Positions 1 through 36,521 of a DNA stretch of 36,521 nt are shown one piece after another. The DNA comes from Nitrospirota bacterium. Its GTDB lineage: Bacteria > Nitrospirota > Thermodesulfovibrionia > Thermodesulfovibrionales > UBA6898. Numbering within the stretch: position 1 is the first letter of the stretch; the number at the start of each line of letters is the position of its first letter. The position numbers and the translations under genes were made by a program. The DNA lies in contig JAJXTV010000034.1 of NCBI GenBank assembly GCA_021783515.1, positions 1 to 36,521 on the forward strand, given 5' to 3'. The notes beneath the pieces were generated by a model. It ran no database searches, was not told the DNA's origin, and saw nothing but the letters and a program-made list of their open reading frames with translations.

Positions 1-118
1 AGACGCTCCGGTTGGGCTTGCACGAGTCCGACTTAATCGGCCGAACCGCCGAGGTACGTGATCCGTATGCCAGGTGGTGTGGGAGGGGCGAAGCCGCGAG
101 GCTTCCCCCTATCCCGAT
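1..118 (+). mobile_element. 3' end of a group IIC intron (domains V and VI)
   Basis: Seen: ACCGCC (45-50) pairs with GGTGGT (73-78), giving a domain V-like hairpin bounded by GAACCGCC and GGTGGTGTGGGAGG. This matches my recollection of the domain V boundaries of group IIC introns such as O.i.I1. A second hairpin follows: GGGA/TCCC (81-84 with 112-115), GGGG/CCCC (85-88 with 106-109) and GAAGCC/GGCTTC (90-95 with 100-105), closed by a GCGA loop. T110-A111 are unpaired, which puts a candidate branch-point A seven nucleotides from a 3' splice site at ...CCCGAT (118). The intron body and any reverse transcriptase lie beyond the left edge. The class assignment rests on motif recognition, not alignment. 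Confidence 0.72.
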
Positions 119-195
119 TGGCACCCAATAGCGCCGGTTCGTTTTCCGTTCAGGCTTTGTGGCCCGCGCGGGTTATGTTCGGCGCTGGGCCGCAA
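119..195 (+). repeat. Imperfect inverted repeat at the 5' end of the brnTA cassette
   Basis: GGC (120-122), CCA (125-127) and GCGCCG (131-136) can pair with CGGCGC (180-185), TGG (186-188) and GCC (189-191). The unpaired bases are all on the left arm and the loop is about 43 nt. It resembles the two clear attC sites downstream, but lacks the AAC and GTT triplets at the expected spacing, because the intron end occupies the left flank. It may be a degraded attC, or a leader hairpin in a cassette that begins right after the intron. A GTTATGT (172-178) could be another recombination core. Confidence 0.35.
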
Positions 196-223
196 AATAT
201 TAATAATAATGATAAAATAACAC

Positions 224-496
224 ATGAAATTTGAATGGGATCCTGAAAAATCAGAAGCCAACCTCAAAAAGCACGGAATCTCTTTTCATGACGCGGCTAC
301 TATATTTGGTGATCCCCTGGCGCTAACTTTCAACGATCCGGATCATTCCATCGGTGAGCATAGGTTGCTGACCTTCGGTTATTCGAGAATGGGACAGCTA
401 CTTGTCGTCGTTCATACCGAAAGGCGCGCAACGACACGAATAATAAGCGCAAGACGAGCAACAAGACAAGAAAGGAAAATATATGAAGACGGCTAA
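224..496 (+). CDS. brnT: BrnT-family ribonuclease toxin
   Basis: The 90-residue product is full length for BrnT toxins, which are small RelE-fold ribonucleases that cleave RNA and stall translation. It opens with the family signature FEWDPEKSEANLKKHG, continues with ISFHDAATIFGDP and ends with RIISARRATRQERKIYE, which carries the conserved Arg and Glu near the C-terminus. The stop overlaps the next gene by 14 bases, the usual toxin-first arrangement of brnTA. There is no obvious Shine-Dalgarno before the ATG; the upstream sequence is AT-rich, so a promoter just upstream or a nearly leaderless message is possible. It sits in an integron-type gene cassette, where toxin-antitoxin pairs are common. 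Confident on family; activity is inferred. Confidence 0.88.
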   Translation: MKFEWDPEKSEANLKKHGISFHDAATIFGDPLALTFNDPDHSIGEHRLLTFGYSRMGQLLVVVHTERRATTRIISARRATRQERKIYEDG

Positions 497-722
497 ACAT
501 GAAGAAATGAGAAAAGAATACAAAAGAGAAGATTTAGGCAAGGGGATCAGAGGCAAATATTTTGAAGAATACAAAAAAGGAACTAACCTAGTTCTCCTCA
601 GCCCCGATGTGGCCAAAGCTTTTCCTGATGACGACTCGGTGAATGAAGCACTTCGAAGCCTCATGAAAATAGCACGGAAAACAGCAGGTCTAACAAAGGC
701 ATCGAGAGGGCCGCGGGGATAG
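483..722 (+). CDS. brnA: BrnA-type antitoxin, partner of BrnT
   Basis: The 79-residue protein begins inside the end of brnT (14-base overlap), so the two are translationally linked. The N-terminal half is basic (KHEEMRKEYKREDLGKGIRG) and probably wraps the toxin. The C-terminal half (SPDVAKAFPDDDSVNEALRSLMKIARKTAGL) resembles the DNA-binding end of BrnT-associated antitoxins, in which SVNEALRSLM is a recurring motif. By analogy it should neutralise BrnT and repress the operon. The last codons, for KASRGPRG, and the TAG stop lie inside the left arm and loop edge of the attC site at 688-783, so the cassette's recombination site helps encode the antitoxin tail. Assignment as BrnA rests on position and the C-terminal motif. 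Confidence 0.72.
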   Translation: MKTAKHEEMRKEYKREDLGKGIRGKYFEEYKKGTNLVLLSPDVAKAFPDDDSVNEALRSLMKIARKTAGLTKASRGPRG

Positions 723-783
723 CCGTTTCCTTTTTTTGTTTTCAGCATTACTGCCCCCGCGCCCCTCATGCCCGCCGTTCTGT
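688..783 (+). other. Integron attC recombination site (brnTA cassette)
   Basis: An R''-like box GTCTAAC (688-694) fits RYYYAAC. A three-base spacer is followed by an 18-bp stem: GGCAT (698-702), GAG (704-706), GGG (708-710) and CGCGGGG (712-718) pair perfectly with CCCCGCG, CCC, CTC and ATGCC (755-772). Exactly three single unpaired bases (C703, A707, C711) lie on one arm. Such extrahelical bases on one arm are the structural hallmark of attC sites. Four bases after the stem, GTTCTGT (777-783) supplies the GTT crossover triplet. The loop is 36 nt. This marks the end of one cassette and the start of the next. Confidence 0.82.
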
Positions 784-787
784 CATC

Positions 788-1027
788 GTGCCTGTTATTC
801 TTGCCATAACTATGCTCATCGGAATGATATTGAACATAAAACTATCTGGAGACGTAAAAAAGGAAAATAAAATATTTATGGGCTTGCTCATATCTGTTGG
901 CATTCCCATATTGTTCAAAAACATATTTGCCGTGTGGGCTGCTATCAGCGTCCTTGCAGCTTGGCAACTACAAAGTAATAATCGAAAAATAATTCATAAC
1001 AATGCCATCGAGCCAGACCGGGATTAA
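788..1027 (+). CDS. Small hydrophobic cassette protein of unknown function
   Basis: A 79-residue ORF with a GTG start 11 bases after the GTT of the preceding attC and a stop inside the left arm of the next attC. This is the compact layout expected of an integron gene cassette of about 302 bp. Two or three hydrophobic stretches (roughly residues 2-17, 31-45 and 47-59) are separated by a charged loop (SGDVKKENK), and the tail is polar, which suggests a small inner-membrane protein. I recognise no family. The reading frame and membrane-like pattern are visible; function is unknown. The GTG start is the first plausible one, and no clear Shine-Dalgarno precedes it. Confidence 0.5.
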   Translation: MPVILAITMLIGMILNIKLSGDVKKENKIFMGLLISVGIPILFKNIFAVWAAISVLAAWQLQSNNRKIIHNNAIEPDRD

Positions 1028-1078
1028 AGCTGGTTTCGTTTTGCGCAAAGGTCTGTGGCCCGGCTGCTCATGGCCCTC
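994..1078 (+). other. Integron attC site (second cassette), truncated at R' by an intron
   Basis: CATAAC (995-1000) gives the conserved AAC. After three bases, GCCAT (1004-1008), GAGC (1010-1013), AG (1015-1016) and CCGGG (1018-1022) pair perfectly with CCCGG, CT, GCTC and ATGGC (1059-1074). Three single unpaired bases (C1009, C1014, A1017) lie on the same arm as in the first attC. The loop is again 36 nt. Four bases after the stem, where the other site has GTT, the sequence instead reads GTGTATG, the start of a group II intron. The spacing matches the first attC exactly, so the intron has inserted at the recombination core. Confidence 0.8.
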
Positions 1079-1124
1079 GTGTATGCCGGACATGGCACAG
1101 AACTTACGGGGTGAAAGTCCCCCC
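1079..1124 (+). mobile_element. 5' fragment of a group IIC intron inserted at attC
   Basis: Begins GTGTATGCCGG and includes GGGGTGAAAGTCCCC (1108-1122), a small hairpin typical of the 5' part of domain I. It resembles the start of group IIC introns (GUGUGCCCGG followed shortly by GGGUGARAGUCCC). After about 45 nt the similarity ends abruptly at the ISL3 transposase fragment. Group IIC introns are known to insert just downstream of stem-loops, including attC stems. Here the 5' exon is the attC hairpin and the intron runs in the same direction as the cassettes. Too short for a firm subclass. Confidence 0.62.
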
Positions 1125-1211
1125 GGGTGCATTCTTCTGCGTGGACTTCGTAAATGCCTCCCACATGTCCATTACCGCCAACTCTATCTTCTTCGTCTTC
1201 TTCGGCCCGTA
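1125..1211 (-). pseudogene. Fragment of an ISL3-family transposase
   Basis: Read on the minus strand, about 29 residues (YGPKKTKKIELAVMDMW followed by EAFTKSTQKNAP) closely resemble the ISL3 transposase region in which the MDMW(K/E)xF motif carries a catalytic Asp of the DDE core. In full-length relatives this is followed by QAxIxxDKFH, but here the sequence stops at P and runs into the intron fragment. Upstream of YGPKK the frame stays open but is not recognisable. This is a dead remnant showing that the site has been broken by more than one mobile element. No terminal inverted repeats are visible. Confidence 0.6.
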
Positions 1212-1237
1212 CGGCCCTTGACTTTCAGTGGCTTCTT

Positions 1238-1356
1238 CGCCGATACTTAAATTATGACTTGTCAGAAATACACGGCGCTTCGACTTAGCAAGGACCTTTG
1301 TTAGGGGCCTTGGCCGTGTATTCCCTGTTTCCCCGAGATTAGAAACTAAGTCGGCG
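1238..1356 (+). ncRNA. Structured leader RNA upstream of leuA
   Basis: An outer stem pairs CGCCGA and CTTA (1238-1243, 1246-1249) with TAAG and TCGGCG (1347-1356). It encloses a hairpin in which AATACACGGC (1267-1276) pairs with GCCGTGTATT (1313-1322), extended inside by CAAGG/CCTTG (1289-1293 with 1308-1312). With the terminator that follows, this looks like the 5' leader of leuA and a candidate attenuator. No T-box consensus is visible. It could instead be leftover palindromic sequence from the mobile region, so the regulatory role is inferred. Confidence 0.45.
1254..1304 (+). CDS. Possible leuA leader peptide (16 residues)
   Basis: ATG at 1254 opens MTCQKYTALRLSKDLC and ends at TAG 1302-1304, inside the loop of the leader hairpin. 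Three of 16 codons are Leu, all CTT, which is more than chance would usually give but less than the Leu runs of classical leu leaders. No Shine-Dalgarno is visible. The position inside a structured leader that ends in a terminator just before 2-isopropylmalate synthase makes ribosome-mediated attenuation possible. Weak evidence; listed because it would otherwise be missed. Confidence 0.22.
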   Translation: MTCQKYTALRLSKDLC

Positions 1357-1362
1357 ATATAA

Positions 1363-1412
1363 AAAGAAATGGCCACGGTCCCCGCAAGGGTCCGTGGCCA
1401 TTTCTTTTTTTT
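1363..1412 (+). terminator. Strong intrinsic terminator 31 bases before leuA
   Basis: AAAGAAATGGCCACGG (1363-1378) pairs perfectly over 16 bp with CCGTGGCCATTTCTTT (1392-1407), and the T-run continues to 1412. Only 31 bases separate its end from the leuA start, too few for a normal promoter plus ribosome binding site. It therefore probably lies inside the leuA transcript as an attenuator, although it could also insulate leuA from the mobile region. Confidence 0.8.
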
Positions 1413-1443
1413 CGGCAAAAAAACCCATTGAAGGAGAATTACC

Positions 1444-3135
1444 GTGAAGACAACAATGCCGTTCTATAAATATAAGCCTTTTCCCGGCGTGAAAGTCCCG
1501 GATCGGACCTGGCCCGATAACCGTATCTCCCATGCCCCGATGTGGTGCAGTGTGGATTTGAGAGACGGGAACCAGGCCCTGATGAATCCCATGGATACGG
1601 AGAAAAAGCGGGAGATGTTCAGGCTTCTCGTGGAGATAGGCTTTAAAGAGATCGAAGTGGGTTTCCCTTCTGCATCCCAGGCTGACTATGATTTTATCCG
1701 CTTTCTGATAGAGGGCGGCCTCATCCCCGGGGATGTGACTGCTCAGGTGCTCACGCCGGCGAGGGGCCATTTGATAAAGAAGACCTTTGAGTCCCTTGCG
1801 GGCGTGGACAAGGCGATCGTGCACCTGTATAACTCCACCTCCGCAGTGCAGCGGCGCGTGGTATTCGGAATGAGCAGGAGAGAGATAAGGGACCTTGCGG
1901 TAACCGGGGCAAGGCTTGTGAGAGAGGAAGCGGAAAGGCTGACCGGCAGCGCCATACGCTTCGAGTATACGCCCGAAAGCTTCATGGCCACGGAACCGGA
2001 TTTTGCGGTCGAGATATGCGAGGCGGTAACAGACGTCTGGGGGCCCACCCCGGAGCGCAAGGTCATACTGAACCTGCCGCTGACGGTGGAGATGGCGACC
2101 CCCAACGTGTATGCAGACCAGATAGAGTGGTTCCGCAGGCACATCGGGAAGAGGGATTGCATCATCATAAGTGTCCATGCGCATAACGACAGGGGGACGG
2201 GCATCGCGGCGACCGAGCTGGCCCTGATGGCGGGCGCGGCGAGGGTGGAAGGGACGCTGTTTGGAAACGGAGAGCGCACCGGCAATGTAGATATCGTTGC
2301 CCTGGCATTGAACCTCCACACCCAGGGCATCGCTGCCGGGCTGGACTTCAGCGGCATAAGCCGGATCATCGAAGTCTGCGAGCGCTGTACGGATATCCCC
2401 GTTCATATGAGGCATCCGTACGCGGGAGAACTCGTGTATACCGCGTTTTCAGGTTCTCACCAGGACGCGATCAGCAAAGGGATGAAAGCGCGCGAGGAAG
2501 AAGGTAATCCGTACTGGGAGGTCCCCTATCTCCCGATGGACCCTCTGGATGTCGGCAGGACGTATGAGTCCGTTATCCGCATCAACAGTCAGTCCGGCAA
2601 AGGAGGGGTCGCCTACATTATGGAGAAGGAATACGGCCTTCAGCTGCCGGGGGAAATGCGGCCCGAGTTCGGGAAAATGATCCAGGCGATATCAGACGTG
2701 ACAGGGCGGGAGGTTGCACCGGCGGCAGTCCGCGACGCCTTCGAGCGCGAATATCTGGGCAGGATCGCACCCTATGCGTTCAAACGCTCAACCCTGGTGG
2801 CGCACAATGAAGGCGACGTGAACGAGCAAGCGCCCGGGATCGCGATAGAAGCGGTCGTCGCCTTTCATGGTGAAGACAAGACCATTACAGGATGCGGCAA
2901 CGGTCCTATCGACGCCTTCTGCAATGCCCTGAAGACGTGGTTTGCGCTGGATTTCAAAATCTTTGCGTATCACGAACACGCCATCGGGAAGGGGTCGGAT
3001 TCGAAGGCGGCCGCCTACATCGGCGTCGAGGACAGAAGGGGCCGGCGTTACTGGGGGGCAGGGATTGACCCCCATATCGGCATTGCGTCGTTTAAGGCCC
3101 TGCTCTCCGCCCTGAACAGGTCGGGGGCGGTATAG
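1444..3135 (+). CDS. leuA: 2-isopropylmalate synthase (long, type 2 form)
   Basis: Condenses acetyl-CoA with 2-ketoisovalerate, the first committed step of leucine synthesis. The 563-residue length and the N-terminus (FPGVKVPDRTWPDNRI, then APMWCSVDLRDGNQAL) match the LeuA2 subgroup. The TIM-barrel HMGL domain occupies about residues 30-310: catalytic Arg40-Asp41 in LRDGNQ, and the metal-binding HxH in SVHAHNDRGTG. GNGERTGNVD is the conserved glycine-rich loop. The C-terminal regulatory (LeuA dimer) domain, about residues 430-560, normally binds leucine for feedback inhibition. GTG start with AGGAG 7 bases upstream. No other leu genes are in the window, so it is a stand-alone gene, probably controlled by the leader described above. 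Confidence 0.95.
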   Translation: MKTTMPFYKYKPFPGVKVPDRTWPDNRISHAPMWCSVDLRDGNQALMNPMDTEKKREMFRLLVEIGFKEIEVGFPSASQADYDFIRFLIEGGLIPGDVTAQVLTPARGHLIKKTFESLAGVDKAIVHLYNSTSAVQRRVVFGMSRREIRDLAVTGARLVREEAERLTGSAIRFEYTPESFMATEPDFAVEICEAVTDVWGPTPERKVILNLPLTVEMATPNVYADQIEWFRRHIGKRDCIIISVHAHNDRGTGIAATELALMAGAARVEGTLFGNGERTGNVDIVALALNLHTQGIAAGLDFSGISRIIEVCERCTDIPVHMRHPYAGELVYTAFSGSHQDAISKGMKAREEEGNPYWEVPYLPMDPLDVGRTYESVIRINSQSGKGGVAYIMEKEYGLQLPGEMRPEFGKMIQAISDVTGREVAPAAVRDAFEREYLGRIAPYAFKRSTLVAHNEGDVNEQAPGIAIEAVVAFHGEDKTITGCGNGPIDAFCNALKTWFALDFKIFAYHEHAIGKGSDSKAAAYIGVEDRRGRRYWGAGIDPHIGIASFKALLSALNRSGAV

Positions 3136-3144
3136 CGAAGGCGG

Positions 3145-3170
3145 GCAGGGTCTCCTGTGTGAGACCCTGC
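3145..3170. terminator. Hairpin between the convergent leuA and lipoprotein genes
   Basis: GCAGGGTCTC (3145-3154) pairs perfectly over 10 bp with GAGACCCTGC (3161-3170) around a CTGTGT loop. It lies in the 39-bp gap between two convergent genes, where a bidirectional terminator is expected. There is no long T-run on either side, so efficiency is uncertain. Confidence 0.6.
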
Positions 3171-3174
3171 TGGC

Positions 3175-4050
3175 TTATTCCGGCGCGAACTCGATCGAGA
3201 TCTCGGGGGCCGTGGTGATCTTGATGCCCTTGATCCCCTTGAGCGCCTCCATCATCTTCTCGTCGTCTCCGGTCGCACCCTCCATCTTTTTGTTCAGGGC
3301 CTTCATGTTGGCCTTGTCGGAAAGGAGCCGGTCGAAGTCGATGTCCATAAGCGTCACCTTCGATCCCTCGACATAGGGGCTGTTCGACTTAACGACTTTG
3401 CCCTCCACCTCGACCGCCATCCCCATATGGAGGCCCCTGAACATCTGCTTCATCATCTCCGCCTGCTGGGCCTCGATTTCAGGAGATACCGGAGGAGCCG
3501 GCGGCTTGGCGGCGGCCTTCTCCTCCGCCGGCGGACGGTCCGGACGGGCCATTACGATAGTAAGAACGGCATTGCCGCCGGGCTTGCGCTCGAAACGGAA
3601 CCTTAACGCATCCTTCGAGGAGGCCCCGGCCCCGGCCGCGCCCATAGCTGCTTCCGGCTTGGGGTTGACCGCCAGCTGGTTGATGTCCCTGAAGGCATAG
3701 GTTACGCGAACGCCTGCAGCTGTCTTCGTGTCGATCTTTTCTGCCGAGACGAACGTCACCCCCGGGCCGAGATCCACCGCCTTGCCCTTGAGTTCGTCCA
3801 CCTTGAACGGTTCTTCGGCGGCTTTCTTTTCTGGCTCTTTCTTCGCCCCTTCTTTCGATCCGGTCGTTGTTGCTCCCATCTGCTTTGCGATGCCCTCCAT
3901 CGAAGCCTTCAGCTGCTCCGGATTCATCGTAATCGTCTGCACCATTGTGCCGCTGCCGTCGCCCCTTACCGTGATGTCGGTAAGGAAGGTGATGCAGCCG
4001 CCGAGGGACGCCGCGAGCGCGATTAGGAGGAGCACCGCCAGCTTCTTCAC
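3175..4050 (-). CDS. Hypothetical secreted lipoprotein
   Basis: From the GTG at 4050 the protein starts VKKLAVLLLIALAASLGGC, a compact type II signal peptide with a lipobox (LGGC), and GGGAGG sits 5 bases upstream. An ATG at 4080 would add ten residues and also has a GGGAGG further upstream. The mature part begins with a predicted beta-strand (ITFLTDITVRGDGSGTMVQTI), a pattern shared with LppM-like lipoproteins of unknown function. It contains a Lys/Glu-rich low-complexity stretch (KEGAKKEPEKKAAEE), a Pro/Ala-rich linker (PPAEEKAAAKPPAPP) and a Met-rich segment (QAEMMKQMFRGLHMGM). It probably sits in the cell envelope. No enzyme motif is visible and I cannot name a function. Confidence 0.75.
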   Translation of the reverse strand: MKKLAVLLLIALAASLGGCITFLTDITVRGDGSGTMVQTITMNPEQLKASMEGIAKQMGATTTGSKEGAKKEPEKKAAEEPFKVDELKGKAVDLGPGVTFVSAEKIDTKTAAGVRVTYAFRDINQLAVNPKPEAAMGAAGAGASSKDALRFRFERKPGGNAVLTIVMARPDRPPAEEKAAAKPPAPPVSPEIEAQQAEMMKQMFRGLHMGMAVEVEGKVVKSNSPYVEGSKVTLMDIDFDRLLSDKANMKALNKKMEGATGDDEKMMEALKGIKGIKITTAPEISIEFAPE

Positions 4051-4212
4051 CGCCGCCTCCCAGCCGGCCTGAAACCGCATAGCAAAAAGAACCTCCCGTT
4101 TCGTCGTGTCCGATGCATTCCTGATATTTTCACCAACATGTATTCCCCCCTGTCTTGACCGGCTTATTTTATGATCCCATATTTTCCCGAAACAAAGAAG
4201 AAGGACTCCACG

Positions 4213-4536
4213 CTACTTTCCTTCCTTACCGCCCAGGTAGTCCCCCATCATCCCCCGGGAATGCTCGTCGTCGTGGCAGTAGACGCAGAGGTTCTCCCAG
4301 TTGGAGCCGTCGGGCGGATTGTTGAGATGGTTGCCGTCTTTATGGTGGACCGTCAGGAGGCGCCTGTCCTTCTCCTCGAACTCCCTCCCGCATTTCGCGC
4401 AGATAAGGCCGTGTATCCTGAGGGACTGCTCCCGGTAATCGCCTGAAGCGGTCTTCCCCGCCTGTCTCAATTCCCTCACGATCTCTTCGGCAGACTTGCC
4501 GCTCTCCTTCTTTCGGATGGGTCTGCGCTGTTTCAT
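4213..4536 (-). CDS. HNH endonuclease, YajD type
   Basis: The 107-residue protein has a basic N-terminal arm (MKQRRPIRKKESGKSAEE) and a compact HNH domain. CAKCGREF supplies the first zinc-binding Cys pair, LLTVHHKDGNHLNNPP carries the HH...N core, and WENLCVYCHDDEH gives the second Cys pair and the final His. This matches small stand-alone HNH proteins such as E. coli YajD, which are metal-dependent nucleases of unclear physiological role. It ends 6 bases after the marC stop region on the same strand, so the two are probably co-transcribed. No mobile element surrounds it. Confidence 0.85.
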   Translation of the reverse strand: MKQRRPIRKKESGKSAEEIVRELRQAGKTASGDYREQSLRIHGLICAKCGREFEEKDRRLLTVHHKDGNHLNNPPDGSNWENLCVYCHDDEHSRGMMGDYLGGKEGK

Positions 4537-4542
4537 CCCGTC

Positions 4543-5178
4543 TTAGCGGGCCAGCCCCGGAAGGAGCTGCGCCAGACCGCCCGCGATAAACTCGATCGAG
4601 ATTGCGGCCAGCAGGAGTCCCATCAGCCGGGTCGCGATGTTGATCCCGGTCCTGCTCATCCTGCGGCTGACGGGTATCGCAGCCTTGAGCGCAAGCCAGG
4701 TGAGGAGCGCCACGATGAGGCTGCTGCCGATTATCAGGCCGAGGTGCAGGGGATGAAACGACTGGTCGGCGTATATGATCACGGTCGAGATCGCTCCCGG
4801 CCCCGCCAGAAGCGGCATGGCGATCGGCACGACCGCGATGCTTTCTTTCTCCCCGGCCTCCTCCGCCTCCTCCGGCGTCTGCCTGCTCAGGGTATGTCTG
4901 GCCTGCATCATTGCGATCGCCATCAGGAGAAGGAGGATGCCGCCGCCGACCCTGAACGAGGCGATGCTGACCCCGAAGAAGTTCAGGAGGGGCTTTCCCA
5001 GGAGCGTCGCGATCACCAGCACCACGGCGACGGCGATGCCCGCCGTCCGTGCGATATGCCGCCTCTCGGTTTCATCCATCCCTCCCGTGAGGCTGACGAA
5101 GATCGGGATCACGCCGAGCGGGTTGACGATAGCCAGGAGCGTCGTGAAGATCTTTATGTATCCGGTCCAATCGGTCAT
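4543..5178 (-). CDS. marC: MarC-family integral membrane protein
   Basis: The 211-residue protein has about six hydrophobic helices and is full length for the MarC/YchE family (UPF0056). The N-terminal TLLAIVNPLGVIPIFVSLT contains the NPxG motif typical of the first helix. MPLLAGPGAIST in the middle and TGINIATRLMGLLLAAISIEFIAGGL at the end are also characteristic. The family lies in the inner membrane; a transport role is supposed but not established, and the old link with multiple antibiotic resistance has not held up. Charged residues between helices 3 and 4 (RQTPEEAEEAGEKES) form a cytoplasmic loop. The HNH gene follows directly. Confidence 0.88.
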   Translation of the reverse strand: MTDWTGYIKIFTTLLAIVNPLGVIPIFVSLTGGMDETERRHIARTAGIAVAVVLVIATLLGKPLLNFFGVSIASFRVGGGILLLLMAIAMMQARHTLSRQTPEEAEEAGEKESIAVVPIAMPLLAGPGAISTVIIYADQSFHPLHLGLIIGSSLIVALLTWLALKAAIPVSRRMSRTGINIATRLMGLLLAAISIEFIAGGLAQLLPGLAR

Positions 5179-5233
5179 TGCGTTTCCGATACTAAATTAT
5201 AGCAATTCCCGGGTCATTGAGGAGGGGCGGCGA

Positions 5234-6202
5234 TCAGTACGGGTTCCAGAGATGGCAGGAGACGAGACGGCCCTGGCTCTCTTTCAGCCCCGGCACGATC
5301 CTGTCGCAGGGCTCGAACCTCTTCGGGCATCTCGGGTGGAAGGGGCAGCCGGGAGGGATGTCGATCGGGCTGGGCACCTCGCCCTGCAGGGGGGCGGAAC
5401 GTATCTTCTTCTCTCCCTGCGCCGTGATCTTCGGCGCAGAGGCGAGGAGCACCTCGGTGTACGGGTGAAGCGGCCTGTCGAAAAGCCCGGCGGTATCGGC
5501 ATGCTCGACGATCCTGCCCAGATACATCACTCCGACCGAATCGCTGAAATACTGGACGACCCTGAGGTCGTGGCTGATGAAGAGGAATGATATCTTCGTC
5601 TGCCTCTTCAGGCCGCCGAGCAGGTTGATGATCTGCGCCTGTATCGAGACGTCGAGGGCCGAGAGCGGCTCGTCCGCCACGATCAGCTCGGGGGAGACGG
5701 CCAGCGCGCGCGCGATGCAGATCCTCTGCCGCTGGCCGCCGCTGAATTCATGGGGATATCGGTTCAGCGTCTCGGAGCCGAGGCCGACCTTCCCGAGAAT
5801 GCCGACGACCGCGTCCCTCATTTCGGACCGGGCCGCCAGCTTATGGATGATAAGCGGCTCCGATATCGTATCGTAGACCGTCCGCCTGGGGTTTAGCGAG
5901 GCGAACGGGTCCTGGAAGATGATCTGGACCGATTTTCTGAAGACCTTCATTGCGGCGCGGTCCATCGTAAAGATATTTTCTCCCTTGAAGAGCACCGACC
6001 CGGAGGTCGGCTCGATCAGCCTCAGCACCAGCCTTGCGACAGTCGACTTGCCGCAGCCGCTTTCTCCGACCAGCGCCAGCACGCTGTCTGTCGGGATCGT
6101 GAAGTCGAGGCCGTCCACCGCCTTCAGGACGCTGCCGCCCGACCTGAACGCCTTCCTGGTCTCGAAATATTTTTTGAGAGATTCGGCCCGGAGAAGTTCC
6201 AT
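5234..6202 (-). CDS. oppF: Oligopeptide/dipeptide ABC transporter ATPase, OppF type
   Basis: The 322-residue start (MELLRAESLKKYF) is 8 bases after the oppD stop. Visible motifs are Walker A GESGCGKS, signature FSGGQRQR, Walker B LIVADEP and H-loop FISHD. The C-terminal oligopeptide/dipeptide extension HPYTEVLLASAP continues into a Cys-rich tail (CPFHPRCPKRFEPCD...C), the four-Cys pattern found in the Opp/Dpp/Nik ATPase family. With OppD it would form the ATPase heterodimer that powers peptide or nickel uptake. A reading frame continuing upstream to 6790 overlaps oppD in another frame and is not coding. No permease or substrate-binding protein is in the window, so the substrate is unknown. 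Confidence 0.9.
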   Translation of the reverse strand: MELLRAESLKKYFETRKAFRSGGSVLKAVDGLDFTIPTDSVLALVGESGCGKSTVARLVLRLIEPTSGSVLFKGENIFTMDRAAMKVFRKSVQIIFQDPFASLNPRRTVYDTISEPLIIHKLAARSEMRDAVVGILGKVGLGSETLNRYPHEFSGGQRQRICIARALAVSPELIVADEPLSALDVSIQAQIINLLGGLKRQTKISFLFISHDLRVVQYFSDSVGVMYLGRIVEHADTAGLFDRPLHPYTEVLLASAPKITAQGEKKIRSAPLQGEVPSPIDIPPGCPFHPRCPKRFEPCDRIVPGLKESQGRLVSCHLWNPY

Positions 6203-6210
6203 CGTCTTCC

Positions 6211-7155
6211 TCAGGCCAGTCCGCACCGGACGAAATGCCCCGGCGAGACCTCCAGTAGCGGAGGTTCTTCGGCGCAGCCGGGTACCGCCTTCCCGCACCG
6301 CGCAACGTACCTGCAGCCCTCGGGAAAGTCTTCGGGCCTCGGGACGGTGCCGGGGATAGGTTTCAGCGGGATCCCTCTGCCTTTCGGGATCGATTCGAGA
6401 AGGCCGATTGTGTAGGGATGTTTGGGGTTGCTGAACAGCTCGGAAGTCGCGGCCAGCTCCATCAGCTTCCCGCCGTACATCACCGCGACCCTCGCGGCGT
6501 TCTCGGCGATCACCCCGAGGTCGTGGGTGATGAAGAGGATCGACATCCGGCGCTCCTCCTTGAGCCGCTGGATCAGTTCGAGTATCTGTGCCTGGATCGT
6601 CACGTCGAGCGCGGTCGTCGGCTCGTCCGCAATCAGGAGCGCAGGATTGCAGGCGATGGACATCGCGATCATCACCCGCTGTCTCATGCCTCCGGACATC
6701 TGATGGGGATATTCCTTCACCCGTATCTCGGGAGAAGGGATCCTGACCGAGGCGAGGAGTTCGACCGCCTTTGCCATCGCCTCCTTCCAAGAGATGTCCC
6801 GGTGGGCGACGAGCACCTCGGCGATCTGGTAGCCGATCGTCAGCACCGGGTTCAGAGAGGTCATCGGCTCCTGGAATACCATCGAGATTTCGTTGCCCCT
6901 GAGCCGTCTCTTCGATTCCTCGTCCATGACGAGCAGGTCTTTCCCCCTGAAGTCGATACGGCCGGAGGCGTAGGCGTTTTTGGGAAGGAGCCCCATGATC
7001 GAAAGGGCGGTGATGCTCTTGCCGCAGCCGCTCTCGCCGGCAAGACCGAAGACCTCGGATTCTTCTATCGAGAAATTAAGACCGGAGACGACCGGGACGG
7101 GTGCGGATTCGCTCCTGAAGTAGACATGCAGATCCCTTACATCAAGCAGGGACAC
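6211..7155 (-). CDS. oppD: Oligopeptide/dipeptide ABC transporter ATPase, OppD type
   Basis: The 314-residue protein has Walker [10 protein letters not shown]-loop [10 protein letters not shown], signature MSGGMRQR, Walker B LLIADEP and H-loop FITHD, followed by the family's [12 protein letters not shown] segment. The tail has Cys residues spaced CRYVARC, GC and RC, the arrangement that in this family can bind an Fe-S cluster. It lies 6 bases after the TPR gene and 8 bases before oppF, so the three form one transcription unit. The membrane permeases (OppB/OppC) and the binding protein are absent here and must be encoded elsewhere or lie outside the window. Confidence 0.9.
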
Positions 7156-7161
7156 CTTCCG

Positions 7162-7869
7162 CTATTTTTCCTCTTTTTTCAGGAGCCTCAGGTAGTTTTC
7201 GGCTTCTTTCAGCCCGGGATTGTTCGCGAGCGCCTTTTCCCATTCCTCGAAGGCCGAGCCGGTCAGCCCCTGCATGTAGAAGCTCAGCCCCAGCTGGACC
7301 CAGGCCGCCCCGTAGTTCGGGTTGATCGTCTTGGCGGTCGTAAAGTGGACGATCGCCTCCTCGATAAGGCCCTTGTTCCTGAGCGCGATGCCGAGCTTTG
7401 TATGCACATCCGCGAGTTTCGGATGGAGCTTGATCGCCTTTCGGTACTCCTCGATCGCCTCGTCGTTCATGTTGAACTGGAGGTACATGTTGCCGATCTT
7501 GTAATGTTCGTTGGCAAGCTTCCCGCCGATGTAGGGGTCGATCATATTGGGGTCCGGATGCGCGATCTGGGCCGCCATCGAAAAGACCTCCTGGGCCTTC
7601 TTGTATTCGCCGAGGTCGTTATACGTGACGGCGAGGTTGAGGGAGGCCTCGGTATACCGGGGGTTCAGCTCGAGCGCCTTCTCGAAGTGCTCCGCCGCCT
7701 TCTTCATCTCGCCCTTCATATTGCAGATGATCCCCATCTTGTTGTGGACGTCGGCATAGTCGGGGTTGCGGGCGATCACTTCCTGCAGAAGCGGTTCGGC
7801 TTCGGTGAGCTTGCCTTCGTTAAAGAGCTTCGTGCCGAGCTCGTATAATTCGTGTAGGGTTGAACTCAT
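7162..7869 (-). CDS. Tetratricopeptide repeat protein
   Basis: The 235 residues are almost entirely TPR units of 34 residues. At least five are clear, including ADVHNKMGIICNMKGEMKKA, TEASLNLAVTYNDLGEYKKA, NEHYKIGNMYLQFNMNDEAI, ADVHTKLGIALRNKGLIEEA and GAAWVQLGLSFYMQGLTGSA. There is no signal peptide or transmembrane segment, so it is probably a cytoplasmic scaffold. The first repeat starts within 10 residues of the N-terminus. It precedes oppD by 6 bases and follows resB after 63 bases, so it may belong to either or both transcription units. TPR proteins bind partners by stacked helices; the partner cannot be inferred. Confidence 0.85.
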   Translation of the reverse strand: MSSTLHELYELGTKLFNEGKLTEAEPLLQEVIARNPDYADVHNKMGIICNMKGEMKKAAEHFEKALELNPRYTEASLNLAVTYNDLGEYKKAQEVFSMAAQIAHPDPNMIDPYIGGKLANEHYKIGNMYLQFNMNDEAIEEYRKAIKLHPKLADVHTKLGIALRNKGLIEEAIVHFTTAKTINPNYGAAWVQLGLSFYMQGLTGSAFEEWEKALANNPGLKEAENYLRLLKKEEK

Positions 7870-7932
7870 TACGTATTTACTATATGGGGCGGAGGAGAGT
7901 TTGTCAAGAAATCAGCGCCCAAAAAACGCGAA

Positions 7933-8667
7933 TCAGGCCGACGGCCGCTCCCTTTTAATCCTGAGCGCCAGAAGGGTGCTCATCCCCGCAAGAAAGAGCA
8001 TGCCTCCGACGAGCGCCCAGACTGCGCCGGGGTCCCTGCTCAATTCGACAAGGGCCACGGGCGACTGCCGGAACTCGACCGTCTTTATATAGATCCCGTA
8101 TCCGTTTCGGAACGAGGGAGAGTTCGGCCCTATTACATTGCTCCTGACCGGGCTGCCGTCTTTCAGATACCGGATCTCTGCAGCCCAGTCGGTGACATAC
8201 CCCGAAGGCCCCACGTCGGCGCTGATCCGGTCGAAGACGACCGTTTCGTTGTCCGGAAGCGGCAGCGAGGCGCCTTCCGCGACGAATCCCGAGGCCCGGT
8301 AGCTCCCGTAGGAACTCAGAAGGTGGCCGAGCAGCACGAAAAGGAATCCTATGTGGATCACCTGCGGCGAGAGCACGAGGAGCAGGTTCCTCGCTCCACT
8401 CTTTTTTATCACCGAATCGACACTGCAGAAAAGGGTGTTGGCGGTGAGAAGAGACAGGACGGCTATCGCCGCCCAGAGCCACCAAGTGATACCGGCGGGG
8501 TTATCCGAAAGCCACCGAAAGAGCGGCATCATATGCAGCCCCTGAAACTCTTCCCTCATCGGCATGATGATAGAGCCGTACAAAAGTGCACAGAGCAGCG
8601 CCAGGAGCAGCCATATGGCGGTACTCAGCGATGCAAGGAATCCTGCTATTTTCTTCAGAATGTCCAT
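7933..8667 (-). CDS. resB: ResB-like cytochrome c biogenesis protein (short form)
   Basis: The 244-residue membrane protein has an N-terminal helix (LSTAIWLLLALLCALLYGS), two further helices (WWLWAAIAVLSLLTANTLFCSVD and VIHIGFLFVLLGHLLSS), a periplasmic beta domain of about 100 residues and a final helix (WALVGGMLFLAGMSTLLAL) after the typical SRDPG motif. It lacks the large insertions of full-length ResB/Ccs1 (about 450 residues) and matches the compact ResB of many anaerobes. In System II cytochrome c assembly, ResB and CcsA move heme across the membrane and attach it to CxxCH apocytochromes. ccsA stops one base upstream, which supports a functional pair. Confidence 0.85.
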   Translation of the reverse strand: MDILKKIAGFLASLSTAIWLLLALLCALLYGSIIMPMREEFQGLHMMPLFRWLSDNPAGITWWLWAAIAVLSLLTANTLFCSVDSVIKKSGARNLLLVLSPQVIHIGFLFVLLGHLLSSYGSYRASGFVAEGASLPLPDNETVVFDRISADVGPSGYVTDWAAEIRYLKDGSPVRSNVIGPNSPSFRNGYGIYIKTVEFRQSPVALVELSRDPGAVWALVGGMLFLAGMSTLLALRIKRERPSA

Positions 8668-8668
8668 C

Positions 8669-9418
8669 TCAAAACGAATGCGAGCTCTTCATCAGGAGGC
8701 TCACCCCCAGATACGTGAAGAGCACGATCACAAACCCGATTATCCCGAGTATGGCCGAAGGCCTTCCCATCCACCATTGCCGCAGCCTCGCATGGAGATA
8801 GAGGCTGTAGAAGAGCCAGAGGATTACCGTCCAGAGCTCCTTCGGCGTCCATAGCCAGTAGGTCCCCCACGCGTAATATGCCCATATCCCCCCAAAGACC
8901 ATCGCGGCCGAAAAAAGGCAGTAGCCGACGAGTATCGCCTTGTACTGAAGTGCTTCAGCCGTCGCGTCCCCAGGCCCCTCTGCCCTTCCTTTGTTCTTAT
9001 TTCGGCCGGAGGCGAGGAAGACTCCCCCCAGCACCGCGGCGATGCCGAAGAGGGCATATGCGAAGAAGGAGAGAGTGACATGCGCTTCGAACCAGAAGGT
9101 CTTCAGCACCGGGGGCAGCGGTCCGGCATGCGGCGGGAAGAAAAGAGACAGAAGGACGAAAAGCACCGACAGCATCAGCATCGGGAAGAGATGCCGGGAC
9201 CGGTCTTTCATCCCGAAGGTCATCGGCAGCGCGAAGAGGACTATCGCAAAAGAGAGGAAATAGAGCGTGTCGTGCGGCCCTATAATCGGAAGCCTCCCGA
9301 GCCGGGCCCCCCGGTAGAACATATAGGCTGCCTGTACGCCGAAGCCGGCAAAGACGAAGGCGATCCTCGAGTATCCGAATAAATAGAAGACGACGGGCAG
9401 CACCGGCAGAAGGATCAT
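8669..9418 (-). CDS. ccsA: CcsA/ResC-like cytochrome c assembly protein
   Basis: From the ATG at 9418, which overlaps the preceding stop as ATGA, the protein has 249 residues and about eight membrane helices. An in-frame ATG at 9433 is the alternative start. The tryptophan-rich heme-handling (WWD) segment reads WAYYAWGTYWLWTPKELWT, where the usual family form is WGxYWxWDPKE; the Asp is replaced by Thr (codon ACG). Flanking histidines expected to ligate heme are present (FEAHVTLSFFAY before it, YLHARLR after it). With ResB it forms the System II heme exporter/cytochrome c synthase. Together they are short members of their families. No c-type cytochrome gene is adjacent. Confidence 0.88.
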   Translation of the reverse strand: MILLPVLPVVFYLFGYSRIAFVFAGFGVQAAYMFYRGARLGRLPIIGPHDTLYFLSFAIVLFALPMTFGMKDRSRHLFPMLMLSVLFVLLSLFFPPHAGPLPPVLKTFWFEAHVTLSFFAYALFGIAAVLGGVFLASGRNKNKGRAEGPGDATAEALQYKAILVGYCLFSAAMVFGGIWAYYAWGTYWLWTPKELWTVILWLFYSLYLHARLRQWWMGRPSAILGIIGFVIVLFTYLGVSLLMKSSHSF

Positions 9419-10242
9419 TTCCCCGGGCTCCATGCCTCGCAGCCCCTCTTCCCTGAAGCGGTCTTCTGTATCAGAGACACCCTGTCGTTCAGTACCGCTT
9501 TGATCCCGCCGAGCTCCCCGTCGTCCGGCAGGAGGGCAAGCAATCGTGCGATGTAGTCGTTTTCCCCGAGCATACCGAACGACGCCGCGAAATTCAGGTC
9601 GTACACCCAGGAGAGCTGAAGGAGCGTAAAATCGTTGACGTTCCTGAGGGCGGAATGGGAAACGGACTTTCCCTTCAGGACGCATTCGACGATCTCTTTT
9701 GAGTATCCGGGGGTATTCGGCAGATCAAGGCCGACCGCTGCCGTCATCTCTTTTTTGCCGCCTTCGAAGAAGCCGAGAAAGATGCGCCATATGTCGAGCT
9801 TGTCGGCGTCCCGGACCAGACGGAGGAAGCAGAGGTCTGCTTCGGCGGGAAGGTCCGGCAGCGCAAAGGCGTTATGGAACCTGACGGCGTTGAGGACCGT
9901 CCGTTGCTCGTCCGGAGGAAGCAGCCGGAGGACCTTCTGCCCCGCCAGTATTTCCGCTCCGAGGGCGCCGTGGTTTACCGAAAGGGCGTCCCTGAACGTC
10001 TTATGCCGGGCATACTGGGGAAACCTCCCTATGTCGTGGAAAAGGCCGATCGTCTCTGCGAGAAGCACCCCCTCCGGCCCGAACTCCTCATCTATCGCCA
10101 GCTGCCGGATCGTCCGGCGGACCTGAAGGGTATGCTCTTCTTTCAGCAGTATGTTCTTCTGGTCGTCGGGGTCGGCCGAATAGAAGGACCTGACATAGTC
10201 CGAAAAAAAGGTCGTGAAGATCTCGAAATCGTTCGTTGTCAT
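9415..10242 (-). CDS. HD-domain phosphohydrolase
   Basis: The 275-residue protein has the HD superfamily metal ligands in order: His37 (KEEHTLQV), His69-Asp70 in GLFHDIGRFPQY, His91 and His123 in the middle helices, and Asp145 in VRDADKLDI. The GLFHDIGRFPQ and RFHN patterns match a group of HD hydrolases often annotated as metal-dependent phosphohydrolases; the substrate (nucleotide or cyclic nucleotide) cannot be told from sequence. No signal peptide, so cytoplasmic. It starts 33 bases after moaC and its stop overlaps the ccsA start. Its presence inside a cofactor/cytochrome operon does not by itself reveal its job. Confidence 0.82.
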   Translation of the reverse strand: MTTNDFEIFTTFFSDYVRSFYSADPDDQKNILLKEEHTLQVRRTIRQLAIDEEFGPEGVLLAETIGLFHDIGRFPQYARHKTFRDALSVNHGALGAEILAGQKVLRLLPPDEQRTVLNAVRFHNAFALPDLPAEADLCFLRLVRDADKLDIWRIFLGFFEGGKKEMTAAVGLDLPNTPGYSKEIVECVLKGKSVSHSALRNVNDFTLLQLSWVYDLNFAASFGMLGENDYIARLLALLPDDGELGGIKAVLNDRVSLIQKTASGKRGCEAWSPGK

Positions 10243-10275
10243 CGTCTCAGAAAGGGGGACGGGAAATGAGGGCCG

Positions 10276-10749
10276 TCATCTCCTGTAGGGGCCGCTTTTG
10301 CCGCCCCGTTTTTCGAGGAGGAGGATATCGGAGATCACCATGCCCCTGTCGACCGCCTTGCACATGTCGTAGATGGTCAGGGCCGCAGCGGCGACCGCAG
10401 TCAGCGCCTCCATCTCGACGCCCGTACAGCCGGTGTTCTTCACCCGGGCCTCTATCCCGATCCTCCGGCCGTCGCCGCCGAATTCGAATTCGATCGTGAC
10501 CGAGGAGATGCTCAGGGGATGGCACATCGGGATGATATCGGGCGTCTTCTTCGCCGCCATGATCCCGGCGACCCGCGCCACCCCGAGGACGTCGCCCTTT
10601 TCGGCCGTGCCGCCGAGGATCATCTCGAAGGTCTCTTTTTTCATCGAGACCGAGCCGGAGGCGACCGCTTCGCGCTTCGTTTCGGCCTTGGCCGAGACGT
10701 CGACCATCCGCGCCTTCCCCTTCCTGTCGAAATGGGTGAGCTTCTTCAT
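10276..10749 (-). CDS. moaC: Cyclic pyranopterin monophosphate synthase MoaC
   Basis: Converts the MoaA product (3',8-cyclo-GTP) to cyclic pyranopterin monophosphate in molybdenum cofactor synthesis. The start at 10749 overlaps the moaA stop as ATGA and gives a standard 157-residue protein beginning [21 protein letters not shown]. Conserved blocks: [13 protein letters not shown]-like stretch ([22 protein letters not shown]), [17 protein letters not shown] and [15 protein letters not shown], the last carrying the catalytic Lys/Asp region. A longer frame to 10986 lies over moaA and is not coding. Translational coupling to moaA ties the two consecutive steps together. Confidence 0.96.
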
Positions 10750-11756
10750 CCGCCGATCTTCGCCATAGGTCTCTTCTTCCCGCCGCCGACCGCCAGGGGG
10801 CCCCTGCGGCTGACCGTGTCTCCCATGGCGTGGCCTTCGGGCTTCGCCTTTATTGCAAGCCTGATCAGGCGCGCGATCTCGTCGTCCGGGCCGCCGCTTC
10901 TGAGGGCGGCCTTCAGGTCGATCTCGGTTTCGGAAAAGAGGCAGGGCCTGAGCTTGCCGTCGGCGGTCAGCCTCAGGCGGTTGCAAGCGCTGCAGAAATG
11001 GTGCGTGATCGCGCTGATGAAGCCTACTACGCCCTTCGCCCCGCCGATCCTGAAATATCTCGACGGACCGTTCTTCCTGATGCGGACCGGCACCAGCGGG
11101 CCGAGCGCGGCGATAATTTTTTTCAGTTCTTCGGTCGAGATGTACCGCTCCGGGCTCCAGTACCCGTTGTCGCCGGACGGCATGAATTCGATGAACCGCA
11201 CGTGAAGGTCCGACGAGAGGGTGAGTCCGGCAAATTCGAGCGCCTCATCGTCGTTGACGCCGCGCATCGGGACCATATTGATCTTGACCGGCCTCAGGCC
11301 TGCCTTCCCGGCGGCGGCGATCCCGCGCATGACCGCATCGAGCGATCCCCCCCGCGTGATCTGGCGGTATCTGCCGGGGTCGAAGGAGTCGACGCTTACG
11401 TTGACCCTGTCGAGGCCCGCGTCGGCCAGTTCCTGCGCGTGCCGTTCGAGGAGCGTCCCGTTTGTCGTCATGCTGAGGTCCCTGATCCCGGGGATCTTCT
11501 TCAGGGAGGCCACCAAAAACGATACGTTTTTTCTCGTCAGCGGCTCGCCGCCGGTCAGCCGGACCTTCCTCACTCCCAGTCCGGCTGCGATCCCGACGAT
11601 CCTGATAATCTCTTCGTATCTGAGTATCTCTTTATGCGTGGACGGCACGACCCCTTCGGGCGGCATGCAGTAGACGCACCGGAGGTTGCAGCGGTCGGTG
11701 ATCGACAGCCTCAGGTAGTCTATGCGCCGGTCGAAATCGTCCCTCAATTCGCTCAT
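10746..11756 (-). CDS. moaA: GTP 3',8-cyclase MoaA (radical SAM)
   Basis: Radical SAM enzyme for the first step of molybdopterin synthesis. The N-terminal cluster motif is CNLRCVYC (CxxxCxxC) at about residues 24-31, followed by LTGGEPLTR (SAM binding). The second [4Fe-4S] cluster uses [19 protein letters not shown] near residue 260. The protein ends in Gly-Gly, as active MoaA requires. At 336 residues it is normal length. It overlaps cpoB upstream and moaC downstream by ATGA junctions. The coupling of Moco genes to the Tol-Pal operon is a lineage-specific arrangement rather than a functional one that I can explain. Confidence 0.96.
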
Positions 11757-12652
11757 CGTCTTTTGCCGGGGGGCTTCCTTTCGAGCTCGGAGAGCTTCTT
11801 CCTGGCGAGTACGGCCTCTTTCGAGGAGGGATACTTTTCGACGATCTTCTTCAGGATCGTGGTCCCGGTCTTCCTGTCGCCTATCTCGACGAAGGCCAGC
11901 GCCTGCTTATAGGAGGCAGGCGACGATTTGTCGCTGTCGGGATATTTCTTCAGCAGCGTCTCGTAGGCCAGTATGGCGCTCTCGTAGTCCTTTCCGGCGA
12001 AGTAGGTCTCGGCGATCCAGAACTGGGCGTTGCCGGCCAGCTTGTCCTCCGGGCTGTCCTTCAGAAAGGCCTCGAACTTCTCCCGCGACACCTTGTATTT
12101 CTTCTCCCTGAAAAGCTGGTAGGCCGCGTCGTAGTCGGCCGTCTTCGCCCCGGAAGTCTCCTTCCGGGGTTCCTCCGCCGTAGGTGACGCCCCTCCCTTG
12201 CCCGCGGCCGGAGGCGCCTCCTTCGACGCCTCCTCCGACTTTTCGGGTGCTGCCGGTTCCGCAGGCGGCCCCGCTTTCTGCTTCAACGCCCTGACCTGGG
12301 ATTCCAGAGAGGCGATCTGCGCCCGCGAAAGTTCCCTCTCCGAGGCCATGTCCCTGAGCGACTTCTCGGTGCTGTACTTGTATTCCTCGAACCTGCCGCG
12401 CAGTTCCTGCAGACTGTTCGATATCTCGGTCAGCCTCGAATTGATCTGCGCCTGGCTGTCCCGCATCGCCGAGAGGGAATCTTCCCTCACGACGCCGGTC
12501 GTCCTTTCCTTCAGCAGGTCCACCTCCTTGCGGGTATCGGCGGTCTGCTGCCTGACGTCGCCCAGGTCCCGTTGCAGCGCATCAAAGTCGCCCGACGAGG
12601 CGCAGGCTGTGACGACGAGGCATACCAGAAGTAAAAAAGGGAGGCGTTTCAC
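11753..12652 (-). CDS. cpoB: Tol-Pal system coordinator CpoB/YbgF
   Basis: 299-residue lipoprotein (signal MKRLPFLLLVCLVVTAC, lipobox VTAC). A long coiled coil (about residues 25-128, heptads such as VRQQTADTRKEVDLLKERTT) is followed by a Pro/Ala/Glu-rich linker and a C-terminal set of three TPRs (YDAAYQLFREKKYKVSREKF, AGNAQFWIAETYFAGKDYESAI, ASYKQALAFVEIGDRKTGT). This is the canonical CpoB plan; in E. coli CpoB lacks the lipid anchor and links Tol-Pal to septal peptidoglycan synthesis. The start overlaps the pal stop by one base, and the stop overlaps moaA. Confidence 0.9.
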   Translation of the reverse strand: MKRLPFLLLVCLVVTACASSGDFDALQRDLGDVRQQTADTRKEVDLLKERTTGVVREDSLSAMRDSQAQINSRLTEISNSLQELRGRFEEYKYSTEKSLRDMASERELSRAQIASLESQVRALKQKAGPPAEPAAPEKSEEASKEAPPAAGKGGASPTAEEPRKETSGAKTADYDAAYQLFREKKYKVSREKFEAFLKDSPEDKLAGNAQFWIAETYFAGKDYESAILAYETLLKKYPDSDKSSPASYKQALAFVEIGDRKTGTTILKKIVEKYPSSKEAVLARKKLSELERKPPGKRR

Positions 12653-13206
12653 TACTTGCCAGCCTTCCCGAGCGCGACGAAATGCGCGCGCCTGTTTTTC
12701 GCCCAGCAGTCCTCAGTATGCTCGGTGCAGAGGGGCTTCTCCTCGCCGTAGCTGATCGTTTCGAGTCTGTCAGAGGGAACGCCGAGGGAGACCAGGTAAT
12801 CCTTCACCGCCTTCGCTCTCTTGTCGCCCAGCGCGAGGTTGTACTCGTTCGTCCCCCGCTCGTCGCAATGCCCCTCGATCGAGAGCTTCGCCCCGGCATG
12901 CTTCGTCATCCATTCGGCGATCGACTTGAGCTCCGGCTTGTACTCGTCCTTCACGTCGTATTTGTCGAAATCGAAAAGGAGGTCCTTGAACAGGCCTTCC
13001 GTCTCTTCCATCCCGGTCGTCTCTTTTTCCATCGAGGTGACGGACTCCTTGGCCGCCGTCTTCTGCTCGGTCACCTTTTCCGGGGCCTTCTCCGCGGCCT
13101 CTTTCTGCTCGGTTGTCTTTTCGGCCTCCGGCTTTGTCACCGCCTTCTGGGCGCATCCGGCTGCCGCAAACGCCACCAACGCAAATACCACCAATAACTT
13201 CTTCAT
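12652..13206 (-). CDS. pal: Peptidoglycan-associated lipoprotein Pal
   Basis: 184 residues from ATG 13206, preceded by GAGGAGG at good spacing. Lipoprotein signal MKKLLVVFALVAFAAAGC, then a Lys/Glu/Thr-rich linker (TEQKEAAEKAPEKVTEQK). The OmpA-like peptidoglycan-binding domain runs from about residue 75: LLFDFDKYDVKDE, then IEGHCDERGTNEYNLALGDKRA, which holds the Asp and Arg that bind meso-diaminopimelate, and ISYGEEKPLC...NRRAHFV at the end. Pal anchors the outer membrane to peptidoglycan and receives TolB. Two Cys residues near the C-terminus (PLCTEHTEDCW) may form a disulfide, as in several Pal proteins outside the Enterobacteria. Confidence 0.95.
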   Translation of the reverse strand: MKKLLVVFALVAFAAAGCAQKAVTKPEAEKTTEQKEAAEKAPEKVTEQKTAAKESVTSMEKETTGMEETEGLFKDLLFDFDKYDVKDEYKPELKSIAEWMTKHAGAKLSIEGHCDERGTNEYNLALGDKRAKAVKDYLVSLGVPSDRLETISYGEEKPLCTEHTEDCWAKNRRAHFVALGKAGK

Positions 13207-13245
13207 CTCACTACCTCCTCGCATATAAATGCATTTTGGGAAAAA

Positions 13246-14502
13246 TTACCTGGGCGACCATCTTGGGCCAAAGGCCTTCAGGTCTTTCGGCGTTACCCGT
13301 TCCTGGGATTCTCCGTTTGCTCTCATAATGTATACGCCCTTCGCGCCGTCCCGGTCGGAAGTGAAGGAGAGGTACCTCCCGTCGGGAGAGAAGGAAGGGT
13401 CCTCGTTGTTCCCCCTGTCGGTAAGCTGGATCAGCTCGGAGCCGTCAGGCTTGACGATGCATATCTGGTTTTTGCCGCCGCGCCGTCCGGAGAAGGCGAT
13501 CCGGTCACCCTTCGGAGACCATGCCGGAGACGTGTTATAGTTGCCCTCGAAGGTCACCCTTCTGACCTCGCTTCCGTCGGAGCGCATGAGATAAATCTGG
13601 GGGCTCCCGCCGCGGTCCGAGACGAAGGCGATCGCGCCGCCGTCGGGAGAGACCGCGGGAGAGACCTCTATCCCGAAAGACGAGGTGAGCCTCCTGAGCT
13701 TGCCGGTGTCGATCTGGTAGATGTAGAGGTCGGGTGAGCCTTCCTTCGACGAGGAAAAGACAAAGGCATTCTTGTCGGGGAAGAAGTCGCCGGCCAGATT
13801 GGTCCCCTTTGAGACAAAGATCCGTCTTTCGGTCATTTTTTTAAAGTCCAACAGATAGATCCCCCAGCGTCTAGCGCGCTCGGACGAGTAGACCGCCCTG
13901 TTGCCGTCGGAAGACCAGTGCGGAGAGAGGATGATCGAAGCCTTCAGCCCGAGCTTCCGGCTCCGGTGACCGTCCCAGTCGGAGAGGTAGAGGTCTTTTG
14001 CCCCCCTCCGTTCCCCGACGAACATGATCCTTGACCGGAATATGCCCTGCTGTCCGGTAAAGACGGTATAGATGTCGTTTGCGATGGTATGAGCGAGCGG
14101 CCTGGCGAGGTCCTTCTCGGCCTGGTACTCCTTGTGCAGGATCTCCTTCCCCTCGGTCACGTCGAAGAGCCTGATCGATACGGTCAGCCCCTTGTCTTCC
14201 GTGACGGAGCCCTTGACGACCGCTTCTATCCCCATCGACGTCCAGTTCGCGGCGCTGAAAGGCTGAGAGACCGATTCGATGTACGCGGCCTTGTCGACGC
14301 AGGTAAAGAGGCCGGTGAAGACGAGGTCGTCCCTGAGGATACCGGAGATCTCTTTGCCCGCGGCGCCCGATAGGTCGTAGATCGCCAGCGGGACCTTCGC
14401 GGCGGCGGGCGACGTGATGTCGATATAGACCTTTGCCTGGACCGCAGTAAAAAGTGAAAGGTGAAAAGTGAAAAGTAAAAAGATGAAAAATACCCGTCTC
14501 AT
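13246..14502 (-). CDS. tolB: Tol-Pal system beta-propeller protein TolB
   Basis: 418-residue periplasmic protein with a signal peptide whose core (FFIFLLFTFHLSLFTAVQA) is encoded by a purine-rich repeat (see repeat entry). Residues about 25-160 form the N-terminal domain. The rest is a six-bladed propeller built of WSPDG-type repeats: LSPHWSSDGNRAVYSS, VSPAVSPDGGAIAFVSDRGG, TSPAWSPKGDRIAFSG, DPSFSPDGRYLSFTSDRDG. TolB shuttles between TolA and Pal during cell constriction. Start overlaps the tolA stop (ATGA). The 39-bp gap to pal holds that gene's Shine-Dalgarno. Confidence 0.95.
   Translation of the reverse strand: MRRVFFIFLLFTFHLSLFTAVQAKVYIDITSPAAAKVPLAIYDLSGAAGKEISGILRDDLVFTGLFTCVDKAAYIESVSQPFSAANWTSMGIEAVVKGSVTEDKGLTVSIRLFDVTEGKEILHKEYQAEKDLARPLAHTIANDIYTVFTGQQGIFRSRIMFVGERRGAKDLYLSDWDGHRSRKLGLKASIILSPHWSSDGNRAVYSSERARRWGIYLLDFKKMTERRIFVSKGTNLAGDFFPDKNAFVFSSSKEGSPDLYIYQIDTGKLRRLTSSFGIEVSPAVSPDGGAIAFVSDRGGSPQIYLMRSDGSEVRRVTFEGNYNTSPAWSPKGDRIAFSGRRGGKNQICIVKPDGSELIQLTDRGNNEDPSFSPDGRYLSFTSDRDGAKGVYIMRANGESQERVTPKDLKAFGPRWSPR
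14446..14482. repeat. Purine-rich repeat in the tolB signal peptide
   Basis: Units of GTGAAAA, GTGAAAG and GTAAAAA repeat through 37 bases and encode the FLLFTFHLSLFTA core of the TolB signal peptide. It shares 18 identical bases with the btuF signal peptide region 16 kb away. Confidence 0.7.
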
Positions 14503-15179
14503 GGGTAAAACCTCAGTCCGATTTCCATTTCATAGGGAGGCGGCGTCACCGGGCTCGCCTTTGCGATCGCCTGCAGGGCCGCCCTGTCGAAAAAATGGTC
14601 GCCCGATTTCTTTTCGAACCGCACGTCGGATATCGTGCCGTCTCGCTGGATCTTAATGGACACGACCGCTTCCAGGTCCTTCTTCATATAGTCGGGCCAC
14701 TGCCATTCGTCATGAATTTCTCCGGTGATCCGGTCGATATACGTCGCCTCCTGTCCCTGTCCACCGCCTGCGGCGGAAGTTCGAGGCGCCGCCGACGTGT
14801 TCTTCGTGTCTCCTCTGCCCCGCATCGAGCCGATTTCCCGCCGGATCTCGACGATCTTCTTTATCCGCTGCTTCGCCTGCAAGGCGGCGATCCGCTCGCC
14901 GATCAGTTTCTCAGCCTTTTTTTCATCGAAGCCCGGCTCTTCCTTCGCCTTTTGGGAGACGTCGGCGTCGGCCTCGCGCGGCTTTACGGAGGCCGTTTCG
15001 TGCGGGGCCGATGCTTTCTGCGCGCCGGCACTTCTGCCGGGGCTCACGAGGCTCACCATATAGGGAGACGGCATCACAATGGTGTTGGATTGTCTCAGGA
15101 CGACAAACGCGAGCAGGAAGAACGTAAGATGAAGTCCCGCAGAAACGACTGCGGTTTTCTGCAGGCTGGGACCTTTCAT
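14499..15179 (-). CDS. tolA: TolA-like energy-transducing protein (TonB C-terminal domain)
   Basis: 226 residues: a single N-terminal membrane anchor (VSAGLHLTFFLLAFVVL), a charged, probably helical periplasmic region rich in Lys/Glu (PGFDEKKAEKLIGERIAALQAKQRIKKIVEIRREI), and a TonB/TolA C-terminal domain with YMKKDLEAVVSIKIQRDGTISDVRFEKKSGDHFFDRAALQAI. It is shorter than E. coli TolA (421 residues) because domain II is reduced. Position between tolR and tolB fixes it as the TolA of this operon rather than TonB. It carries proton-motive energy from TolQR to TolB-Pal. Overlaps both neighbours by ATGA. Confidence 0.9.
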   Translation of the reverse strand: MKGPSLQKTAVVSAGLHLTFFLLAFVVLRQSNTIVMPSPYMVSLVSPGRSAGAQKASAPHETASVKPREADADVSQKAKEEPGFDEKKAEKLIGERIAALQAKQRIKKIVEIRREIGSMRGRGDTKNTSAAPRTSAAGGGQGQEATYIDRITGEIHDEWQWPDYMKKDLEAVVSIKIQRDGTISDVRFEKKSGDHFFDRAALQAIAKASPVTPPPYEMEIGLRFYP

Positions 15180-15577
15180 CTCAGGTTGAGCTTCGGTTCG
15201 GTGATCATCCCGAGTTTTTCTATCCCTGCCTCCTTGATCTCGCTCATCACTTCGACAACCAGGCCGTAAGGCACGTCCTTGTCGGCCTTCAGAAAAACGT
15301 TCGGGTTGAGTTTGCTGATCGCCTCGAGCTTCGCCCGCATCTGGGCGATCGATATCGGCGTGTCGTTAAGGAAGATCGTGCGGTCTTTCTTGATCACGAG
15401 CTGGATCCTCTGCTCGGGAGGAAGGTCCTTGCCCTTGGCCTGGGGGAGGTTCACGTCGACGCCCTGCTGAAGCAGAGGCGCGGTCACCATGAAGATGACG
15501 AGCAGGACGAGCATGACGTCGACAAGGGGAGTCACGTTGATCTCCGAAAGGACCGTCCTGTTTCTGTTCGTCTTCAT
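15176..15577 (-). CDS. tolR: TolR/ExbD-family proton channel component
   Basis: 133 residues with one membrane helix (VDVMLVLLVIFMVTAPLL). The helix contains the functionally essential Asp in the INVTPLVDVMLVLL motif, which takes part in proton flow with TolQ. The periplasmic part (VDVNLPQAKGKDL ... ADKDVPYGLVVEVMSEIKEAGIEKLGMIT) is standard. Placement directly after tolQ and before tolA identifies it as TolR. Both junctions are four-base overlaps. Confidence 0.94.
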   Translation of the reverse strand: MKTNRNRTVLSEINVTPLVDVMLVLLVIFMVTAPLLQQGVDVNLPQAKGKDLPPEQRIQLVIKKDRTIFLNDTPISIAQMRAKLEAISKLNPNVFLKADKDVPYGLVVEVMSEIKEAGIEKLGMITEPKLNLR

Positions 15578-16203
15578 TCTGCCTTCTGCGTGAAGATCTC
15601 GAGCAGGTCCTCGGAGAAGTCCTCCATCTCGATGATCATCTTCCTCGACATACTGAGGTAATAGTTATACGCGATGACGGCCGGGATGGCGGCGGCGAGT
15701 CCGACGGCGGTGGCGATAAGCGCCTCGGCGATGCCCGGCGCGACTACCGCAAGAGAGGCCGAGCCCGCGAAGCCGATCCCGTGAAAGGAGTTCATGATCC
15801 CCCAGACCGTGCCGAAGAGACCGATAAACGGCGAGGTGGAACCCGTCGTCGCGAGGAAGTTCAGATACTGCTCGAGCTTGACCGACTCGAGGGTTTCGTA
15901 CCGTCTGAGCAGCCGCTTCACCTCACCCTTGTCCCTGGTGAGCTCGTCGGTATAGACCGCCTTGAAGACGTTGGCGATAGGGCTGAGCGAAAGGGCCTTG
16001 GTCGCCTTGTAAAGGTTCCGCGGGTCCCTGTTTGAACGGAAGGACCTGAGGAACTGCTCCGACTCGCCGTTGGCCTTCGAAAAATATCTCTGCTTGAAGA
16101 AGATGATCGCCCAGGAGACGACCGAGAAGAACAGGAGAATGACCAGGACGATCTTGACGACTATCCCTGCGTGGAGCACCACGGAGAAGACTGACTCGTT
16201 CAT
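15574..16203 (-). CDS. tolQ: TolQ/ExbB-family proton channel component
   Basis: 209 residues, three membrane helices: one near the N-terminus (IVVKIVLVILLFFSVVSWAIIF) and a pair at the end (ASLAVVAPGIAEALIATAVGLAAAIPAVIAYNYYL), with the conserved FIGLFGTVWGIMNSF motif between. TolQ surrounds the TolR helix and converts proton flow into force on TolA. It is the first gene of the long minus-strand operon; the promoter described at 16229-16257 lies 26 bases upstream. Confidence 0.95.
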   Translation of the reverse strand: MNESVFSVVLHAGIVVKIVLVILLFFSVVSWAIIFFKQRYFSKANGESEQFLRSFRSNRDPRNLYKATKALSLSPIANVFKAVYTDELTRDKGEVKRLLRRYETLESVKLEQYLNFLATTGSTSPFIGLFGTVWGIMNSFHGIGFAGSASLAVVAPGIAEALIATAVGLAAAIPAVIAYNYYLSMSRKMIIEMEDFSEDLLEIFTQKAE

Positions 16204-16228
16204 ATATACCTCGTACGGGTTTCGATAA

Positions 16229-16260
16229 ATTTAAAAAAATTTGACTTCAAAAGTCAAATT
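16229..16260 (-). promoter_or_regulatory. Promoter of the tol operon with an overlapping palindrome
   Basis: On the minus strand TTGACT (16252-16257) and TTAAAT (16229-16234) form a sigma-70-type pair with a 17-base spacer. The -35 box lies in one arm of a perfect 10-bp inverted repeat, AATTTGACTT (16238-16247) and AAGTCAAATT (16251-16260), separated by CAA. A repressor bound there would block the polymerase. The promoter match is visible; the operator role is inferred. Confidence 0.55.
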
Positions 16261-16446
16261 AAGAATATTTCACAAAATCGTATAGATACAGTCAAGCAGC
16301 CCGGCCCAAGGGACGGGGCATGCTTAGCGAGCAAGGAAGTTTTTTTGCAATAGCTCGCTTTCATCTCCGCCTCAAAAGGCGGTCATTCAGCAAGCATCCT
16401 CGTAATAGTATATACCATGCGGCCGATAATATTTACCCCCTGTATC

Positions 16447-16455
16447 TGATATAAT
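16447..16455 (+). promoter_or_regulatory. Extended -10 promoter for tRNA-Ser
   Basis: TGATATAAT at 16447-16455 (16448 TG, then TATAAT at 16450-16455) is an extended -10 element 9 bases before the tRNA. No good -35 is seen at the proper distance, as is normal for extended -10 promoters. Confidence 0.5.
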
Positions 16456-16464
16456 ATTTGCTCC

Positions 16465-16554
16465 GGAGGGGTGGCCGAGCGGTTTAAGGCGACGGTCTTG
16501 AAAATCGTTGTAGGGGCGACTCTACCGTGAGTTCGAATCTCACCCCCTCCGCCA
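16465..16554 (+). tRNA. tRNA-Ser (anticodon TGA)
   Basis: Acceptor GGAGGGG (16465-16471) pairs with CCCCTCC; the discriminator is G and CCA (16552-16554) is encoded. The anticodon loop CTTGAAA gives TGA. A long variable arm (about GTTGTAGGGGCGACTCTACC) and the GTTCGAATC T-loop complete a class II tRNA. It reads UCA and, by wobble, other UCN codons. Confidence 0.95.
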
Positions 16555-16957
16555 GTGGATATTATATTTTCACATAGATAGCTGATAGCTGCAAAAATGT
16601 ATGGCAACAACAGGGCAACAGAATATGAAGGGGGAGAATGTAAAGCGGTATATTGGCTCCCCCCCCTGCCCAAACCCCTTATCTCCTCTCAAGTTATCGC
16701 CTTAGAGAGCATGTGGGGCACACCTAGAGGCAAGAGAAAAAGTTAATGAATATGCAAAGGTATTGAAGAATATTGGAGAAGTCTTGAAGGAGACGGACGC
16801 CCGGAGAACAGAAGACCGCTATCAGTTATTTCTTGGACAGGATAGAGGTTTTGAGAGAGGAAGGCGTCGCCCGCTGTTATTTCTACAATACTCCGAGGGC
16901 GAAGGAGGTTGATTACCTCCTTCCCGGATCATCCTCTGGAGCTTGTGTGCCTCAAAA
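16555..16957. other. Degraded sequence between two tRNA genes
   Basis: About 400 bases with no intact gene. On the plus strand, a helical-looking stretch (REKVNEYAKVLKNIGEVLKET, near 16733-16800) is followed one frame over by ISYFLDRIEVLREEGVARCY and FYNTPRAKEVDYLLPG (about 16818-16935). A single frameshift would join them, so this may be the ruin of a gene I cannot identify. The location next to a tRNA would suit an old integration event, but no integrase or repeated tRNA end is visible. Reading frames antisense to the two tRNAs are not genes. Confidence 0.25.
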
Positions 16958-17044
16958 TGGTGCCGAAGGGGGGACTCGAACCCCCACGGCGTTTCCACCA
17001 CTAGACCCTGAACCTAGCGCGTCTGCCAGTTCCGCCACTTCGGC
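16958..17044 (-). tRNA. tRNA-Leu (anticodon CAG)
   Basis: Minus strand: GCCGAAG acceptor (17044-17038) pairs with CTTCGGC, followed by A and an encoded CCA (16958-16960). The anticodon loop TTCAGGG gives CAG. D-loop, long variable arm and GTTCGAGTC T-loop are present. Reads CUG codons. Confidence 0.95.
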
Positions 17045-17064
17045 AACGAATCAAGAATATTAAT

Positions 17065-17091
17065 ATTATACGCAGATCGAAATATTGTCAA
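17065..17091 (-). promoter_or_regulatory. Promoter of tRNA-Leu(CAG)
   Basis: Minus strand TTGACA (17086-17091) and TATAAT (17065-17070) are perfect consensus boxes, though the spacer is only 15 bases. The -10 lies about 20 bases before the tRNA. Confidence 0.6.
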
Positions 17092-17125
17092 TAAGAAGCG
17101 CGTCTGATAAACGAGAAAATGCCGG

Positions 17126-17902
17126 CTATTTTTTGTCGATGGTGCTGATGATCTTGTCCGCATCGATCGCGCCGGGTACCAGGCTTCCATCCGGGAAGAT
17201 CAGACCGGGGGTGCCGGTGATGCCCAGCTTCTGGGCGAGTTTGATGTTTTCATCGATCGCGGTCGTCTCGCATGTCGGATCGGGTATCTGCTTTTTCGCG
17301 AACGCCTCATCGAGAAGTTCAAGCGACTTCGTGCACTGTATCGCCTTCGCTATCCGCGCGGAATCCTTATGCATCGGAAGGGGGTAGAGCATTATATAAA
17401 AGGCGATATCCTTCCTCTTTTCTATGACCTTCTTCATCTCCTGATGAAGTCGTGCGCAGAACGGTCACTCGGGGTCGTCGAAGACGATGATCTTGTTCTT
17501 CGCGTCCTTGTCGCCCATTACCAGGGCGTTGCCGAGCGGTATCTGGGAGACGTCGATCTTACTGATTTCGTCGAAACTTTCCTTGTAATAGTTGGTCTTT
17601 GTCTTCGCATCGATCAGATTGCCGAGAACGAGCATCTTCTTCCCGTAGTCGATATAGACGACGTTCTTCCTCCCGCCGGCTTCTATCGCCGTCTCCCAAA
17701 GCCCGATCAGGGGAGACTGCTTGATATAGAGCACCTTCACGTCAGGGGCGAACGGCTTCAATACTTCCTTCACCTGTTCGTCGGTGAGGGTATGGCACTT
17801 GATGCAGTCCTTTTCCTCCCCTTTGGGAAAGGCATAGGACTTTCCGCTTCCGAAAAGAAGAGCAATGGATACGGCCATCGCAATCAGTATCAACTTTCGC
17901 AT
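17126..17902 (-). CDS. DsbC-like periplasmic thiol-disulfide protein with in-frame TGA (probable selenocysteine)
   Basis: Read through TGA at 17465-17467, this is one 258-residue protein. Signal peptide: MRKLILIAMAVSIALLFGSG, cleaved near SYA. A CIKCH motif (Cys33, Cys36, His37) follows, then a DsbC-type N-terminal region (KVLYIKQSPLIGLWE, VVYIDYGKKMLVLGNLID) and a thioredoxin fold. The fold begins IIVFDDPE and has [TGA]PFC where DsbC/DsbG proteins have CPxC; TGA is codon 146, followed by Cys149. It continues through FYIMLYPLPMHKDSARIAKAIQC to the cis-Pro loop GITGTPGLIFPDG. The frame and homology continue without a break on both sides of TGA, and a suitable hairpin follows, so selenocysteine is more likely than a nonsense mutation. 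It would act in the periplasm in disulfide isomerisation or cytochrome c thiol reduction. If not recoded, the gene would be split into two useless halves. Confidence 0.82.
17432..17467 (-). promoter_or_regulatory. Candidate bacterial SECIS element
   Basis: After TGA (17467-17465) and 22 intervening bases, CTTCATC (17449-17443) pairs perfectly with GATGAAG (17438-17432) around the loop AGGA (17442-17439). Bacterial SECIS hairpins sit within the coding region shortly downstream of UGA and need a guanine early in a small apical loop; the E. coli fdhF loop begins AGGU. Stem, loop and distance all fit. SelB binding is inferred. Confidence 0.68.
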
Positions 17903-17908
17903 GGAGAA

Positions 17909-17917
17909 ATTATAGCA
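17909..17917 (-). promoter_or_regulatory. Extended -10 promoter abutting the selenoprotein start
   Basis: Minus strand TGCTATAAT (17917-17909) is a perfect extended -10. The ATG at 17902 comes only 6 bases later, so transcription would begin at or next to the start codon and give a leaderless mRNA. No Shine-Dalgarno is present before this ATG, which agrees. Confidence 0.5.
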
Positions 17918-18054
17918 CAAACATTTCCTGAAAAACACAAGCGAAACGGTCCGTCGTATTATTTAATTTCTCTGCGGAGCCCTTGCCGGGCGGCGGCCGT
18001 TCCGGCAGCAGGGGCGTTTCCGCCTTTTCGGGTCGGCAGCGCCCGGATATTTTA

Positions 18055-18112
18055 ATTAATAGGGCTATTAATAATTTCAATATTGACAAATGGCTGTCTA
18101 ACTTGTTATAAA
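18055..18112 (+). promoter_or_regulatory. Promoter and upstream dyad of the dsr/tus-like operon
   Basis: TTGACA (18083-18088) with TTATAA (18106-18111, 17-base spacer) or TATAAA (18-base spacer) is a strong sigma-70-type promoter. Upstream, ATTAATAG (18055-18062) and CTATTAAT (18065-18072) form a perfect 8-bp dyad around GG, 10 bases before the -35. That position would suit an activator or repressor site. The regulator is unknown. Confidence 0.65.
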
Positions 18113-18152
18113 ATTAGCCTCTCAGAGTCAAAATTTAACAAGGGGGAAGGTT

Positions 18153-18449
18153 ATGAAATTAGGTGTATTTGTTAGTGATTTCAAACTGACAACGGATACC
18201 CTGGACAGGCTCAAGGCCGACAAACTTGGTATCATCCTTGTCCAGAACGGCGTGTACCATGCCACGACGAAGGAGAATGGAAAGGCCTCTTCTCTTTTGG
18301 ATAAAACGCCCAATCTCTATGCTCTGTCCGAGGACATACAGATTCGGGGAATGAAAGACGGAGACGTTGACAAGCGCGTCAAGGTCGTCAATTACGGCGA
18401 TGTGGTTGACCTTATTTTTAACGAATACGAAAAGATCGCGTGGCTGTAG
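18153..18449 (+). CDS. DsrH/TusB-like sulfur relay family protein
   Basis: 98 residues beginning MKLGVFVSDFKLTTDTLDRL, with a predicted Rossmann-like fold: a central strand (KLGIILVQNGVYHAT) and LYALSEDIQIRGM...VVNYGDVVDLIFN. This matches the DsrH/TusB branch of the DsrE family. The protein has no cysteine at all, whereas characterised DsrH carries a conserved Cys, so it may be structural rather than a sulfur carrier. GGGGGAAGG precedes the ATG. First gene of a four-gene operon; nine bases separate it from the next. Confidence 0.72.
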   Translation: MKLGVFVSDFKLTTDTLDRLKADKLGIILVQNGVYHATTKENGKASSLLDKTPNLYALSEDIQIRGMKDGDVDKRVKVVNYGDVVDLIFNEYEKIAWL

Positions 18450-18458
18450 GAGGATACT

Positions 18459-18818
18459 ATGGGAAATTTGACGATAGGCTGTTATCCAGGACTCGTTGGC
18501 AGCATGAGTTATGATTTTGCCATGAAACTCGCCGAGGCGGCGGTGGACAAAGGCCATAAGGTGAGTATCTGGTTTTCGGGAAATGCAACAGGCTCGGTCA
18601 AGGCCAACCAGAAGCACCTGAAGGATTATTCAACCGGCGAAAAACATCTGAAGGACCTTCTCGCAAAGGGCGTCGAGATCTGCACCTGCGAGGCCTGCAC
18701 CGTGGCAAGAGGCATCAAAAAGGACGAAGGCATCCCCGGCGTTCAGTGGAACGCGATGCACTGGTTTCTCGCAAAGGTGCACGCCGCCGACAGGGCACTT
18801 TTGATAGGAGGCGAATAA
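18459..18818 (+). CDS. DsrE/TusD-like sulfur relay protein
   Basis: 119 residues. The fold begins LTIGCYPGLVGSMSYDFAMKLAEAAVDKGHKVSIWFSGNAT, and a Cys cluster EICTCEACTVARGI sits where DsrE/TusD proteins carry the persulfide-accepting Cys. Two bases after the stop, the next gene begins. In sulfur oxidisers DsrEFH passes sulfur from TusA to DsrC. In gamma-proteobacteria TusBCD serves tRNA thiolation. Which of these holds here is unknown; no DsrC/TusE is in the window. GGAGG precedes the start. Confidence 0.8.
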   Translation: MGNLTIGCYPGLVGSMSYDFAMKLAEAAVDKGHKVSIWFSGNATGSVKANQKHLKDYSTGEKHLKDLLAKGVEICTCEACTVARGIKKDEGIPGVQWNAMHWFLAKVHAADRALLIGGE

Positions 18819-18820
18819 TT

Positions 18821-19231
18821 ATGAGCGACGTGAAACTTGCATTTGTCGTCCAGAAACCTCAGTACAAGGGAGAAACCTCGAGGCTTGCGATAACCCACGC
18901 GATCTCTTACCAGACGGTCGAGATCCTGCTCGAAGACGGCGAGACCGTAACCCCCAAGCTCTGTTTCATCGGCGAAGGGGTGCTCGGGCTCCAGAAGGGC
19001 CAGAACGCGATGGACCTCTACGGGATCACCAGCACCGAGTCTCATATGAAAAATACTCTCCTCGTCGACCTCGATGTGCTCGTCTGCAAGGAAGACCTTG
19101 CAAAATACGGTATCCCCGAGGACGCAATGCCGACCGCAGAGGATATGGGCGCGGACAAGTCGATCCAGGTAGTGCCGTTTGCAGAGATACAGAAAGCGGT
19201 GGAAGAAGCGAAACACGTCTTTTTCTTCTAA
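18821..19231 (+). CDS. DsrF/TusC-like sulfur relay protein
   Basis: 136 residues from ATG 18821, preceded by AGGAGG. The sequence SDVKLAFVVQKPQYKGETSRLAITHAISYQTVEILLEDGE, followed by GLQKGQNAMDLYGI and LLVDLDVLVCKEDLAKYGIP, fits the DsrF/TusC subfamily; the Cys in VLVCKEDL matches the family's accessory Cys position. An in-frame open stretch to 18746 overlaps the previous gene and lacks a ribosome binding site. With the two preceding proteins it could form a DsrEFH-type heterohexamer. Function is inferred from family. Confidence 0.78.
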   Translation: MSDVKLAFVVQKPQYKGETSRLAITHAISYQTVEILLEDGETVTPKLCFIGEGVLGLQKGQNAMDLYGITSTESHMKNTLLVDLDVLVCKEDLAKYGIPEDAMPTAEDMGADKSIQVVPFAEIQKAVEEAKHVFFF

Positions 19232-19274
19232 ATATTAATCACAAGGTCAATGACCTGCAAGGAGGTAAATACAC

Positions 19275-19526
19275 ATGGGTGAACTCAGCAGCAAGACACC
19301 GGATCAGACTCTCGACGTGCTTGGAAGGGTATGTCCCTATCCGCTCGTCCTGTCCAAAAAGGCGGTCGAAAAGATGTCCAGCGGGCAACTCTTGAAGGTT
19401 CTCTGCGATGCGCCTGCATCGGCGGAAGACTCGATTCCGAAATGGGCAGAGAAACAGGGCTTAAAGTTCGAGTCCGTCAAGGTGGCAGGCTCCGACTCCT
19501 GGGAACTCTATATCCAGAAGTCGTAA
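19275..19526 (+). CDS. tusA: TusA/SirA-family sulfur carrier
   Basis: 83 residues with the defining motif DVLGRVCPYPLVLSKKAVEKM, in which the CPxP cysteine carries persulfide sulfur. The second half (GQLLKVLCDAPASAEDSIPKWAEKQG ... WELYIQKS) is the usual alpha/beta two-layer sandwich. GGAGG lies upstream of the ATG. It is the last gene before a strong terminator. As sulfur donor to DsrE-like proteins in the same operon it completes a relay: TusA to DsrE to an unseen acceptor. Confidence 0.92.
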   Translation: MGELSSKTPDQTLDVLGRVCPYPLVLSKKAVEKMSSGQLLKVLCDAPASAEDSIPKWAEKQGLKFESVKVAGSDSWELYIQKS

Positions 19527-19550
19527 GCCAGGCCCTCGAACGGCAACACG

Positions 19551-19575
19551 GGGCGGCGGAAGCCGCCCTTTTTTT
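19551..19575 (+). terminator. Intrinsic terminator after tusA
   Basis: GGGCGGC (19551-19557) pairs with GCCGCCC (19562-19568) around GGAA, followed by seven T residues (19569-19575). Confidence 0.92.
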
Positions 19576-19615
19576 GTCCACGGATTGAGGTTCTCCCCTG
19601 ACGCTTACCCCCGTA

Positions 19616-20125
19616 TTATCCCCCCCATGGCATTTTGGCGTAGATCTCGGTCAGTTTTTCCCGATACTCCCTGAAGAACCGCTCGTGGCTTTTCTCCCAG
19701 TCCGCGAGCATGGTGAGCGCCTCTTTTGCCTTCCCCTCCGTTTTGGCGGCCATCGTTTCGTAATATTCGCTCAGGTCTTTTTCGATCAGCCATGCGACGC
19801 TGAAGACGGTGACGTCCGGCACCATCGATTCATACATGATCTGCTCCATCGAGTCGCCTTTCCCGGCGATGTCGAAGAAATCGGACCTTTCAGGGACCGC
19901 GTCCTTTCCCGGATCGAGACGGGCGACGCCTTCCGTTTTCAGGCCCTCGAGGATATTCCTGATGAAACGGATATGCTTCTCTTCCTCCCTGATCAGCTGC
20001 TTGAAGACGGCAACGCCGGCCCCCCAGCCCATCCTCTCTAAAGAAGTTTCGAAAAAGCTCTTGCCGGTCTCCTCTTGGCTCAGGGCATATTCAAATATCC
20101 TGATGAGATTCTCATTCGTTGTCAT
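19616..20125 (-). CDS. Ferritin-like (rubrerythrin-type) four-helix protein
   Basis: 169 residues from ATG 20125, which has AAGGAGG upstream. The helical sequence carries carboxylate-His motifs of diiron ferritin-like proteins: SQEETGKSFFE, REEEKHIRFI, EKDLSEYYETMA and DWEKSHERFF. The ExxH pairs (EEKH and EKSH) match rubrerythrin spacing. No rubredoxin domain (no Cys pair) is present. Such proteins detoxify peroxide or store iron in anaerobes. It is divergently transcribed from the DUF4139 gene. The 260 bases between the two hold nothing I can define beyond the two ribosome binding sites. Confidence 0.82.
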   Translation of the reverse strand: MTTNENLIRIFEYALSQEETGKSFFETSLERMGWGAGVAVFKQLIREEEKHIRFIRNILEGLKTEGVARLDPGKDAVPERSDFFDIAGKGDSMEQIMYESMVPDVTVFSVAWLIEKDLSEYYETMAAKTEGKAKEALTMLADWEKSHERFFREYREKLTEIYAKMPWGG

Positions 20126-20385
20126 GCGAGCCTCCTTATTGCAATTAGACCGGGAGATCTTTTCTCCGCCCGGGGCGTTGCCGGTCTTTCTCTTCTTACA
20201 TTGTACTAGGAAATTGACGATACCGGACATCATGACTTTCCTTCGGCGTACGGGAGAAGGGGGAGACCTGTGGTGGAAACTGTCGTAAGATAGTGGATAG
20301 GGGCCGCCGGGAGGCCGGAACTTTTTTCGGATATCTCCTGTCTAAGGGACTAAGCAGAACGCACAAACCATTCAAGGAGGCTGCA

Positions 20386-21840
20386 ATGAAAAAGCAAGGC
20401 ATTATCCCCCTTTCCCTTATCATGGCGCTCGCGGTTATCCTCGCGGCCGTGTACGCGCCTGCCGCGGAAGGGCCGACAGAAAAGGCGGCATCGACCGGGA
20501 TCGAGGACCAGACCGGCATCGCGGTCACGATCTATAACGTAAACCTCGGACTGGTAAAGGACAAGAGGAAGATCCGGCTGCGGAAGGGCAGGGGCGACCT
20601 GAGGTTCATGGACGTGGCGTCGCAGATCATCCCCCCCAGCGTATCCATCCGGTCGCTTGGCAAGGGGGAGGGGCTGAGGGTGCTGGAGCAGAACTATGAA
20701 TACGATCTCCTTTCCCCTCAGAAGCTCCTCGACAAGTATGTAGGGAAAGAGGTGAAGCTCTACCAGAAGAACCCCTATACGGAGCGTGAAGAGGTGGTGG
20801 CCGCGACGCTTCTTTCGAACAACGGCGGACCGATCTTCAGGATAGGCGACGGCATCACCTTCGGCCACCCCGGCAGGATCGTCTTCCCCGGCGTACCGCA
20901 GGACCTTATCTCAAAGCCGACGCTCGTCTGGCTGATCGAAAACGACAGGGAGGAGGCCCAGGAGGTCGAGGCGTCATACCTCACTAACGGGATCAACTGG
21001 CGCGCCGATTATGTGGCGACGCTGAACGAAAAGGACGACAGGGCCGACCTCGCCGGCTGGGTGACGATCGATAACAAAAGCGGCGCCGCCTATCGGGAGG
21101 CGAAGATCAAACTCGTTGCCGGAGACGTGAACCGCGTGAAGGAGGAAAAGCAGTACCGGGACAAGATGCTGGCCTTCGCGGAAGGCGCCGCGCGGCCGGC
21201 CGCGCCCCAGTTCAAGGAGGAGTCTTTCTTCGAGTATCATATCTATACGCTCCAGAGGCCCTCGACGATCAAGGACAACCAGACGAAGCAGATCAACCTA
21301 GTGACCGCCGACAATATACCGGTGAAGAAGGAACTGCTCTACCAGGGCGCCCCGTATTATTACTACAGCAGATACGGCGACGCGATGGCGAACCAGAAGG
21401 TGGGGGTCTACGTCCAGATTCAAAACAGGAAGGAAGACAACCTGGGGATCCCACTTCCCAAGGGCACGGTCAGGGTATATAAGCGCGACAGCGAGGGCAG
21501 CCTCCAGTTCATAGGCGAAGATTCGATAGACCATACCCCAAAAGACGAAAAGATACGGATCAAGCTCGGCGATGCCTTCGATGTGGTCGGCACGAGAAAG
21601 CAGACAGACTGGAAGAAGATCGCCTACGACACCTATGAGGCCGCCTTCGAGATCTCGCTCAGGAACCACAAGAAGGAAGACGTGACTGTGAGGGTTGTCG
21701 AGCCGGTACCCGGGGACTGGACCATGCTCAGCTCTTCCTCTCCGTATAAGAAGACGGAGGCCCATACCGCCGAGTTCGGCATCCCGGTGGCGAAGGACAC
21801 GGAGACGATACTTACATACAGGGTGAGGATGAGGTATTAG
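20386..21840 (+). CDS. DUF4139-domain secreted protein
   Basis: 484 residues with a signal peptide (MKKQGIIPLSLIMALAVILAAVYAPAAEG) and AAGGAGG before the ATG. The N-terminal part (ITIYN-like AVTIYNVNLGLVKDKRKIRL...FMDVASQIIPPSV) and the long beta-rich body (KPTLVWLIENDREEAQEVEASYLTNGINWRADYVATLNE; AGWVTIDNKSGAAYREAKIKLVAGDVN) match the DUF4139 family, whose role is unknown. A Tyr-rich patch (YQGAPYYYYSRYG) lies in the middle. The protein is exported, probably periplasmic or surface-associated. Transcribed alone, convergent with tonB. Confidence 0.85.
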   Translation: MKKQGIIPLSLIMALAVILAAVYAPAAEGPTEKAASTGIEDQTGIAVTIYNVNLGLVKDKRKIRLRKGRGDLRFMDVASQIIPPSVSIRSLGKGEGLRVLEQNYEYDLLSPQKLLDKYVGKEVKLYQKNPYTEREEVVAATLLSNNGGPIFRIGDGITFGHPGRIVFPGVPQDLISKPTLVWLIENDREEAQEVEASYLTNGINWRADYVATLNEKDDRADLAGWVTIDNKSGAAYREAKIKLVAGDVNRVKEEKQYRDKMLAFAEGAARPAAPQFKEESFFEYHIYTLQRPSTIKDNQTKQINLVTADNIPVKKELLYQGAPYYYYSRYGDAMANQKVGVYVQIQNRKEDNLGIPLPKGTVRVYKRDSEGSLQFIGEDSIDHTPKDEKIRIKLGDAFDVVGTRKQTDWKKIAYDTYEAAFEISLRNHKKEDVTVRVVEPVPGDWTMLSSSSPYKKTEAHTAEFGIPVAKDTETILTYRVRMRY

Positions 21841-22071
21841 ACGGGAAGCCTTATCCCTGTTCTTTTCGCTGAGGCGGGGAGAGCGTCCCCAAATCCTTTC
21901 TGATGCGATTGGATTTGATGTAGCATGGCGTCAAGAATGCAGAACTTTGATGAAAAGCATGTCCCGGTCCTGTGTTGGGAGAGTGGCTGCCGATGCGGTA
22001 AGGAATCGCTGCGGAAGGCTTTTCGGGCCGCTCTCCCCGCCTCCGGAGCTTTGATTCGCGTAGTTGCAATG

Positions 22072-22824
22072 TTATCGATCCAGCCTGAAGGTGATCGGCA
22101 CTTCGAGTCTGCCCGGTACGGGGGGGAAAGGAGATGCGCGCAGAAGGGTCCTTTTCGCCGCGCTGTCGAGGATATCATAGCCGGAACTTTGAAGGATCCT
22201 GATATTTTCCGGATGGCCCTCTGCGCTGATCGTGAATTCGGCGGTGACCGTCCCCTCGAAACCCCTCTCTCTCGCAAAGGGAGGATAGCTTTTCGCCTTT
22301 TCGATGGCGGCCCGAATGGCGTTTACCTTCAGGAGGGTCCCTTCCGCAGAGGCTCCTGTGCGGTCTTGCCGGCCCGCCCGCCCCGAGGTTTCCCCGATGA
22401 AAGAGGCCTGAAGTGCACCGCGCGGGACCCCGCGAATTCCTCCGGCAGGAGGCGCTGAATTCATTGCCGCGAGCGCGGGGGGACCGTTTGCGGACAGTGC
22501 CTCATCGCCGCGCTGGCCTCTGTCAGTCGTGATCGCCGCCGGAGGGGCCGGGTCGAATCTCCTGTCCGCTGCGGCTGCCCCGGGAGACGAAGGCTCCCGG
22601 GGGGCCGCAAAAGGAGGTATGGTCCTTGCGGTGGTTCTCTTTCTTGCCGCGTTTCCCGCCGCCGGGGGCTTTTCTTCGGCATGGTCTTCGAACAGACTCA
22701 CGGAGATGAACCTTTCGCCCGGCCGCCCGGAGAGTTCCCTCCCGGCCAGCGCCAGGGCGGCCGTGAAGATCGTCGCGTGCAGGACGATCGAAAAGATTAT
22801 ATTGCCCCTGAATTCCATGCCCAT
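22072..22824 (-). CDS. tonB: TonB energy-transducing protein
   Basis: 250 residues: N-terminal anchor (NIIFSIVLHATIFTAALALAG), a long Pro/Ala/Gly/Arg-rich periplasmic spacer, and a C-terminal TonB domain (YPPFARERGFEGTVTAEFTISAEGHPENIRILQSSGYDILDSAAKRTL...PFPPVP...EVPITFRL). It starts 5 bases after the btuB-like stop, so the pair shares the riboswitch upstream. It thus looks like a dedicated TonB for corrinoid uptake, distinct from TolA in this window. The spacer lacks the Glu-Pro/Lys-Pro repeats of E. coli TonB. The 231 bases downstream (21841-22071) hold no recognisable feature. Confidence 0.88.
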   Translation of the reverse strand: MGMEFRGNIIFSIVLHATIFTAALALAGRELSGRPGERFISVSLFEDHAEEKPPAAGNAARKRTTARTIPPFAAPREPSSPGAAAADRRFDPAPPAAITTDRGQRGDEALSANGPPALAAMNSAPPAGGIRGVPRGALQASFIGETSGRAGRQDRTGASAEGTLLKVNAIRAAIEKAKSYPPFARERGFEGTVTAEFTISAEGHPENIRILQSSGYDILDSAAKRTLLRASPFPPVPGRLEVPITFRLDR

Positions 22825-22829
22825 ACGAA

Positions 22830-24857
22830 TCAGAGCGCCATCGATATCCCCACCAGGAAGTTCCTCTTCGGCGAAGGGTAGTACGCCTTCTCGAGCGGAT
22901 AGCCTCCGATGACGCCGTATTCCGCATATTCCTTGTTGGTCAGGTTGTTGATATCGAGAAACGCCTTCAGCGACCTCCCCTTCAGGGATTTCAACTCGTA
23001 GGTGAATTTTGCGTTCAGGAGAAGATAGCCCTGCTGATTGCTGAAGTCGTTCGAGAAGTCGCTGATGAACGGCCTGTCTCCTATATATGCTCCATTGAGG
23101 ATCGCCGTTGCCTGCTTCGTGACGCGGCAGAGGATGTCTACGGTCGCCTTATGGGCCGGCACGTTCGGCACCTTCTTCCCGTCGAAGGCGCCTCCCCTGA
23201 TCGTTGCGCTCATAAACGTGTAACTTCCCCGTATGGTCAGACGGCTCGTCGCGTCCGCGCTGAACGAAACCCCGACGCCGTCCCGACGGGTCTTTCCGTC
23301 AAGATTTTCATTTGTATAGGCGGCAGGATTGAAGAAAATCTCATCGTCCGTATCGAGCCTGAAGACGTTGAGGTTGGCGTAGAAACCTTCGCTGAAATAG
23401 TGTCTGATCCCGATCTCATAGTCATCCGAGCTCTGCGGGGCGAGGGAGGTATTGACCGTATTGGTGAAGTAGCTGTAGAGCTCGTCGAGGACCGGGTACC
23501 TGAAGCTCCGGGAATAGCTCACGTAGGCATAGGACCTGTTGAAGAAGGTGTAGTTGACGCCCGCGGTATATGAGTCCTTTGACATCGAGACACTCTCCGG
23601 CGTGCTGGGAGTGAAACTGAAGGCGGCGCGGTCGCGACGGTACCCTGCCGAAATCCTCAGGTTGTCGGTGACCGCTGCCTCGTCATGGGCGTAATAGCCA
23701 GTCTCCTCTTTCTTCAGGTCGAAGTTCCCGATGGTGCGGGAGCCGAAAAAGAGAGAGTCGTTGACGACGTCTTCGTCCGTCTTCTGATAATCGGCTCCGA
23801 CCGTCAGCGTGTTCTTCGCGGCGCCGACGTTCTGCTTGAGAACGACATGCGGAGAGATCGCCGTCGTCTTGATATTGCTGTCGCCGAGGAAGTTCCCCCA
23901 GTCTCCGGTGCTGAACGACTTGAAGTCCCTCCTCCTGAGAGAGGTGTCGATCCGAAGGACATTGTCTCCAAGGAAATAGATCTCCGGGTTTACGGCCACA
24001 TAATAATCCTTCGTATCCGCGAAATCGTTCGGATACAGGGTAGCGGTCCTCGAGAGGCCCGCCGCGAAGTCGCTGTCTTTCAGAGCACCCGGGAGGCCCG
24101 AGTGGTCCTTGTGATAGCCGCCGCTGAGATCGATCTTCATGAAGTCCTTCACGTAATAGGCGGCATGCATTCCCAGGTCTTTCGATTCGGTCTTGCTGTT
24201 GTCGCGATACCCGTCGGAGGTAAGGTAGTTCCCCGAGAGGTGAAGTGAAAGGTCCTTGGCCGTTCCGTCCGCATAGGCGCCTCCCTTGAATGTCCCGTAA
24301 CTCCCCCCTGCGAGGTCCGCCCCTGCGTGCAGCCCCTTGCCTCCCTTTTTGGTGATGATATTGATGACGCCGCCGGTGGCGTTGTCACCGTAAAGGACGC
24401 TCCCCCGGCCGCCCCGTATAATCTCGATCCTGCTGACCCGGTCAAGCGGAATATCCACCCAGTCCGCCCCGCTCAGGTCCGCCTCATTGATGCGTCTTCC
24501 GTCGACCAGTACAAGGGTGTTTAGCGTCGCCGTCTCCCCGAAGCCGCCAAGGTCGACCGTGTAGGTGCGCCGGTTTCCGGTAATATCGTTGACCTGAACG
24601 CCCGGCTCCGTCCTCAGCAGATCGGGGATGTTCAGGGCATTGGAGTTTTCAATGTCTTTCTGCGTAATGACCGTAACACTCGCCGGTACATCCGCCGCCT
24701 GTTCCTCATGCCGGGTCGCGGTTACCACCACTTCCCCCACAGAGATCTTTTCCTCCGCATTCGCCGTCCCGGCCGACAGGACTACAAGAAACAGCCAGAC
24801 CGAGATCCATCTCATTCTTTTTGACAATCCTTCTCCTTTTTTCCTCTTCACCAACAA
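22830..24857 (-). CDS. btuB: TonB-dependent outer-membrane receptor, probably BtuB-type
   Basis: About 660-675 residues. The N-terminus is uncertain: candidate starts are TTG 24857, GTG 24851 (GGAG eight bases upstream), TTG 24827 and ATG 24815 (signal peptide MRWISVWLFLVVLSAGTANA). The TonB box is near EVVVTATR. The plug domain shows VPASVTVITQKDIE, NIPDLLRTEPGVQV, TLVLVDGRRINE, IEIIRGGRGSVLYGDNATGGVINIITKKGGKG. The rest is a beta-barrel of about 22 strands ending in PSPKRNFLVGISMAL with a hydrophobic terminus. A cobalamin riboswitch directly upstream and B12 genes beyond it make cobalamin the likely substrate; it would feed BtuF. Alternative substrates are less likely given the riboswitch. 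Confidence 0.88.
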   Translation of the reverse strand: MLVKRKKGEGLSKRMRWISVWLFLVVLSAGTANAEEKISVGEVVVTATRHEEQAADVPASVTVITQKDIENSNALNIPDLLRTEPGVQVNDITGNRRTYTVDLGGFGETATLNTLVLVDGRRINEADLSGADWVDIPLDRVSRIEIIRGGRGSVLYGDNATGGVINIITKKGGKGLHAGADLAGGSYGTFKGGAYADGTAKDLSLHLSGNYLTSDGYRDNSKTESKDLGMHAAYYVKDFMKIDLSGGYHKDHSGLPGALKDSDFAAGLSRTATLYPNDFADTKDYYVAVNPEIYFLGDNVLRIDTSLRRRDFKSFSTGDWGNFLGDSNIKTTAISPHVVLKQNVGAAKNTLTVGADYQKTDEDVVNDSLFFGSRTIGNFDLKKEETGYYAHDEAAVTDNLRISAGYRRDRAAFSFTPSTPESVSMSKDSYTAGVNYTFFNRSYAYVSYSRSFRYPVLDELYSYFTNTVNTSLAPQSSDDYEIGIRHYFSEGFYANLNVFRLDTDDEIFFNPAAYTNENLDGKTRRDGVGVSFSADATSRLTIRGSYTFMSATIRGGAFDGKKVPNVPAHKATVDILCRVTKQATAILNGAYIGDRPFISDFSNDFSNQQGYLLLNAKFTYELKSLKGRSLKAFLDINNLTNKEYAEYGVIGGYPLEKAYYPSPKRNFLVGISMAL

Positions 24858-24859
24858 TT

Positions 24860-24893
24860 CTCCTTTCCCTCGAAGGGTGCTGTTATTGAAAGG
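24860..24893 (-). promoter_or_regulatory. Shine-Dalgarno-masking stem below the btuB riboswitch
   Basis: CCTTTC (24893-24888, minus strand) can pair with GAAAGG (24867-24862), which contains most of the AAGGAG ribosome binding site (24865-24860); CCCTTCGAGGG forms a small hairpin between them. No T-run terminator is present. This suggests that ligand binding controls translation of the btuB-like gene. Confidence 0.5.
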
Positions 24894-24894
24894 C

Positions 24895-25107
24895 GTCCGG
24901 GGTCTCCTGACTCAGGGCCTCCTACTCGCCCGCCTTCCCGCCCGCCGCAGCGGACAGTGGCTCCCGAACACAGTGAGCTGGCTGAAAGATAGCGGGAGGG
25001 GGTTCCCTTCCCCTTACTTCTTACTCCTCACTGTGTTCAAAGGCTTTCGTTCCCTTTACAGTTGCGGGGCAGTGGAGGGCTTTCACCTCACTTCCCTTCG
25101 GACACCT
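24895..25107 (-). ncRNA. Cobalamin riboswitch controlling btuB-tonB
   Basis: Minus strand: GAAGTGAGGTGAAAGCC (25094-25078), GCCCCGCAACTGTAA (about 25070-25056), a GCCACTG element, GGGAAGGCGGGCGAG, and the B12 box AGTCAGGAGACC (24912-24901), in the order of the cobalamin aptamer. A long peripheral stem pairs ACACAGTGAG with CTCACTGTGT and encloses a purine-rich stretch. The first conserved element overlaps the cobC stop codon and last codons. It regulates the B12 receptor gene downstream. Confidence 0.93.
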
Positions 25108-25822
25108 CCTTGTCGCCGCCCAAGGCGGCTGTGCTTGACCCGTTGATAAGCTTCACCACCGGGTATTTTTCCCAGAACTCGACGATATTCACCGCAGCAT
25201 AGTCCTGCTCGATCCTGAAGATGTTTTCGAGCGGCATGCCGAGGATATGGCAGAGGATGATCCGGTTGACCCCTCCGTGGGCGACCACCGCGATATTGTT
25301 CCCCTTGTGGCGGCCCAGGATCTCCCCGAGCGCCCTGACGACCCGCTCCTTTACCTCTGCGGTATTCTCCCCGCCCACGGGGCTGTGCGTAAGCGGATTG
25401 CGGGCCCAGGCCTCGAATTCGGCGGGGAATCTTTCTTTGATCTCCGAAAAGGTCATCCCCTCCCATTCGCCGAAGGACCGCTCCCTGAGGCCGGGGACCC
25501 TCACCGCCTTAACCCCGTAAGGTTCGGCGATGATTCCGGCGCTCGTAACCGCCCGGGTCAGGTCGGAGCAGTAGACCGCCTGCATCACGGCCGCCTCTTT
25601 GTCCCTGCAGTCAGCCGTGCCGGCCGAGCCATGGACGTCTCTGAGGTAGCTGAGGTAGCGGCTGCAGGCCGCGTTGCGCAGATGGCCGGCGATAAAGGCC
25701 GATGCTGCCTTCACCTGCTCGAACCCTTTTTCCGACATCGGCGTGTCGATGCTGCCGTTATAGCGCTTCTGGCCGCTCCCCACAAGAGCTCCGTGCCGCA
25801 CTAGATAAAGCGTCGTAACCAT
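25088..25822 (-). CDS. cobC: Alpha-ribazole phosphatase, histidine phosphatase family
   Basis: 244 residues. [10 protein letters not shown] holds the catalytic RHG, MTFSEIKERFP and SFGEWEGM match the family's GxxEG region, and VVAHGGVNRIIL provides the second catalytic His. It removes the phosphate from alpha-ribazole-5'-phosphate (or the cobalamin phosphate) at the end of nucleotide-loop assembly. About 27 residues (CSRYLSYLRDVHGSAGT and ADCRDKEAAV, near residues 53-79) are inserted between the helix FIAGHLRNA and the strand MQAVYCSDLTRA; typical CobC lacks them. It overlaps cobS by 22 bases. Its 3' end is part of the btuB riboswitch. Confidence 0.88.
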   Translation of the reverse strand: MVTTLYLVRHGALVGSGQKRYNGSIDTPMSEKGFEQVKAASAFIAGHLRNAACSRYLSYLRDVHGSAGTADCRDKEAAVMQAVYCSDLTRAVTSAGIIAEPYGVKAVRVPGLRERSFGEWEGMTFSEIKERFPAEFEAWARNPLTHSPVGGENTAEVKERVVRALGEILGRHKGNNIAVVAHGGVNRIILCHILGMPLENIFRIEQDYAAVNIVEFWEKYPVVKLINGSSTAALGGDKEVSEGK

Positions 25823-26613
25823 ACCGTAACCCCCAGCAGAAAGATGACTTCAGAGATCTCGCTGATTGCGCCGAAGACGTCTCCGGTAAGCCCACCGAAC
25901 CTCTTTGCCGAATATTTCACCGATGCCAGCCCGAAGAGAAAGAGTCCGCAGAGGAGGACGAGAAGCAGGACCAGCTTGTTCACGCCGTAGGCCTGCCTGA
26001 GCCATAGACCGTAAATAAGGCCGCTCAGCACGATGGCCGTCAGGGTTGCCAGCAGGAAGACGGCCGGACGCAGGTTCTCGATAAATATCCTTCCGAGTCC
26101 GTCTTTCCTTGCGGATCTGCCGTAATACATCGGCGGCACCATCGCCCATCTCGAATAGACGCCCGCCAGGACAAGGAAAGAGAAGAATTCGGTCCTGTTC
26201 AGGCCGGAGATAAGCGTCTTGAGAAAGAGGAACTTCAGCAAAACGGCGAATATGACTGCGATTACGCCGATAGGGCCGACAGTGCTGTCTTTCATCGCAG
26301 CCAGCCTGCGGGTGATGTCCGCGGGCCCGTTCCCGGCCGATTTCACCGCGATCGCGTCGAAGGTATCGGCAAGTCCGTCAAGATGCAGACCGCCGTTGCT
26401 TACCGCCAATGCCAGCACGACTATCGCCGCCGCTATCTCCTCGCCCAGATACCGGGTGGAGAGATACGCGACCCCGACCGCAAGCAGGCCCTGAAGTGCT
26501 CCGACGACGGGGAAGAAAATAGCAGAGAGGGCCATCTCTTCTTCCGGGACGCCGCCCCGGACCTTCACCGGAAAGATCGTGAGAAACTGGACAGCTAGAA
26601 TGAACTCTCTCAT
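25801..26613 (-). CDS. cobS: Adenosylcobinamide-GDP ribazoletransferase CobS
   Basis: 270-residue integral membrane protein that joins alpha-ribazole to adenosylcobinamide-GDP. The start [16 protein letters not shown] is the family signature. [15 protein letters not shown] carries the Asp-rich active-site motif, with [15 protein letters not shown] next and [23 protein letters not shown] near the C-terminus. About six to seven hydrophobic helices. Start overlaps the cobT stop as ATGA, so the two enzymes are co-translated. Confidence 0.95.
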
Positions 26614-27689
26614 GATTCGCCTCCTCCCGAAACACCCGCCTCGCCGAAGGTCGCCATCTCGCGGCAGATCTTCAGCCCCGCATCAAGCAGCTGCATCGCG
26701 AGGGCGGCGCCCGTGCCTTCGCCGAGCCGCATGCCGAGGTCGAGGATAGGCGATAGGCCGATCTTCTCGAGCATCGCCCTGTGGCCGGTCTCGACCGAGG
26801 TGTGCGCCGCGAACATGTAATCCTTCGTCAGCGGCGCAAGACTGTGCGCGATCAGCGCCCCGGCGGTAGAGATGAACCCGTCTATAACGACCGGAACGCG
26901 GCAGGCGGCGGCTCCAATGATGAGCCCGGCGATACCGCCGATCTCGGCGCCCCCTACCTTCGAAAGCACGTCGATCCCGTCATTCGGATCAGGCCTGTTT
27001 ATGGCGATCGACTCTTCTATTACCCTGATCTTGTTCCCGAGCGCATCGTCATCAATGCCGGTGCCCCGCCCTGTCAGCTCGGGTACGGTCCTGCCGGTGA
27101 GCACCGCAGCGATTGCGGAAGACGGCGTCGTGTTTGCGATGCCCATCTCGCCGGCGCCGAAGATCGTATATCCCTTTTCAGCATATTCCCGCGCCAGCGC
27201 TATCCCGACTTCTATCGACCGCTCCGCCTCCCTCCGCGCCATGGCCGGTCCTCTTCTCATATTCTTCGTTCCCCTGACGATCTTCTCTATTCGCAGGGGA
27301 ACGGGGTATCGTGCTTCCGCCAACAGGGGCGTGAAATCAAAATCCACCCCGATATCGACGATGACCACGTCTGCGCCCGCATGCCGCGCCAGCACATTGA
27401 TCGCGGCGCCGCCACGAAGGAAGTTGAGGACCATTTGTCTCGTCACCTCCCGGGGATAGGCCGATACCCCTTCGTCAGCGACCCCATGGTCGCAGGCGAA
27501 GGTGAAGATCACCTTTCTGCCGGGGGCGGGCACAGCGATTCCCCTGATCGCCGCGGTCCTTTTTGCGAACTCTTCGAGTCTCCCCAGGCTCCCCGGGGGT
27601 TTTGTGAGGTTGTCGAGTCTCTTCTGAGCTTCTTCTGCGAAACCGGCATCCGCCGGCCTTAACATCCCGATCGTCTCTTGTATCATCAT
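26610..27689 (-). CDS. cobT: Nicotinate-nucleotide:dimethylbenzimidazole phosphoribosyltransferase CobT
   Basis: 359 residues, full length. [69 protein letters not shown], and the C-terminal [39 protein letters not shown] hold the catalytic Glu and substrate contacts. Activates the lower ligand base as alpha-ribazole-5'-phosphate. ATGA overlaps with both cobU and cobS. No gene for making dimethylbenzimidazole is present, so the base is obtained elsewhere. Confidence 0.96.
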
Positions 27690-28222
27690 GCCCCTTTCCC
27701 TTTTAACCGAAGCGGTATACCCGCGGCAACGAGATATGCCTCATCCGACGCTGCGGCGATCTTCTGATTCAGCCTGCCGGCAAGGTCTCTGAATTTTCTG
27801 GCAAGCCCGCTTTCGGGCACGATGCCCATGCCGACCTCGTTCGAGACGATATAAAGCGAGACCTTCCGCGAGTCGCGGACCTTCTCGCATGCGCTCAAGA
27901 GCTTTTCGACCTCGTCCTCGACAGCGAGACCAGACCAGATTACGTTCGAGAGCCATACCGTCAGACAGTCGATTACGATAACGTCAAAGGCTCCGGCAGC
28001 CCCTTCGAGGGCCTGTGCAAGGCCGAGCGGCTCTTCGATCGTCTCCCATACGCCGCTGCGGTCGGCGCGGTGCCTCGCGATCCGCGCCGTCATCTCCTCG
28101 TCGACGGCGGTTGCGGTGGCGATGAACCCTTTTCTTCCGGCCATCGCAGAGGCTGACGCCAGGGCGAGCCCGCTCTTGCCGCTCCTGGCGCCTCCCGTGA
28201 TAAAGACGACCTTTCCGCTCAT
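27686..28222 (-). CDS. cobU: Adenosylcobinamide kinase/GTP:cobinamide-phosphate guanylyltransferase
   Basis: 178 residues: P-loop [31 protein letters not shown] containing the conserved His that receives [16 protein letters not shown], and [31 protein letters not shown]. Bifunctional enzyme that phosphorylates adenosylcobinamide and adds GMP before CobS acts. Begins 16 bases after btuD and ends with an ATGA overlap with cobT. Together with CobT, CobS and CobC this gives corrinoid salvage but not de novo synthesis in this window. Confidence 0.95.
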
Positions 28223-28238
28223 AGGGCTGTCTCCTCCA

Positions 28239-29018
28239 TTACCGGCAGTTCTCCCCGAAGCTCATGTATGCCCTGCCGTCGGGCTGCCTCACGATCCTGA
28301 CTTCTACGTCGAAGGCGTCCATGATGCCGGATTCGGTCAGGACCGTCTCCGGCCTTCCGAAGCCGAGCACCCTGCCTCTTTTGATCAGCATCACCTTGTC
28401 GAACTGAAGGGCGGTGTTGATGTCGTGGAGCGCCATCACGACCGAAATATTTCTCTGTTCCCTGAGCGTCTTCAGGAGCCTTACCAGCTCCACCTGATAT
28501 TTTATGTCGAGATTGGCAAGCGGCTCGTCGAGCAGGAGGAGCCCCGCACCCTGAAGAAGCGTCATGGCGATGAAGGTCCTCCGCTTTTCGCCGCCGCTCA
28601 GGTCGGTAATGTGCGCATCCGCCTTCCCGGCCAGGCCCACCATGCCGAGCGCCTCGTCGGGGGTGATCGCGGGCGGGATATCGTAAGGATAAAGCCCCAT
28701 GCTCACCAGTTCGCGGATGGTGAAGGGGACGCTGATGTCGAGTGTCTGAGGCAGATAGCTAATAAGCTTCGCCCGGTCCCTGTTGTTGTACTTCTGCAGT
28801 TGCTTGCCCCAGAGCATGAGGCTTCCCGAGGAGGGTTTCAATATTCCGCTGCCGAGCTTCAGTACCGTCGATTTGCCCGATCCGTTGGCCCCGAGCAGGC
28901 CGATGAACTCTCCCTCGCCTGCGGAGAATGTGAAGTTGTCGACGACACGACCATTGTCGCCGTAGGAAAAACAGACCTCGTTCATCTCCAGGATCATCGG
29001 GTCAGATGCTGAGGACAT
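28239..29018 (-). CDS. btuD: Cobalamin/iron-complex ABC transporter ATPase, BtuD type
   Basis: 259 residues with Walker A GANGSGKS, signature LSGGEKRR, Walker B LLLLDEP and H-loop ALHD. The YLPQTLDISVPFTIRELVSMGLYPY stretch is typical of the FecE/BtuD group. Its start overlaps the btuC stop by 17 bases and has GAGGA just before; ATG 28997 is an alternative start. The gene order (btuF-btuC-btuD, then cobU) and the riboswitch make B12 or cobinamide the likely cargo. Confidence 0.9.
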   Translation of the reverse strand: MSSASDPMILEMNEVCFSYGDNGRVVDNFTFSAGEGEFIGLLGANGSGKSTVLKLGSGILKPSSGSLMLWGKQLQKYNNRDRAKLISYLPQTLDISVPFTIRELVSMGLYPYDIPPAITPDEALGMVGLAGKADAHITDLSGGEKRRTFIAMTLLQGAGLLLLDEPLANLDIKYQVELVRLLKTLREQRNISVVMALHDINTALQFDKVMLIKRGRVLGFGRPETVLTESGIMDAFDVEVRIVRQPDGRAYMSFGENCR

Positions 29019-29964
29019 CTTTCCTCCTCAGCAGGTACAGGAAATAGGGAGCGCCGATGATCGCGGTGATGATCCCGGCGGGCAGCTCCATCGGCGGGAG
29101 CGCCGTCCTTGCGATGAGGTCGGCTACGCAGAGGAGCGCTCCTCCTCCGAGGGCTGACGCGGGCACCAGGAGCCTGTTGTCCGAACCGGTGAAGAAACGT
29201 GCGATATGGGGCATGAGCAGCCCGATGAACCCGATCATGCCGCCCAGGGAGACGGATGCGGCGGTCATGAGGCCGACAGATACGAAGAGAAGGACCCTCT
29301 CGGTCTGCGGCGCGAACCCCAGGCTGTGGGCGAATTCGTCGCCGAGGATGAGGGCGTTCAGCGCCTTTGCTCTCCAGAGCGAAAGCGCGATCCCCCCGAA
29401 GACCAGAACCGCACCGTAGGGCACGCGCTCCCAGTCGGACATCGAAAGGTCGCCGAATATCCAGAGCATTGCCCTTCTGATGCCCTCGTCGCGCGAAATA
29501 CTCATGATCAGCATGAGAAGCGCCGAAAAGAGAAAGCTCAATCCGACCCCTGCAAGGAGAAGCCTCTCCGGCCAGAGTCCGCCGCGTTTCCATCCCATTA
29601 TCCCGACTATCCCCCCCGTGATGATCGCCCCGGCAAAGGCGAAGGCCGGGATCGTGAACGTCCCCAGTACCGTCACTCCTCCGATGATGCCGATCGCCGC
29701 GGTCAGGGATGCCCCGCTCGATATCCCGAGGATGTAGGGATCGGCAAGGGGGTTTCTGAGTATCCCCTGCAGCACCGCTCCCGAGGCGCCGAGCGCCATG
29801 CCCATCAATACCGCAACGGCGATGCGCGGCGCTCTGATGCTGGTGAGGATCTCGCGCGACGTTTCGTCGGGCAGAAAAGGGTTTATCGGGGTCGGCCCCA
29901 GGAAAAGCGAGACGGCTACCACTGCGGAAAAAATAATGACGAGTGCGGCGAACCGTGTCTTCAT
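29002..29964 (-). CDS. btuC: Cobalamin ABC transporter permease, BtuC type
   Basis: 320 residues, about nine to ten membrane helices. Family motifs: IRAPRIAVAVLMGMALGASGAVLQGILRNPLADPYILGISSGASL, LGDEFAHSLGF-type EAA loop (ILGDEFAHSLGFAPQTERVLL), and SLGGMIGFIGLLMPHIARFFTGSDNRLLVPASALGGGALL. Two copies form the translocation path for corrinoid delivered by BtuF. ATGA overlap with the btuF stop. Confidence 0.92.
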   Translation of the reverse strand: MKTRFAALVIIFSAVVAVSLFLGPTPINPFLPDETSREILTSIRAPRIAVAVLMGMALGASGAVLQGILRNPLADPYILGISSGASLTAAIGIIGGVTVLGTFTIPAFAFAGAIITGGIVGIMGWKRGGLWPERLLLAGVGLSFLFSALLMLIMSISRDEGIRRAMLWIFGDLSMSDWERVPYGAVLVFGGIALSLWRAKALNALILGDEFAHSLGFAPQTERVLLFVSVGLMTAASVSLGGMIGFIGLLMPHIARFFTGSDNRLLVPASALGGGALLCVADLIARTALPPMELPAGIITAIIGAPYFLYLLRRKDVLSI

Positions 29965-30914
29965 TGCCCGTCCATCAGCGGGGATATCTCGGCGATCCCT
30001 TTCAGCGTCCTCGGGCCGAGGCGGAAGAGGCCGTCGCCAACAAAAAAGACCCTGTTCTGCTTTACGGCCGGCAGTGACCCCAGCCTCCTCAGGAGCCCGG
30101 CAGAGACCTTCTTCACATCACCGCTGTCCATCCCTCTGCCGATGATGATGAGGTCGGGAGATCTCCTGAGCACTTCCTCAACTGAGTATTTCGGATATTC
30201 CGTCTTGGCATCGGAGGCGATATTTTCCGCGCCGATAAGAGTGAGCGCATCGTCGATGACCGTATCCGGCCCCGCCACGATCAGGGGGTCGGGCCATACG
30301 ATGAAAAGGACCTTTTTTCTGTGTGCCCCTGAATGGCTCTGCCTCGCCCGGGCCTTCACAAGCGCCTTCTCGAAATTATCGGCGAACTCGTCGGCCTTTT
30401 TCTTCACCCCGAGCGCGGCCCCCAGATCCCTGACCCCTTCGGGCAGGTCGGAAAGCCTCCGCGCCGTCGATACGAAGGTCCTGATCCCCATCGATTTCAA
30501 CCGTTCCTCGAACTCCTTGGGGTTGCCGTCGGTAGTCATCACGACGATATCCGGCTTAAGTCTCACGACCGCCTCGAGCGAAGGGTTCGACATGCCGCCG
30601 ATCCTCGGCTTCTTCTTCGCCTCGGGAGGATAATCGCAGAAACTGGTGACGCCCACGATCCTGTCTCCCAGACCGAGCGCAAAGAGTACCTCGGTCATGT
30701 TCGGTGCAAGCGAGATGATCCTTTTCGGCGGATCCGCGGCGGCAGAGACGGTGGAAAGTGAAAAGTAAAAAGTGAAAAGCAATAACCACGCAATACCCAT
30801 GACTAAATGTCGCATGTCATGAGTGTCATTCCGGGCTTGACCCGGAATCCAGTTCTTTTCCGGATTCCCGCCTTCGCGGGAATGACGGCCTTTTGTGCGG
30901 TAGCGACTCAACAT
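29961..30914 (-). CDS. btuF: Corrinoid-binding periplasmic protein, BtuF type
   Basis: 317 residues from ATG 30914, which has GAGGAG at ideal spacing just below the riboswitch terminator. A later ATG (30815) would begin directly at the signal peptide (MRHLVMGIAWLLLFTFYFSLSTVSAA). Between the two, the frame runs through a palindromic repeat translated as RHSREGGNPEKNW and IPGQARND. The mature part (PKRIISLAPNMTEVLFALGLGDRIVGVTSFCDYPPEAKKKPRIGG, KPDIVVMT, LGAALGVKKKADEFADN) is a class III binding protein of the BtuF/FhuD fold. It captures cobalamin brought in by BtuB. First gene of the riboswitch-controlled btu-cob operon. Confidence 0.9.
   Translation of the reverse strand: MLSRYRTKGRHSREGGNPEKNWIPGQARNDTHDMRHLVMGIAWLLLFTFYFSLSTVSAAADPPKRIISLAPNMTEVLFALGLGDRIVGVTSFCDYPPEAKKKPRIGGMSNPSLEAVVRLKPDIVVMTTDGNPKEFEERLKSMGIRTFVSTARRLSDLPEGVRDLGAALGVKKKADEFADNFEKALVKARARQSHSGAHRKKVLFIVWPDPLIVAGPDTVIDDALTLIGAENIASDAKTEYPKYSVEEVLRRSPDLIIIGRGMDSGDVKKVSAGLLRRLGSLPAVKQNRVFFVGDGLFRLGPRTLKGIAEISPLMDGQ
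30751..30780. repeat. Purine-rich repeat in the btuF signal peptide
   Basis: GTGGAAAGTGAAAAGTAAAAAG and the following AGTGAAAAG are built of GTGAAAA/GTAAAAA units. The 18-mer AAAGTGAAAAGTAAAAAG also occurs in the tolB signal peptide at about 14463-14482. On the coding strand it yields LFTFYFSL-type hydrophobic residues. Confidence 0.7.
30825..30886. repeat. REP-like palindromic element inside the 5' end of btuF
   Basis: GTCATTCC (30825-30832) and GGAATGAC (30879-30886) pair at the ends. Inside are two hairpins, CCGGG/CCCGG and CCCGC/GCGGG, with GGAATCC and GGATTCC flanking the centre. This 62-bp pattern is a well-known dispersed palindrome of environmental bacteria whose translation includes SREGGNPE and WIPGQARND. 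It lies between the best ribosome binding site and the signal peptide of btuF. Confidence 0.85.
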
Positions 30915-30925
30915 AATTATCTCCT

Positions 30926-30966
30926 CAAAAAAAAATCCTCGGGACCCAAAGCAGGTCCTGAGGATT
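30926..30966 (-). terminator. Riboswitch-linked terminator before btuF
   Basis: Minus strand: AATCCTC...GGACC (30966-30954) pairs with GGTCC...GAGGATT (30946-30934) with one mismatch, followed by a run of T residues (down to 30927). It lies between the cobalamin aptamer and the btuF ribosome binding site, as expected of a transcription-terminating riboswitch. Confidence 0.82.
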
Positions 30967-31084
30967 GCACCCTGGTTCGCTTCATCCTCGCCTTCCTCCG
31001 CGGAAAGGCTCTCGGCGTCAACGACGGCCGGCGGCACCAGTGTTATAAGCTGATCACTGATCCGTCACCCATCATTGTCGTCTA

Positions 31085-31250
31085 CAGGCAGGTCTTCTGG
31101 CTCTCCCGACCTCTTGCCAGCCTTCCCATCCAGATATGAACAGTGGCGTATTACCGGCAAGGGCACTTATTCCGGATCACCGGAATCGGGATTACAGCGG
31201 CGGGACCGCTCCTGAATTACACAGGATTCCCTATTAAGCTTTGCACCCGT
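31085..31250 (-). ncRNA. Cobalamin riboswitch controlling the btuFCD-cobUTSC operon
   Basis: Minus strand: GCTTAATAGGGAA (31239-31227), CCGCCGCTGTAA (about 31204-31193), GCCACTG, TGGGAAGGCTGGC and the B12 box GAGCCAGAAGACC (31103-31091), in canonical order. A transcription terminator follows 120 bases downstream. When cobalamin is bound, the operon should be shut off. Confidence 0.95.
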
Positions 31251-31296
31251 ACTCTAAGGATAGTTTGCAGAAAATGCCCGGGAAAATCAACATCCC

Positions 31297-31326
31297 TTGA
31301 AAAGGGGGGCGTTCTTATAGTAAAAT
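31297..31326 (+). promoter_or_regulatory. Promoter of tRNA-Leu(GAG)
   Basis: TTGAAA (31297-31302) and TAAAAT (31321-31326) with an 18-base spacer, ending 9 bases before the tRNA. Five of six bases match consensus in each box. Confidence 0.55.
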
Positions 31327-31335
31327 TCTAACTCT

Positions 31336-31420
31336 GCCGAAGTGGTGGAACTGGTAGACACGCACGTTTGAGGGGCGTGTGGAGCAATCCATGCGGGTTC
31401 GAGTCCCGCCTTCGGCACCA
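31336..31420 (+). tRNA. tRNA-Leu (anticodon GAG)
   Basis: GCCGAAG acceptor (31336-31342) pairs with CTTCGGC; CCA (31418-31420) is encoded. Anticodon stem CACGT/GCGTG with loop TTGAGGG gives GAG. Variable arm GGAGCAATCC and GTTCGAGTC T-loop present. A T-rich stretch directly downstream may end transcription. Reads CUC/CUU. Confidence 0.95.
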
Positions 31421-31461
31421 TCTTTTTCTTGTTTAATCAAGGAGTTAATTTCCAAAAGACG

Positions 31462-31686
31462 CTAGAAATAGCGTCTCTGGAACGTCTCTGAAAAAAGCAC
31501 ATTATCATATTCTACTTCTAAAGGGGCGATAGTTACGCCTTTTGCAAACTGTTTTATCTGTTCGTAAGAAATGCATTTTGGAGGGAACAGTGCTTCAAGC
31601 CTTCTCCCTACAACACACAAAGCCGATTCGCTATTATAGACAGGATGCTTCAACCCGTAATTTTCACCAAGGGAATATTGCTTCAT
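31462..31686 (-). CDS. Hypothetical 74-residue protein, possibly a gene remnant
   Basis: An open frame from ATG 31686 (MKQYSLGENYGLKHPVYNSE) to 31462, ending VTIAPLEVEYDNVLFSETFQ. No clear Shine-Dalgarno and no recognised domain. Composition is protein-like (balanced hydrophobic and charged residues), and it could be the C-terminal part of a longer lost gene. It lies between tRNA-Leu and the kinase gene, 57 bases after the kinase stop. Low certainty that it is expressed. Confidence 0.3.
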   Translation of the reverse strand: MKQYSLGENYGLKHPVYNSESALCVVGRRLEALFPPKCISYEQIKQFAKGVTIAPLEVEYDNVLFSETFQRRYF

Positions 31687-31743
31687 CTCAAAGTAAGAGT
31701 TTCTCGTGGCGAAACTTTTGAGGATTGCCGAAGGAAATCTAAC

Positions 31744-34700
31744 TTACTCTTTTTTCCCCGGAAGAGTGAAGTAAAACTTTGCCCCTTCATCCGGCTTTCC
31801 CTCGGCCCATACGCGCCCGCCGTGTTTCTCGATGATATTTTTTACAATGACAAGTCCGATGCCGGTCCCCTCAACATTTTTTTCCGAATGTATCCTCTGA
31901 AAAAGGCCAAAGAGTTTATCGCTCAACTGCATATCGAATCCTATGCCGTTGTCTGAAACGTAATATACGTTCTCGTCTTTTTCCGTATAACCGCCGACTT
32001 CAATTATTGCAGCGTCTCTTGTCTGTGTGAATTTGATCGCATTAGTTAAAAGGTTTTGGAGAACCTGGTTTATCATCGCCAGGTCGCCATATGCAGAAGG
32101 CAGTTGACTAATTTCAAATTCTATGTCCCGCTCACCAATCGTCGGCTTGAGTTCCCCAACCAACTTTTGTGCCAATTCTTTCATATTGAATTCGAATTTC
32201 AGGACCTCTTTAGTGCTGACGTGGGAAAATGCAAGCAGGTCTCCGATGAGTCGGTTCATTTTATTTGCACCGTCCATGAGTCTTTTCAAATAGTCCTTCC
32301 CCGTGTCATCAAGTTTATCGGCATAGTCTTGTAACAGTATCTTAGAAAAGCTGTCCAAAGTTCTAAGTGGAGCTCTGAGGTCATGGGAAGCGACGTAACT
32401 GAAACTCTCCATATCCTTGTAAGCGGCTTTGAGCTCCAAGGCCGTGGATTGCAGTTCTTGATTCAGTGTTTTTAAGGCTTTCTCCGAGTTCTTTCGCTCG
32501 GTGATGTCGATGCAAGTACCGACCCATTCCCGGATACTTCCGTCTCCCCTAAACACAGGCATACCGCGCGTCATGAAGTCGCGATAAGTCCCATCGTGTC
32601 TGCGTATTCGGTATTCGGCCTCATAGTTGCTTTTCTCTGTGACAGCTCTTTCCCATATCTGTAATGTATGCTCGCGGTCGTCAGGGTGTATCGCTTTCAA
32701 CCATCCTTGCCCCCCAACCTCCTCATAGGTCTGGCCGGTATACTTCCGCCAGGCCGGTATATCTTCCATAATCTCTCCATCGGCATTTGTGGTCCAGCCC
32801 AGCGCCCCTGTCACTTCGATATAAGACCGGTAGCGGTCCGCACTTGCCCACAGCGCTTCCTCAGCCTGCCTCCGCTCCAGTTCACCGGCCGCGCGCACGG
32901 CCACCATTCTCAGCATCCATTCCGCCAATTGGGGGTTCAGCAGGGGATGGCGTCCGATGATTGCGATCAAACCGATCGGTTGCCCCCAGGAACTCCAAAG
33001 AGTAGTCCCGACATAACTTTCGGCCACCATCTCCTGGAGAATGATATCCTTTGGAAACAAATCGCGGACACCTTTAGAAAAGGTACAAATCGTCTTTCCT
33101 ACCACATCACCACATGGGGTGTCTTTCAACGTGTAACTGACATTGTCTTCGAATTTACCGTCAAAGTAGATGGCTACGGTCTGTGCGGAGAGTCCTTCCC
33201 CCAGCAGTCGATCGATGCAGACATAATCCATCCCCAGGTTTTCTGCCAGGTATCGGGCAAGCGATTTGAAAAAATCCTCGCCCGAGGCGACCCAGCCGGA
33301 CTGCACCAGGAACAATTGAGTATCTTCAATCTTCTTTCGCTCAGTGATATCCTCAATCGCAAGAAGAATCATCCCATTATATTCTTTTTCCCATAGCGAT
33401 GCGGCAGCCGGATCAGAAACTTCCTTTCTGATTTCACGCGCGTTGAGTAACATGGTTCTGCACCCGATGTTCGGGAATTCTATAGTGACCTCGAAGTCCG
33501 AGAAAGACTTTTTCTTAGGCAGGACCTTTTGAAGCATTTTTCTGAGTTCCGGAATGTCCCACTGACCATTTCCCAACTCGTAGACATAGCGGCCTTCTGT
33601 TTCCTGAGGATCAGCCAGGAAGTTTTCGTAGAAAGATCTGTTGGCAGTTACCACCTTCAGGCCGGTGTCGAGAATGAGCAGAGGCTCCCGGACAGTCTCA
33701 ACGATATCATTGGCGTAGTCATATGCCTCCGTGACCCGCAAAAGGCTGCGCTTGATGTCGTTGATATCGACCAGCGTCATCAAAACGCCGTCGATCCTGT
33801 TGTCGACGGTCTTATACGGTCTTAAAATCATTGAATACCAGCGCCCGTCTACATGCTGGACTTCCTTTTCCTTTGCGGCAAGGGTACGGATTACGTCGCG
33901 GACCATCTGCTCAAGATCCGGTATATTGATGTTAGTCCTGATGTTGCTCAGCGGCCTTCCGGCATCTGCGGGGATAAGATTCAGAAGCGTTGCCGCAGCG
34001 TCATTGAAGCGTCTGATCTCAAGTTCGCTGCCGAGTATAATAATCGGTATCTCTACGCCTCTGAGTACGTTGACCAGATCGTTGTTCAACTGAATCGTTT
34101 CCTCATTGCGGCTTCTAAGCTCGTCGTTGACAGTAGTCAGCTCTTCATTCGTTGACTGCAGTTCCTCCTTGGCCGTCTCCATCTCCTCGTTGATGCTCTG
34201 CATTTCTTCATTACTTGATTGCAGTTCCTCGTTCAGTGCCCTAAGTTCTTCACTTGAGGCCTCATACTCCTGGGTCACCGTGTTTAAATGCGCCTTTGAC
34301 GCGGCAAGCTCCTGCCTTAACCTATATGTCTCTTCGTCAGCCGGATGCCCTTTAGCGGTAAGGGTGCTTTTTGTAAGGACTGGTTTTAAACCCGTCCCTG
34401 CGTCTTCAAACATTATCAAGAAACAGCGTTCACCGGATGCAGGGCCCTTAAACGGAACGACATCAATCTTTATGTATTTAATCTGCCTATCCTGTTTGAC
34501 CCTGACTCGTTCTTTTCTTACAGGAACATCTTCTTTCTTTGCCTGATGAAGCATAGTGCGAAGCTCTGACACCAGGTCTTCACTGACCATCTTCAGAAGG
34601 TCCAGGCTTGCCCGGCCGGGCGCAGGTCTTAGATACGGGCCGGTATCTCCCCGGAACTGGAGTATCTTCATGGCATCGTCTATAACAAATCCGGTAGGGC

Positions 34701-36327
34701 CATACTTGGCGAGCACTATATTATCGGCCTCTCTCTGAATATCGAATACTCCCGCCGGTTGTATATCGGTCTTTTTGCCGACTGCCTTTTCTTTGCCATA
34801 TTCGACAGCAGGGGCCTCAAAATACTGCCTCGACGGTTCGGCCTTTTTTGCGTAAATAGATCCCTTCTTGTCCACTACGGAGAAAAGACCGCCAAATTCG
34901 CCGATAGTCTCGGAAGGTCCGATCATGAGAAAGCCTCCGGGATTGAGCGCATAGAATAATATCCTGACCGTTTTTTTCTGTAGCTCCGGCCCGAAATAGA
35001 TGAGCACATTCCGGCAACTGATAAGGTCTATCTTTGAAAAAGGAGGGTCTTTCACCATATTGTGCCTCGCAAATATGCACATTTCGCGGACAAGCTTGTT
35101 AATGACATACCCGCCCCCGGCTTTTTCAAAGAAACGTCTCAGTCTCTCCGGGGAGACGTCCCTGGATATATTTTCAGGATATATGCCTTTTCTGGCCTTC
35201 TCGACCGCGATATCGTCAATGTCTGTTGCAAAGAGCTGCACAGGACGGCTTATCTTGTTTTCGTCCATATACTCTGTAAGGGCTATGGCGATAGAGTAGG
35301 CCTCTTCCCCTGTTGAACAGGCAGGAACCCAAATCCTGACAGGGACATCCGCATGCTCTTTCTTGACGATGTGAGGGAACACGCCTCTTTTTAAAGCATT
35401 GAATGTCTCCGGTTCCCTGAAGAAGGAGGTGACGTTAATGAGAATGTCCTGATAAAGGGTCTCAATTTCAGAGGGGTCTTCCCTGAGATACGCAACGTAT
35501 TTTTCTATCTCCTCTATCTTTCGCAACAGCATGCGGCGTTTGACCCTGCGCATTATTGTCGGGCGTTTGTAGGATGCAAAATCAACGCCCTTGGCTGACC
35601 TGAGCATGATGAAGATCTTATTCAGGTCATTCTCTTCCGCCGGTATAATCTGTACGGCAGCACCGTGCCGGACAGGTGCAAGATAGGGATGCCGCCTGAT
35701 TCGCTGCAACTCAGCCGCAATTTTGTTGGGTGGCAGCACAAAATCAACACAGCCGGTATCAATGGCGCTTTTCGGCATTCCGTCGTACTTTGCGGTTTTG
35801 TCCTGCGCAAAGACTATGCCGCCCTCTCCTTTGACCGCCCTTATCCCCATAGAGCCATCCGAGCCGGACCCGGACATGATTACGGCTATCGCATTGTTTC
35901 CCCGGTCCTGCGCCAGGGAGCGCAAAAAAGAATCGACTGGCATATATTGTCCTCTCGTCTTCTCCCGTGGCGTAAGATGGAGCACTCCCTGAAAGATAAC
36001 CATCTCCACGTCAGGCGGAATGACGTACACATTATCGGGCTCAACGGTCATTCCGTCCTTCACCTCGCTAATGGGCATCGCGACCGACTTGGAAAGAAGC
36101 GCGGTCAGCATGCTTTCGTGTGCCGGGGCGAGATGTTGAATAAGGACAAAGGCTATCCCCGGGTTAGCAGGAAGGTTCTTGAACAATTGCGTAAATGCCT
36201 CAAGCCCGCCCGCGGACGCGCCTACTCCGACAACGGGGAATTGGCCGCTCTTAGACGGTCTGGTGCCGGGTTTTTGGGTTGAGGCGGATGAGGTTTTGAG
36301 CTTATTGGAGGATTTCTTAGGAGCCAC
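31744..36327 (-). CDS. CheB-CheR-PAS hybrid sensor histidine kinase
   Basis: 1,527 residues. About 28-215: CheB methylesterase domain with Ser in VGASAGGLEAF, His in IQHLAP and Asp in SGSGSDGS, the catalytic triad. About 230-490: CheR methyltransferase (TSFFREPETFNAL, WVPACSTGEEAYSIAI, FATDIDDIAVEKAR, FSKIDLISCRNVLIYF). About 520-640: PAS-like. About 660-750: long coiled coil of repeats such as EELRALNEELQSSNEEMQSI. Then two PAS regions, a GAF-like segment, a PAS/PAC (DGTYRDFMTRG) and HisKA (YVASHDLRAPLRTL, phospho-His in the H-box), ending in HATPase_c (NLLTNAIKF, DNGIGFD, GTGIGLVIVKNII). No receiver domain and no transmembrane segment, so a cytoplasmic sensor. GTG start with a poor ribosome site. 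Its partner regulator is not in the window. Confidence 0.93.
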   Translation of the reverse strand: MAPKKSSNKLKTSSASTQKPGTRPSKSGQFPVVGVGASAGGLEAFTQLFKNLPANPGIAFVLIQHLAPAHESMLTALLSKSVAMPISEVKDGMTVEPDNVYVIPPDVEMVIFQGVLHLTPREKTRGQYMPVDSFLRSLAQDRGNNAIAVIMSGSGSDGSMGIRAVKGEGGIVFAQDKTAKYDGMPKSAIDTGCVDFVLPPNKIAAELQRIRRHPYLAPVRHGAAVQIIPAEENDLNKIFIMLRSAKGVDFASYKRPTIMRRVKRRMLLRKIEEIEKYVAYLREDPSEIETLYQDILINVTSFFREPETFNALKRGVFPHIVKKEHADVPVRIWVPACSTGEEAYSIAIALTEYMDENKISRPVQLFATDIDDIAVEKARKGIYPENISRDVSPERLRRFFEKAGGGYVINKLVREMCIFARHNMVKDPPFSKIDLISCRNVLIYFGPELQKKTVRILFYALNPGGFLMIGPSETIGEFGGLFSVVDKKGSIYAKKAEPSRQYFEAPAVEYGKEKAVGKKTDIQPAGVFDIQREADNIVLAKYGPTGFVIDDAMKILQFRGDTGPYLRPAPGRASLDLLKMVSEDLVSELRTMLHQAKKEDVPVRKERVRVKQDRQIKYIKIDVVPFKGPASGERCFLIMFEDAGTGLKPVLTKSTLTAKGHPADEETYRLRQELAASKAHLNTVTQEYEASSEELRALNEELQSSNEEMQSINEEMETAKEELQSTNEELTTVNDELRSRNEETIQLNNDLVNVLRGVEIPIIILGSELEIRRFNDAAATLLNLIPADAGRPLSNIRTNINIPDLEQMVRDVIRTLAAKEKEVQHVDGRWYSMILRPYKTVDNRIDGVLMTLVDINDIKRSLLRVTEAYDYANDIVETVREPLLILDTGLKVVTANRSFYENFLADPQETEGRYVYELGNGQWDIPELRKMLQKVLPKKKSFSDFEVTIEFPNIGCRTMLLNAREIRKEVSDPAAASLWEKEYNGMILLAIEDITERKKIEDTQLFLVQSGWVASGEDFFKSLARYLAENLGMDYVCIDRLLGEGLSAQTVAIYFDGKFEDNVSYTLKDTPCGDVVGKTICTFSKGVRDLFPKDIILQEMVAESYVGTTLWSSWGQPIGLIAIIGRHPLLNPQLAEWMLRMVAVRAAGELERRQAEEALWASADRYRSYIEVTGALGWTTNADGEIMEDIPAWRKYTGQTYEEVGGQGWLKAIHPDDREHTLQIWERAVTEKSNYEAEYRIRRHDGTYRDFMTRGMPVFRGDGSIREWVGTCIDITERKNSEKALKTLNQELQSTALELKAAYKDMESFSYVASHDLRAPLRTLDSFSKILLQDYADKLDDTGKDYLKRLMDGANKMNRLIGDLLAFSHVSTKEVLKFEFNMKELAQKLVGELKPTIGERDIEFEISQLPSAYGDLAMINQVLQNLLTNAIKFTQTRDAAIIEVGGYTEKDENVYYVSDNGIGFDMQLSDKLFGLFQRIHSEKNVEGTGIGLVIVKNIIEKHGGRVWAEGKPDEGAKFYFTLPGKKE

Positions 36328-36401
36328 GCATAACCCGCATTGTTATTGAGCAATTAAAGTAATAGTTTAATCTACAAGTCATCATAAGTACGGACTCCAT
36401 T

Positions 36402-36407
36402 ATAATG
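36402..36407 (+). promoter_or_regulatory. Possible -10 box before a PIN-domain relic
   Basis: TATAAT at about 36402-36407 on the plus strand, in an AT-rich stretch upstream of the short PIN-like frame. No convincing -35. Confidence 0.3.
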
Positions 36408-36447
36408 TTAATTATAGCAGATTCTGAGGTGCGGGCTATGAGGTCGG

Positions 36448-36498
36448 ATGTCAATAGTAGACACCAATCTTTTTTATGCCGCCAGTCGTTCGGCGTAG
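36448..36498 (+). pseudogene. N-terminal relic of a PIN-domain (VapC-like) gene
   Basis: ATG 36448 opens MSIVDTNLFYAASRSA and then meets TAG (36496-36498). The VDTN(L/V) start with its first catalytic Asp is typical of PIN-domain ribonuclease toxins. No second Asp/Glu follows before the stop. Either the gene is broken or it continues in another frame past the window edge. Too short for certainty. Confidence 0.3.
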
Positions 36499-36521
36499 AA
36501 TTTTTTTCCGTAAGATCGGAA

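Follow-up and report, generated by a model that had tools for sequence, protein, structure and literature searches.

Selenocysteine (Sec) is a rare, 21st amino acid. Two described kinds of selenoprotein that carry it in a UxxC motif come closest to the locus analysed here. The 'thiol:disulfide interchange protein' selenoproteins, which belong to PF13098, are described from Geobacter metallireducens, G. uraniireducens and Syntrophus (PMC1794560, PMC13188914), and a 'DsbG-like' UxxC selenoprotein is classified under COG1651 / NF041057 (PMC1088965, Sargasso Sea; PMC1794560; PMC13188914). No description of Nitrospirota members of the present family was found in the literature searched.

The window, which is the whole stretch of 36,521 nucleotides that was analysed, belongs to a Nitrospirota MAG of 3.16 Mb that is 98.7% complete. 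One of its loci is read here, with a probability of about 95%, as a single gene for a DsbC-type thiol:disulfide isomerase/reductase with Sec as its catalytic nucleophile; export and activity are predicted from the sequence. This reading follows from four lines of evidence taken together: a TGA within a conserved frame, a hairpin linked to that TGA, the presence of the Sec machinery and a DsbC-like architecture.

The gene and its protein

The features of the locus, all of which are on the minus strand, are the following.

17902..17126 (-): dsbC-like gene with a Sec codon; start ATG, stop TAG; 258 aa, of which residue 146 is U
17831..17902 (-): predicted signal peptide, about residues 1-24 (...GSGKSYA/FPK), from the sequence and an N-terminal helix in the model
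17792..17806 (-): N-terminal CxxCH (CIKCH, residues 33-37), from conservation in homologues
17591..17782 (-): DsbC_N-like domain, residues 41-104; Pfam PF10411, E 1.8e-7, 31.1 bits against a cut-off of 25
17147..17509 (-): thioredoxin-fold catalytic domain, residues 132-252; PF13098, E 5.4e-21; AlphaFold pLDDT about 97; Foldseek match to DsbC
17467-17465 (-): in-frame TGA, codon 146, the first active-site position; TGA or TGC/TGT in the homologue column
17458-17456 (-): TGC codon of Cys149, the resolving residue of the UxxC site; invariant in the homologue alignment
17449-17432 (-): SECIS hairpin CTTCATC-AGGA-GATGAAG; stem starting 15 nt and loop 22 nt after the TGA
17333..17335 (-): Cys190, first of the second conserved Cys pair; invariant, aligned with a Cys of solved DsbC
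17270..17272 (-): Cys211, second of that pair; invariant, aligned with a Cys of solved DsbC

A sequence-only reading had placed a DsbC-like selenoprotein at positions 17126-17902 without giving a strand. The coordinates are borne out on the minus strand; the plus strand of the same interval was also considered and yields no such protein. The Sec assignment of that reading is supported too; the reading mentions neither the strand nor the N-terminal CxxCH, nor how widely the family is distributed, nor the UxxC Dsb-like selenoproteins already in the literature.

The whole frame contains one TGA, and translation ends at TAG, the true stop. The codons that follow the TGA (CCG TTC TGC) complete a U-P-F-C active site (U146-P-F-C149), which agrees with the proposal that the TGA occupies the position of the first catalytic Cys in a DsbC/DsbG-like thioredoxin fold and that Cys149 is retained. 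Frame and homology had also been said to continue across the TGA, and they do: all 258 residues are in one frame and the protein matches of homologues run through it. The homologues in three further genomes of this genus are 76-78% identical over residues 1-258, and each has one TGA, in the same place. With the standard code the Sec gene locus gives two ORFs, 17465-17938 (157 aa) and 17126-17437 (103 aa), which is the split by gene callers that had been foreseen; the gene of this enzyme would be divided in the same way in many genomes.

The best Pfam match of the protein is PF13098 (Thioredoxin_2), with 75.3 bits against a cut-off of 27. The top fold matches of the AlphaFold model (pLDDT 92, pTM 0.73) include DsbC and, after it, DsbG, and the catalytic domain of the model alone superposes on a DsbC-type protein at 2.6 Å. 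DsbC is the best solved relative both by sequence (full length, E about 1e-23) and by fold (E 4e-14). Features typical of the DsbC/DsbG isomerases are present, namely the thioredoxin fold, the CxxC-type site, the cis-Pro loop, the second Cys pair and DsbC_N, which is the dimerisation domain in DsbC. The DsbC cysteines that match Cys190 and Cys211 are those that we take to form its structural disulfide. The score against the NCBIfam DsbC equivalog NF008129 is far below the cut-off (64 versus 215 bits) and the protein is therefore called DsbC-like, with its function assigned by architecture only.

Next to the gene is a divergent sulfur-relay set, comprising DsrH-like, two DsrE-like and TusA genes (window positions 18153-19526, plus strand); it was considered as a clue to function and rejected, these genes not being kept beside the homologues. 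A tRNA-Leu(CAG) gene (16958-17044, minus strand) lies just downstream, an order that recurs at six other loci (L105-L109 and L111). Further away (7933-9685, minus strand) are ResB-like and CcsA-like genes for cytochrome c assembly of the system II type. At ten of the loci compared a DUF3842 gene is directly upstream of the dsbC-like gene, and at four it is beside tRNA-Sec; no mention of DUF3842 was found in the literature searched. A PADLOC search gave no match.

Distribution of the family and Sec machinery

A homologue is present in 58 of 61 related genomes, with two or three paralogues per genome, and the active-site column is occupied by TGA, TGC or TGT and nothing else. When named genomes were scanned, the family turned up chiefly in MAGs with the label Nitrospirae or Nitrospirota, and its TGA form also in two labelled Deltaproteobacteria (L133 and L141), in both of which tRNA-Sec is present. 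The family occurs in 119 of 296 sampled Nitrospirota genomes; among the matches listed, the TGA forms belong to the order and class of the window and no TGA was seen in other Nitrospirota classes. In a sample of 297 genomes from the phylum of L133 the family is found in 91, three of which have the TGA form.

The sel genes on which the sequence-only reading depended are all present in the genome of the window: selA (598.5 bits), selB (372.7 bits), selD (346.4 bits) and tRNA-Sec (67.6 bits) each score above the curated cut-off, selA adjoins selB on contig C25, and the tRNA was identified by ARAGORN as tRNA-SeC with anticodon TCA. The selD gene of this genome (contig C22, 1771-2688) contains a TGA in frame as well, with a hairpin spaced similarly from it; in almost every genome of the order SelD is likewise a selenoprotein encoded with such a TGA.

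Most of the TGA-bearing genomes among the 61 searched have the full set of Sec machinery. No clear tRNA-Sec was found in four TGA-bearing MAGs (G008, G011, G012 and G019), the match in G058 is borderline only (47.7 bits), and two others (G015 and G057) lack selA as well as any selB above the cut-off. Assembly gaps are the likely cause of these absences; since G012 is a single-contig assembly, a missing small contig is not an easy explanation for its absent tRNA-Sec.

The hairpin and the reading of the TGA

The 7-bp hairpin with an AGGA loop, reported to lie 22 nt downstream of the TGA, is seen at 17449-17432. The window has a single instance of the pattern of TGA, 15 nucleotides and stem-loop-stem, and 100 shuffles gave none. 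Minimum free energy was rejected as proof of the hairpin, because the single hairpin folds with an ordinary energy that is not significant alone (z = -0.76); the argument rests on placement and conservation, not on energy. An Rfam search of the hairpin gave no match to a SECIS family; its sole match was a sub-threshold purD motif on the opposite strand.

The hairpin was compared across the distinct homologues from the 61 genomes and the named-genome scan, 66 of which have TGA and 77 TGC or TGT. All seven stem pairs are intact in 66/66 TGA genes versus 3/77 Cys genes. Double-sided changes, from TA to CG, are found in TGA genes at pair 6 (three sequences) and pair 3 (one sequence), and L141 is among the sequences that have such a change. 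Within the stem, synonymous codons for residues that are the same in both groups are fixed in the TGA genes only. With relatives counted as independent, the Leu codon is CTT in 49/49 TGA genes versus 10/31 Cys genes (p 4e-12), the Lys codon is AAG in 49/49 versus 19/41 (p 5e-10) and the His codon is CAT in 47/49 versus 21/41 (p 7e-7). Well-supported branches of the tree force at least nine switches between Sec and Cys, and of nine independent pairs, eight have the hairpin going with Sec, none the reverse, and one is a tie (sign test p 0.008). The tree with its independent comparisons removes most of the concern that kinship inflates the codon p values. The placement and conservation of the hairpin exceed chance, and the pattern of changes indicates that it is under selection at the RNA level.

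The three Cys genes with a complete stem are L021 (TGT), L159 (TGC, Nitrospinota) and L147 (TGC). L021 and L159 retain the exact Sec-type stem, while that of L147 is a variant with one G-T pair. The hairpins of L021 and L159 look like fossil SECIS elements; tRNA-Sec was not found in the Nitrospinota genome of L159. SECIS remnants have previously been described in FdhA and HesB-like genes (Zhang et al. 2006, PMC1794560).

The TGA could in principle come from a true nonsense mutation or from a sequencing error in TGC/TGT, with the hairpin a coincidence, which is how the two ORFs of standard gene calling would be understood and with which this one window, taken alone, is compatible. The same TGA column, with no further in-frame stop, is however found in dozens of assemblies across many families, and an alignment of homologues, proposed by the sequence-only reading as a check, shows the column to hold either TGA or a Cys codon, with the hairpin kept where there is TGA and mostly lost where there is Cys. 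The conserved column and the linked hairpin refute a pseudogene or sequencing error, to which we assign a negligible probability. Decoding of the TGA as some other amino acid, whether through an altered genetic code or through SECIS-independent suppression, would equally account for a TGA that is read through within a conserved frame. It is just as improbable, as TGA alternates with Cys codons only and occurs nowhere else inside these proteins, the genome has complete Sec machinery, the hairpin is tied to the TGA, and SelD of the same genome has the same kind of TGA and hairpin. Sequence comparison strongly supports the insertion of Sec at UGA146.

Function, the N-terminal CxxCH and known systems

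If the TGA is read as Sec, SelB carrying Sec-tRNA-Sec would bind the hairpin 15 nt downstream and insert Sec at UGA146 in place of termination. The protein would be exported and would probably dimerise through its DsbC_N domain; the selenolate of U146 would attack wrong or unwanted disulfides and C149 would resolve the intermediate. The reduced state would probably be kept by a thiol transporter of the CcdA/DsbD type, and the genome of the window has two DsbD_TM/CcdA-type genes. A periplasmic role as isomerase or reductase, together with export, dimerisation, isomerase instead of oxidase activity and the electron donor, is what we infer from DsbC; no conserved gene neighbourhood that would support the role was found around the homologues.

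Of 169 homologues, 145 have the CxxCH motif, shortly after the signal peptide. The His is retained in 145 of the 147 homologues that have both Cys, and all three residues are lost in 19, such that the motif, adjoining the DsbC fold, is conserved or lost as a unit. As in c-type cytochromes, there is a CxxCH motif and the cell has cytochrome c assembly genes, with export predicted from the N-terminal sequence. The motif is possibly a heme c site; alternatively, its cysteines may act as a thiol pair and relay electrons to the active site. In the homologue alignment, no His or Met column that could supply a second heme ligand is lost together with CxxCH, and the invariant H153 and H178 persist where the motif is absent. 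It is a tentative proposal, which we regard as improbable on balance, that the protein carries both Sec and covalent heme c and that the CxxCH site, next to the DsbC_N domain, couples periplasmic thiol/selenol exchange directly to the electron transport chain. If true, there would be a family of heme-coupled seleno-disulfide isomerases/reductases across the Nitrospirota and Desulfobacterota.

Instead of acting as a general isomerase, the selenoprotein might chiefly reduce or oxidise a particular partner, for instance in cytochrome c maturation or sulfur/metal redox. The CxxCH could then bind heme in the protein itself or imitate its apocytochrome substrate. The conservation of the motif as a unit at the N terminus, the CcsA- and ResB-like genes within the window and the two to three paralogues per genome, which suggest specialisation, all point that way. 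Against it are the DsbC architecture over the full length, the lack of cytochrome c or sulfur genes as conserved neighbours, and the absence of a second His or Met ligand co-conserved with CxxCH. We consider such a specialised role possible but rather unlikely, and the DsbC-type isomerase/reductase with a Sec nucleophile is retained as the preferred reading.

Among described selenoproteins, the protein resembles the 'thiol:disulfide interchange protein' group in having PF13098 with UxxC, a comparison made by family definition only (PMC13188914), and Sec forms in the Deltaproteobacteria are common to both. With the 'DsbG-like' selenoprotein it shares UxxC and the Dsb type, and the NCBIfam model NF041057 of the latter gave no match to the window protein up to E 10. 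As UxxC selenoproteins of the Dsb type are already described, the protein joins a known kind, and this placement is well supported. With it, the use of Sec by Dsb-type enzymes extends to a large phylum, most of which is uncultured, and the family provides a natural experiment of unusual clarity, in which, over at least nine Sec/Cys switches, the SECIS hairpin is kept or lost in step and some Cys genes still have it.

Among solved systems, DsbC of E. coli and Salmonella (PDB 1eej, 4ilf) is the closest and DsbG (PDB 1v57, 2h0g) the next. Like DsbC, the protein has a signal peptide, a DsbC_N-type domain and a thioredoxin fold, with a CxxC-type site followed by LH, a second conserved Cys pair and a cis-Pro loop TP. 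Identity to DsbC is about 21% and the overall TM about 0.46, a whole-chain value expected to reflect a different domain arrangement in the monomer model. Unlike DsbC, it has Sec in place of the first active-site Cys, a conserved His178 and an extra N-terminal CxxCH, which beside a DsbC fold poses a testable question on heme-linked disulfide chemistry.
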